64,000 nt of DNA from assembly GCA_021234155.1 (NCBI GenBank), contig JAJEKV010000001.1, positions 23,733,189 through 23,797,188 on the forward strand, written 5' to 3'. This DNA is from Isoetes taiwanensis. Its lineage: Eukaryota; Streptophyta; Lycopodiopsida; Isoetales; Isoetaceae. The notes under the pieces were generated by a model. The model saw only the letters and a list, made by a program, of their open reading frames with translations. It was not told where the DNA came from and searched no databases. Made by a program: the position numbers and the translations under genes. Of the stretch, positions 1 through 64,000 are shown piece after piece. How positions within the stretch are numbered: position 1 is the stretch's first letter; each line of letters begins with the position of its first letter.

Positions 1-80
1 ATCTCAAATTTAACATAGGAACTATTTTGCCCTACAACAACTTTGCACTCATACTTCAAATATTTTTCAAACCCTGGTTA

Positions 81-410
81 CATGACCAGTCAGAGGATCT
101 TTTTATGAAATAAATTCATTAGCTGTACATACACGACTTTAACTATAATATTTTATTGCATCTGCAAGATTTAGTAATCACATTCCACACATAATCAACC
201 AATGCCCTACAGCCTTACAGATAAGGATCAGAGGACTTTTTAGCATTATTCGTACATACACGCGCCAACTATTCTATTGCAGATAAACTTACACGATTCT
301 AGTATAGATAAGCATCAGAGGAAATCGAATAAAGTAGAACTCAAATGCATTCAGAACACAGCTTCTATACTATATAAGAAGAATGGTTTACGATGAACTG
401 AAACAGGGCA
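81..410 (+). promoter_or_regulatory. Lectin promoter region with repeated block
   Basis: The octamer TCAGAGGA occurs at 90-97, 228-235 and 315-322. The first two copies are each followed by GTACATACACG (125-135 and 252-262) and then by an ATTGCA stretch, so a block of about 130 bp looks tandemly duplicated upstream of the lectin gene. A TATATAAG box lies at 371-378, only about 33 bases before the ATG at 411, which implies a very short 5' leader if it is the functional TATA box. An out-of-frame ATG at 383 opens a short reading frame that overlaps the start of the lectin. Confidence 0.45.
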
Positions 411-896
411 ATGGAGAAGGGCATTATTGTGATGTGCACAATTGCTGCAATGGCATGGGGAATTTGCGAAGCGATTGAGACAAGGGGGAGTACACTGGCG
501 ACGGATCAAAGGCTGGAGTCGGATCAGCAGCTGAGGTCTGATAATGGGAACTACAATTTTGTGATGCAAAACGACTGCAATCTGGTGCTGTACAGGGCTT
601 CCGATCAGAAGGCACTCTGGAGCTCGGGGACGCATAACAAGGCAAGCCGATGCTATCTCAAAATGCAGAGCGATGCCAATTTGGTCGTCTACACTCCTGC
701 CAACACTCCGATCTGGGCCTCCAAAAGCACCAGGCGTGGCACCGTTGCTCAGTATCGCCTCATTATGCAGAATGATGGAAATGCTGTCATCTATGATTCT
801 AATAATAAAGCTATTTGGGCTTCCAAAACTCGTCAGGAAAATGTCGGTACTCGTCACGAAAGTGTTGATCAGCTCATTCTGGATCACGTCGTGTAA
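411..896 (+). CDS. GNA-type mannose-binding lectin (B-lectin domain), secreted
   Basis: This 161-residue protein is a monocot-mannose-binding (GNA-like) lectin, a beta-prism fold that binds mannose and is normally secreted or vacuolar. Residues 1-21 form a hydrophobic signal peptide. Three complete sugar-site motifs of the QxDxNxVxY type are visible at residues 53-61, 86-94 and 120-128, so all three carbohydrate pockets look intact. Cysteines C56 and C81 correspond to the conserved intradomain disulfide. The length matches a single-domain GNA lectin, without a kinase, S-locus or PAN extension. There is no intron, and the ATG at 411 gives the signal peptide directly. A defence or storage role is usual for the family but is inferred here. 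An overlapping antisense frame is a shadow. Confidence 0.92.
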   Translation: MEKGIIVMCTIAAMAWGICEAIETRGSTLATDQRLESDQQLRSDNGNYNFVMQNDCNLVLYRASDQKALWSSGTHNKASRCYLKMQSDANLVVYTPANTPIWASKSTRRGTVAQYRLIMQNDGNAVIYDSNNKAIWASKTRQENVGTRHESVDQLILDHVV

Positions 897-940
897 TCTG
901 TTTGTTATATGTTTTTAAAATGTTTTGTACTGCTGAAACA

Positions 941-980
941 AACCAGGTTTGAATAAAAATAGAAACCAGGTTTGAATAAA
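941..980 (+). terminator. Duplicated poly(A) signal of lectin gene
   Basis: A 20-bp sequence containing AATAAA is present twice, at 941-960 and 964-983, giving AATAAA at 952-957 and 975-980. Both lie less than 90 bases after the lectin stop codon. The second copy runs into a GATA microsatellite. Confidence 0.6.
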
Positions 981-981
981 A

Positions 982-1045
982 ATAGATAGATAGATAGATA
1001 CATTTAAACGTCCCCGAACCTCCTATTCAAGCTTGTGTGTGCAAG
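982..1045 (-). mobile_element. Probable decayed LINE 3' tail
   Basis: A (GATA)n run at 982-1000 is followed by ACGTCC and a diverged stem sequence. This matches the order tail microsatellite, AACGTCC and hairpin seen at the better preserved LINE ends at 14.1, 24.0, 51.2 and 63.7 kb. The hairpin is badly eroded here, so the call rests on layout and the ACGTCC word only. Confidence 0.35.
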
Positions 1046-1349
1046 CTTGTGGGTGCCCATTCCTTTTTCGTCTTAGAGAAGGTTACAAAATATATTCTAT
1101 TCTATGGACTTAAACCTTGTTCTTACTTAAATGTATGCTTTCTACTTTCATCATCCAAGTGTAACTTTTTGTCTAAGTGTAACCTTATGTTTGTTTTTTA
1201 TTAATTAACCATTGAAAAAAATAAAATACATGTCATTAAAACCATTGAAACACAACAGATACACGAATTGTATATTTGCAATGCATGCTGCCCACAACAA
1301 ACACCCAATTTTGCAGCACTGAAACCACCTGCCTTGGGCCCTCGCGCCT

Positions 1350-1583
1350 GACCAGAGTCGGGATGCCAGACCAGAGCTTCATACAATTGTATTTGTAGAC
1401 ATACGATTTGATTCTTCGCAAAGCACACTGCCAGACCAGAGTCGGGATGCCAGACCAGAGCTTCAAGCCTGATTCGTTCAATGCTGCAAGCCCTAGCCAC
1501 TGCTGCTCGGAAAACCTGTTCAAGAAAGCCCTGTTGAAGCAAGCCCTAGCCACCGTTGTTCAAAAAAACCTCTCCAAGAAAGC
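1350..1583. repeat. Two pairs of short direct repeats
   Basis: A 32-bp sequence at 1350-1381 recurs at 1434-1465. A 44-bp sequence starting at 1487 recurs in diverged form at 1540-1583. Open minus-strand frames here simply read through these repeats and show no recognisable domain. Confidence 0.7.
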
Positions 1584-2707
1584 ATGAATCGCAGTTCGTG
1601 GTTGTGTGGATGCATGAATTGCAGGCCCAGAGGGCCGCGACCAGAAAAGGAAAAGCTCCGTTTTCTAAAACTAATCACTAACAAAAAGAAAAAAAAGCCA
1701 AATTCAAACCATTAAAACCTTACCCAATCCTTAGAAAAAAACCATAGGAAGATCTTTTGGGAACCTTATATGCAGAGATACGCTTTAGAGGATGAGGAGG
1801 CGTTTCACATGGTGAATGTATTCTTTTCCTACGGAGCAAGGGTGTTTGCTCTCTAGTTCTCCGATTCTGGTCGCTTGCTTCAGATTTGAAGGAGTAGACT
1901 TGAGCTCAAAGCAACTTTACAAAAAGGGCTTTACTAATAGAACAGGTCCACATTTCTTTGTACTTCAATTTTGTCCATTATCATATTTTTTTGCTCATGT
2001 TCCACCCCTATCCACTCAAATGTGGCCACCTTTGCTATCTTAATCTTTGCAAACAATTGCTCTCGATGTTTTGACTTCAGTAGAAATGAAGGAACTAAGA
2101 TGAACTTTTCCCTAGCAAACAACAATGCCAGGTACATCTTCTCATTTTTTATAAAATGTCAATTGGAGCGTTACTTCAACTACATCACGTAAGAACATGC
2201 AACTATTTGCGAAAGACCAAAAGAAAAGACAGAAAATTTATGGAACGGGTCCCCATACTCTATGAATCCTATGAATCATACAAAACCCAACTTTTTTGTT
2301 CGGAGGTGAATCTTGCAGAAAAATGAGTTATTCCGGCGCAACGAAAGGTAGGAGCAAACCAATAGATATCTTTTATAATACAAGCAATAAGTGATGTGCA
2401 TATTCTAATGATTCATGTATAACTAGTTAGGATTACTAACTCGTCCCTCTGGCAGAGTCGAATTGTAAGGTATACCAAAACAAGTACAAAGGGTCTCAGA
2501 CGTAAACTCATCAGCACGATGTCCTCTAGGAGCTCGTGATATTGCACTATAGGATCTACCTGCGTCAACGTGCTCTTTCAATCTTCTTCTCCTAGTAATT
2601 GCAGGCATATAAATGTTGCCCTAAGAGAGAAGCTCAATGCCTCAAGCACCTATAAAGAACATAAATGGATGCTTAGAAGAACTCAAATGGGCAAGTTTCT
2701 AATGGCT
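1584..2707. other. Intergenic, no gene recognised
   Basis: No coding region, RNA gene or repeat family is recognised here. The right end is the pre-insertion flank of the L1 element that starts at 2724. Confidence 0.5.
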
Positions 2708-2723
2708 ATATTTACAAAAAGTA
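2708..2723. repeat. L1 target-site duplication, left copy
   Basis: The sequence ATATTTACAAAAAGTA is identical to the copy directly after the A-tail at 9606-9621. It defines the insertion boundary. Confidence 0.92.
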
Positions 2724-2816
2724 GGAGAATGAAGACCATTAGGAGTTCTTGGGGAGAGATGAACGTTGAGCGCCCAAAACTCAGCGCCTGTTCCCAAGGA
2801 GAACATCCCAACCCCG

Positions 2817-3209
2817 ATGGATGAGGCTTTGTTTGAAGCTGTTCTCCAGGGGCTGGGAATTACTAATCTCCCCTTGGAATTGCAGGACTCCTTAGTTGTT
2901 TTAGAAGATTTGTTAACCATTGCAGTGGAATCTCAATCTAGAATAGGCTTCTGTAGGTTCGGGCTTAGTTCTTTCTTTCTGTGTATCATTTGCTTTGATA
3001 GATCTGGCTCTCTGAGAATCACAGCCCACAACTCTCAACCGTACATAGCACTGGGAAACAGATTTGAACGTAATCTCTTCACGATGAGCGCGCCATTGGA
3101 ATTCGGCATCGAACCTATCTTTCATTGGGCGACATTCTTTGACCTCCAGCCATCCCAACACATCAGGGATCTTGACACGGTGGTTTGGAGGTATCTAGTC
3201 GCCAATTAA
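2817..3209 (+). CDS. Small hypothetical ORF in L1 5' region
   Basis: An ATG at 2817 opens a frame of about 130 residues that lies inside the L1 element, upstream of ORF1 and in the same frame as it, separated by the stop at 3207-3209. The first 42 residues are acidic and leucine-rich and look helical; the rest is hydrophobic and cysteine-containing. I do not recognise a domain. It could be a 5' leader frame, a decayed N-terminal part of ORF1, or chance. Confidence 0.25.
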   Translation: MDEALFEAVLQGLGITNLPLELQDSLVVLEDLLTIAVESQSRIGFCRFGLSSFFLCIICFDRSGSLRITAHNSQPYIALGNRFERNLFTMSAPLEFGIEPIFHWATFFDLQPSQHIRDLDTVVWRYLVAN

Positions 3210-3497
3210 CAGGTTTCTTGGGCCCCGAGCCAGATCTAGGGGGCCTATCAGGGTAGGGTCAGATTTGTAATTCTAGGATCAGCATTTTTCTGCGTTTTCT
3301 GGGTACGGCCTGTCAAATCTTGGGCAAAATTCTCCTCGGGAGAAGGGGGGAGTTATCATTGGCAGTTACTTTCCTTTCTGGAGGGAAAAGGTAAAGAGTT
3401 CGCTCTATCTTCTCGGATTAGGCCCCTCTTTCTGCCGCTTCAGCTTTTGGGAAGAGCCTTCTGCATCCGGCAAGAACTCGGGTAGCATCTTACAGTT

Positions 3498-5405
3498 ATG
3501 AGAACCAAGGCGAGCACCTCAGGCCCACAATTTAGTAAGGAAGATGACGAATGGAACCACATCTTCTGGTTGGATAGCAAGAACGATAAAGCCTGGGGGA
3601 TACTGAAAGAATTGTTTATGGGGATGGAGATCATAAAGGATCAGCAGAAGGCAGCAGCCTTCTGTATGGGAGTGCATGAGGATGTTGGCATTCTGGCATG
3701 CAAGGAAAAAATGGAGGTTATTAACAGAGACTATTTGAATGGGAGAGTCAACGATAGGGACTGGGTCTGGAACACATTTGGATACCTGCAAGAATTAGAC
3801 AACACCCTTTACAAGCTTATCACAGTGAAGCAGGGACACACTAAAACGGACTGTTGTAGCCTCAAGAACATCATTTTCAGGGCTTACATGGATGAGATGC
3901 TGGCGAAGGTTAAGAACCTAATCATTCAGTGGGATGGGATAAGGGAAAGCTCTAATGCAAGTATCAGGCTCATTAGAAGGTGGGAAGAAGCAGAAGACCA
4001 TGTGATCAAGAGGCATCGGAAAATCTTTAGGCAAGGACTGGTCCTGAACGAGCCACTGGAAGGGGTATCTACATCCCTAGAAGTTTATCAGATAAAGGGG
4101 AAGAAATCGGCAAAATGCAAGATCAAAGATTCAAACGGATTTTTCAACCCAGAAGAATTAAATGAATGCGACTGTGGGGATTGCATGGAAGTCAAGCTCT
4201 CGGCGCTGAATGTGCCGAAAACGAAGATTGGAGTAAACAAAATCAGCAACTCGGTTCCGGTGGTCGGCAAAAATGATAAAACAAAAGGTCCATCTCCTTC
4301 CCCTTCATATAAAAATATTCTTATGAATGATGGCCTTTCTGCTCCTCGGCCGACTAACTTAGAGAATCAGAATGCAGTCGGTAGCGACTTTATAGATTTA
4401 TTTGGTATTCTGGACTCCTCTGCAACTGACATGTTTACCAAGAATGCTATTTTAGTGCACTTCTCGCGGGCCTGCCCAAATCAAGGGGAGGTCAAGAATT
4501 GGATAACCAAATCCCAGCATATTCCTATTCTTTCTATTCTCAAGCTGGATAAGAAGACCTATCAAATTGTATGCAGAGATGAGGTTTGTGTTAAGCAAAT
4601 TCTAAGAAGAAAATTGGATTTCATTAACAATGCTCCTTTTTATATCATGAATTGGTCCCCTTATTTCATCCCAGGCTCGGAGAAGGAAATTCAAACGTCT
4701 ACTTGGCTATCCTTCCCGAATCTCCCCCCGGCCTTTTGGACTCGATCTCATCTGTATACTCTCTGTGAACCTTTAGGGGAGGTCCTCGAAATTAATATCC
4801 CCCAAACTAACTTCCCCACGGTTTGCATTGCCAAGAAAATTACTTCAGATTGGAAAAAGAAGATAAAGATCAGAGTCAAGGCTGATGAATTCATGGACCT
4901 CACCATTAATTACTCCAAATGGCCAATCTATGAACCCGCCTGTGACCCTGTGATAACCCCAAAGCTTAAACAGGTATGGGTTCCTAAGGTCAATGACAAA
5001 GAAAATTCAGGGGTTGAAGTGAGCAATGCGGAATCTGTTAAGAGCTTGGAAACCCAGATCACCCCTAACCAGGGTAGAATTGATGAACTTCCACCCAATG
5101 TAGAAATTCACGACGACATGGTGGTCCTCATCAAAAATATCAACCTGGCTGTGAGAGTTGACTCGGGCAATTTTATCTTCTCTTTCCCTGATTTTTCTAA
5201 CCCCATTCAGAAGGAAGATGACACGGTTTCACGGACGGGAAATCAGGGTATTGGGAATACCCCCGACTCAGAAGACAAGGTATGGACCACAGTGAACAGA
5301 AAAAAGGGCAGAGGTAAGAAGAAATTTAATTTTAGCCCCAGTAGATCTAGTCCAAGAAAGCTGACCATCCAAGCAAGGATGGCTTCAGGGAAGTATAAGT
5401 TTTAA
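3498..5405 (+). CDS. L1 ORF1, Gag-like RNA-binding protein (DUF4283-like)
   Basis: This is an intact 635-residue first ORF. In plant L1 elements this protein binds the element RNA in cytoplasmic particles. The middle part, around residues 300-490, resembles the DUF4283 Gag-like domain of plant LINEs and includes the motif NWSPYFIPGSEKE followed by a WLSFPNLPPAFW stretch. A short cysteine group (CDCGDC) lies near residue 225, and the C-terminus is very basic (KKGRGKKKF). No stop or frameshift breaks it. The stop codon overlaps the ORF2 start as TAATG at 5403-5407, which suggests translation of ORF2 by termination-reinitiation. Confidence 0.85.
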   Translation: MRTKASTSGPQFSKEDDEWNHIFWLDSKNDKAWGILKELFMGMEIIKDQQKAAAFCMGVHEDVGILACKEKMEVINRDYLNGRVNDRDWVWNTFGYLQELDNTLYKLITVKQGHTKTDCCSLKNIIFRAYMDEMLAKVKNLIIQWDGIRESSNASIRLIRRWEEAEDHVIKRHRKIFRQGLVLNEPLEGVSTSLEVYQIKGKKSAKCKIKDSNGFFNPEELNECDCGDCMEVKLSALNVPKTKIGVNKISNSVPVVGKNDKTKGPSPSPSYKNILMNDGLSAPRPTNLENQNAVGSDFIDLFGILDSSATDMFTKNAILVHFSRACPNQGEVKNWITKSQHIPILSILKLDKKTYQIVCRDEVCVKQILRRKLDFINNAPFYIMNWSPYFIPGSEKEIQTSTWLSFPNLPPAFWTRSHLYTLCEPLGEVLEINIPQTNFPTVCIAKKITSDWKKKIKIRVKADEFMDLTINYSKWPIYEPACDPVITPKLKQVWVPKVNDKENSGVEVSNAESVKSLETQITPNQGRIDELPPNVEIHDDMVVLIKNINLAVRVDSGNFIFSFPDFSNPIQKEDDTVSRTGNQGIGNTPDSEDKVWTTVNRKKGRGKKKFNFSPSRSSPRKLTIQARMASGKYKF

Positions 5406-8400
5406 TGGATAGAGACATTAACTGTATAACCTGGAATCTCCAGGGTATCAACAATAATATTAAAAGGGAAAGATTGAAGGTTTGTTTCTCATCTCTCAAC
5501 CCTGACTTTTTGTTTATTCAGGAGCATAAACTACATGACTCTGATCATGAAAAAACCATTAGCAAAACTCTTCCTCCTAATTATAGTATTTGGTCTATTC
5601 CTGCTAATGATTCTTCTGCAGGTATTGCTATTGCATGGAAGAACTATTTAAATATTTCTGATATTTATATGATCAACAGTAAAAATGGAAGGTGGTAGAT
5701 CCTCTTGTGTACCATTTATAGGATTAGACTAGCTTTACTAAATATCTATGCTTTTAACAATCCCACTGAGAGAGTGGAAATTTGGACAGGAGTAAAGAAC
5801 AGTCTTGATAATATTGAGTATGATGAATGTATTTTGGGTGGAGATTTCAACATGGTCACTAATAGTTTCATGAGGAACAAGAATTTCAAACCTCTAGGCA
5901 GGAAGGAAAAGGAGGCATTGCTGGAGCTAACAAGGTGCCACAACTTAAATTTAGCCAGAACCAAGCCTGAAGCCTACAGCTGGACTGATAAGAGAATTGA
6001 TCCCACTTTATGCCTCCATGATAGGTATTATCTCTCTGAAAATTTGTGGAATCATAGTAACAGGGTCAACAATTTGGAAGGATACACCCTTTCGGATCAC
6101 TATCCCCAGCAGTTGCGTATCACAGCTACCAATCAGTCTAAGAAAAAGAGGAAAACTTACTTCAAACTTAACACCAGTCTGCTGGATCATGACGAATTTA
6201 TGGACAGACTACAAGAGGTCCTATTTAGATTTCCCAAGCCCACAGGTCACTCGGGTTGGATGTTCTGGTGGATTCAAGTTGCTAAGGCAATCAAGAACTG
6301 GCTCAAGGAATGGGGGAAACAGGTACATCTTAATAAACTCTCCTCCTTGCAGAAATTAAGAGACAGCCTGCCCAATCCTCCTGAGGAGGAAAAAGACAAC
6401 ATCAGAGCGGAAATTGAGAAGGAAGAAATCAGGATTGCCGAAGGGTGGAGGCTCAAGGCCAAGATAAGAGAGATTAAGGATGATGAGAGGAGCAGCTCCA
6501 AATACTTCTTTATAAAAGCCAAAGGCAAAATTAAAAAGAATCACATCTTTGAGATAAGAGTGGGGGATGAAGACATCACAAACGAGGACCAGATTAAATT
6601 TGCTGCAGCTAACCACTTCAAGGATATCATGGGAACCAATCAAGACAGCACCCAGGAGAATATGAATAGGTTTATAAACCTCCAGGCAAAGGTAAATATG
6701 GAGGAGAATTCCAGCATTGAGAAGCCCTTCTCCAATGAAGAGTTATTTCATATTGCAAAAGAAATGGAAAAGGGTAAAAGTCCAGGCCCTGATGGGCTCC
6801 CAGTAGAATTTTTTATCAAAACATGGCCTATTTTAGGGGACTACTTTACTAATTTGGCTAATGAGTTCAGGACTGTAAATGCTTGGATGCGAGAATCAAT
6901 ACTAGCTTCATCACGCTCATCCCTAAGACTGATATGCCAACTTCTTTCTCGGATTATAGGCATATTTCTCTAACCAATGTGATTTATAAGATTATTTCAG
7001 GTACAATTGCCAGAAGGCTTAAGTGTGTACTTGAAAGGATCATAAGTACCTCCCAAGCTGCCTACTTAAAGGATAGATTCATCCTTGACAATGTTGTCAC
7101 AGCTATGTTGGGTCTTAATTGGGCCAAGGATACCAAACAAGATATTGCTCTTATCAAGCTGGATATCACCAAAGCTTTCGATACGGTAAGCTGGGGTTTC
7201 TTATTCAATTGTTTCAGGGCATTAGGTTTCTCGGACGAGGTAATTCTCCTCTTCAAAGCCTTACTCTCAAACTCCAGATCTTCTGTTTTAATTAACGGAG
7301 AATGCGGCCCCTTCTTCCCCCTGGGTAAAGCAGGGATGCCCACTAGCTCCATTCCTATTCCTTATTATAATGGAGGCTCTTCATGGTAAGCTAGAAGAAG
7401 CAAAAAGATCTCATGTGATCCAAGGCCTTACCCTTCCTGATAATGGGGAGATGGATCAAATTTTAAATGGACATTTTGCAGATGATACTTTCCTCCTAGT
7501 TTCGATGGACAACAGATCACTTACCAACACTCAAAGCATCTTGGAAGAATTTGGAGTAGCCTCGGGTTGCAAAATCAATCCTCTCAAATCTAAAGTGGTG
7601 GCCAGAGATCAGGTAAAGGGAGAGCAAACAGCTGCTCTCCTGGGTTGTAAGTATATCCTTCCTACTACTGCATCCAAGATTTTAGGAATTCCCTTAGCCC
7701 TTAAAGGTAGTCCTTCAGATATCTGGTCTGATATTATTGAGAAATTTCAAAGGAAGGTTGATAGTCTAAATTCCAAATATATCTCTAAGCAGGGTAGGGC
7801 TATAATTGCAAATTTTGTTATTTCTTCCTCTCATGTTTACCAATCATCTGTCATTCTTGCTCCAAAGAAAGTAACCTCCAAACTACAGAGCATTATTGGG
7901 AGATTCATATCCTGTGGACAGAACAAAAGGTGCTGGACTCCTGTGGCTATGGAGGAATGCTGCAAGAGCAAAAGTATGGGGGGTCTAGGAGTCATGAACA
8001 TAGAGAAGCAGGGGATTGCTCTCGCAGCCAAATATCTGTACAAGGCAGCATTTGATTTGATCAAGCATCCTGTCTCTATTATCATAAGGCATTACTTAAG
8101 CAGATGTCTTTCTTTTGGGTGGAGGAAGCTAAATTTAGTGCTGCCCCATGCTATTTTCTTCCCGATCAAAATCCCGAACTCTATCCCTGGCCTCATCAAG
8201 AAATGGATCAGAGCATGGAATTTAGTTAAGGGGATGTTTTCTTGGAAAGAGGGATTATCCATGGATCAATCTATTTTTTGGAATCCGACTCTCCTTACTA
8301 ATAATTCTTCCTTATGTTTAGCATGCCACTTCCCGGAGCAGGCAAGAATTTGGGGGAGCAGAGGAATTCTCTACATCAGGGATATGTACGATGACCAAGG

Positions 8401-9050
8401 AATTATCCCCTTTCACCTCTCAGCCCTCGAGGGGGAAGGGGGTGAAACTGAGATGCTGTATAATAATATCTGCACATCGCTCTCTCAAGGGACTTGGTCA
8501 GATGATGAGGTTAATTGGAATTATAATGGTATCACAGGATTCAAGGTAAAGAATGCTTACAGATACCTGATGAGAGACCAGAAGCCTTTCCATACACAGC
8601 AAGTGGCAGACAGATGAGGAGAGATGCACTAAGAACCTAAAATTCATGTGGTCGAGCCCAATTCCCCCAAAAGTGAAGTCTTTCATGTGGCAGCTTTGGC
8701 ACAGGGCTCTGGCCACTAATCATAAAAGATATAAGATTCACATGACAGATTCGGATGTATGCCCCAGATGTATCCGTCACAGGGAAGATGAAGAACACCT
8801 ATTTAAATATTGTCTCTGGTCGGAATGGGTCCTCGAGCTTGCATCTAATATCTTTGGATATAACCTTAACACGGTTGACCCGCTGGAGTTCTTTATGCCG
8901 AATAATCCTATCGATTGGAGGATCTATATCCTTCTTTGGCGTATCTGGAAGGGGAGAAATAATTTTATCTTTAATTGTGATATAACTCACCCGGAGGCTA
9001 TTATCAAACAAGTTCAATACGACATCAAATGGATTTTGGCTACTCTATAG
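5405..9050 (+). pseudogene. L1 ORF2: AP endonuclease + reverse transcriptase + zinc finger, disabled
   Basis: ORF2 starts at the ATG overlapping the ORF1 stop. The endonuclease shows ITWNLQG, IQEHK, GGDFN and SDHYP. Reverse-transcriptase signatures include GKSPGPDG near 6775-6800, KLDITKAFDTVSW near 7160-7195 and the catalytic FADD at 7475-7486. The C-terminus at 8646-9050 carries the plant zf-RVT motif (CPRC...H...C). Four lesions are visible: an in-frame TAG at 5696-5698, a net one-base loss near 6870-6885, a net one-base gain in the G-run at 7333-7335, and a frame change near 8600. No plant-type RNase H domain is seen. The copy cannot make a full ORF2 protein. Confidence 0.93.
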
Positions 9051-9063
9051 ATTCAAGTCTAAT

Positions 9064-9390
9064 TTGTATTCCTCTGGTATTTCAGGTATTATCTTCGTAC
9101 TGGTGCGCAAACTTAAATGGAAGAAGATTGATGCAGCAACTAATCAGCAATGGATCAAAGTGTTCGGCCCTCCCAATCTTTATGGTCATGAAGAGCCCTG
9201 CCTTTGTAATTGGTGTTGTGATCAGAATCCAAATGCTAGAAGAGATATGCTTTGTGAGGCAAAAGACAGTAAGGGACGACTCAACATGGCGAAAGCAGAA
9301 TCTTGCATGTGCCCATTCTGTGTACTATCAGTCATGGTCAGAGGCAGAGGAAGCAAATCCAGGAACACCAACCTCAGGTCTTACTTTTAG
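9064..9390 (+). other. Cysteine-rich open frame in the L1 3' region
   Basis: Between the ORF2 stop and the A-tail is an open frame of 108 codons without an early ATG. It contains two clusters of the same spacing, C-x-C-x-x-C (CLCNWC and CMCPFC), about 40 residues apart. The frame is preceded by a pyrimidine-rich stretch ending in CAG, like a splice acceptor. It could be a captured host exon, a piece of the element, or chance. No family is recognised. Confidence 0.3.
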
Positions 9391-9605
9391 TAGACATCCA
9401 AGTTTCCAGGCGATACAGAGTTTGGATATCATGCTCCAGTCTTTACTGAATATTTTCCATATATACATACTTTATAGGGTTATACTTCCCTCTAAAAAGT
9501 TTCTTTTTGTTACCTTAAACGGGTTAAACTTCCCTCCAAAAAGTATCTTTTATTAACTTATACTTTATAATTAATATATAAACACGCCTTCAATCAAAAA
9601 AAAAA

Positions 9606-9621
9606 ATATTTACAAAAAGTA
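9606..9621. repeat. L1 target-site duplication, right copy
   Basis: This is identical to 2708-2723 and follows the run of A at 9596-9606. Confidence 0.92.
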
Positions 9622-9851
9622 TTTGTAACATGTTAAAAAATATTAACATTTGTCACTAGAACATAGCATTGTTATTGAAATTATTAGCACCAAGTGCTCC
9701 AAAATGCGCATTAGTCCCTACTAGATACTAGGAACTCCAACATCGTTGAAGGGCCTATAATTATTGGTTGCCTCATAAATATTACGAGTCCCCTAAACAT
9801 AAATTAACACTACTAGAGGATGGGTTGTTTGCGACGTCAGTTTGCGACATA

Positions 9852-10175
9852 TGGGTGAAAACATGCTAGGGTGTACCATCTAAAGTTCTTTTTAGGGAGT
9901 GCAAAACTACCCAGAAAAGCACCCAACACTGGGTACTAGGAACTTGCATAAATGTCTCAATAAACAATAAGTTTGAGAGTTGATTCATTCATTTTAGTCT
10001 CTAATAGTATTGTTATCATCTACTATTATAGATTGACATGTTATTGACCTTCAATTCAAAAATTTTAGATTGATTTTAATGGGAAGAAAAAACAGAAAGT
10101 ACCAGTTTTAAAAGTACCCAGTGTAGGTACTTTTGAGGGTTCCAAAAGTGGTACACCGTAGCATGCATTCACCCA
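9852..10175. mobile_element. MITE nested in the CACTA element
   Basis: The 26-base termini are inverted repeats (TGGGTGAA, CATGCTA and GGTGTACC in order, 23 of 26 matching). Inverted similarity continues inward, including GGGTACT/AGTACCC blocks. The element is flanked by TA at 9850-9851 and 10176-10177. The 324-bp size, lack of coding capacity and TA target fit a Tc1/mariner-type MITE. Because it interrupts the CACTA subterminal region, it inserted after the CACTA element did. Confidence 0.8.
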
Positions 10176-10195
10176 TATATCAAACGTCCACGTCG

Positions 10196-10401
10196 CAAAA
10201 ATCGCGTACGTTCCTATGGCGTCGCACAAAATTTAAACGACGTCGCAGATAGAACGTCCCACGTCGCAGTTGGAACGTCTGGTCAGACGTCGCAATGGCA
10301 AAAATTGAGTACGTTCCTACGACGTTGCACAAAATTCAAACCACGTCGCAGGTAGAACGTCAAACGTCACAGTTGGAACGTCTGGCCAGACGTCGCAATG
10401 G
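10196..10401. repeat. 103-bp tandem duplication of CACTA subterminal array
   Basis: Units at 10196-10298 and 10299-10401 align along their whole length with scattered substitutions. Each contains several ACGTCGCA or variant motifs, so the duplication doubled the number of putative transposase-binding sites on that side. Confidence 0.85.
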
Positions 10402-10534
10402 CCTACTACGTGCCACGCCGCACTAGCGACGTATCACGTCGCAAGTGCAACGTCATTACAACGTGAAACGTCGCAACTGCAACGTCTCATTGCGATTTAA
10501 AGAATAAACACGGAATAAATACAAATACTAGTTA

Positions 10535-10605
10535 TTGAGGTGTTGGTAAGGCCTCAGGTTTGTTAGCCAGCGGTTAGGGGTTCAAGTCCACAAAAAAATA
10601 TTTTG
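10535..10605 (+). other. tRNA-like / SINE-head sequence inside CACTA
   Basis: An A-box-like GTTGGTAAGGCC is followed about 35 bases later by GGTTCAAGTCC at 10579-10589, an exact match to the RNA polymerase III B-box consensus, then by an A-run. I cannot fold a proper tRNA, so a tRNA-derived SINE head or tRNA relic is more likely than a working gene. Confidence 0.4.
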
Positions 10606-10865
10606 GGCACACTGATATGTACGTCTTAGCAACATGTGAGCGACACCTGTAAAACGTCATAAGGACATATATTTTGTACATATTTCACATGCGACGTGAC
10701 GTCGCACATGCGACGTGACGTCACGCTGCGACGAATCCACGGCGACGTCATTTGCGACGAGCGGGAAACGTTATTAAAGCGTGTGCATGCGACGTTTGAT
10801 GTCCATGTTACGTCGCTAAGACGTCGTAAACGACGTCGCAAACTGCCTATTCTGTAGTAGTGTAA

Positions 10866-12120
10866 CATCATAATTCGAATTCAATAGCAATGTATCGTTC
10901 GTGTCTAATATTATGACAATAATACGAATTCAATAGCAATGTACAATCGTATTAGGTAGTCGATGAAAATGATTTTGTAGCAATATGGTATGATATGTGG
11001 CGTGACGTTAAAATCTCTTCTTCTTCTTCTTCTTCTATTAATTTTATTTATGTTGTGATTGTTCAAAATTGTTCAATTTAGACGTGCCTAGGGTAAGAAA
11101 AATATAAACCAAAATTCTGCAACAAAAGCACTGTATTCTATTAACAAAAGGGGGAAAGAAAAGCAAAAAATCTTAAATTTCCAATGATAATTTATATTTT
11201 GAGTATACATACCATGGTTGCTAAATTAATGAAATTGATTAATAAAATTAAAGGCATTTATATATACTACAGACTGTACGAGCATTGAACATGAGGTTCT
11301 AGACCCTTGCATCAGCATACTTAGATAAAAACGTGCATAAGACCTAGTGGTTAAAAAAGGTGCTCCAAAATTACATGAACCCGCTGAAAATTTTCCTTGC
11401 CGTAAGATGCCACCAGATGAGAAGTATCAGATGATGTTCATTTTCAAACATGCCTTCGAAATATGTTCAAGGAAAGATATGAATGCCTGGAAAGATGCTG
11501 CAGAACACCCAGCTAAGCAAGCAGCCTTCCCAAATGTGATGCCTACTTCTCTAACTCTTACAAGAGGCACACAACAATCTAACATATGATGCTTTGATAT
11601 TGTTCTGGAAGTGTAGCTATGTAAATAAAATAAAGTATTGACTGCAAACACAATTATGAATAAACAAAACTTGTCATATAATACCTTCTGTTAACCACCT
11701 AATGGTTAACATTGTGCACATGCTAGGTGTTAGTGGTGGCAGACTACACTTGGCATGTTTAGGTTAACATAAGTGTAGGGCTTAGATTTAGCTAGATGTA
11801 GGGCTCAGATTTGTGGTCTACACTAACTATATTATGTCAGAGCCTCTTCAGATGTACTCAAGTTTTATTTCAAGTTTGGAGAGCCTCATTTGGCGCATGT
11901 TTCCTTCACTCTTTGTACATATTTGTTTTCCTTGTTCTTATTTTGTGGTAATGAGCATGGCAGCTTTGTAGCATCTGGCAGTCATAGACTGCTGCTGCAT
12001 GGTGTATGCCAAGAACTCACAATTAACAGTGGCGCCATTATGCCGGGGTCGCTCGTGATCACTTTCTTCAGCCTTATTGTTTTGCTGTTGTCCTTGCTGC
12101 TCTTACCATCATCAGTTCTT
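10866..12120. other. Intergenic, no gene recognised
   Basis: AT-rich sequence with a (CTT)n microsatellite at about 11014-11036. Open frames near 11347 and 11890 have no recognisable domain. The latter runs through a LINE tail and is not credible. Confidence 0.5.
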
Positions 12121-12240
12121 TCGAGGCAGGGGTTTTTTAATCCTAGTAGTAATGATTGTACTAGCCCATTGTATGGGTCCCATGACCTATTGGTCTCCGT
12201 GGACGTTAAAAAAACTATTCTATTCTATTCTATTCTATTC
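12121..12240 (+). mobile_element. Solo LINE 3' end (second family), plus strand
   Basis: The order is CAGGGGTTTTTTAATCC (right part of the structured module), then the terminal hairpin GTCC-GACC-GGTC-GGAC at 12177-12204, then GTTAAAA, then a (TATTC)n tail. This matches in sense orientation the 3' end of the LINE at 54.8-57.6 kb and its relatives. The copy is heavily 5'-truncated. Confidence 0.85.
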
Positions 12241-12729
12241 CTTATATATTACTCTCAACCCTACAAACTCCCTTATTTGACCCAACCAGCTGTTGAAATG
12301 GTCCAGCTGGAGGCCCTTTTGTCAATCAATTCGTTTGCCCAACCAGATGTTGATGAAATTTGTCTGGAGGCCTTAGCAATTAGTCTTGTTATAAAAAGAG
12401 TTTTCAAAACTCTGCTTTTTTATACTGCAGCAAGCGCAGCTTTACAATCAAGAATTTCTGGAGTAGTGACAGCACTCCTCTCTGTAAGATTTTCAGAAAA
12501 ATCAAAAGTTTGATTCTTTTTTATCTCTATCTGCTAAAAAATTGTCAAAAATATCATGACTCTTTTTTCTATCTTCTGTTTTATCAAAAATCATGCTTGC
12601 ACACCCAAAAATATTCTCCACACTGACCCCAATTTTTGGTCCACTGTTGAAATCATTAGTTTTTTTTGGTCCACATGTACTTTATTCAGAAATCACAGAA
12701 AAACCTACATGTAGATCTGTGGAGGTGTG

Positions 12730-13030
12730 GTTTTACTAATTGATGGTGGTGTTTTTTTAAATGGATAAGGAACGTCCACTGTTATTTTTTTAAGGAGTTG
12801 TGGTTTTTGTTTTTTAAGAGATGTGGCTTTTTAAAGAGGTATGTTTTTTGTTAAAAGAACTGTCATTTTTTGTTTTTGAGGTGGTGGTGTTTTTAAAAAG
12901 GTGTCATTTTTTGTTTTTGAGGTGGTGGTGTTTTTAAAAAGGTGTAGTTTTTGGACGTGTGGTTTATAAGTAAGTGTAGTCTTCAAGGAGGTTTTTCTTA
13001 AAGGATGTATGGTTTTCTAAAGGGGTATGA
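12730..13030. repeat. G/T-rich degenerate minisatellite
   Basis: Runs of TTTTT alternate with GGTGGTGG. A perfect 41-bp tandem pair lies at 12861-12901 and 12902-12942. The rest repeats in shorter, degraded units. Confidence 0.75.
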
Positions 13031-13284
13031 TATTTTAAGATCCTTTATAGCCAATTTTGTAAGCACCATTATACAATCATTGCACTACTCCCATCCATGT
13101 GACACCTCATAAAGTGTTCATGCTGTCATTATATGCCATGTATAAAAATGCAATATCTCATCTATTGTCTCTCAACCCCTCATGTTATAAGAAGACAAGA
13201 ATGCAAAGGCATATTAAGATCCCAGAATTAGGTTGAATTGAATTTAACTAACATCCATGGGGACCAACAAGTCTATCAGATCCT

Positions 13285-13302
13285 CTGCGTGCGTGTGTGT
13301 GC

Positions 13303-13333
<31 letters not shown>

Positions 13334-13427
13334 CGCGCGCGTTGTGTGTGTGCATGCGCGCGCACGCGCATACATGGGTGTGTGCGTGTGCGTGTGCGTG
13401 AGAGGGAGGGAGGGAGGGAGGGAGAGA
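13285..13427. repeat. Compound microsatellite (TG)n(CG)n(GAGG)n
   Basis: An alternating purine-pyrimidine tract of TG and CG dinucleotides is followed by (GGGA)n. Such a tract can adopt Z-DNA. Open frames on both strands here are artefacts of the repeat. Confidence 0.95.
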
Positions 13428-13429
13428 GA

Positions 13430-14095
13430 TTTTCCCTTTTGCCTCAAATCCATTTTTTGAGCATATGCACATGATCTCAGGTCCCATTCAAACTTGCAGG
13501 AATTTAGAGCACAAAACAAAAAACTTATAGAAATCATAATTCAAAAAATTGTTTGCTGGTTTTTTCTTATAGTTCATAGAAACTTTTATCCAATTTGAAC
13601 ACGTATCTCTCCATCATCTTAGTTCCAAATGAAGCCAAATTTCTTTCCACATGTTCCTATAAGTTTTCCCTGATTGTCATTTCAAATATCAGTCAGAAAT
13701 GTTAAAAAACACTGAAGATATCATCATTTGAGTGTGCGTACCTTTTTCTGCCATAGGGATGTGCAATAGCAAGACTCTGCCACGAAGCATAAAGCTTCGT
13801 TCCTCATCTTTTAATATTTTCACCATTATTTATTGGGTATTCAAATGAATTTCTCCATGGATCATTGAGCTCGCTTGTATGTCATCAGGAAATCCACACC
13901 CACGGGTCGCATTGCCTGTTAAGTCCTACTGTTGTTGTAAGTATTTACTCCATTTGAGATTATCCATAAACTGAGCAAGTCTCACACTGTTCCGAATTAT
14001 CTCTCACATATCCATACTGAAGAAATATTTTTGAGTGTCTTTGATAATTAGCTCAATGATTATCAAGAATATTTGCATTCTGGCACTTTTCCTTA
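13430..14095. other. Intergenic, nothing recognised
   Basis: Ordinary AT-rich sequence with no coding region, RNA gene or clear repeat that I can identify. Confidence 0.5.
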
Positions 14096-14096
14096 G

Positions 14097-14250
14097 AAGG
14101 AAGGAAGGAAGGAAGGAAGTTTATTTTAACGTCCACGGAGGCCAGAGGCCTATGAGACGGCACAGAACAGGCACGACTCATCACCGACAATTCATGCAGG
14201 AGGTCGATGACTACATTGTAGTTGCAGAACATTTGTAGGCATGATCGTCC
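14097..14250 (-). mobile_element. Solo LINE 3' end (second family), (CCTT)n tail
   Basis: Read on the minus strand, the end is a hairpin with inner stem AGGCC/GGCCT (14139-14151) and outer GTC/GAC, followed by GTTAAAATAAA and (CCTT)n at 14097-14119. The inner stem differs from the AGACC/GGTCT version at 63.7 kb but still pairs. The body upstream of the hairpin is not the same as at 24 or 63.7 kb. Confidence 0.75.
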
Positions 14251-14254
14251 ACAG

Positions 14255-14880
14255 GTCCAAAACAATGTTCGACAGGCTCATGAAGGCTTAGGAGGTGGTC
14301 ATTTTATTGGTGATAACATTGCCCTTAAGATTCTCTTGGCCATTGATCCTTTAGCTAGAAATACCCGTACTCGATGGATTATGCAACAAAATGGGTTGAA
14401 GCATGTGCCCTATCAACTCCACTGCCAGCATGGCTTGCATCCTGTTCATGCACATCATCATGCGTTTCAATGCCTTATGAAATATGTTAGTGAGTGACTG
14501 TAAAGTTCACTTTGTGAATTACACTGTCAAGAAAGTAAGGCGCTATTTTTCATATGTTCCATCGAAAGAGCACGTCTTGTTATCCTCAAGGTAATGGCCT
14601 TGTTAAAAGTACTAATAAAAGACTCACGAGGATCCCACAAAGATTGGCATGGAAAACTAGTTACAGTTTTATGGATCTACAACATGATCTATAAGTTGCC
14701 ATTGGACAAACACATCCTAAGTTGGTTTATGGATAAGAGGCTCTAATGCCTTTTGAGTACATTGATCTACCCTCACATCGATTTCAATTGGCAATAGTCA
14801 AAGATCCACATTTTGCTCTTCAGGAACATTTATATCAATTTTGGGAAGGGACTCGCAAGAGACACAAAACCGGCCGACTA
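14255..14880 (+). pseudogene. Ty3/gypsy integrase core, degraded
   Basis: In shifting plus-strand frames one reads HEGLGGGHF (zinc-binding region), MDYATKWVEA (start of the integrase core), STSCYPQGNGLVKSTNKRL (the conserved catalytic-glutamate region, with V where E is expected in this reading), and YGxEALMPFEY. Several stops and frame changes make it non-functional. Its likely C-terminal continuation lies at 17385-17605, beyond an insertion. Confidence 0.85.
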
Positions 14881-14992
14881 TCCAAGGACTTCCTCAACTA
14901 TAAGCCGATGGCGTAAAACCTGCAAGCAACACAAAGAACTCTAAAAACACCCGTGAATGGTTAAAGAAATCCAACATGTAGCAGAAAAAAAG

Positions 14993-15165
14993 AGCATCAC
15001 CCAATAGGGTGGAGAACAGCATCACCCAACGGGTGGAAAACAATTACGTAAAAAGAAATATGCGTCAGCCTCGCGGTGGAAATAAACATCATCACCACAT
15101 GAAAAAGAGAAGATAGCATCACCCGGAGGGTGGAGAAAAAGCGTCACCCAGCGGGTGGAAGAAAA
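14993..15165. repeat. Imperfect array of GCATCACCC-GGGTGGA palindromic units
   Basis: About five units contain CACCC followed 2-3 bases later by GGGTG, for example CATCACCCAACGGGTGGA. They begin near 14993, 15015, 15062, 15116 and 15140. Each unit is a short palindrome. Spacing is irregular. Confidence 0.7.
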
Positions 15166-15866
15166 ACCATGATATATAGAAATTTGTGTCCCCATCAGGA
15201 TAGAAACAGCACCACCCACAAAAAATAGTCCAAGAGAAACTCATGTCACAAAATTGCAATGGAGTGCTAAACGCAATATTTGGCACATCCCGACATAGCT
15301 AAATAGCAAATATGATAAATAATGATAGCACAATGCACGATGATATCCCAATACACTGTGAACAAAGAGCTCAACGGCTAGCTAGAAATGAATTCCCTGG
15401 CAAATGATGCATAAGGATAGCATAATGCACAATGCACAATGATAGCACAATTTACAGTGAAAAAAGATCTCAACAACCAGCTAGAAAGGAATTCCCCAAG
15501 ACAACTAGAATGAGGCAGGACGAGCACCCTGCACAAAAATAAAATGCGCCCAAGATAAGACCCCATGCACAATAACTCAATATATGCCACATCTAGAGAA
15601 AGATAAGCATCAAAAAGAAAAAATAATCTACTAGAAACCCATGTCACAAAATTGCAAAGGAGGGCCAAACGCAATACTTAGCACATCCGGACACAGCCAA
15701 ATATGCAAATGTGTAGAATGTCGGGATGTGCCAAATATTGCGACCCCTCTCTATTCTTCCAAAAACATTGTATACTGCTGCTGTGATGAATGACAAGCCT
15801 GACCATAGGAACAATATCGGACTACCCCGTAAAAAGAAATGTGCACAGGCAATATAGAAGGATAAT

Positions 15867-15943
15867 GGCGACAACTTCTCATCGGGATAAAAAACCCCGC
15901 CCTTTCGGGTTTTCGAGGAAAACCCTAATGAGAAATGGTCGCC
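15867..15943 (-). repeat. Three-arm hairpin module, solo copy A
   Basis: The outer arms 15867-15882 and 15928-15943 pair over 14 of 16 positions (GGCGAC and TTCTCAT with their complements). Inside, read on the minus strand, are GGGTTTT-CCTCG-AAAACCC, then CCC-GAAA-GGG, then GGGGTTTTTT. The middle arm can pair with either neighbour. No LINE tail accompanies this copy. Confidence 0.85.
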
Positions 15944-16205
15944 AACAACCTTGAATGTGTTGCCTGGAAAACCGAAGGAGATGGGTTGATGGCGAACACA
16001 AATATAGCAGGACCCCAGAAGACGGCGGAAACCTGCAAGCAACACAACGAACCCCTAAAAAACACCCGTGAATGGTGAGAGAAAAGCAAACTCATGCCCC
16101 TACACAGCAGGGCGGGAAGGGAGGGAAGCAACGAGAATAGAAGAAGAGTTGTTGTGAGAAGACGCCGATAGCCGGCCCGAAAGAGGAAATGGCCTTATAT
16201 AGTAG

Positions 16206-16905
16206 CTCGTCCCTTCCCAGAATGGCAATCCGATGGCTCGGATCGATGCGATTACAACAACTCATGCAATCTGACATGATGCCTATCAGAATTCTAGCAT
16301 GCACAAATCGAGCATGATATGATCACAAAATGCAATCGATCCGAGCCATCGGATCGGTATTCTCGACTAGGACGAGCATGCATCTCTCCCATGCATGCAT
16401 GCATTGCATGCATTTTTTTGGGGCTCTGGCTTATTTGGGGTCGCTATTTCTTGCAGGTTCTTCACGACTTTTCATCGGTGTTTTCTCCTCTCTTAGCAGT
16501 TCCCTTGACTCTCTTTCTTTGACACTAGGCAGGGGAGGGGCTTCTTCCTTCTTGATTTGACAGTTTTGGCATCTATTTTCATGTTGTGGCATGGTTCCCC
16601 GATGTTGTCCCTTTTTTAGCCATCATTCTTTGACCTTTGACCTCGATCTTGTTTTGATAAGGAAGTTCTCTTTTTGTCGGGAGCTTTTGTCTATTTCATT
16701 CGAGCCCTAATTCGATAATGCCATCAACCCGAGCCATCGGATAAATATTCTCGAATAGGGCGAGCATGCATCTCTCCCATGCATGCATGCATGCATTGCA
16801 TACATTTTCTGGGGCTTTGGTTCATTTGGGATCGTATTTCTTGCAAGTTCTTCATCGACTTCTCATCGGCATTTTCTCCCCTCTCAGCAGTTCCCTTGAC
16901 TCCCA
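16206..16905. repeat. Inverted and direct repeats around 16.3 and 16.8 kb
   Basis: A block centred on ATCGATCCGAGCCATCGGAT occurs inverted at 16206-16252 and direct at 16329-16376. A longer direct copy of 16338-16516 recurs at about 16731-16905, including a (GCAT)n tract and the word TTCTTGCA followed by GTTCTTC. Confidence 0.8.
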
Positions 16906-17118
16906 CCCATCCTCCCTTAATGTGTATATGATTATAAATGTTGTTTTTTGTTGCGTGGCACGCGTGACTAGCCCCTCACTTTGGTTCTTTTTGTTGGTGA
17001 TATGCAGGTTCAGGGGTGATGCGCGACTTCGGTATTCTCTGTGGAACGTGAAACTTCTTTTTTTTTTTTTTTTTTTTTTGTAGGAACATTTAGCAGCCTT
17101 GCGTTGTCCAAGCCCCTT

Positions 17119-17197
17119 GTCGAGATCTTATTGCTAGGGGTTTTCCTCGAAAACCCGAAAGGACGGGGTTTTTTAATCCCGGCGATAAGCACTCGGC
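17119..17197 (+). repeat. Three-arm hairpin module, solo copy B
   Basis: The outer arms 17119-17134 and 17182-17197 pair at 12 of 16 positions, with further G-U-type pairs, around a core containing GGGGTTTTCCTCGAAAACCC and GGGGTTTTTTAATCCC. The orientation is opposite to copy A. Confidence 0.85.
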
Positions 17198-17384
17198 AGG
17201 ATCTGTAGCAAACAATTTTATTTGGGGTCCAGGTGTTATAACAGGATATTCCATATGTTCTTCATTTTTTGGGTAGCTTGTGATGTGCATTTACCAACTC
17301 TATACCATTGTAGAAAACTGCCGAGATGAATGAAAAGTCTAGTTAGCGGGAGCTTTTGTATGTTTCATGCGAGCCCTAATTTGA

Positions 17385-17605
17385 GAATCATGAGATAATT
17401 CAACAAGGAAATTTAGATCTTCTTTATGATTCACGTTACAAAACATGTCGCGAAAAGTTAAAATTCTGTTTAAGACCATATGAAATTGTTCAAATTATAC
17501 AATCCACTGTATTTCAGTTAGCCGAGTTAAATGATAGTACTCCTTTACCTTATTTGGTTTATGGCTTTCAACTCAAACAATTTTACAAAGTCAACACAAC
17601 TGACA
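17385..17605 (+). pseudogene. Ty3/gypsy integrase C-terminal fragment
   Basis: One plus-strand frame reads DSRYKTCREKLKF, then RPYEIVQ, and ends with QLKQFYKV. This fits the Gypsy integrase C-terminal pattern (D-R...KL..R..GPY.V...LK.Y). It is collinear with the integrase core ending near 14880, so both probably belong to one element split by the insertion between them. Confidence 0.75.
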
Positions 17606-17609
17606 CACA

Positions 17610-18175
17610 AAATACAACTCCAACTTAAGATAATCAGTAATTTCATTATGTCACGCAAAAACGGAAGTTACATTTTTGGAAAAGAGACATCTTAGTGGCC
17701 TTTTGACAGAACTTCTTACTCCAACATCACTCTGGAATTGGAGCAACACAAGCTCGCAGAATTTTGTATCCACTTGCAGCACTATAGCACAAATGGATTA
17801 TCACATCCATATAATCAGAGTCTGCTCGAGGGGGATATGCCACCGCCACCGACACCTACCCGCCATCCAAAGAAATTACATTGTTCTTCAATTTCCACAA
17901 GTCCCTATGGCTCATGCAACAAGTGATCCACTCAAGACACTCAACGTAGTATTGTTCATTGTTGTGCATTGTTGATTTGTTTTTCCTGCTGGTTTTCTTT
18001 TATAGGCCAACTGCTTCAATCTTCTACAAAAGTTGGCCTTGATGATAAGGTCACAAATCTTGCCATTAGCTTTCGTATTTACGGTTGGGTATTAAATTTT
18101 CTATACTCCGCCGCATATTTGGCAACCATTAATTTCCTTATTCGCTAAAAGATACTGTCAAAGAGTAGATCATGA
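17610..18175. other. Intergenic, nothing recognised
   Basis: Possibly the remaining 3' part of the gypsy element. No LTR was identified. Confidence 0.4.
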
Positions 18176-18177
18176 TT

Positions 18178-18261
18178 GCTAGATTGGACTTAGATGGCTT
18201 TGTTGGGAGTGCACTTAGTGACATGTATGCCAAGTGTGGGAGCATGGAAGATTTTATTTTG
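18178..18261 (+). pseudogene. PPR protein fragment
   Basis: A 28-codon stretch reads as LDLDGFVGSALSDMYAKCG, the characteristic L-type pentatricopeptide segment (FVG.AL.DMYAKCG). No other repeats follow in any frame, so this is an isolated relic of a PPR gene. Confidence 0.7.
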
Positions 18262-19500
18262 AAGGACGGATAAAAACTATATTAAAAATGAAACATGATT
18301 ACATAAGAATGCTAATGGAGGTGGATGCTTATCCTTAACATCAGGGTGTAGCTTAGAAGTCAAATACTAGTCATGTAGTCGAGATTTAATCTCATGATAC
18401 TGCCTCTGGAAACTCTTCCAAATCATCCAGATACAAATATTAAAAGCCCACTTCTTACAACATGGCGAACTCTGAAGCAATAGGTCGCATTGATTAGAGG
18501 ATATATCTAGCAAACACTTGTCAAAGACAAACTTTGTTGCATAATATTTAGTGAATGTCTAGTAGCAAAGTAAAAAGCATTCACGACTGAACTTCTCGAC
18601 TTTGTTCTTTAGCAATTAATTGGAAAACTTAAATTAGTTGATCAACTTAAACCAAAACATTCGTTATGAACATGCCATGCTTGTGGTCCCAATGATGTCA
18701 AATTTCTAGTCTAGTTTTCTCCACTTAGAAGATAACCTTTCTTAGTATGCGGTTATAATGAATTACAGATTTACGTCGTATACACATATCCAAAATATAT
18801 GAAATGCATTTAGCATAAATTATTACTAACCGTACATAAAGAGAGATAATTTTGTAACTTCGAATACAGAAGCTCACTTTCCTGGCATATTAGGAACTAT
18901 TGATTAACATCTTACGCCCTCTTGCTTTTACATAATTCCATTTTTGATATTGACGCAAACAATTGCTTAATATTATGTCTTCAGCTATCCAACATATATA
19001 TCAAGAACCTCAAAAAAAATGATTAGTATCCCAAAGAAAACACAAAACTATTGATTAACATCTTATGCCTACTTTGTTGTACCTACATAATTACAACTTA
19101 AATGTTAAGCAATCAATTGCTTAATATCTTGTCTTCAAGTACCTAACGCATGTATCAACCCCCACCCCCAACCCTCCCCAACACCAACGATGCAAATACT
19201 TCAACATACATTACTATGCATAAATTTGAGTACTTGCTCTTACCTTGAGGTATCAATGCCCATTGACTATCATGAACAAAATCCTCTTCCATTTATATTG
19301 ACAAATAGTTTGACTTCAATGTCTCGGCTTAATACAAACACTTGCATACAAAACACACTCTTCTTCATTCTATCCTAATAAATGCTAATTTAATTTAATT
19401 CTCTTTCTAATGACCACTCGAGCTTCATCAAATATTGCAACAAATAAAGAATGTAGCAGCGGCCAAAACGCAGTAACGTTGCTTCTACCTCATCCAACAA
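18262..19500. other. Intergenic, nothing recognised
   Basis: AT-rich sequence. Two related stretches (18890-18970 and 19040-19140) share ACTATTGATTAACATCTTA and similar words, so a small degraded duplication is present. Confidence 0.45.
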
Positions 19501-19706
19501 TCATTTTCCTCCATCCACCAACTCCGCAACCAACTTGGCCCAACCCATCCCATTCCTAAAGCCTGCTTTTGCTAGTTTTTGTGTTTTGGATTTAAGGCGT
19601 ATAAAAGCAATGGTCAAAGGTAAGGTTTCTTCTTTTGCATGTAGCTGAAACCGTGCAATTTTAGAGATTGCACCTTTACTCTTTACTTTAGAGCGGGCAT
19701 GTTCTT

Positions 19707-21050
19707 GTATGTTTTGCCCTGCAACAAATATGTATTCTAGTGTCGCAAGACGATTCCCTTTCTGTGACAGAAAGATTTGGTGTGTAACTTTGGAGATTGT
19801 TTCTAGCCTTTTAAGCATAAATGGATTTCTCTTATAATTTGGTTACATGTCATAGTAGAGCTGAAGTCTGTCAGCTACACCTTGCTTGTGAGAATAGAAG
19901 TTATTGTGTACTTTTTGGCTAAGCCTTATGACAGTGATAATGCTGCTTCTACTTAAGGATGCCAGCCAAACTTCTTCTATCTGACGATCTTCCTGCTATC
20001 ATTCTAGCAGCTGGATCTTGGAGGGTTTGTGTGTTTGATTTGTAGTGGTTGTGTTCAAGTTTCAAAGTCATATTCTAATACAGGAGACTTGGATTTGAAG
20101 GAGCATTTGCTTGTATTCTTTTTCCCTTCTAAAATACTATTTGTTCAATTTCGTAACAATGGTGCAAGGTAGTATTAAATAGCATGGGATACTTGGCAAC
20201 ATTTATTAGTTTTTTTCAAATATTAAGAGTGGCTTTATATTTGAAAGATTTCAAAGAATCTTCCGTAATCTGATGACCTGAAAATAAATAAAGCTAAGGT
20301 TTAAGAGCGAATGCTCAGTATACATAAAAGTATACATAAAAGGCAGACATAAAATATGGATAAAATATGCTCTCATTTTTTTCCATGGTCATGGCCATGG
20401 TCATGGTCATGGTCTTGTATGTTTTGCCCTGCAACAAATATGTCTTCTAGTGTCGCAAGACGATTCCCTTTTCGTGACAGAAAGATTTGGTGTGTAACTT
20501 TGGAGATTGTTTCTAGCCTTTTGAGCATAAATGGATTTGTCTTATAATTTTGGTTACATGTCATAGTAGAGCTGAAGTCTGTCAGCTACACTTTGCTTGT
20601 GAGAATAGAAGTTATTGTGCCAACCAAGCTTCTTCTATGTAACGATCTTCCTACTATCATTTTAGCAGCTGCATCTTGGAGGGTTTGTGTATTTGGTTTA
20701 TAGTGGTTTTGTTCAAGTCTCAAAGGCATATTCTAATACATGAGAATGGGATTTGGAGGAGCATTTGCTTGCATTTTTTTTCCCTTCTAAAATACCATTT
20801 GTTCAATTTTGTAACAATGGTGCAAGGTAGTATTAAATAGCATGGGATACTTGGCAACATTTATTAGTTTTTTTTTCAAATATTAAGAGTGGCTTTATAT
20901 TTGAAAGATTTCAAAGAACTGATGACCTAAAAATAAAGCTAAGGTTTAAGAGCGAATGCTCAGTACACATAAAAGTATACATAAAAGGCAGACATAAAAT
21001 ATGGATAAAATATGCTCTCATTTTTTCCCATGGTCATGGCCATGGCCATG
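19707..21050. repeat. Tandem duplication of dehydrin-like tail and 3' flank
   Basis: Unit 1 (about 19707-20415) and unit 2 (about 20416-21050) align over most of their length, with small deletions in unit 2. Shared words include TATGTTTTGCCCTGCAACAA and TGGTTACATGTCATAGTAGA. Each unit ends, on its high-coordinate side, with a run encoding HDHGHDHGKK-stop on the minus strand. The working gene's tail is at 21018; the copy at 20373-20420 is a tail without a gene. Confidence 0.88.
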
Positions 21051-21488
21051 GTCATAATCATGGTGCTCATCATTATCGCTGCTAGTATCACCATTCTTTG
21101 AACCGATGCATCCATTCCGGTGGGTTTTAGGGCCATCCTTCCTTTTTTTGAGCTTGTTCAGGAGGCCGCCTTCACCGCCTCCGCACGAACCACCCCAGGA
21201 GCGCCCGGTTTTTCCATACGAGCTCGAATGAGACGTCTTTTCAGCATGTAAGTACCCATCTTCTCCCTGTTTTTTTGTTTTGTGCTGCACACTCTGCCCG
21301 TTCATTTTTGCCTTTTCAATGGCCACCTTCTCATCATTAACCCTGTGCTTCACCTTCACAGCACCCTTCTCTTCACCCCTTTTCAGATTGGCCCCATAAT
21401 CAGCTTCAGAATTGGCCTTCTTTTCATACTCTGTTTTTTTGTTGCCACCCACATGGAATTTTGAAATCTTTTCTGCTATTGAAGCCAT
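21018..21488 (-). CDS. Small His-tailed KS-dehydrin-like protein
   Basis: This is an intact, intronless 156-residue hydrophilic protein. The N-terminus MASIAEKISKFHVGG resembles the start of KS-type dehydrins (I..KI...HVGG). GEGGLLNKLKKRKDG at residues 105-119 resembles a K-segment. It ends in a serine/aspartate patch followed by a histidine-aspartate tail (residues 137-154) suited to binding metal ions. Such proteins protect membranes and enzymes during drying or cold and bind Cu or Zn; that role is inferred. A TATAAA on the minus strand at about 21521-21526 lies close upstream. The tail and 3' flank are tandemly duplicated downstream. Alternatively it is an unrelated lysine-rich LEA-like protein. 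Confidence 0.6.
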   Translation of the reverse strand: MASIAEKISKFHVGGNKKTEYEKKANSEADYGANLKRGEEKGAVKVKHRVNDEKVAIEKAKMNGQSVQHKTKKQGEDGYLHAEKTSHSSSYGKTGRSWGGSCGGGEGGLLNKLKKRKDGPKTHRNGCIGSKNGDTSSDNDEHHDYDHGHGHDHGKK

Positions 21489-21719
21489 CGATCCAGTTGT
21501 GGCCTCTGCAGCTTCTTTTGGGTTTATATGCTAGTCTCAAAGTAGTGCATTTTTCTTTACATAAAGTAGTGTAGGATGATTCCCTTGGAAGCATAGGTAA
21601 ACTTTTGAATGATCCACTGGAACAGACAAAATTTTCTTGTCCTCGTATGGGTCCAGTTTTCCATTCTTTAGTTTGTTTTATTATGCCCTCGAGCATCTGC
21701 TTTATAAAGTCCAAGCATA

Positions 21720-23050
21720 TGGTTAATGAGCCCCTGGAGTCAAATCAATCTGATTACTGATTGTTACATACTTGGGATACCAATATTTTCTTTTGTACTA
21801 CCAAGGAATAGTTGCCACTTCATCAGACCAACAACAGTGCATTTCAAATTCCAACCAGTTTTCATTTTCATATTCCTATTCAACTATTCAAAATGAAAAC
21901 ACCACACTTGCAGGTTAACAACAATAAGCATACCCGTAGATTGAACCTTGTATCAAACATCATTGTATTTGTACATCATCAACTACAGACTGTCTCTGAT
22001 CACAATTCCAGTAAATCCAGTAGCAGTAGCATTGGGGCGAGCCTTAATATTCCTATGGTATATGACGCATATCGTCTTTTCGGTGAAATGTGAATTGCTC
22101 AAAAACCTTATCTATAAAGAATGGCACGGTCATAAATTATAATAATTCTCACCCTTCTCCAGACATTGCAATTAAGTAGCAAAAATCATTTTCTGTCCCT
22201 TTCCAGTAAAAATATCAAACACAACATTTCTACATCGGAAGCCAAACTCAAAACCCTGTATACGCCTACGGAGCACCTCTGTACCCATCTCTAGCAAAGG
22301 CAGAATTATATCCAGCAATCGGAGCACCTCTTTACCCATCTCTAGCGAAGACAGAATTATATCCAGCAATCGGATCAAAGCTTTAGCAGTCATGTATTTG
22401 TGATTTTACCAGAATATGCAACTTGCATCACATTCTTGACATACAAAGTAAGACCAAGTGGACTTTTATTACTTTCATGCACCAGCAATAGCTAGTTCTA
22501 CGTTGTAATATCCTGATATCCGTTACTGTTTTCAGCCATTTGAATTATCTAAAAAATAGTCCTGCACAAACTGATGCATTCTAGATGCTCGATATTCTTT
22601 AGCTTGCTATGCATTAGGCAGCTCTCTTGACATTGACAAAACATGAAGTTAGTCTACCTACCTATTTAGCTTTACTTCTACTCTAGACTGCTGTAAGATG
22701 AAATCCAGTCTTCAAGCACGTTAATGGAAGAACATTTTTGTAGCTAGGGCATGTTGTTAAATCTTCAAAAAATCTCCTTTGTGAAATGGTCTATAGTATC
22801 TATAATCCTGCACCATTATTTGTATGACAAGTTTTAGGTCTCTACCTCAGATAGTGGCAGAGACTCTTGCATTTTTTGCAAATAGAGTACTTGTTAGTAT
22901 TGCACATAAAGGAAAAAGAGAGAGTTAAGGTCAGTAATTTGACAACTCTATGAAAAAAAGGAGAGAAATACATTGCTTTTGGTAATCTATACCCAACATG
23001 CTTACTCAATATGCTCAAACCTTGGTATACCATTGCATTATAGAGCCTTA
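21720..23050. other. Intergenic with a 51-bp tandem pair
   Basis: No gene is recognised. Apart from the 51-bp tandem repeat at 22270-22371 the sequence is plain. Confidence 0.45.
22270..22371. repeat. 51-bp tandem pair
   Basis: Units 22270-22320 and 22321-22371 differ at only a few positions. The period is a multiple of three, so the minus-strand frame stays open, but nothing else supports coding. Confidence 0.9.
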
Positions 23051-23054
23051 ACAA

Positions 23055-23910
23055 ACTATGCCTCGAAGAAGTTCAAGGGGCACGAGTCTAGGTGCCCGAC
23101 ACATGAGAGAATTTGGCTATAGTAAGATCCTTCAAGACATGAAGAATGGAGACATTATTCCACATCTACACAAACCATAATGGATTGGAGCATTTGCTTA
23201 CCCAACAAATCCTAGGCATGAGGCAACGGAGATGGTCGGAGATGATGCAAACCTATCTATGTTGAGATCACCTACAAGCCAGGCAAGTTGAATGTTGTCG
23301 CCGATGTACTCTCGCAATTTTTACACCCACTGAAATGCTCAACATTGATGACATGAGTTTGAAAATGACGTGATAAATAGACATCATAAAGAATAGAGTA
23401 GGAAATGATGATTTCTTCAAGGGAATACAAGATAATCTCAAAGTGCCGCAACCAGCAGAGTATCCAACGCTTGGCTATAAGGTAGAAGGACACCTCTACT
23501 ACAAGGGCAGGTTGTGCATACCCCATGACAAGGACATCCAAATTCTTTACAGATTGCATGATGCTTTAGCAGCAGGTCACTTAGGATTTGGTCGAATACA
23601 TGGCCATAAGAAGAAGTTATCTTTGGCCGAGTATGAAGAAGTACATTATCAAGCATGTGTAGCAGCATGTATCATAATGAGTGTAGAATGAGCAGATCAT
23701 ATGTCCAGGACATCTACAACCGCTTGAAGTGCTAATCCCCAAGCAGGACGAACGTTCTTGGATCACAACTATAAGAAAGGGGAATGATAGCATCCTCGCA
23801 GTGGTGGATTCATTATCCAAGATGCAAGTTGATCATCAAGGCATTGAAAACAACAACAATGCTCTTTCGCCACCAACATGTTTAGGTTTCATGACATACC
23901 AACCCACCAT
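23055..23910 (+). pseudogene. Ty3/gypsy RNase H-integrase fragment
   Basis: Plus-strand frames read YVEITYKPGKLNVVADVLSQ (end of RNase H) at about 23255-23320. LYYKGRLCIPHDKDIQILYRLHDALAAGHLGF (integrase zinc-binding region) follows at about 23500-23590. Next comes LQPLEVLIP, then DSILAVVDSLSKM (start of the catalytic core). Frame breaks occur between the parts. The element stops before the rest of the core and is followed by an unrelated LINE tail. Confidence 0.87.
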
Positions 23911-23975
23911 TTGATAGGAATCCGAAAACGGGAAGAGAAACAAGAAAAATGACCACTGTGTAAACGAGCAGCTTG

Positions 23976-24145
23976 AGAATAGAATAGAATAGAATAGAAT
24001 ATGTTTTATCGTCGACGAAGACCAACTGACCTATGGGACCCAAACAAAAAGAGAGCAGCAAGCATATTATTTATCAGGATTAAAAAACCCCTGCCCCAAA
24101 GGGTTTTCGAGGGAAAAACCTTAGCAGTAATAAGGATGCTGGTAC
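23976..24145 (-). mobile_element. Solo LINE 3' end (second family) with module D
   Basis: Read on the minus strand: three-arm module (outer arms within 24056-24143, CCC-TTTG-GGG small hairpin), then a terminal hairpin region at 24011-24039, then GATAAAACATATTC and an (ATTCT)n tail at 23976-24001. The inner stem of the terminal hairpin is mutated here. No LINE coding sequence is attached. Confidence 0.87.
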
Positions 24146-24279
24146 ATTATACAGTCGTATATGACAATTCAATGTTGTACCGGAGGACACAACTGAGTCC
24201 GCGATATCCCGGGATCATTGCGTTACTAGGAGTAAGATGGAGTAAATTATAAATCCCTATACCACCTTTATTCGAATAA

Positions 24280-24334
24280 AATCAATATAAAAAACAATTT
24301 TTTAATGAAACAAAAATTGTTTTTTATATTGATT
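24280..24334. repeat. Perfect 23-bp inverted repeat, 9-base loop
   Basis: Arm 24280-24302 (beginning AATCAATATAAAAAACAATT) is exactly complementary to 24312-24334, with loop TAATGAAAC. Such AT-rich hairpins are common 3' to plastid genes and also in small MITEs. The origin is not resolved. Confidence 0.9.
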
Positions 24335-24361
24335 ATCATAGCCGATTAAATTGAATTGAGA

Positions 24362-24442
24362 AAAGAGGGATTTGAACCCCCGTTGTCGACAAGTTCAACG
24401 AAGAATTTTGGAAGACACTATACCCCACAATCAGTACTGAGC
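24362..24442 (-). tRNA. Degenerate tRNA-like sequence
   Basis: On the minus strand a perfect T-arm (GGGGG-TTCAAAT-CCCTC) with B-box GGTTCAAATCC is preceded, about 60 bases upstream, by an A-box-like TAGCTCAGTACTG. The acceptor strands do not pair and no anticodon arm folds well, so this is a relic or SINE head, not a working tRNA. Confidence 0.25.
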
Positions 24443-24449
24443 TACACAT

Positions 24450-26320
24450 GAGCACAACATATAATCCTCAAACATGTTAAGTTGCAAACAACATGCTTTA
24501 GACAATCTTTGCAATTTCAATGTATAACCTTCCCGTGATATAGCAATTGAATATATATAGCAAACAATGGAAACTCAATATTTTCAAACACAAAGCTGTT
24601 TAAATGGTATTGACCCGATCACTGTTCATCAGTTGACTGGGCCAAATACTCCTTCTAATACACTTTCGTCTAGTCCTGCCTTGCCAATCTGCTCCGACAG
24701 CCCAAGTATCAGGTTCTTCAATGTTTTGCAACATCAATCGACTTGTCCTTTAGCTTACCTCGGTGCCAAAATTGACCAACAAACTTCCGGTTTTAGGACT
24801 TCATTTTTCTAAAATGAGCATGTGTGTATGCCATTATTTCATTCGACCTCCACCCTTGTAATTTTCTTGCCATATATATGACCTTCGTGATGCATCAAAA
24901 CCTTTATCTGATATTTCTAGGGGAATCATATGCAATAACTATAATCCCACATGTTGTCCTTAGGCATCTACATATGACATTTATTCTACAACATCCTCCT
25001 TTCATGTCATATGTGCATTGTAATCTGTTAAGCTGGTATTTGTGCATTTAATTTTTTTCCTGAAAAATATGTACTTTTCATCAAGAGGTTTAGTATATCA
25101 GCACCACATCAGCACATTGCAAATCTTTACTCACATAATGTAACTCAATCAAATCCTTTTTTGCCACTTCAGATTGGTCTCTGTGGACGATAAAACTATT
25201 CTAATTCTACTCTACTCTACTCTAGTCTACTCTACTGTACTCTACTCTGCTCTATTTTATTCTATTTTTCCAAAATGCATCTCTATTCAATATGCTTGGT
25301 TCTTTCATGCATGATGGGATTGTATATCATAGTTATGTAGCTAGAACTGTCATTGTATATCTTTGTTACGCCTCTTTGTATATTACCAAGTTCTGTTAGC
25401 AACCCTCTATCCCAGACAATCTCTTTTGTAATCATATTAGCAGCATTATATTCAGCCTTGCTGTTGATAAGGCTATATAAATCTATTTTTTACATTTCCA
25501 AGAAATTGGGCCTCCACCTAAAACTACTTTACATCATAAAGTAGACTTCTAGAACTACTACGTATGCCATAGACAAGAATGCTGAAAAAGAGGCAGAGAA
25601 AGATGCAAGTTAACCAGTTAAGTAAAGACAAAAGGAAGAAAATTGTAAGTTGATCATTTGAAAAGACTTATCTTAGAGATAGAAAATAAAAGGCCACGCA
25701 CTAGCAAACTCAAATCCAAAGGCAAAGTAAACGGTACAAGAAATACGAAGATGTCTTGATACGGAAGGGGAGGGACCTATGGGTGAAGGTATTAAGGTCA
25801 AGTTAGGAGAAAGCAATTTGCTTATTAACTTTGTTATCTAGATGTTAGGACCTTATATAGTGCATATGAGCCAATAACCTCGAATCACATATAGCAACCA
25901 CTCAAAACTGCAATGGCTTTGTCCGATTCACATTAACCCAATCAATTAAAATGTAGCAATTAGCTATAACCTAATGGGAAAATGAGCTCGTTATAATTAA
26001 AATTATGGGAAAAACTCAACCCTAGGCCGATACACCGATATGCCCTAGAAAGCTTGATAAGACTAAATAAGGCAAGATAAGAGCAAAAACAGAAACATTA
26101 GGTTAGGTTTATTTGCAACAAATATAGTTAAAAGAAATTTCTTCGGCTGTGATGCCATATTCGTGATTCAGAACAAACTATAGACTATGATTTAGCTAAG
26201 TCATGACACTCCACAAAACTATCATGGCTTTTAGCCGGCTCCGATCTTGGCTTCAGCAATAGTCAGGTCGAAGGCATCTCCTTTCATAACCAAAACTCAA
26301 CACAAATACATATTGTGATC
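24450..26320. other. Intergenic; one LINE tail, no gene
   Basis: An open frame at 24567-24812 has no recognisable domain. The only identified element is the LINE tail at 25167-25265. Confidence 0.45.
25167..25265 (+). mobile_element. Severely truncated LINE 3' tail (second family)
   Basis: ATTGGTCTCTGTGGACGATAAAACT, the 3' half of the terminal hairpin, is followed by a degenerate (TACTC)n tail to about 25265. Only some 25 bases of the element proper remain. Confidence 0.75.
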
Positions 26321-26324
26321 CAGA

Positions 26325-26407
26325 TAGTGAGACCATTATGGCCGGGATTAAAAAACCTCGCCCTTTCGGGTTTTCGAGGAAAAACCCTGACAATAATGGT
26401 ATCACTA
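26325..26407 (-). repeat. Three-arm hairpin module, solo copy C
   Basis: The outer arms 26325-26339 and 26393-26407 pair at 14 of 15 positions (TAGTGAGACCATTAT and its complement). The core has the same three arms and CCC-GAAA-GGG hairpin as copy A. No LINE tail or coding sequence adjoins it. Confidence 0.87.
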
Positions 26408-26625
26408 ATCTATGCTAGGGTCAAAATACAATAGACTATACCCTCATGCTGACAAGCCTTGTTGGGTGAAAATACATTTAGCAAGAAGTAGCAGCTTATG
26501 GACTCATATTTGAATAAGCAATCTTCATTTTGTGCTCCCAAAACTAATATCTTTGACCAAAATGCCAAAAGTACGCTCATTACTGCTCACCTGCACACAA
26601 AAAAAGAACCAAAAGCCACTAGGGC

Positions 26626-26760
26626 TCAAGCAGGCACGAGGGCCTCCAACCAAGCACGAGGGCCTCCATCCAGGCACGAGGGCCTCAACCAGATACAAAG
26701 ACCTCCAACTAAGCACAAGGGCCTCAACCAGGTATGAAAACCTCCACCAGGCACAAGGCC
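26626..26760. repeat. 21-bp minisatellite
   Basis: About seven units of the type AGGCACGAGGGCCTCCAACC follow one another with increasing divergence toward the right. Confidence 0.85.
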
Positions 26761-26969
26761 TCTAAGAAAATGTTAGTTACACAACTAAAGTTCACTATGG
26801 GGTCCAACACTAGGAAAGGAAAGGAAGATGCACGAAAGCTGATGAGGAAGAAAGGGACGAGAAAGAACTAAATATGGAATGGGGAGGAAAAGACAAAGTT
26901 AACTGAAATGCTAACTGAAATGCTAACTAACTCCGTAGTTCTAGACTTCGTTTTCCTTCTAATCGTTGA

Positions 26970-29900
26970 AACGAAGGAAAATGCCATTTCCTTCCATTTA
27001 TGTCACCTGCACAGTCAGCATCACAGAAGCCTTTCAATTGTAATTTGTCTGAGTTAAATTCAATTTCAAATTCTAATGCATAGTACTAAGGATTATTTCC
27101 ATATTTACAAACATGTTTATTGCATAGGGTAAGTACATTAAACATCCAACTAATTCCATATATTTCCTAAGTGCATTAGACATCCAACCAATTCCATATA
27201 TGGTATTATTTTCATTTTCTTCATTTCGTCTTCATTAGCAGGACATATTTCAGTAGAAAGCTCGGTACCAATCATCATAGGTGTCCTCCCCACACTACAA
27301 GCTGTCATTTTGAATTTGTTAAGTATGTTGTATATATTTTCCATGACTGAGCATAAACTTTTTATTTTTCATATAACTTCTACTTCCATGATCTTTGAGA
27401 GTTCACCTAAGTCTGCCATTTTGAATCTGTTTTTGAGAATGGACTTGCAATAATTCATAATCTCCAAAGTGGATGTTGCGAGAACACAACCATCAACATA
27501 GAGATCAATTATGTAATACTGCTCGCCTAGCTTTTATAAATACTTGTAGCTCTAAAAAGGAATCCATGCACTTATAACATTGCCTCGATGGGTGTTTTAA
27601 CCCATAAATAGCCATGTTCAATCCTCATATCAATTATTCTTTTGCTCCAAGGCAGGTGCTTCTCTCATGAAAATTTCCTCATCCAATTGCTGACATTTTA
27701 ATATTAGTGAATTTGACTATGGGAGAAAAAGTTTCCTCATAATCCACTCCTTTATTTTGAGAAAATTCCAACATCAAATACAACAATTTATTTTGGTTCA
27801 AAGCAAACGGTGACATCTGCATCAGGTCGGGAGATTCCTGTCCCAACACAGGCCGAGTACTGCATGAGGAGGCTTGTGCATAGAATGGGGGGTTTTGCCC
27901 AGCAAAGTTCGTCCAGGAATCAGATTGGTAGGCGTTGGGGTCTTTCTTCTTCGCACTTTATTTTGATATAGATCGGAATAATTCGACGTCTTGGATACTG
28001 GCATAGATCTCTTGAACCAGTTCCTGAGCTTCGAGAAAGATTGCTTCCATAAGTCTCTCCATCAGGCGGCCCTGAGCCCAAATTACTTATTGCAAGGTAA
28101 GTAACTGCTTCAATTGCTGATCATATTTTCATCGAAGGGTTTGGAAAATTATCATGCAGAGCCGCCTTCCTCCAGTAAGGCGCAATGTACAAATGCAATA
28201 ATATAAACCGATAAACTAACATACACTGATGTTATGGTCCAAACAGGCGAATATATGTCAAGTCAATTTGATCCGAGTTTTCAAAGGCAGACAGAGGTAA
28301 GAGTGTTATCCAAGGGTCAACGTTAGGTAACTTAGAGCAAGACATGAGCCTCAAATTTACAATGGGGATACCAAAAAGGTTTTCTACTTGGACACGGACA
28401 TTGATACAACCACATAATTCTTCACAGACACCATGCACATCCAAAGGCCAGAGATTCTCACAGCATGAAGAGTGGGCGCTTTGAGACTGGACCGGCCATG
28501 CCATGCCATATACTTGTACAGTTCTATAAATCACAGGTTAGACAGTATGTCCTCAAACACAATAGCCACTTTAGAAACACACATTTCTCCATGCAGGAGG
28601 ATCTATCCCCAATACAGTTGACACAGCGATGTAAAGAACTCTGTACGGTGAGAGGGGCGAGATTGCAGAAGAAATGGGCATATAGAGGGGGCAGAGCTAT
28701 AATCTCCAATCAGTGGTCTCAGGTCCTATGGTTGGATGTCTAGTTGTCCCATTGATTTTTCTTTTTCTTTTTGTTTTTTGTTATTTTGTTATTATGGTAA
28801 GTGATGGGGCTTAGTCCCCAAGTCTAATTTGGGTTGTTGCCCTTGCAAGTACCATCCCATAATTAGCTTGGGTTCCCCTGAATGTAAGAAATTCGTCTAT
28901 CTCTCTATCTTTCCATTTCTGAGAAGCAGACCCAACTATGGCTTCTTTATAAGTTATGGGATTGCTATATAAAGAAATCAAGATTTCATGTGCATTACCT
29001 GGTTGAACTCTCTTCCTTCTTCCCCTTGCCCTTTCACAGTTCGTGGTGTCCAAGTTAGCTTTTTCTTGCAATATTTGAGTCGTGTCAATCTCCTCATCTT
29101 CATCATTGAGGTCTGATGTAAGTGTTGCCTTCATCTCCTCAATATATTTCTTACTTTTAATATCAGCATCCTCCTCTTTAACTTTAGCAACTGCATATGC
29201 ATTTATCTTATAGAGTCGGTTTTCTTCAAAAACCATATCCCTACTAGTAATGATCCTTCGTCTGTGAGGATCATATAGCCTGAACCCTTTAGCACTAGAG
29301 TTGTCTCACGGACCTGTTTGGGTTCTCAACCCTTATGGGTCCCTCAATCCCTTCTCCATATTAGGGACTAGTTCTTTATGATACTTATGAACACCTAAAT
29401 TATAAGATTAACTCGAAGTTATATCACCATATTCAATGGCAAAATAAAATTCTTCAAAAGTTTAGCACAATCGCACCTTGAAATACACTCAATTCGATGG
29501 TTTCAATGATATGATCTCATCTCATGACACTCAACATGGAATACAAATTTCAATATAACATTAATTTTCTATAAATATAGCCTACAAATGCTATTCATTT
29601 TTCAAATTTCATGTGATTTTATAAAAATTTGATGTAGCAGGGATTGAAATCATAATTTCAATCCTTGGGAGACTCAGTCAGGTCCCTAAGGAATTTTTGG
29701 AAAATAGACATCTAGGAACCATTTCACCTCCATGATATTTGAAATAGAATAAGAATGTGAAGATACTATTATTTCTCAATGGAAATAGATATTAAGTACT
29801 ACTCGTCTTGCTAAATGCATTTCATCTTTTCAAAAAGTAAAGTAGTACAATGAATTTTCAAAATTTTGACCCTCTGGGAAGCCAACTAGGTCCATAAAGA

Positions 29901-30790
29901 ACTTATGAACTTCAAACGTTTAGGAATTATTTCTCGAAAATTCCACCATAGATTTTTTTTAAGTCTTCTTGTGATAGATTTCTCATATCATGGTTTACAA
30001 GGCGGAAAAACTAGAATTCCTAGAAAAGAACATATTTGCAAAATAATGTGAGAAATATTAAAGACTTTGAGAATAAACTTGACCCTTGTGCATTTGGCTC
30101 CACATTATGCTTGGTAATAGAAGCTTTCTATATCTTGCATAAATTTTCCCTTGTATGTAACTCATGGAGGACAACATATTGTGAGTATATAGATAAATTC
30201 TTCATTTTGGAGCTATAATAGAATTTCAAAAAAAAAATGTACGAATAAACCCATTTGGGTTCATCAAGGGACAATTCTAGTGTTAGAGTTCTGATCATTT
30301 CCCCATCAAGTGTGATATATCCGCCCCGTTATCCATCTTTGTTCTTAGCTCTTTAGGAACATGGACATATTTCAAACAACTAAATGCTCTTAGGTGCTCA
30401 TAGCTTGGTATTCAACCAGACCATAGCATGCATGGAATTTCACCTTTTATACTACTGGAGGGCAATATATTTTGAATGTGTTCCTTGCTTTGACAACTTA
30501 GCCCAAACAAAATTGGGTAGACCGAAAAACTTGAGCATGGTCGTTACTGCATTTAACATAGACCTATTCTTTCAATCCGCCACTCCAGTTTGTTGGAGAA
30601 TATAGATGCAAATAAGCGGTCTCTGATGCCTTTCGCACACCAATAGTGCCGATATTCTCCTAAATATTCTCAGCTTCCTACCAGTTCGAATGCACTTCAC
30701 TCTTTGAACTGTTTAAGTTTCTACATCTGTCTTCAAAGCTCCAAATGCTTAATTTTTCTTTTTCAAGCAATATCATTTTGTTAATCTGCT
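26970..30790 (-). pseudogene. Ty1/copia polyprotein, fragmented
   Basis: Minus-strand pieces appear in correct order. At 30420-30790 is the integrase (QQTGVAD, then NRSMLNAVTTMLKFFGLPNFVWA). At 28811-29295 is GFRLYDPHRRRIITSRDMVFEE followed by NPITYKEAI. At about 27400-27790 is reverse transcriptase (KGVDYEETFSPIVKF, YGLKHPSRQCY). At 26970-27344 is the RT end, with MTACSVGRTPM, IPYMELVGCLMH and LKGFCDADCAGD. Frames are broken throughout. Foreign segments seem inserted at about 27800-28800 and about 29310-30250. LTRs were not found. Confidence 0.88.
27800..28800. other. Unidentified segment interrupting the copia element
   Basis: Copia coding stops near 28811 and resumes near 27790, so this kilobase is probably an insertion. 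It holds short open frames on both strands without a known domain and a pyrimidine-rich stretch at 28755-28790. Confidence 0.4.
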
Positions 30791-30799
30791 AATGTCATC

Positions 30800-32350
30800 A
30801 TTAAATATTTTAACATTTATAGGCCCATATTAGTGAGTATGAATCAAATATAAATCTTATTGGCACGTTTACCTTTCCTTTGAAATGGTAGCCTTGTATA
30901 TTTTCCAAGCATGCATCCAACACAATTGTATACTGCTCTATCTTTCTCCTCAATAGATATAATTCAATGTTTTCTTATGGCTGCTATATTCTTAGGCTCA
31001 TTGGAAAGCTTATGTAGAGAGCTTTTAATTGACATATGATTTGATCCAGATCTATCCACGTAGGTACTAAATTTTTGTGCTTTTCAATCCTGATATCTTT
31101 TTGCAAAATGCATGCCATGTAGATTTGATAGTAATATGGTTTTTATCATAACTTTTGAATCTGGACTCCGTTCTGAATATTTTTTATTGCTTTGAAAAGC
31201 TCTCTCTGGGAGCTTTTGGCTGATGTATAATATGCTCATATTTGGTTACGTTTTCTAGGTTAAAATGGCAAATGTTTTGGATAGATTTGGTAGGGTTTCA
31301 CACCCCTACGCTAAGATGGATAAAATCTTTTCTAGGTATACTTCGCCATTTCCCTGTACAAGCTACCAGTACCCAAGAGTTCTTTCCACTCTCACTCGGG
31401 GCAAATAGCATGGATATTATTGTGCCAACTACGATAAAGCGAAAATTAGTTAATAGTATGCAAGATTTCTTTATATTCTTTAAGTGTTGGTTTACTTAAT
31501 CACATTTAGGTTAATTTGCAGATTTGTAGGTTACAACTTGCAGATTTGTAGCTGCTCTATTGCGAAGATTTTTCTAATGTTGGAAATTTAAAAAACCGCC
31601 AAAATGCATCATGGCGCATCTCAATCATTGATAGATGCGACGTTAATTTTCTGCTTTTAAAGCATTCTTCCGGTTCTCTGGTTTTTCCGGAGCCGAGCTT
31701 TATATTCATCTGTTTTATTTTTTTGTATTGTTGATCGATGGATTTTCCTCCAAAATGACGGATGGTGAGGATTTCAGTTCAAAAAAAAAGGGCCGCATTA
31801 AAGAAAAAATTCATGTCAAACAAAGGGACCGCGATGGAGTCAAGGGAAACCCCAGTTCCAGGAGACTATACATAAGCATTATCCCTATTTGATGGCCGGT
31901 TAGCAGCACCAGAAGAAGAACAGCATCAACACATTGTGCAGGAGCAAGCAGGAGTAGTAGAACAGCATCGAAAAAAACAACAGCACCCCGGTTGTTAGGG
32001 CATGCAATGGACGAAGGAGAGAAGCGATAGTCGCATTTTGAGCAGAAGCGGCTACGGTGGGAGCGGTAGTATCAGCATCAACTTCAACATTGGATGTAAC
32101 GGCAGCTCTTGAAGCCCTAGTTGTAGTTGTGGCAGCTGCACACTAAGGGGTTTTAGCAGCTTTATGCATTGCATCCCCGTCCTCAGTCACACTCGTGTTT
32201 TGCCATGGACCATGCTCGTTGCGCCTCCAATGTGGTTAATGGTCTATACACGAGCTTGCTCCCTTCTACATTGCTCCTATTACCGAGGGGTAAGGTCGTG
32301 ATCGACATACATTGAGGTGCCCTTCAGTTTCATCCTCTGACACAGTATGG
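30800..32350. other. Intergenic, nothing recognised
   Basis: AT-rich sequence at first, becoming CAG/AGC-rich from 31900. No domain is recognised. Confidence 0.45.
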
Positions 32351-32359
32351 CATTTCTTA

Positions 32360-33692
32360 TCAATGCATTGAAAACTGTGAATTTGAGAATGCATGTATGG
32401 TCTGGGTGCTGAAACCCATGACGACTAGCCTCATGTGGAACCTCATGTGTGACAAGACCGTTGTGTAGAGCTTCTCAATGAGATGCTCCCTCTCTACTTC
32501 AGGGAGGGCCTCAAACCACCATGTTATGTCTCTTGCGACTCTGCTCCTGTTGCTCGCTAAAAGCCGAGGCAATATTCTCTGTCCTCCCACATGTTGTTGG
32601 CTGCATGCTGGCAATTGCTTGCTGATTGCGCTGAGCCCATGCTTGCCATCGGTGACGGATAGCATTTGCATGAGCTGGAGCAGCCGCTGCAGCTTGTTGA
32701 GTGGCCTTCCCCCCGTAGTTGAGACCTGAGCTCTTAAGGCCTCTATGCGGAGGCCTTTGCCCTACTAAATGACCACGGCACACGATCCTCGTACCTCCTG
32801 ATCCTGCATGTTTTTCCTATGCTCTAATCTCTGAAGTTTGGAGGTCATCTCTATTTCCTTAGCTGAGGAGTGTTCCTGCATGCTGCTAGTCGTCGATTGC
32901 AGGGTCTGGCGATGTTGGTGTTGCACCTCGCTAGCGGCCTATAAGGTCTTTTAAACCGTGGCTGCCATATCTTCTGCTTCTGTGCAAAGTAGTGACAAAG
33001 TTATCTGACTCTCTTGCTCCGAATGTTCTCGATCTCGAGCTATGGTATCCATTCTGGCGGACAGGGTTTCTAAGGTGGTCTGGAGATCTGCAAGTCGTGC
33101 TCTATCTTATTGTCTTTCAGCGTGTACTAGGCGAAGGCCGTCCTCAAGCTGTTGGATGTGAGTCTCCATGCTCGAAACCCGTTGCTTTCCTGTGATCAAA
33201 TTATTATTTTTTTGAGCAGTCTGGATGCGGAATCCTGCACTTCTTTTGCCAAAAGTGCAATCCGGGTTGTATTGCCTTCCACCATCGCTTGAATCTGCTT
33301 GTAGTGCTCCTTAAATGCCTGATCTAGTATGGCCGGTGATGATGGATTGACACGACTTGCTGCTAGGTGGATGTACCTGCTCTGTGTCTGACGGACCATG
33401 CTTGTTACTCGTGTTTTTGCTCTTGCCTCCCTTTTCAGTGTGTATCTATCGGTCTTGTCAGTATCATCTGGTCTTCAAGTGGGGATTGTGTCTATGTACT
33501 CTCCAGGAGAAGTCTCGATGCCATGTCTGCCTGTAGTGGAGAGGACTGTGTGTCAAAGTTGTCGACATGCATGTCAGTGGAATATGATGAAGGGATGCAA
33601 GGCTCCTCTGGTTCTCTATCATTGGGCTTGCCTTGGCTAAAGTAGAGATCTAGAAGCTGGGGATTGAGGGGTGAGAGGGGAGGGTTTAGCAA
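32360..33692 (-). pseudogene. Broken coding region with coiled-coil character, unknown
   Basis: Minus-strand open stretches follow one another at 33692-33492, 33399-33196, 32783-32511 and 32671-32360, with stops and frame changes between them. They encode hydrophilic, helix-prone sequence (for example HYKQIQAMVEGNTTRIALLA), a Q/A-rich stretch, then WWFEALPEVEREHLIEKLY. The last part is reminiscent of retroelement Gag proteins. A Gag-like gene of an LTR element is the likeliest reading, but I cannot name the family. Confidence 0.35.
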
Positions 33693-33829
33693 AGATTGAA
33701 GGAGCTAAGGATTCTTAAGGCTCGACTAGTTCAAAAGATGAAATAAAAGCACAATTGATGCCCATCCTCAGTGGGAAGGGGAGGTTCAATTCCGGTTGTT
33801 GTCAGAATTCTTTTGGGAAAGAAGCTTAA

Positions 33830-34510
33830 GAAATTTGGAATGGAGTACAAGCAAGCTCAGGAGGGAATCTGAGATGGTGTACAAAGCTCAGGAAACTGCT
33901 AATTTTTCAGTTGCATCAAGCTCAAATATGGGATGGAGAACAAGAGAGCTCAGGAAACTGCTGATTTTTGGGATATACTAAGCTTGAATAGCGTCAAATC
34001 TGGGATGGAAAGAAGATTGTTGGGTTGCACCATACTCAAATAGCGCCAAATCTAGAATGGAGATTTTTGAGCTGCACCAACTCAAATAGCACCAAATCTG
34101 GGATGGAAAGAAGATTTTTATGTTGTACCAAGCTCAAATAACGCGAAATCTGGGATGGAGAAAAAGAAAGCTTTGAAAATTGTTGATTTTTTTTTTTTTG
34201 AAATTTGTTGATTTTTGGGCTGCACCAAGGTCAAATGGCAGACCAAGTTCAAATGGCATCAGAAACTGTTGTTTTTTGGGCTGCACCAAGATCAAATGGC
34301 ACCGAAAACTGTGGGCTAAACCAAGCTCAAATGGCGTCATGGCGCTATTTGATGCCAAAGACGCCGAAAGTTGAGCTGCTCATTTTTGGGCTGCAACAAA
34401 CTCAAATGGCGCCATGGCTGAAAACTGCGGGTTTTTGGGCTGCACCAAGCTCAAACGGCGTCATGGCGCTATTTGATGTTAGAGACGTCGAAAGTTGAGC
34501 TGGCTTTATG
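33830..34510. repeat. Minisatellite built on GCACCAAGCTCAAATGGCG units
   Basis: Two related blocks are visible. The left (33830-34170) repeats AAATCTGGGATGGA with CAAGCTCAAATAGCGCC. The right (34200-34510) repeats GGGCTGCACCAAGCTCAAAT followed by GGCGTCATGGCGCTATTTGAT, the latter itself an imperfect palindrome. A pair of long units lies at about 34300-34380 and 34437-34502. Confidence 0.85.
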
Positions 34511-34559
34511 TCCTCAAAAGATTTAAATGACATTCTGGCGCTATTTGATGAGAGTGTCC

Positions 34560-36440
34560 TTGACTTGGAGGGACGTTTTGACCAGTCAGAGTCAAAAGTC
34601 TAGGTCAATAGATAAACTTCAAGTGTATGCTCGAAGTCAAGGGTCTATGGCAGGTCAATGGCAGGTCAACGAGCGCCTAGGGTGAACGAGCGCCTAAGGA
34701 GAAAAAAAATATATCATGCTCATTTAATAAAGCCATGATAACTAAAAAATGCATTGGAATAAAATAATTTCTCCCAAAGAGAATATTGCAACCAAGCATT
34801 TAAAGCAATTACATCTTTCAGATGTTAGGATTTGCAATGACGCTCCTTGGAAACAAAACATGGCTTCCCTTAGTGAAGAAGATGAGACAGAGTGCCATCA
34901 AAACATCGCGAGCCTAAACTCTGACAATCCAGAGCCTGAAGTCTTACAATGCATGGGTGCTTGTGGCACATATTGGATTAGGATTGAGTGTACTCTATGC
35001 TTTTGATATTTTTTTTTTTTTTGTTTTCGTAGTAGAGACATGTATTCATATTAAAAAGGTATTCCCATAATAAAAGGTATTCATATTCGATGCATGTATA
35101 TCATGGCATCATCTACAAAGTCCACCTATACGTAAATGCAACTTAGGTTGCATTCTGCCATATCCGCCAATGGCACTGTGCCATCTAGCCGAGTTTCTTT
35201 CCCGGAACTTCTACCAAGCTTAACAGCGGCAGCCGTTCTTGAAGTTACTTTGCATTCTTGAGGATTTACTTCAATTCTCACCATCTACCTCTCATTCCGA
35301 CATTTCTACCCCAATTCTGAAGATTTTACCTTCCATTTATAATTTTTTGGAAAATCGAGTTCTGGTCTTTCTGATGCAAGAATGGCTCCAAAACCTGGAG
35401 CTCTGCTAACCATTGGACCACCAAATAGATAACCCCTGAAGCTCCTGAAGGCAAGATAAGTTGTGGATCCAAGCATTTTTTACAGGTTCGAAATTGGAGG
35501 GATTCGACCCTGAAAAATCCGGTCATTCTAAAAAATTTCTGATAACCAAAAAACATTCCCGGCATATTTTCAGGCCATTTTCGTAGAAGTTTCTAAGGAT
35601 TTCCAACTATAATTTCGTGTATTTCCGATAACCTTAAATGTAAGCAAGCATTTTTAATCGTTAGGGCAAATTCTAATTTCGAACCTTGAACTTTTTTATG
35701 CCAAATTGGCTTAGAACTAATTCAAGAAAGGAAAATAGACAGGAGGAGAACTCCTGGAAGAGGAGAACCATTGCATGTGCTTCTAAACTGCATTTGCTTG
35801 CTCAAATTCAGAAAAAAACCATCTGCATTGAATCAGCTTGCATCGCCCTGCAAGTCCATCGGCAAAATTTCCACTACCTGTGGACCACATGCAATAACCC
35901 GTCGAGGTTTCCGGCGGGGAAACCCTCCCTCTCGTACCCGTGGGTTCCCTAGCACATACCTGTTGTCATGATCTATTCTCGCGGCACCGCCATCTGCAGG
36001 TTTCTTGCTGGAAAACCTCTCTTACCCGTGGGCACATACGTGTTGTCATGATCTATCACGCACAAGCTTCCCTTATTGGTTTACATTCCAAATGATTTAT
36101 TAGCGTGCCACCTTTCAAGAGCAAATTCTCACCTATTTTTTCTTTGGTAAAAACCAGGAATTGCTTATCTATAGAATTTCTATGTAGACGTATCTTTTGC
36201 ACTTTTACGTAGGTTCCCAGCCCTAGTTAAACCTTTTCATGCAGCTATGTATTTTACGAATGTTCAGGAAAAATAACTATGCCGTGTCCTAACAACATAT
36301 GTGCCCTCATTAAAATATTCCTGAAAAAACATGTAATGGGCGCAATTCTAAGTCACAGCATGTTGTCCTATCTGTAATCTGCAAATGGTGCACATATGAG
36401 CTACAAGGCCTAATGAAGAATCTAACTTTTGGAACTCCAC
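34560..36440. other. Intergenic with a local duplication
   Basis: No gene is recognised. A diverged direct repeat pairs 35905-35975 with 35997-36057 (both contain ACCCGTGGG and TGTTGTCATGATCTAT), and each starts with a small hairpin around GGTTTC...GGAAACC. Open frames at 34749 and 35686 have no recognisable domain. Confidence 0.45.
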
Positions 36441-36450
36441 CTTCTCAAAG

Positions 36451-38113
<1,663 letters not shown>

Positions 38114-38800
38114 ATTAGTTATCTCTGCATAGAAAGGTAAAATATAAAAATGCCTTCTCGAAGCCAATGGTACAATCAGTAAATCAACTTAATATCAACC
38201 CTGAAATGTGTTATGCTGTTTACACAAACACCAGTTTTTTAGGTCATCAGTTAGTTTTCGCCTCAGCAAAGGTTCCTTCATGCCCTCCGTCTAATCTCAT
38301 TTTCTTTAAGGGACAATATGTATCTAGTTTGTGTCCAGAATATTATTAGGACGGCAGATCAAGCTGTAGAACTGCTGCCATCCTGACTTCCCTATTTTCC
38401 TGCATCTTTACCACTTTTTCTGTACGCCATACTTTTATATAGAGTGAAATCTTATTATTCGGGTTTGATGCTAAATTGAATGCATCCCAAAACAATTTGC
38501 GAAAACTGAGAAAGGAACTGGAACAAATTGAGACTTAGAAAAAACACACACCCGATACAAAACCAATGAGCAGCAGGGAGATCAATCGTTCTCCTCTGGA
38601 AGAAATCGAAACCCTGTGATATTACACTGGTCAAGTTCTGAAGAAATCAGCCCTACCGTGCTTCTATTTCTGTGCCAGCGGAATCAAACATTCTGGGCAG
38701 CCAGCAGAGATTTTTTTTCTTCGCCCTCGAAGTCAATTTTATATGTCACGTGTCTACGTGACGTGGCGACATGTTTGACACGTTGGCCCTGCATTCTTAA
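38114..38800. other. DPM1 upstream region
   Basis: This is the 5' flank of the minus-strand DPM1 gene. No TATA box or other defined promoter element stands out. Confidence 0.4.
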
Positions 38801-38805
38801 GGCGA

Positions 38806-38925
38806 GGTGGAATCACACTTGTGCCCGCCCGTCCGTCTAAAACATTTTAGACCAATAGGAAAACGAATTTTTTTTAGTTTCGGGCACCTCTACTATCACA
38901 CTATGCATGCCCTAAACGTGGGCAG
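38806..38925. repeat. Short element with inverted partner at 42301-42415
   Basis: Here GGTGGAATCACACTTGTGC is followed about 70 bases later by GGGCACC and TATCACACTATGC. The segment 42301-42415 carries the same landmarks in reverse complement (GCACAAGTGTGATTCCACC, ATAGTGTGATATCGGTGCC). Both copies are about 115-120 bp and end near GCCCGCCC-type sequence, consistent with a small MITE family or with distant inverted repeats bounding 3.6 kb. Confidence 0.6.
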
Positions 38926-39160
38926 GCGGTCCAATCCTGGGCGGGGGATATGGTCTGCCCAGGATCCTGGGCGCATCACAGCTCAGCACGAAGATCCATC
39001 CTGGCAGATCGATTTCTTGGAGCTCGTGGCGGGAACTGCACGTCGGCAGAGCAGAGGCTAGCATTGCTGCATTTGATTCACCAGCAGAAGAATTGCCCAC
39101 ATCAGAAAGCTTCCCTGGACCTCAAGGACTCCGTGCGGTACTGTTTGCTCTGAAATTTGA

Positions 39161-39224
39161 AGGGACATGCCAATTGTTGAAAATGAAATTGAAGGCACAC
39201 GGCCAATTGTTGAAAATGAAATTG
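39161..39224. repeat. Tandem pair around CCAATTGTTGAAAATGAAATTG
   Basis: The unit of about 34 bp is repeated twice with few differences. No coding significance is apparent. Confidence 0.8.
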
Positions 39225-40226
39225 ACTGCTACTGAAGGTCTGGAGTTCATACTCTACATTTGATCCTTCATTTCGTTTTGGCAGTATCTGATCCTTGGTT
39301 TTTAGTATAAAAGAATAGCTACTGTACCATCAACCTGGCCCCTCCCAGTGTCAGGTTGTTCTATAACAAGGAGGGAATTGATTGTCAAATACATATATCC
39401 CCCAGTTACATGAAAACTAGAGCTTCTAATTTAATGAGCTCCACAACTCACTTTCTAGCTTCAAATAATCACTGCAATGTTATTTTACAATTTAACCTTG
39501 TGTACCTTTAACCTTGTGTACCATACTCATTGTACAGATCTCTAAAAAGATGGTCTCATTTTGTAGATCTGGTTACTAAGGAAGCTACTTCCAGAAATCA
39601 CCAATAAAGTGCTCCCAAAGTGTTGCAGATATAAGCCTTGCCTTCTCTAGGCCCTGCATTGTTTAATTATGAAAGGAAATGGAGAAGACAATAAAAGTCG
39701 CTTGTTCTCTATGCTTGTATGCAATATTTATGGCAATCATTCTTCCCTGTTATAGGATTACCTTCCCAAGACTAGAAGTAGATATATTTGGCAAAATGCC
39801 TGTATACTGAAGATCAGAACATACCAACAGAAATTACATATGAATTCTGTAAATCAACAGCTGGTATCATTGGCAATGGAAATCCCTTCCTGAACTTTAT
39901 ATTAAGGAAGGGTAAGTCACATCCCTCAATCTTTGCACGCTGGCAACCGCGCGGGAGAAAAAGATTTCATTAGGTCACCCGCAAAACATATAAGTATCAA
40001 CCAACAACTTGTGCGTATGAGTTTCACATGAAAATTACCAACATCACTCCACTTTAAGCTAATGTCAAATCATATAAGTCTGTTTGTCCCCGTAATATTG
40101 TTACCATTTATCCCAAAGAAGTTCCCTTCATGGTTGCTTTCTGTGGTGATACATGAAAACAATCAACCACCGATCTTCACTTTTTTAAACAGTAGTCAAA
40201 ATTTCATGTTGTTACCATCGATATAC

Positions 40227-40406
40227 ATGCTCTTTGGAGTAGTCTCGCAAATTATCCAAAACTTCCATACCCTTATCGCCAGCCAAGCTAGCTACTATAA
40301 CTCCATCATGAGTCAAGGATATTAATGGTACTTCGGGGCCGAAAATATTGAGCACCATGTCTTCATTTGGGTACTTTTTATACAAATTGGGGATGAGAAG
40401 CTTCCG
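40227..40406 (-). pseudogene. BPI/LBP-family exon fragment
   Basis: A 60-codon minus-strand segment contains LLIPNLYKKYPNEDMVLNI followed by a PLISLTHDG stretch. It resembles the central-to-C-terminal part of plant BPI/LBP lipid-binding proteins (IIPQLYRQYPNxDMLLNI). It ends at a plausible splice donor (CAT|GTATAT), but no good acceptor precedes it without a stop, and I find no neighbouring exons. It looks like an exon left from a broken gene; a real exon of a gene with very long introns is less likely. Confidence 0.5.
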
Positions 40407-41728
40407 CAATAGCAAGATTCAAGACCTGCTTACGGCAACTTGTCAACAAGCCAATGCGGTTAACCACCACACACGGCAAAGAATACAAACGCTCTAAAAA
40501 CAGCTATTATTGAAGAAAAGCTAAGCAGGTAGAAATTTACTGCACTTTATATCAACTCAACACCAAGAAACTCAAGGAGGACTAAGGAAGGCACGAAGAG
40601 GCTATTCCCAAGCTGCCAACAACGGGAATGTGAAATTGCCAACCAAGCCAGAACGCTTAGAGAGCTAGTATACAGTTTAAAAATTGTTCCAGACTACAAT
40701 AAGAATTTTCATAGATAGGACAATAACAAAGCATGACAATGTACCAATACAGTTCCAGCGGATATTTAAAGCATGTTAATGATAACGTCCACTTTGCTGA
40801 GCATGCAATTATGATAAATCAGGCTAATTTCCCTTATCATTGTTCACAATTAAGCCCACTCAGTCCCCATGCAAGCTACAAGAGATAATATGCCCAATCT
40901 AGACTAGGCTTCATCTTCTCTTCATTTGCATGTTTGTCTCCATTTGAAACACCTTTCCCTTTCCGCTTAGTCTACTTTATCTGCATTCCTACATATAAGA
41001 AATATTTTTGTGTCTAATCCAAAATAAATACTAATCCACTTTTTGAGAGGAAACAATATGGGTAATTAACTGTACACCAACCACACCACACCCTAGCTAC
41101 CATACACTGCCTAGCCCTTTACACCCTTTTCCCAATATCAGCAGGATATCAATCAGCTCATCAGGCATATTTATCACAGTTCTATATAGCCTAGACATGG
41201 TAAAACTCCAAAAGAACCTCCCATTAAATTGCAGATTTACACAGAATACTTTATGGATGTAACTAGTCATGGGATACTTCAACATTCATTTATCATAAAA
41301 AGGAACAGTTTATCCTCTATTAGACCAGGCTGAGCAGTTAGGTAGGGTTGAATGGACAAAAAGGATATGTATATATGGCATTTGGCTCAAATTGAATCAG
41401 ACGAGCACTCTGTTCTCACCTGTCCAATATACTATAAGACCCAAGCTGGAAAAATGCCACAATGTCACAAAAATGCCACAATGTCACAAAACGCAAGCAA
41501 AAAAGTGAGCAGATCAAAGATAGACCCACTGTTACACATTTACTCAAGCATTCAAAATATCAAAGCTAAAATCGATCAACACAAATATCATCTCGTATTT
41601 AACAAATCCATCATTCACAAGACAATTGAAGAAATATAGCAAATAGTAATAGGCTTGATTATGCCAATAATAAGCTTGTTTACAGCAACAAATACTTTCT
41701 GTTTTGCTCTTGAATGAGGGAGAGAAAA

Positions 41729-41902
41729 CTAAGACTCGCTTCCGGAGTCTTCTTCTTGAATTGCAGCTCCAAAACGCTTGCTAACCAGCTCATGACTTTT
41801 ATTTTGAAAGAGAATATTAGCAAGTGCATTCCGTCTGGTAGCATCAGGGGGTATTTCTAATTGTAGTAGCACATGCCCATCATCTAAATTTATGAACTTG
41901 AG
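41729..41902 (-). CDS. Possible terminal exon of an unidentified gene
   Basis: A 57-codon open segment ends with a stop and an acidic tail. It includes the stretch LEIPPDATRRNALANILF and closes with EEDSGSES. Composition and codon use look like a real protein end. Another open stretch just upstream (about 41905-42000; IEEEISERAAL) is in a different frame and may be a separate exon. I do not recognise the protein, and no promoter-side exons are visible beyond 42.06 kb. Confidence 0.35.
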   Translation of the reverse strand, partial: LKFINLDDGHVLLQLEIPPDATRRNALANILFQNKSHELVSKRFGAAIQEEDSGSES

Positions 41903-42136
41903 TTAATGCAGCTCTTTCTGAAATCTCCTCTTCTATTTGTGATATTGAATGTGTGCATTGCTCTTCTACTGGCTGTGAAACATTGTCCATTCTGCAGAAA
42001 TTTGATATCAAGACAAATGGATTTGAAGAACAAAGAATTTTGAACAAAGACGTCAAAAAAAAGGGCAACATGTTAAGGAATTAAACAAGCATGGATTTCA
42101 ATGAAGGTATTGAAAAGATTAACAATCAGCATGCAA

Positions 42137-42264
42137 GAATTTGGACAAGGAGTAGAGTTACAGGAATTTGGAAAAGGAGTAGAGTTACAAGAATTTGGAG
42201 AAGGAGTAGACCTTGCCGGACCTGAGCGTTCTCCTCGTTGCCGGACCTGAGCATTCTCCTCGTT
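42137..42264. repeat. Two adjacent short tandem arrays
   Basis: Three copies of a 24-26-bp unit around GAATTTGGAAAAGGAGTAGA are followed by two copies of a unit around TTGCCGGACCTGAGCGTTCT. Confidence 0.85.
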
Positions 42265-42767
42265 GCTTTTGGCGGGCTTGTATGTCCAGCATGGATTCCT
42301 ACGTGGCTCTCAAAGGGCGGGCAATAGTGTGATATCGGTGCCTTTGCCACTATAACACCCTGCCCACCAAAGGAATATTTAGGAGATGGGCGTGCACAAG
42401 TGTGATTCCACCCTAAGGCCCAGATTCCACCGGCGTCAAACTGATGCCTTGAAGTTAATATCGGCCAATCTTGGTTCGAGCATCCAAAATGTATCTTCTT
42501 CTCTCTGATTCCACTAATGGAGATATTTGAGCATCAATTTTGCTTCGGATAAGGATGTGGATGCTATAAATAGCCGCTTCTGTCAGGGGATTCCTCCCGT
42601 CTTTTTGCAGCCGCAACAATTGCTACTCTCTGGATCTTGACACGAATCAGAATAACCGAGTAGATCTTGTTGTGGAAGAACTACCTTTGCCGTAGTGGAA
42701 TCATATATCCAGTTATGGTAGATATATCTTCAAGGCATTTGATGCCACAGAGGTAACTGCAACTTCT

Positions 42768-42879
42768 AGAAGACTCACCTCCTTGTCTGCCACAAAATAC
42801 AAAGCCATAGAGCAAATTGCTCATGGCTTTGTTGCTCTATGGCTTTGTATTTTGTGGTGGGCGAGGAGGTGAGTCTTCT
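42768..42879. repeat. Long hairpin 1 (48-bp arms)
   Basis: Arm 42768-42815 pairs with 42832-42879 at 44 of 48 positions, with a 16-base loop. The four differences are all transitions that would form G-U pairs in RNA of one polarity. The arms include CACAAAATACAAAGCCATAG. Size and pairing resemble a young microRNA precursor or a MITE transcript. Confidence 0.9.
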
Positions 42880-42890
42880 CTTTAAGGAGG

Positions 42891-42948
42891 TTATGCAAAA
42901 TAACCCTCGAGGCCATTAAGCAATGGTTGAGAGGGTTATTTTGCATAA
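42891..42948. repeat. Hairpin 2 (perfect 18-bp arms)
   Basis: TTATGCAAAATAACCCTC at 42891-42908 is exactly complementary to 42931-42948. The loop has a further CCATT/AATGG stem. It lies 12 bases after hairpin 1. Confidence 0.9.
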
Positions 42949-42949
42949 A

Positions 42950-43680
42950 ATGGTCTCGGGGGTTATGTCAAGGGTTGCCCTTCGGTGGTCCGAGAGTGTG
43001 TTTGCATGTTTTTTGTTTTGGTGTTTCGTGTTGGATCTTGTTTGTGTAGTATCGAGCCTTCTGAATGGTATAAATATACTGTTAACTTCACTGTAACGCA
43101 ATTTCTGTATAGGTACAAGGCCACTGCGACACCTATATCAGTAAAAGGCATATCAGTCAGGTGACTTCTGCCAACTCAAGCTAATGTTTGATAATGGAGT
43201 TCTCAAACCAATGTTCGATAGTGAAGTTCTACTTGGAACAGGTGGAGCTGCAGTATGTTATGTGTTGATGTGCTAGCACATCTACGACGAGTAGAATGTG
43301 CACCTGGTTTTGTACCTTTTGAGGTATCGCTATAGTATGATGTGTGGGAGATCTGGGAGGAACAACCTTATGGTCTTTGTAGTCGATAGAATTGCCAAAT
43401 CATTCCTTAGACAAAGGGCAGGTTGTTATGATTATGGCATGTAGCTTCTCATATTGTACTTAGTAAGTTATTGGAAGTTGAGTGTATAAATATATTATGT
43501 GAAGAAGTCACACTTGAGTTAAAAAGAAAAATAATTTATCGTGGTAATACAATATTGTTGTCTCTGCTACTCCTTTCTCCATAGTGATCTAAATTGTCTT
43601 TATGGTACACTACATTTATATTTTTCTTTCCAACTGATTCCAATCGCAACAAGAGAATCTGAACCCATATAAAATGTGGT
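42950..43680. other. Intergenic, nothing recognised
   Basis: Short internal similarity (ATGTTTGATAATGGAGTTCT / ATGTTCGATAGTGAAGTTCT near 43183-43232) is the only structure seen. Confidence 0.4.
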
Positions 43681-43687
43681 TATGTAT

Positions 43688-43796
43688 AGGGGGAGGAAAT
43701 CGGGACCCCCTTCCGCAGTGGATAGGGGACTCGCTCCGGCGGTCGCGAGGCTCCCCTTGTCCACTGCGAAAGGGGGGGCCGATTTGCTTCCCCTTA
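43688..43796. repeat. GC-rich imperfect palindrome (about 45-bp arms)
   Basis: The left arm starts GGGGGAGGAAATCGGGACCC; the right arm ends with the complementary GGGGCCGATTTGCTTCCCC. CGCAGTGGA in the left arm pairs with TCCACTGCG in the right. The centre contains CGGCGGTCGCGAGG. GC content is far above the surroundings. Confidence 0.85.
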
Positions 43797-43799
43797 CAA

Positions 43800-45085
43800 C
43801 AAGGAAGATGGGAGCTTCACCGACAAGGAAGATTTGCTTCTGATCTTCACCGGATCTTCACCCACTATGCCTGATTTGCACCGGATGAACGGAATCGTGG
43901 CCCTTGTTTCCATTCCGGAGTGTAGGGGACTGCCACATGGCAGCACCAAATTCATCTTCCGCTACAAACAGCGACCCATCTTCCTTATTGTTGTTAGTTG
44001 ACGACACCAAGTTCCATCCTAATCTTTTACAAAGGGGTTCTCATCAACAACATACCAAAGATAAGGAGAAACATCAAAGAAAAAGTGAGAACAACATATA
44101 GGTATACTTTCTATATTAAATCAAATATTACTTTTGGCAACAAATCTGAAAACATGAAATATCAGGATTAATAGCAATAAATGGCTATGACTTATTAAGA
44201 ATGATATTATAAGATGATGATCCAAGGAAAATAACAAGCAACGGTAGTAGATATCACATGCCTTCAATCAAAGATACATGAAACTTCAAAATGTTTTCCA
44301 TAGCATAATAGGGTGGGGTTGCCATGTTCCGTGCACTTAAGAGGCGTGCGCCCATTAAAATGTCAAAAAATGGTCCAATGGCATCAATCCAGGTGTCATT
44401 GGATACCTAATCAGATATGCCATAAGCTTACCGAAAAATTGCCCTTAAATTATCTATGGTTAAAAGGTTATGGGCCTCTAAAGTTGGGGGTGTAAGTGCC
44501 CCCATCGCGATACACCTTGCCACTCACGCCATGGGTGTGGCCTACTTTCGCGCCCCCCAATGGCCTTCTGTCGTTATCTAGGTAGCCATCTATCGTGCTG
44601 GCGTGTTCCACCATTCGCTACTATGGAAACCTAAGAGCGCCATGGGCGTAACCCTCTTTCACCCAAGGGTCCGTCTCACGTGCCTTCGCCTACCCACGTC
44701 CTGATGGTACCTCACTCTTAGGCCTCACGCCGTCTCGCGGCCGCGCAACCCGAAGTTCCCATCATGGCCCAACGGTCCACTGACCGAGGGTGTAGGGACC
44801 ATCATTCGCTACCCATTCTGGCCCTATTTCGAGGTTTTGCCAAACAAATCTCTCCTCCAGACGTTTGATCTAGCCCTATAAATCGGCTTTCTCTGCATGA
44901 TTTGGGAGGATTATAGTTTCTAGAGCCTCGCACAAATCGGCAGAGCCTTCATCATGTCAATCTTGACTATAAAAAGTGCTGCCATTTCTCTCAATTGACA
45001 TCCCAGTAGCTCATCTCCCGGCATCCTCGTCTCCCGGCCAACTCCGATCAGCACCTTGTCTCCCGGCACTCCGATCAACTCCGAA
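43800..45085. other. Intergenic, locally C-rich
   Basis: No coding domain is recognised. The stretch 44480-44830 is rich in C and repeats words such as CCATTCGCTAC. CTCCCGGCA-type units repeat at about 45005-45075, just before the putative spliced frame at 45174. Confidence 0.4.
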
Positions 45086-45173
45086 GTCAAGGTAATGTTT
45101 GTTCTTTGCATATGCTAGACTATGGTTCTGGGTTTCCGTCTATCTAATGCAACTCCTTTTGATTTGCAGCACT

Positions 45174-45492
45174 ATGGAAGGGCATTGGAGGAAGGGCCAA
45201 GGCATTGCAGGAGGTGGTTACCGCAAGCCCCCTCCAGGGACACCCTCCCTATCGAAGAAGAGGGAGCGCCGGTACTCTGATGCGTCTGTGCAGACAGAGG
45301 AGCTTGGCTCCTTCACTCTAAAGAATTGCCTTGTCAATCATGAAGAGAGCTGTCGGATCTAACCTGAATGTGGTGGTCACACCAGAGATCTGTGATCAGA
45401 TACAACATGCAAATGGCGAGCATGATCTGGTGCACTGCAGTGTCACGGTTGCTGAGGGGGACAATGTAAAATTTGAAAGTCCTATTAATTAG
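45174..45492 (+). CDS. Possible small spliced gene, frameshifted, unknown
   Basis: An ATG at 45174 lies just after a convincing intron (GT at 45092 to CAG at 45169, 78 bp). The frame encodes a basic start (MEGHWRKGQGIAGGGYRK, then SLSKKRERR) and stops at 45362. In another frame, coding-like sequence continues from about 45345 to the TAG at 45490-45492 (VVVTPEICDQIQHANGEHDL). A single frame change would join them. No domain is recognised. It could be an accessory gene of the neighbouring transposon or a broken host gene. Confidence 0.3.
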
Positions 45493-45855
45493 GAGACCTG
45501 AGCTGGTGAATGCTGGTGATCCTTGGCTAAATGGAGGACCCTTCTATGTTCTTTTATTTTTGTTTTGCTGTATTTTGAAGTAGGCCTAGTGCCATTTTGC
45601 AATAGTGTTTTGCAAGCAATAATGTATTTGCCCGAGAGGCACTTTCAATGGAATATATTACTGCAATTACAAAATTTGATCCCACATATAGTTTTGTTTT
45701 TGTCTTCCTATCATGGCTTCTTTGGCCATTAAGTATATCTTCTATTCTTCTACTGTCTCGTCCGAGTCATAATCACCCTGCATTATTTTTACAGAATTTA
45801 ATAATAAGGCACACAGGTTTGTCCATCCCAAATCACAGGCCAGCACATGACATAC

Positions 45856-48362
45856 CTTATCTGTTACATTCTGGTTCAAGGAGATGGCTGGTGTAGCCTC
45901 TTGGACCTGCCAGGACAAAGGTGTTACCAACTGCTATATTGAATAAATTATATATAAAAAGAGGTATACCTCTGCCATGTCTGCTCTCCAAACCCTGAAG
46001 AAACCCTCATCCATGCCCCGTGCAGCAGCAAGGGCTTGGACATCTACCCCTATTTCAGCCATCTTCCTAATGTGCTTGGCCTTGTCAATTGCAGGCATAC
46101 CTTCATTTCCTGGCCCTGTGTTGGCTGCAGCATAGTTAATCCAATCTTGTGTGTCCATCCTCAAGGAGCGTGCAAGAGGGCTGAACTGTCTTTGACTGCT
46201 GGCAAGATCCCATCTCTTCAAGGGGCTCCTAATGTTGCTTACCTTGTTTGCTGTAGGTCTGACCAAAGGAATACACCCCTCTATCCTGATTGACTAAGGG
46301 TTGACCTCGTCTCCCTCACATAAGTGAGTGTCTTCGAGACTGCACTCCACATCTTGTGTCTAGTAGGTGGTTTGGCTGGCTGCTCGGAACATAGACCTCA
46401 GAATTATCCTCATCCACATTATTTCTAGGTGCACTGCAATGAGTAGGACTTAAACCATGTCTGCCTTTCAGCCTGAGCCTAACTGCCAGCCTCCTTTGCT
46501 TTGCAGCCTCATTCAGTGGTCTTTGGTAACCAAATACAGTCCGAACTCTTGATTGGCCAGCTGGATACATGAAATCCCTCAGCCTCTTAGAGGAGGCCTC
46601 ATACAAGGCCTCTGCTTACTTTCTACTCTCCCTTTCAGCTTTGTTTGCAGCAGCCCTTCTACTAGCCTCCTCTTTCTCTACCCTCCTCTTTGCTGCCTCA
46701 ATCTTCTTCAGGGCTACCTGCTCCCTCTTAAGCCTTTCAGCCTCTTCCCTTCTTGTCTTCTCTGCTGCAAGAGCTTGGCAGAAGCCATCACTGCTGACAT
46801 GAACTCTGCCATGCAGATTAGGAGCAATGCCTCTCCTTCTCGAGGTTGTCCCTTGTGTACTTGGCTCTGCTTGGACCTGTGAGGTTTGGCCACAATCAAT
46901 TCCTACAGGCTGGTGGAGGAGGACCTGCTGCATAGTCCCATGTGTAGCACCAGCATGTTCACGTGATGCCTGGACATGCTCTTCCCATTGTAGATCCACT
47001 TCTTGTCTGTTGTAGCCCTCCACAACATTGGTTTCCATATCCATGCCCTGCACACAACCCTCGAATTGCTCCAACGGTACATCATTCTCATGCAATACAT
47101 TGGGTACATCATTCTCATGTTCATCTACAACCTCAGTTGATGGTTGTCCAATGGATGGTGCAGGCACATACACGTCTTCCCTTGCAAACCATCATCCTTC
47201 CCTTCCAGGAACCACTTTTGTTGCGTTAAATGGCCATATTCCAGTTGCCATGAAAACCTGCCTTTATGTTGGACACTGTTAGACCAGCTGCAATGGCCTA
47301 GGAAATGAGTTCAGCTATGTCTTCCCTCTTTGGTTCAGTCCCACCCTTCCTTACCGTATAGTCTGCCCTTAGTCTTTTGAATGCAGCTTTGAATGGTGCA
47401 AAGCAAGATACATCTAGTGGTTGTAGCCCATGTGATGTGTGAGCAGGTAGTAGGGCAAAATGTATACCCATCTCTTTGGCAGCAAGGATGACATCCAGTT
47501 CCACATTGCTACCATGGCCATCCAGCAGTATGAGATGAGGTCGATCAGGTGACACCCCTCCAGGGACTCTGGACTGAAAATGAGATAGTCATGACTTAAA
47601 CAATTCAGTGGTCATCCAAGCTGATTGCTGCACTGCTTGAATTGCTCCCTCTTCACACCTGGCTATGTTGTCTTGCCTCATCCTTGTACCCTTCAAAATA
47701 TAGAGATTAGGCAGCTTGAACCCTTCTGCATTGACACACACTAAAATAGTCACCCATTCCCTTGTATTCATAACTAGCTCGCTAACCCTATTCTCCCCTT
47801 TCCTGGCAATTATCCTCAAACCTTTTACTTTCCCAGCTTGGATCCCTGTTTCGTCTGCATTCCAAATTCTTGAGGGGGGGAAGCTGAACTTATCATATAC
47901 TTCTTTCAGCCCTGTGTAGAAGCCATCCAAGTTGGCTTGATTCATTGCCCGGGCACGTGAAACCTCCAATGTTTCGGCACTCCTAAGGGAAATCTCAGGG
48001 TGCCTTTGCTTGAAAAGCTTCCATCATTGGCTCCCTGGCACACCATCAAAGGCCGAAGTACCCTCCCTTGCCATCTCGGCTGCACGCTCCTTCATAGCAG
48101 CCAAAGTCACGCCCATACCCTGTTCTGCCGTGCCTATTGCCCAATCAACCAATTCCTTCTCTTGGGCTGGTGTAAGGATCTGGGGATGCCTTGCATTCTT
48201 CTTGGAAATCCGCCCATATAGCCAATCCCCGATAGACGACTCTGGTATGCCTGACCGTCTAGATGCCTCTCTAATTGAAATCCCATTCTCACTTACCTCG
48301 TCAAGTGCTGTCGACATCTCTTTCTCTGTCCATTGTCCTCGCTTTCTTGGCCTCCTTAACAT
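45856..48362 (-). mobile_element. Pogo/Tigger-like DNA transposon, decayed transposase
   Basis: Read on the minus strand, 48362-48024 carries a pipsqueak-type helix-turn-helix (GQWTEKEMSTALDEV, then SIREASRRSGIPESS). 47969-47589 has the first DDE block (WNADETGI). 47555-47298 has the second (ILLDGHGSN, then LPAHTSHGLQPLDV). TGIWPFN follows near 47240. In-frame stops lie at 48024-48026, 47589-47591 and 47298-47300, and the frame shifts near 47245. A long tail follows: a coiled-coil rich in K, R and E (46780-46616), and a part with splice-like borders (exon 45856-45906, intron 45907-45969). Terminal inverted repeats were not located. Confidence 0.88.
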
Positions 48363-48369
48363 TGCAGGT

Positions 48370-50870
48370 GCAGATCCGCTAGCTGATGCTCCTTTCTTCT
48401 TGGCTCTGGGCGCACAGACCCGCTAGCTAGCTGCTGTCATTGCTGCCAGTGCTCGGAACTGTGGCATCGATCTGTGGTCGGGTCCTAGTCGACACCATCG
48501 CTCTAGTATGTAGCGAAAACAGGGGACAGCCTTGATTCTTGGCCGGATTGAGAAATTGTTGATGGAATTTCTCGAGCCAGCTGGGTAATCTTGATAATCC
48601 ATCTCATTCGAGGCGATTATGGCTGGAATTAGCCCGTCAATTCCAGCCCTCAGCATTGAATCATGCCTCGGGATGGCCACGATGGGGGGTACTCTGGTGC
48701 GCGAAGGATGGCTCTCTGGTACGGGGCAACGTGGATCCAAGGGTGACGAACGAGCGTCACTTATCACGCGTTGGGAGGGCGCCTGGGACAGCGAGGTAAG
48801 GGTACTTTGGTACCACAGTGTATGGTACGTCTGCGAATGCGAGCAACCCCACCCTAGTGTGATTACGTTGGCAAATGCTTTTCACAAAAATTTGGATTGG
48901 AAAAAAAAATGTTTAACGAAAAATTAGGGCTTTGTTTTTAAAGCTAAGAGAAAATTTAAATGAACTTCAATGGCTAAGATGAAATTGGACAAGATTGATT
49001 AGAGGGGCAGAACGAAATCCCTTTTTATTGAAAATGCATGAACTAATACTAAGAGCAGATCAAGGACCAGCAGGGCAGGCCGACCAGGTTTTAGAAAGGA
49101 GCAGCCAGTCCAGATTTTGGCAAGAATATCAAGCAAGTTTGAGCTATCGTGAAGGGGTGATGGTAGAGCTGAAGCATAGATGAAGAAGCTTCGATTGACA
49201 TACAAAAGCGAAAAAAGCGATGAGCTTGATCCAAAGCAGTGATGCTATATTAGAAGCAGTCATAAGTGTATGTTGCATTCATACTGTGTGTTGCCTCAGT
49301 TCAGCTACTATGGAGGCAGCGGAGGACATGCAACTCCAAGCTCTGGCTCAGGCAGCCAAACATCCAATTTTGGCAGGCCAAGCTCTGGCTATGGTAGCCC
49401 AATGCCCAATTCCAGCAGTAGCCCAAGTTCCCGCTGCCCACACTCTGGCCACCATGGTTCCACTTCAGCTCCAGGGCTCCACCAGCATATGGCAGTGCAC
49501 ATGGAGCTCCGACCAGCATAATCGGGTTTGGGAAGTTGGGGATTGGAAAAGGCGATCCTGATGAGATGCTACCATAGGCAGCTCTGACGCTGATTCTGTC
49601 CATGGATAATCATATTCAAACATGAACTGCAAAAACATATAGGGCAAGTTGTTCTTACAAATATGGTAGACTGGAAGCCCTGCCAGATTCAAAAATGAAA
49701 TGTATGCGCATTTTGAGTCCGGATTACTCTCTGCCACATTCTGTAAAAAAAAGCAATATAACAAGCACCACAGTTGCAAGGGAATCAAAGGTGCTCCTTT
49801 AGGGGATTCAAGTAGCTATGCAAGTATAATGTGTGGGCATTTTTTGATTGGCGTTTGGCACCCTCCCAGGGGAGGGGCTTTTGCCATGCCCTGCCATGCC
49901 ATAAAGTATGACACTCTTAGGGCAGGGGTTTTTGCCATACCATAAAGTATGACGGCAAAGGCTTCTGTTGGGAAAAAAATCAAAATTTATTGTTGTGTGT
50001 TATGGTACTGGGAATGTATTTTTTATTTTTTATTTTTGTCTAGAACAAAAAGCACATCATCTTCCATAACACACAAAATATGACACAAAAATGCAAAGGA
50101 ATAGATATTGAACCATATTTCATAAAAAAAGAAATTTCTTGAACTTTTAATTAGCTAATATGGCCTGCAACCGTCTAAAACAGGTCAATGCAAATGCCCA
50201 ATCAGACAAAAAACATCTGCCGAAGGCTATTTTCCATCTTCAGTGCTAGAAAAATAGATATGCAATGATCCATGTACATTACAAGATGCACTCCGATTAC
50301 CTGTTTCATCTTCAGGATCACTTTGAAGTAGCCAAACAGACTTAACAAAAAGAAGAAAAACCAATAGGAATTAACAAGAACTTATTTAGATGCGGTTATG
50401 CTATCCAGTGCAAACTTGAAACAAAATTATCCAGTGCGGGGGATAATTAGAAATATCCGCGTACCAATAAACATCTATAGGCATGGTTGCAAATGGATGC
50501 CGGTTGTCTTCTGCAACGTCGGATCTCGCCTCCGTTTGTTCATAGTCCTTTCCAACATATTGTTGCTTACAGATTAGATCTGCCATTCTCATAATAATAG
50601 CTTTTCTAACCGATCCTTGCTCTGGCACTACCATAGAGAGAAGAATGGGCAACAGGCAGAGTCACTTGGAATAGCCAATTTCGGCCAGTCACAAAGGATA
50701 TCTAGTTATATTCTAGCATCTACCCGAAATATGCCCTATGCCCACATAAACAAGGGGTTGCCATTAGGGGCAATCCAAAAATTAGAGGACGCAAAAACTC
50801 GACATTGTCTAGGGTTTCGTTGTTCACAGAGTCCGCAAGGGGTTTTGTGAGGCCGAACAGTTTAGTAGCG
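48370..50870. other. Transposon 5' flank and intergenic sequence
   Basis: A minus-strand frame at 48423-48767 precedes the transposase but has no known domain. A plus-strand serine/glycine/proline-rich frame at about 49290-49521 begins after a CAG and may be an old exon of low complexity. A diverged repeat containing TTTTGCCAT and CCATAAAGTATGAC occurs at 49873-49912 and 49924-49953. No firm gene is seen. Confidence 0.4.
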
Positions 50871-50879
50871 GACTGTGAC

Positions 50880-51160
50880 GCCCATTGAGACCGGTCAAGA
50901 GATCTTAGTGATGTGCATGTAGGGCATTCCCAAGACATCGGCATAAATGGGTAGAAGCGACTACTCATAAACATCTAGATGGTTTTGACCAGTTGGTTAA
51001 GGGCATCTCGATTAGGAATGTTACATTTGGTATCCGAGCGAGGTCTCAAGTTTGAGCCTCCATAGATGCCTATATATATGGGGTCTATCTTGTAAAGGTT
51101 CTTGATTGTATTATGATGCTCAACGACGAGCATAGGTCTAGTGGGAGAGGTTGTGACGAG
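50880..51160 (+). mobile_element. tRNA-like SINE candidate, copy 1
   Basis: An A-box-like CAGTTGGTTAAGGGC (about 50990-51004) and a weak B-box-like AAGTTTGAGCC (about 51048-51058) lie within a segment whose first part, from GACCGGTCAAGAGATCTTAG to GGAATGTTACATT, recurs at 51782-51912. Repetition plus tRNA-like boxes suggest a SINE. A tail and target duplication were not established. Confidence 0.4.
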
Positions 51161-51163
51161 CCC

Positions 51164-51780
51164 ATGAAATGAAATGAAATGAAATGTATTACGTCTTGTG
51201 GAGGCCTCGCAGGCCTATAAGACGACAATGTTTACATGTTTTCATAAAAAAGTTGATGAGTTTCAGTTTCCTCATCTAACTCCTCACTCTCACTTTCATC
51301 TTCACTTTCCTTTAAAAGAATATTCACATTGTGTACACATGTTTCCCTGTAGAGTATCACTTCTATCAGGAAGGAGCCTATTTTATCACCTTGGAGTAGA
51401 AAGAACGTGTAGAGATCGTTTGCCTCAATCCCATAGCGGTCTCTTATCATCTTGTAAGCCGAACATCTCAACGAAACATGATCTTCGTCTTCTATATCTC
51501 CACTTCCACATACTTTGCACTCTCTCATCATTCTGGGGATGGACCGCCCCCATCTTCCTACTTCAATACCAAGGCGGTGTGACCTTAAGCGTATCCTGCT
51601 AATTGCATGCCTCTTTCAAGCTGATATATCTTCACGTAAATGTGCAGCAATACTCAGCTCTGGGTTCATATTTTGTTTGTACAGGTTCATTTTAGTCTGA
51701 GGGTTCTGCCATAATTTCCGCTTCACCTTACCACATACCCATTGCCGTAGATCTCCATCATATAGAACTGCATCCTCCCA
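51164..51780 (-). mobile_element. 5'-truncated LINE (second family), C-terminal zinc finger
   Basis: On the minus strand the frame reads VWEDAVLYDGDLRQWVCGKV. After one stop it continues through SRIRLRSHRLGIEVGRWG, then the zinc-finger motif CKVCG...H...C, and ends in an acidic tail. This aligns with the C-terminus of the LINE at 54.9-55.4 kb. After a short spacer come a terminal hairpin with outer stem CGTCTT/AAGACG and inner AGGCC/GGCCT (51192-51224) and an (ATTTC)n tail at 51164-51186. The three-arm module is absent from this subfamily. Confidence 0.87.
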
Positions 51781-51781
51781 G

Positions 51782-51912
51782 ACCGATTGAGAGATCTTAG
51801 TAGTGTGCATGTGGGGCATTTTCATGACACCGATATAAATGGGCTACTCATAAAGATCTAGACAGTTTTATCTAGTTGGTTAACGGCATGTCTATTAGGA
51901 ACGTTACATTGG
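51782..51912 (+). mobile_element. tRNA-like SINE candidate, copy 2 (truncated)
   Basis: This repeats the first 130 or so bases of copy 1 (GACCGATTGAGAGATCTTAG, then TAGTTGGTTAACGGC and GGAACGTTACATT) but stops before the B-box. It directly abuts the 5' end of the truncated LINE. Confidence 0.55.
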
Positions 51913-52201
51913 CATGGCCAATGGAGCAAAGCAAGGCAAGCAAACTATGGTGCCATTTTCCAAGTGCCAACTGGCATTATGTACAATTTTCATCAAACAA
52001 TACAGATCCTGAAGTAGATCTTAAATTGCAACAAAGCAAGGCAGGACTGGAAATGCAGCAAAGCAAAATGGTACATCTTCTACGAGAGCCAGTTGGCTAT
52101 GACAGAGCCATTCCTTGAATTCTTGTTTTGCAGATGCAGCTGCCAAATTGAAACCATGTGGTAAGGCCACCTGTATTTTGCCAAGATTACGAGAATAGCC
52201 A

Positions 52202-52585
52202 GTGCTAAGAAGACTAAGAATCTATACAGGGTTCCTAGAGTATGATTTTAAAGAGAGTAGTAGCAGCAACAAAGGTATCCATGATTTCTCTCTCATAGGG
52301 ATTAGATTTCTGAGAAAGTTCTTCAGGGAAGTCGAAAGCAGATTCACGGTTGAATCTGCGTCTAATGATAGATATGGTTGACAGATCATTCCAGTGGCTA
52401 TGTGCTAAAAAGCTTAAGAAGATATATAGGTTCCAACGTATGATTTTAAAGAAGGCAGTAAAGGGAGCAGATTTCTGAGAAAGTTCTTTAGGGAAATCGA
52501 AAGCAGATTCACGATTTTGTGCGTAGATGACTTACTGCGTCTAATGATAGATATGGTTTGCAAATCATTCCGCTGGCCATGAACT
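52202..52585. repeat. Tandem duplication of about 200 bp
   Basis: Unit 52202-52400 and unit 52402-52585 share GTGCTAA...AAGA, TATGATTTTAAAGA, CGAAAGCAGATTCACG and GCGTCTAATGATAGATATGG in order, with small indels. Confidence 0.85.
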
Positions 52586-52704
52586 CTAAGCCATAGCTGA
52601 GATGATTTCAATAAATGAAATTGTCATTCCAAGAGATGGCAGCAATAATTTGTTAGTTTTTGGCAGTAAACATTGAATTGCTTTATCCGTTTAAGCTTTA
52701 TAAT

Positions 52705-52855
52705 AAAGGAATATTCTACAGAACATCATCATAATTAAGGAATATTCTGAAGATTTTCATTGATAATCCTTGAAATATGCTGAAGATTATCATTGATAAT
52801 CCTTGAAATATTCTAAAGGTTATCATCGATAATCTTTCGAATATTCCAAAGATGC
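52705..52855. repeat. Degenerate repeat of about 36 bp
   Basis: Four units share the words GAATATTCT, GAAGATTATCA and TTGATAATCCTTGAAATA. No gene overlaps them. Confidence 0.8.
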
Positions 52856-53143
52856 TGCAAGTTACAGCTTTTAACCTCAATTCGATCTAATGGTTACCAA
52901 CGATTAGATCGTAATAATCTTCGAGCTCTATGGCATGTAATCTGGTTTTGGCTTTCTAATTGGTTGGCATTTTTAGCCTCTATTCTATACTCCAATATTC
53001 AATCTTTCTTGCAAGGCATTCTCAAATGGTAAACATAGCTATAAGCTAACCTCAAAGATGACAGTTCTAGTTCAATTGGCAGCACAACATCAATGCCATA
53101 AACTAAGTTGAAAGTATGATTGTTGGATGCCTTGATGGTAACT

Positions 53144-54462
53144 CTATAAACCCAAAGTGCATCTCTTGTTCACCTCTACTGTGTTCTGCAAAATGTTCTT
53201 CAATACTTTGTTAGTAGTTTCAGAACTTTTGATGTGTTTGACCTTAAGAATGCTCAACAGATTATCAATAACCTCATTGACAAATGATGTACTTTTATCT
53301 GAATGCAATTTCAAAGGGATACTAAATATGACACATACATGTTCATGTAAAAACCTAGCAGGTGTGAGGGCATTTGCTTGCCTCAAGGGGATTGCTTTTG
53401 CCCACTTGGTGAAGTAATCCATTGCCACAATGATATGCTGATCTTGGTTTGCAGAACATTGGTTAATGTGACCAACATAATCAAGTCCTCAAATCTGGAA
53501 TGGTTCTAGAGAAACAATGGGATTCAAGGCAGCTGGGGGAACTACCATTGATGGCTTGTCTTAGTGATGTCATAATAGTCCCTAAAAACAATAGGCCAAT
53601 AGTAACTAGACCTTAGAATCTTCTTTGTTGTGGTGTCCCAAGCAAGATATCCTCTACAAATGTCTTTGTGCATCTCTCTTATGACCATAGCAGCTTCTTC
53701 TTCCTCCACATGCATAAAACATCATCAATCATCTTAAGTTGCCTACATTTTTTTTCTAACCTTCTTTGTTGACTTGGTGTTAGGCCTGAGGGCATCATTT
53801 CATCCTGCAAAACGTTTCTAATGGGTTGTTGCCAACCCTCATGAGTATATTCCTCACAAGTTGACTCCAAATATGCTACTGTACTAGAAAGTCAGTAGTC
53901 TCTACTACATCCTTGTGGTCAAAGAAGATATAAAGCAGATGAAGACTAGGATTTCTAACTTCATGCAACTCTTTTACAAAAACATCAAAACTTTGTAGCT
54001 TACAAGCCTACCTTTGGATCTTTAGCTTGCTAGTTGCCTTACCAAATAGTAATCCCATTGGATTCTGCTTCATGTAAACTTGGACTTAACTTTTCATCAG
54101 TATATGTCCTTTCCTGTTAATCAAGAACATTAATGCAGCATCACTCTTCTCCATATGTGTGTATCTTTCCTCAATTGGGGATCATTGCTTACTTGCACAC
54201 ACTATAGTGTATTTATCCTGCAAAATGGCTAAACCTACAGCTTTCTTAGTACAATAATCTAAACTTCAAATGGCATATCCAAACCTAGAGTTTTCAATGG
54301 AGTAGCTTCACATATAGATTTGATGAGGAAGTCAAAAGCCTCTTGGCATTCTGATGTCCATGTAACAAGGATGAATTTGCTCTCAGACTTGGTGAACTTG
54401 CCCACCCTTGTCGATGTAGACATAGGCCGTATTTTTGTGGAAATGGCACAATATGATTCCAT
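53144..54462 (-). pseudogene. Ty3/gypsy RNase H-integrase remnant
   Basis: Minus-strand pieces appear in order. At 54462-54259 the reading ends in TWTSECQEAFDFLIKS (start of RNase H). At 53870-53679, LTPSQQRRLEKKCRQLKMID lies in the linker before integrase. At 53428-53144 is AMDYFTKWAKAIPL, then PLKLHSDKSTSFVNEVI (integrase core with two catalytic aspartates). Stops and gaps separate the parts. LTRs were not found. Confidence 0.87.
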
Positions 54463-54782
54463 GTATTTCTATGTATAAATCAAGTATTTCATCATTTTTC
54501 CAACAATTTTAAGCGTCAACCATGTGTTTTTAACGGGTCTTAAGGTGAAAAAAAAAATCATGAGGCATTAATATTTACGAGATCTTAGGTCATGGTGAAG
54601 CAAACTTGCTAGAATTTGGTTTTTGAAATATTCAAGAACCTTGGATTATGGAGCTTTACAAGGCACAATGTTTTTCTGATGAAGAAAGGTATCATAAGGG
54701 CATTTGGAAACATTGTAAAAAATAATGAAAGAGGGTAAAAATAAAAGGTCATAATGTGACAATGGTAATGGGGAATAATGCA
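54463..54782. other. Flank between gypsy remnant and LINE
   Basis: No coding sequence is seen. GGAATAA at 54772-54778 may be the left target-site duplication of the LINE (see 57618-57624). Confidence 0.4.
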
Positions 54783-57617
54783 TAGAATATAATAGAATAG
54801 AAAAAAACCCCCTCCCCGCCCTAAAGGGTTGTTTGGGGGAAAAACCGTGACAGGAATAGTTTTGCTGTCAAACTATACAAATACAAATACAAATATAGAC
54901 AGAAATATGTACATGTATCAGGTAAGTGCCCGAGGACTGAGCTGATCTCGGTGATCCATGATCTCTTGAATGTATGAGCCCAACCTCCGTACCGAGCTCG
55001 TGCTCAGCATCTCATGCAGGGGCTGGTTAGGACGGACCAGCTCAGCATAACGTATCCGAATATCATCATATGCCGGACAACTCTGAAGGGTGTGGCATTC
55101 GTCTTCCACAGCTCCAACCTGGCAGCGTTGACAAAGCCTCTCCTGACGCAGCTCCCCAACCCATCTCCATGTCTCAATCCAGAGATGGTGTGCGCCTGTG
55201 CGGATAGAGGCAATGGATCTGTGCTTTTTCATGGGTAGATGAGTATGCATATAGCATTGCGGGGCCCGTTCCAACATGGGATTTATGCGGCGTTGCCATT
55301 TTGACCTGTTCAAGGGTGCTGGCGTCGCATAGCTTATTGAGGAAGCATGCATCAAGGTACTGTCTCAGACTGCGGCGATCTGCCTCTGTTTGCACTTGGA
55401 TGCACCTGTGCTCCTGCACATTCCATCTGGCCAGCCACTGAGCTCTCTTTTCCTGCCAGCAGGCTTTTGGGCGTTGAGGCCCCATTGCCATAGTATAAGC
55501 GAGGTTAGGGAGACGAGTATCGTCCATGCTGACCACCTTCTGGAAGTAGACGATATGTCTGTGAAGGGCTCTTTGAAGAGGCAAGAAACCTGTTTCCTGC
55601 AACAGTATCTAGTATGGGGCTGTAGACTTCACCCCCAGGGCCCATGCGAAGAAAGCTTTTTGCACCTGCTCCAAGTCATTCCAAGTGGCGAGGGAAATCA
55701 CCGGGCCCCAGACCTCGACCTCGTACAAAAGCACAGGTTCTACTAGCACCTTGAGAAGGTGCGATTAGTGGGCCCAATCATATACCTCTGCCTTGTGGCT
55801 ATTGTACTCCATTGCATAGAGTGCCATCCAACTTGCTGTGGCTCGCAGCCGGATTGAATTGTCCCAGGTTATGGCCAACGAGAACTCCACCTCCAAATAT
55901 TTGTAAGCGGACACCACCTCGACATTTTGGCCACGATAAATGAGGATTGGAGGCCTTGGCTGGCGTGCGAACGATACCTGAACTACCTTGGTTTTGGCTA
56001 AGTTGATGTGCATGTCAGTCACCTGGCAAAATGTGTCCAGGGCATCGAAATGGCATTGCATGTCTGCCTGAGTGTATGCTAAGAGGTCCACATCGTCAGC
56101 ATAGATCAGCTGCCTGATGATCTGATGTAGGAGATGAGCTCCAACGCCTCCATTATCAGCGAGCCATCTCTTCAGTTGATCAATATACAGGCCAAATAGT
56201 ATGGAAGAGAGCATCCCTGGCGGACCTCGATACTGCTCTCGAATGGTTGGCCCACTGGTTGCAGCCGGCCGGTGCATGTCTCATATAACCTGTACACTGC
56301 ATTCTGCAGTTCGACAGGGACGTCTAGCTGTTGCAATCTTGCCCATAGCTTTTCCTGTGACATAGTGTCAAAAGCCTTGGCAAAGTCTACGAAGCAGCAA
56401 TACAGATCTTGTTGACGGTTCCTGTTGTCCTTAACCAGAGTCCGCAGCGTGAAGATATGATCTATAGTTGAGTGCCTCGGCCTGAATCCTGTCTGTGTAA
56501 GTGCCCCACTTTTGTTGCCTCTGCCCATCCTGTCAACTACCGCTCGAAGATCCCGGCGAGGAGCTTTGCAAACACTGAACTGATCATGATGGTCCAGTAA
56601 TTGGCCGGGCAATGCATGTCTCCTGCCTTGTAGATTGGGACAACCCTGCTAGTGGTCCATTGCGGGGGAAAACCTTCCTGCAATACCTTGTTGAACATGT
56701 CGGTCAGTACCGGTGCCATGGATGGTCCTGCCCACTTGAGTAACTCTGCGTCCATGCCATCAAGGTCTGGTGCTTTTCCATTGGCTAGACGTTGCAGCCC
56801 CTGCAGTACCTCCGCCTCTGTGATTTCCAGTACTGTGTCCTGCTGGAGGGGTAATGCTGCCCATGCACCCTCAGGGTTGTAGAGCTGCTGTAGATATTGC
56901 CCCCACTGGTCTGGAGTGATGTTTCCTGTGGGCGGCACTGGCCTCCTGAGCACTCTCTGCCAGAAGGTCCTGGGATGACATTCCAGGAGGAAGAACATTT
57001 CCTGTTGATGTGCCGCAATGTACCTGGCCTTTCTAGCCTTAAGGAAAGTGCGGTATTGCTTGACTGCATTCGAGCCTAGAGCAGGGTTTGTGACTTGGTG
57101 GAGCCAACGTTTGCCTTCTTTGCACTTGGCATTGGACCACTGGTTACGTGGAAAGGCCGTAGCTCTCGAGGTTTGCCGGGGGCGACTTCTCCCAAAACAC
57201 CTCTCTGCAGCAGCCCCGAGGACGTCAATGAGTCTGCCTGCCTACTGTTCTAGCGTTGAGCATTGTGAGATGCTTGTCAGATCCTCCGTAAGCATCTGGG
57301 AGTAAGTAGGAGCGCGCTCATAGTCTAGTCTGAGCTGGGGCATACGAGGAGGTGTTGGACAAGCGTCTGGAGCAACCTGCCAAGCCAGCTGCAAGTAGAG
57401 CGGCAGGTGGTCTGAGTCCACCTCCTCATCCCTACCAGCTGTTCCCACTCAAAAATGTTTGACGAGATGCATGTCCTGCTCGGCCACCAAAACATAGTCT
57501 ACTACGCTGGACCCACCTCCCTGATTCTCCTGCCTGCAAGTGTGCTAGCTGGAGGACGGCCACTGTGCTGGTCCATTGCAAATCACTAGGTCAAAGATAC
57601 TGCAGAGCAGCAACACA
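54783..57617 (-). mobile_element. 5'-truncated second-family LINE: endonuclease-RT-zinc finger
   Basis: On the minus strand the element starts inside the AP-endonuclease (FDLVICNGPAQWP, then SSVVDYVL and SDHLPL). It continues with NGKAPDLDGMDAELLKWAG, VDFAKAFDTM, the catalytic YADD at about 56092-56103, and a C-terminal zinc-finger (CQRCQ...H...C) near 55085-55120. It ends at the stop near 54918. Frameshifts near 57440, 56600, 56215 and 55350 plus internal stops disable it. Module F (about 54800-54854) and a (TTCTA)n tail form the 3' end. GGAATAA at 54772-54778 and 57618-57624 may be a short target duplication. The RT is not plant-L1-like; the clade is uncertain (I/Jockey-like at best). Confidence 0.92.
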
Positions 57618-59080
57618 GGAATAAAGGCTCTTAGCAAAAAGTTCGAAGGCAATGAATATGAAAAAGGGCAACATGGATTATTGATCAAATGGCAAGGATG
57701 TGGAACTTTATAATAAGAGGGGTATAGGATTAAAGTGATGAAAATGGATGCCTTAAGGGAATATATAATGAGTAAATAGAAATGGGCTAGTCAAAAAGTT
57801 CCAAAGGTGAGTTTATGGCAAAATAGGCATAATGGGATAAAAATGGAATTTGGATATAGGAATTAGAAAAATGGCTAGGAACTTGGAATAAAATACCAAT
57901 AGGATTTTCCAAACTTCAATGTGTTGACTTCTAAACTTCAAATAATTGACTTCAAATCTTCAATACCCAGAGTCTTCTAGAACATGTTTTGACCAATGTT
58001 TGACCTCAAATTTGACACTTCTTATTAAGCTTGACCTTGAGTGCACTGTGTTGACTTTCAAAGTGGATCTTCCTTGACCTTAACACCAAAGTTCCCTACC
58101 AATATTCCAAACTTCAAGTCTAGAACTAAGGCAAGGACCAATTAATTAGTATGTTGCCCTTTGGAGGCAACATGATCCATGAGGTAGAAAATGTACAGTC
58201 TTACATAAGATTGTTATAAGATTGTTGAAGGTATTTCAGGTGTATTCGTAGATAAAGTAATAGGATGCTGACAGTGGAAAATGAGGTTATAGAGAGGATT
58301 AGTTTGGGAAGGGAGTCGGAATAGGCGTTTGTAGCAGATAGGGTTTAGTCGGTAGGATTCTCTAATGTGAACGGCCGAAGGTATGGCGATGGAGGAGGCT
58401 AATAGATGCGGGACGAAGACCTCAGTGTCGTGAGTTGGAAGAGCCGGTTTTGTTGATGGATCTGGCAAGTCACTTGTTCACAGAGCCTATTACCTTCTTT
58501 CTTCTTGTTAAAGATGTAAAGTTCTAGTATTTTGTTTAGGATTCGCATCTGGTCTGTTGTTCACATGCATCGGGCAGAGTTGTCAAAAAGCATGTTTTTC
58601 ATATCCAGCTGTGAAAGGGCTGTGGGAGCCCAAAGTCGAATCTGCCATACATATGTTTCATGCAGGGCTATGAAAGGTAGAAACAGATGAAAACCTGGAA
58701 TCGGCTTCCAGTCTGCCGAAGTGTCCGCCATAACTTATCCTTTGGAAACAAAATCGAGTGGAGGAACTTTGCAAATAGATTTCCAGATCCAAGATTCTTC
58801 CTGACTAGAACCAAACATAGATAGATCTCCACTGTCTATGATTCTACGCAGTCTTGGATTGAATTTTGTTCCTGGATCCACCAAAGATGTCCTTTACTTG
58901 TTTAGAATTTGAAATTGTATCCTTTGTTTCTGCAGAATTATTAAATATTTATCAACGGCCAGTGTCTCCTCTCTGACGGCAAACAAAGAAATTCTAGAAC
59001 TGAGCTCCAGGAACATTATGTTGGGCTTCTTCACAGAGTGGATTCATTTGGAAGAAGTTTCTTTTATATAGCGATTTCTT
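57618..59080. other. Intergenic, nothing recognised
   Basis: The minus-strand frame at 58214-58468 lacks a known domain. The stretch 57900-58100 repeats TTGAC(C/T)T-type words. Confidence 0.4.
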
Positions 59081-59210
59081 GCAGGGGGTTTGATTCGGCC
59101 AGTCTTGCTAGTTAGCACAACCTATTGAGGCGGTGGAGCAGGACAGCAGGGGGTTTAATTCGGCCAGTCTTGCTTCTTAGCACAACCTATTGAGGCGGTG
59201 GAGCAGGACA
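59081..59210. repeat. 65-bp tandem pair
   Basis: Units 59081-59145 and 59146-59210 start with GCAGGGGGTTT and end with GGTGGAGCAGGACA. They differ at only a few bases. Confidence 0.95.
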
Positions 59211-59779
59211 GTAACATTGACTTGGAAACCATTGGTACCAAATCATATGCTGACATGAAAATGAATATTTGACCCCATCAAGGGATCAACGGACGGCTAT
59301 GGTGTCTCCAATTGGAATCAAAGATGGAATATTCATAAGATCAATGGTCCACATTAAGCGATAATACAAAATAAGCGATAATACAAAATAAGAATGATAA
59401 GGTGTGCAAATCAATCATAAGAGATAAGGAGGACAACCAAATATTGTGCAAATCAAACACAGATTGTGCTCTTAACTCTTAATGTAATGGCAGAAAATAA
59501 GTCCCTAAAACTTGATGCCTTCCTGCCTGAACTATTTTTATAGTTTTGGTAGGAATTAGAAGATGCTCCCATATTGGAACTACAAGGTGCTTAGCATCAT
59601 TGCAATCTACATTCCACGCTTTTCAACTGGTTTCATAGCCTTAAACCCCAAATTTGACAAACCTACAACTTTAGAAGGGTGGAGGCTTGAATTGCGTTTA
59701 CAAACACTACCTATAAGCTAATGGCAAAGCTTGCCTAATACTCAACAAAGTAAAAAGACAGGAACAATCAGCCTTTCTT

Positions 59780-60300
59780 ACTAGTAGAAACATCCTATCT
59801 AACTACCTTGCTGCGCATGAAGGATTGCATTGGGGCACACAAAGAAAACATCAATGCATAATGCTTAAGCTCGATTTCAAATGAGCATTTGACACGGTAA
59901 CATGGGATTGAAAATCATGACTTGCTTGGTGTTTGATCGATCAGAAGTTCATCGAAGTTGTAATGGCTTGTAACAAAGCTGCTTCGACTCCATTCTCATT
60001 AATGACGCCACACAACTTTTCCCCTTTAGAGAGTGGCGCCAATACATTTTCATACTGCTGGGCTGCTTACCCTTCTAATCCTTAAACAAAGTGCAGTTTG
60101 GTGATATTAATAAAACTGAGCTTTCTGCTACATCACAGAATCATCTATATATCCAACAAATTATTGAGAATACCCTTATATTCCTTAAGCATGATGATGG
60201 CCATGCCAACATGGGGAGTTGCTTCCAAGCAATAAAGATCTTTAGCATTACCACGGGTAGCTGCCATAGCTCATTTGCCATGCTTCACCGGAGGTAAATG
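59780..60300 (+). pseudogene. L1-type reverse transcriptase fragment
   Basis: Plus-strand frames read LKLDFK*AFDTVTWD, then FIEVVMAC, ILINDATQLFPFREW and, further on, ENTLIFLKHDDG. These are consecutive RT blocks of a plant L1 in the right order, with the FADD box eroded. It is much older than the element at 2.7-9.6 kb. Confidence 0.75.
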
Positions 60301-61476
60301 GGCAAAGGATTTTTCTACACTTCCATCGTCTCATTGTCCAAGCATGGACATGTATACCAATCCAGTCTTCCATGCACATGTGGTAAATGGCTTTACCAAA
60401 TGCAAATTGAGGTTCTTACGTATAACACACACATCTCCATTGTTGGATCTCCCAAGTGAATTGTAACAATCTAACAGAAACGCAACACTAGATGTTTTGT
60501 ATGCTAAAGTGTATCCTCTACCCAAAGACAAATGAATATCCACGGTAATAAAAAATCAGCATTTGGAAGAGTTGCAGTTCAGCCAGAACTTTTGTGCTTT
60601 GTCAGGAGCTATGCACAACTGCCACTGCAGAGGTGGGCACTGGGCAGCATATCTGTAGATATTACTGCCATGAAGTTTGACAGGATTTGGGCAAGTATCC
60701 AGTCGTGAGGTTGTGTATGTTCCAGAATTCTAATAATAATGATCGCTACTGTTGCTTGAGTGATTCGTTTTTAGCACCCTCACAAGAGTAGCTACATTAT
60801 CATTTACTCTTAAGACAACAAAACAACTGTTGAGAGGTATGTAAGACAAATTGGCAACATCCTGTTGACTCTCTCGTCGTCGGGTCAGGAACTATTCTCT
60901 GTGTCTAAGATTTTGAGTTTTGGGCCACTCATCAGTCTTCATCGCTTTTGTTTATATACTGAATCGATTTCTTGAATTTCACTTCTACCAGAATAACCAA
61001 TTCCCTTATATATGCCATTACGCTGCAAGTCCATTTTGCTGTTCTCCATTCAAGCCATCTATATAAGATCTAAGCCATTATGCTGAACTCCATCTTGTTG
61101 TCTTCTCGATCCCATGTTTAAAATCATAGATAATCAATCTGACAACTTCCACATCAAATCAAAGAACCATGCACTATACTAGCTCACAAAAAATATAGTG
61201 ACACTATGGTTCTTGGATAATTAAGATGCCACCATCATAACATGGATTTGAGCATCAAAATCGTGATTGAGCCATTTTCCTCAAATACTATTCTTAACTC
61301 TCTGGTATGTCCGATATCATGCCTCATGTCATTTAGGAATTGGAATAAAATGTCAATCCCATTAAAGCCTTATCCTTTGGTGTAAAGACTAAATGAACTA
61401 CTCCAGCCTTTTATTCATAAACAGAATAGTTAGGCAATGCCCCACTTGATGCCACCCCAAACTATGTTGTCCACAG
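60301..61476. other. Intergenic, nothing firm
   Basis: This may contain more of the eroded L1. A diverged repeat pairs about 61010-61060 with 61070-61115. No gene is recognised. Confidence 0.4.
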
Positions 61477-62823
61477 TTAATTGACTGCGTATAGGTTTGC
61501 TAGTGATATATAAGCTGCAGCATTTTCTGGGTCCAAGTCAAATGCATGTCCTGCAGCATGTTTGCCCCATTCCACATCTGAGACAATTTTGCATGAACCA
61601 AGCAAAGTTCTCCAAGATGTAGCATCAGGTGCAATTGCCATATTGTTGATCAGAGAATTTGCTTCAGGAAACCACCCTATCCTGCCAAGAAGGTCAATCA
61701 TGCAGCCATAATGCTTCATAGAAGGTGCATTACAGTTGTAATTTGCAATGAATGCAAACCAATGACAACCAACATCCACTAAACCACTGTGGCTACAGGC
61801 AAACAGAATGCTACTAAAGGTCAACCCATTGGGAACAAAACCTTTTATCTGCATTTCCTTGAGCATTTGGAGTGCGTCTTTGCTCCGGCCATGTTGTGCA
61901 TGTGCCGCAATCATGACATTCCAAGACACCACATTTTGCTGTGGCATTTGATTAAAGAGTTGAAGTGCATGATCGAGCTGTCCCCACTTTGCATAACCAT
62001 CAATCATAGTATTCCATGAGACCACATCTTGACAATGCATGTTTACAAAGAGCTGCCAGGCCTCCTTGATGCAGCCGTTCTCCATGTAACCCATTATCAT
62101 GGCATTCCATGAGACAACATTCCGTTTTGGCATTTTTTCAAATAAGAGACATGCATCTGAAAGCTGTCCCATTGTCGCATAAGCAGCAACCAGGGCAGTC
62201 CAAGAAATCACATCTCTCTCAGGCATTTGCTTGAAAAATTTCAAAGCTTTTTGCAAATTTCCCTGCTGAATACAACCTGAGATCATTGTATTCCAAGTGA
62301 CATTATCCCTTGCAGGCATTAGGTCAAAAAATTTGATAGCCTCTTCCAGGCATCCTTGCTTGCAATAACCAGCAATCATGGCATTCCAGGAGACTATATC
62401 ATGCTTTGGCATTTGCTTGAATAGTCCAAGAGCCTCCTTGAGGTGCCCTGCTTGTACATAAACATCAATCATGATATTCCAAGTATACAAATTCTTCTTA
62501 ACCATATTAGAAAATACCTCGAGTGCATCTTTAACTGCTCCACACTTGCCATACATGTTGATAAGAAGATTCTGAATAAATATATCTTGCTCAAACCCTT
62601 TCATTATTATCTCCTGATGAATTTGCCGTCCGTTTCTTACATCCTTACAGCTTTGCAAACGGGAAGCGAGCTCAACTCTGTCTTTGCTTAATGGGCTGTG
62701 TTGGTTTGGAGGCGAAGCTCGGCACATTCTAGAAACTCTGGCTGTTCTGGTTGCAGGAAAATTGCAGCGACTATGATCGTTGCTCAGATAGGAAGTAAAG
62801 AATATGTTGCTTGCTGACGCCAT
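61477..62823 (-). CDS. PLS-type PPR protein, truncated in the E region
   Basis: The 448-residue, intronless protein is a plant organelle RNA-binding PPR protein. The N-terminus (about 45 residues, rich in S, R and A) looks like a transit peptide. After an L-type segment (FIQNLLINMYGKCG), seven consecutive 31-residue S-type repeats start near residues 111, 142, 173, 204, 235, 266 and 297, each with the (D/N)xxxWN pattern. Then follow P2, L2 and S2 repeats and the start of the E motif (AAYISLANLY). A stop then cuts the E motif, so no E2 or DYW deaminase domain follows. It would bind specific organelle transcripts, perhaps for editing with a partner or for processing. It could also be a truncated pseudogene, though the frame is otherwise perfect. 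Confidence 0.92.
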   Translation of the reverse strand: MASASNIFFTSYLSNDHSRCNFPATRTARVSRMCRASPPNQHSPLSKDRVELASRLQSCKDVRNGRQIHQEIIMKGFEQDIFIQNLLINMYGKCGAVKDALEVFSNMVKKNLYTWNIMIDVYVQAGHLKEALGLFKQMPKHDIVSWNAMIAGYCKQGCLEEAIKFFDLMPARDNVTWNTMISGCIQQGNLQKALKFFKQMPERDVISWTALVAAYATMGQLSDACLLFEKMPKRNVVSWNAMIMGYMENGCIKEAWQLFVNMHCQDVVSWNTMIDGYAKWGQLDHALQLFNQMPQQNVVSWNVMIAAHAQHGRSKDALQMLKEMQIKGFVPNGLTFSSILFACSHSGLVDVGCHWFAFIANYNCNAPSMKHYGCMIDLLGRIGWFPEANSLINNMAIAPDATSWRTLLGSCKIVSDVEWGKHAAGHAFDLDPENAAAYISLANLYAVN

Positions 62824-63670
62824 GTTGACGGTTGCATCTTTCTTTCAAAACACATCCAACATCAGAAGTTCAGTGAGTACACATGCCCCCATCCGTCACG
62901 GATCCTGGAGGAAACAAGTCTTCCAACAAATCCTCTTTGTTCCATACGGATTCTTTCTCTGCGTCAAAACAAACTTAGATTTGTACGAGACTTGGGTAAA
63001 TGCCATTAATTCAACTTCCCTGATCTCTGTTGATAAGATGACACCCTAATCTGACCGTGGAAGAAGAGTAGAAAACTGGGTTTTTCCTTCTTTATTGCTG
63101 CATTTGTTTTTGTGGCCGCATGATACAAGCAGCACATATATTTACCTGTGGCTTTCCACATAATGTTAATGTTCAACGTGTCTGTTCTGACATTTGTCCG
63201 AATTCTAAGTCGTTCTCTCACATGACATTATTGGGTAAGGAATAATATTCCATCACAAAAACTCTTGCACCTTATCAAAACACATCCTATGCAATATCCT
63301 AACACCTCCATACCCTTAACTGACAAGTATGTTGATCCAGATGATCTGGATTGTCCGTTTTGTGAGAGGCCAGAACAAGCCAAATGCTTGGTAAGAAACT
63401 AGCTGCCCTGGATGATCAGCCCTGGATTCAGGCTAGAGCTGATAATCCAGCTCTGAAGGATGATAACAATGCTGGAAGACTTTCCAACATTGTTGAATTT
63501 GGAACCATATTTGTTAGGAGAGTATATAAGCAAGGTGGATACACACCGATCATTTTTGATAAAGTTGTAAATATTAGTGCTCCATGGCCTCTCAAGGTCC
63601 TAAGTGAGCATTAGATAAATAAAATAAATAAAAAAATAACCTTGTTGTGGAGGATGATAATCTCTCTATG
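62824..63670. other. PPR upstream region and intergenic
   Basis: No gene is recognised. The frame at 63384-63614 has no known domain. Confidence 0.4.
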
Positions 63671-63672
63671 GA

Positions 63673-64000
63673 GGAAGGAAGGAAGGAAGGAAGGTATTTT
63701 TATCGTCCACGGAGACCAATCGGTCTATGGGACCCAATACAAAAGCGCAACAAGTGGATTACTACCCGGATTAAAAAACCCGCCCCGAAGGGTTTTCGAG
63801 GGAAAAACCGCGGGCGGCAATCGGCCTGGCGACAAACCGCTTCCAATATCTGAAAAATGCAAAACACACAAATATATACACTCATGTACCGTACCCATAG
63901 TGCCTAATCAGCGAGCAGCCAGGCGGGGGCAAAGTTGGGCTCGCAGATCCAGTACCTCCTGCATGTACAACCCTAGACCACGTACTGACGATGTGTTCAT
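63673..64000 (-). mobile_element. Second-family LINE 3' end, continues beyond window
   Basis: Read on the minus strand from the window edge: end of an ORF, stop at 63908-63910, a short 3' UTR, the three-arm module (63757-63822), the terminal hairpin (63705-63733, outer GTCC/GGAC, inner AGACC/GGTCT), GATAAAAATA and a (CCTT)n tail at 63673-63694. It links tail, structured module and coding sequence in one element. Confidence 0.92.
63908..64000 (-). CDS. C-terminus of LINE ORF (partial)
   Basis: The last 30 residues visible begin MNTSSVRGLGLYMQEVLD. They align with the C-terminus of the LINE at 54918-55355 (LSTSSVRRLGSYIQEIMDHR), sharing TSSVR-LG-Y-QE, and end with the stop at 63908-63910. The rest lies outside the window. 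Confidence 0.88.
   Translation of the reverse strand: MNTSSVRGLGLYMQEVLDLRAQLCPRLAAR

Follow-up and report, generated by a model that had tools for sequence, protein, structure and literature searches.

The hairpin module that recurs in the window, meaning the whole 64,000-nucleotide stretch of Isoetes taiwanensis DNA that was analyzed, is probably an ENE-type hairpin (ENE, element for nuclear expression) carried in LINE 3′ UTRs and in related elements, where it would act as an ENE. The module has a common structure with aggregate covariation and two near-invariant U strands, and it lies on a defined strand between the ORF2 stop and the tail of the LINE. By analogy with known ENEs, these features suggest a triple helix that would stabilize the RNA and benefit the element. 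An earlier note made from the letters of the window had described a three-arm hairpin for which its author knew of no described family; its design is instead that of the ENE. ENEs clasp poly(A) or an A-rich tract in a triple helix, for which U tracts and adjacent G-C pairs are needed (PMC11411715, PMC12501189). The ENE of the Arabidopsis retrotransposon Evade is described as pairing with poly(A) and as requiring its U tracts and the neighboring G-C pairs, and its loss leads to lower RNA stability and fewer new insertions (PMC12501189). According to the same source, about 200 ENE motifs, mostly from plants and fungi, were found by Tycowski et al. (2016), and the ENEs of mobile elements show a strong association with LTR retrotransposons (PMC12501189). 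Among the papers listed in the literature searches, it is the one devoted to an ENE in a retrotransposon.

Several of the features that define an ENE recur in the module. A U5/U6 internal loop is near-invariant in 13 representatives, and G-C pairs directly flank the U tracts. The position is near the predicted 3′ end of the transcript, after the ORF2 stop in locus L048 and about 55 nt before the tail in families B1 and B2. A candidate A-rich partner in cis is the run of 4–9 A that precedes the tail in a sample of 60 LINE ends (at least four being required by the search pattern); the copies bear no poly(A). Only one U loop per module is present in the folds, as against the two U-rich loops of a double-domain ENE (dENE). 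Judged from its sequence, the module is thus built like an ENE, and it is a candidate member of that class pending a triple helix.

All six copies reported in the earlier note are present in the window (15867–15943, 17119–17197, 24056–24143, 26325–26407, about 54800–54854 and 63757–63822), and a profile made from them re-detects six of six with E values from 6e-13 to 1e-20. The same window search gave an additional weak, partial match at 12118–12161 (E 0.003); a LINE 3′ end on the plus strand at 12120–12240 comprises a partial hairpin, a small terminal hairpin (12184–12195), an A tract and a (TATTC)5 tail. The transcribed strand is the minus strand in five of the six copies and the plus strand in the 17.1 kb copy, and several apparent mismatches become G·U pairs once read on that strand. 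The outer stems differ between copies and still pair as quoted earlier (TTCTCAT/ATGAGAA, CTTATTGC/GCGATAAG, CATTAT/ATAATG and GATTACTACCC/GGGCGGCAATC), but the 54.8 kb copy has none; there, a (CTATT)n-like tail directly follows the U-rich strand. The tetraloops are likewise as reported when read on the transcribed strand, namely GAAA at 15.9, 17.1 and 26.3 kb and TTCG at 63.7 kb, and the loops of the remaining copies are TTTG at 24.1 kb and TTTA at 54.8 kb.

The covariance model (R1) matches five window copies and not the 54.8 kb copy. The highest scores belong to the A-type copies, which are a family A3 hairpin at 26325–26407 (minus strand, 95.8 bits), an A2-like hairpin at 17117–17199 (plus strand, 86.7 bits) and a hairpin of a further A-type family at 15865–15945 (minus strand, 80.2 bits). 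A B2-like hairpin occupies 24056–24141 (64.7 bits), with its small terminal hairpin at 24019–24032 and a (TATTC)5 microsatellite tail at 23977–24001, all on the minus strand. The decayed hairpin without an outer stem (54790–54867, minus strand, profile E 6.3e-13) terminates a broken LINE, whose frames lie upstream on the same strand at 54918–57241, two of them with RVT_1 matches. The 63.7 kb copy, an ENE-type hairpin of family B1 (63748–63831, 52.5 bits, E 4.6e-10), displays the whole arrangement on the minus strand. It comes after an ORF2-like C-terminus that is cut by the window end (63908–64000; 30 residues and then a stop at 63908–63910). Its 5′ U strand, flanked by G and C (GGTTTTTCCC), lies at 63800–63809, the apical hairpin CCC-TTCG-GGG at 63783–63792 and the 3′ U strand with flanks, GGGTTTTTTAATCC, at 63768–63781. 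Beyond it are the small terminal hairpin AGACC-GATT-GGTCT (63713–63726), a candidate element for recognition by reverse transcriptase (RT), an encoded A5 tract, GATAAAAATACC (63693–63704), as a candidate third strand, and the microsatellite tail (TTCC)5 (63673–63692). The window also holds an open 448-aa frame for a PPR protein with an E motif (61477–62823, minus strand) and a second, L1-like LINE whose frames carry DUF4283, endonuclease and partial RT domains (3498–8617, plus strand), proteins that indicate a plant. Two-copy tandem repeats are present at 10195–10402 (103 bp) and 59081–59211 (65 bp).

Folding of the sense strand gives intact members an outer stem of 16–19 pairs with an invariant bulged A. 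Proceeding inward, the outer stem and the bulged A are followed by a short stem of G-C pairs and by an internal loop in which U5 is opposed to U6+AAU; an upper stem comes next, and above it an AAAA bulge and then CCC-loop-GGG. The G-C pairs adjoin the U tracts as GG-U5-CC and GG-U6-(N)AU-CC, and columns 21–69, 22–68 and 31–55 are G-C or C-G in 43 of 43 aligned rows. The upper stem is CCUCG/CGGGG in the A families and CCCUCG/CGGGGG in the B families, so that the change from A to B adds one C and one G on opposite sides. A families have GAAA as their apical loop, and B families have UUCG. The apical stems of B3 carry U-A in place of two C-G pairs. Families C1 and C2 have a replaced apical part and nevertheless keep the U strands, their G-C flanks and the bulged A (GGGUUUUUCC..GGUUUUUU.AUCCC). 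Family B5 (L068 and window 54790–54867) has a longer apical stem, CCCCC/GGGGG, and L068 carries eight U on the 3′ side. In single-sequence folding against shuffled controls, three of the five window copies tested were far more stable (z −4.3 to −5.7), and the decayed 24.1 and 63.7 kb copies were not (z −1.12 and −0.07).

Regarding abundance, a search of 1,658,258,908 bases in 1110 contigs returned 4,341 exact matches to a strict core pattern and 8,426 to a looser one in which the two U-rich strands and their flanks were fixed, against 0 for the reversed control in both cases, which excludes chance. Forty loci were fetched from 100 listed places of the strict pattern, 20 per core type and roughly in list order, and fell into families A1 (14), A2 (4), A3 (2), B1 (13) and B2 (7), with flanks conserved inside each family. 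The Rfam search proposed in the earlier note found no family at gathering score in the window (Rfam 15), a result that speaks against the ENE reading. For copy L023, Rfam gave sub-threshold matches only; the best of these, a microRNA precursor hairpin, scored 29.7 bits where the gathering score is 100. This weak likeness, together with the stem of 16–19 pairs, would suit a long stem that is diced into small RNAs in the service of host silencing. Such a source of small RNAs would not account for unpaired U strands that hardly vary, for a bulged A that is invariant or for the exchange of stable tetraloops, and we consider it very improbable.

Selection on RNA structure, as proposed in the earlier note, was examined through covariation. 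In a first set of 12 sequences, hand-picked at one or two per family, 94.3% of cells were standard pairs against 80.0±1.4 after column shuffling, two-sided changes occurred in 15 of 30 pairs against 10.3±1.5, and sliding of the partner left at most 50.6% paired. As shuffling and sliding ignore relatedness, a tree-aware null was built, which preserves the FastTree tree and the changing sites per branch in 500 sets. The 13 representatives, also hand-picked at one or two per family, had 90.8% standard pairs against 70.0±3.5% under this null (0/500), which bears out the proposal, and 20 two-sided pairs against 11.7±2.1 (0/500). The count of two-sided pairs in these representatives was reached in 0/500 null sets for all pairs, 0/500 for the outer helix and 29/500 for the apical part. 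The alignment was widened to 43 rows by parsing 65 hits into 39 distinct rows, copies with structural indels or other apical parts remaining unparsed, and by aligning four rows by hand (the window copies at 15867 and 17119, C1 and C2); family B5 (L068 and the 54.8 kb copy) and a few diverged copies were omitted from the tree-aware test. All 43 rows were 89.0% paired against 74.9±2.5 (0/500), and their two-sided count was reached in 15/500 null sets for all pairs, 54/500 for the outer helix and 71/500 for the apical part. Without the rearranged rows L018 and L035, the corresponding figures were 0/500, 7/500 and 96/500. The percentage paired exceeded the tree-aware null in every set (at most 3/500). 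Covariation of individual pairs is weak, with 2 of 31 pairs at E<0.05 in the 43 rows against 2 of 3710 other column pairs. Covariation in the outer stem, which the earlier note had offered as a check, is seen in aggregate among the 13 representatives (0/500) and is weak in single pairs (2/31).

Conservation of letters has a different distribution from conservation of pairing. Among the 13 representatives, U6 is invariant at six of six positions and U5 at four of five, and the majority letter of the outer stem averages 62%; this stem is largely rewritten between families with its pairing kept. On the sense strand, the cells of the 13 representatives comprise 313 Watson-Crick pairs, 41 G·U, 6 A·C and 30 other mismatches. 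The excess of G·U over A·C is expected if the sense-strand RNA is what is kept, although the 41 G·U cells do not amount to 41 events because related families share some of these pairs. An outcome that would overturn its reading, according to the earlier note, is that the copies drifted at random from a single palindromic DNA repeat or satellite, with no selection on RNA. The very high copy number and the mostly non-significant single pairs would be compatible with such drift, but pairing exceeds the tree-aware null (0/500 in aggregate), G·U stands far above A·C on one strand (41 against 6) and the module has a fixed place in LINE 3′ ends, so that drift of this kind is extremely improbable.

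The three-arm description contained in the earlier note is correct in that the arms can pair, GGGUUUU being a possible partner of the AAAACCC arm in families A and B, but this pairing is only an alternative to the covarying fold. It is energetically possible in 11 representatives and is not evolutionarily conserved, as C1 and C2 lack the middle arm. The three-arm fold is 1.3–2.4 kcal/mol better than the ENE-type fold in 6 of 11 representatives (A1, A2, A2b, W15867, W17119 and B3) and 3.1–9.1 kcal/mol worse in the other five (A3, B1, B1b, B2 and B4), in a comparison that leans to the three-arm fold because the ENE-type fold was a fixed structure and the three-arm fold was the best one with the arm enforced. 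A conformational switch, in which AAAACCC pairs with the 5′ U strand or frees it and so regulates translation, packaging or reverse transcription, is possible and could coexist with an ENE, and it would agree with the invariant AAAA of the 11 A and B representatives and with the energies of the six. As the main explanation it is nonetheless improbable: the energies of the other five and the missing arm of C1 and C2 speak against it, the third pair of the middle arm is mismatched in B1, B1b, B2 and B4, and a switch between the folds is unsupported by covariation.

The carriers of the ENE-type hairpin are LINE 3′ UTRs and related elements. The location in a LINE 3′ UTR suggested earlier is supported by a hairpin that stands between the ORF2 stop and the tail. 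A 740-aa open frame with an RVT_1 domain (2.6e-30) was found in L048, a B2 locus; of the solved structures, those that it matches best are reverse transcriptases of the R2 and LINE-1 types (10 sequences, E<0.001), and an NCBIfam scan gave only a sub-threshold match, of this frame to a group II intron RT. The L048 hairpin (157–241) starts 27 nt past the stop of the RT frame (269). Of 20 B1/B2 copies, 19 have a tail that resembles (TTCC)n or (TATTC)n, typically about 55 nt beyond the outer stem, the other copy (L032) being rearranged with no tail seen. Genome searches with RVT_1 and with 4 kb around a B1 copy returned matches dominated by other repeats.

The A-type elements share the hairpin and lack the microsatellite tail. 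A1 copies belong to an element of about 1 kb, which at L046:5909–6943 and L047:2919–3883 consists of two tandem units sharing a 184-bp head and a 45-bp tail, with the hairpin of L046 in the second unit only. The head is rich in short palindromes, and the 3′ end reads ..CCCATTCTAGAAT without poly(A). At G000:C963:11935377–11938061, three A1-type elements lie head to tail, about 1.02 kb apart. The longest frame of the A1 element at L041, among frames of at least 120 aa, has 150 aa and no Pfam match. For ten stop-to-stop frames from L041–L045 and the window, Pfam returned two matches at E<0.1, neither of which reached the cut-off. Two other origins were considered and rejected. Insertion into pre-existing palindromes was dismissed, since within each family the stem is conserved jointly with its flanks. 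A SINE with a LINE tail, suspected from L056 and L057, was discarded since the upstream part is low-copy: a query with it gave 49 matches and covered its full 171 bases only at its own place.

In order to avoid picking by U loops, LINE 3′ ends were also sampled by their terminus. The terminus pattern GGYCTCCGTGGACNNTAAAA has 11,868 matches in the genome against 0 for the control, and the first 60 of 100 listed matches were taken, some of which overlap the first 40 loci (e.g., L061 and L011). Model R1 places a sense-strand hairpin at E<0.01 in 39 of these 60 LINE ends and, more weakly, in L081 (E 0.016) and L063 (E 0.054), the best antisense match being at E 0.012. In the other 19, LINE similarity is lost before or inside the hairpin as judged by eye, as expected of 5′-truncated copies. 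Of the 60 ends, 36 have a (TATTC)n tail, 21 a (TTCC)n tail and 3 a tail of another kind. Most of the 60 ends carry a small hairpin just before the tail, AGACC..GGTCT or AGGCC..GGCCT with intermediates and in some cases with a UCU loop, and this hairpin is followed by CCGTGGAC and the A run described above.

This arrangement bears on the role of each hairpin at the 3′ end. Stringent LINEs are recognized through a 3′ stem-loop (PMC4176376, PMC3747384), and the large hairpin, lying in a 3′ UTR next to ORF2, might by the same precedent serve mainly as the RNA signal by which the ORF2 protein starts target-primed reverse transcription. We regard this role as unlikely, though less so than the switch. 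The site before the tail that stringent LINEs use is occupied by the small hairpin, which shows paired variation of its own (AGACC/GGTCT and AGGCC/GGCCT); the large hairpin fixes two opposed U tracts and not its hairpin loop, which may be GAAA, UUCG or others; and A-type elements share it without a microsatellite tail. A structured LINE 3′ end is a likeness to the stringent-type ZfL2 and to the monocot L1 lineage as described (PMC4176376, PMC3747384), and it is the small terminal hairpin that fits the stringent type, adjoining non-poly(A) terminal repeats and in some copies having a UCU loop as in monocots (PMC3747384, PMC4176376). In contrast to the hairpins described for that type, the large one contains an internal loop of U and does not adjoin the tail. 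On position and sequence, the small terminal hairpin is thus the better candidate for RT recognition, and its resemblance to the stringent-type hairpins makes the two jobs appear split, RNA protection lying with the large hairpin and RT recognition with the small one.

In the mechanism proposed for the ENE-type hairpin, the long outer stem would hold up the U5/U6 loop, which G-C pairs would clamp on both sides and the second stem would cap. The two U strands would then grip an A strand as a U·A-U triple helix in the LINE RNA, and this helix would protect the RNA. Protection of this kind is held to be the role of the module as it has the sequence features of the ENE design. The A strand may come from a poly(A) tail on the transcript or from the A run that the LINE encodes at its own 3′ end; this partner is uncertain, since the tails of the LINE copies are (TTCC)n or (TATTC)n and not poly(A). 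Among the described systems, the ENE of Copia93/Evade is similar in being a stem-loop in the 3′ UTR of a plant retrotransposon, with G-C pairs on either side of a U-rich internal loop (PMC12501189). Copia93/Evade is described as an LTR/Copia element with poly(A) RNA and four U-rich tracts (PMC12501189), whereas the carriers here are LINEs with microsatellite tails, one 5+6 U loop and an outer stem that is long and rewritten, and they number thousands of copies. The 3′ ends of MALAT1 and MEN-beta also have a stem-loop whose internal loop is U-rich and which precedes an encoded A-rich tract, but they belong to human non-coding RNAs, are generated by RNase P at a tRNA-like structure and, in MALAT1, form a longer triplex of nine U·A-U triples (PMC11411715, PMC10855403). 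The rice hAT transposon TWIFB1 is likewise a plant mobile element with an ENE, described as a double-domain dENE (PMC10855403), as opposed to the one U loop of the present module. A more speculative extension, to which we give a low but appreciable probability, is that a LINE superfamily without genomic poly(A) uses its ENE to clamp its own encoded 3′ A tract in the manner of MALAT1. The AAAACCC arm of the A and B families would then toggle the U loop between a closed three-arm state and an open, tail-gripping one, thereby switching between RNA protection and reverse transcription.

If the ENE reading is true, thousands of LINE-borne copies would constitute a natural experiment in which stems have been rewritten repeatedly around nearly fixed U strands. 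It would separate two jobs of the LINE 3′ UTR that are usually confounded, namely survival of the RNA and recognition by the reverse transcriptase. It would also raise the question of what the triple helix grips when the genomic copies show no poly(A).
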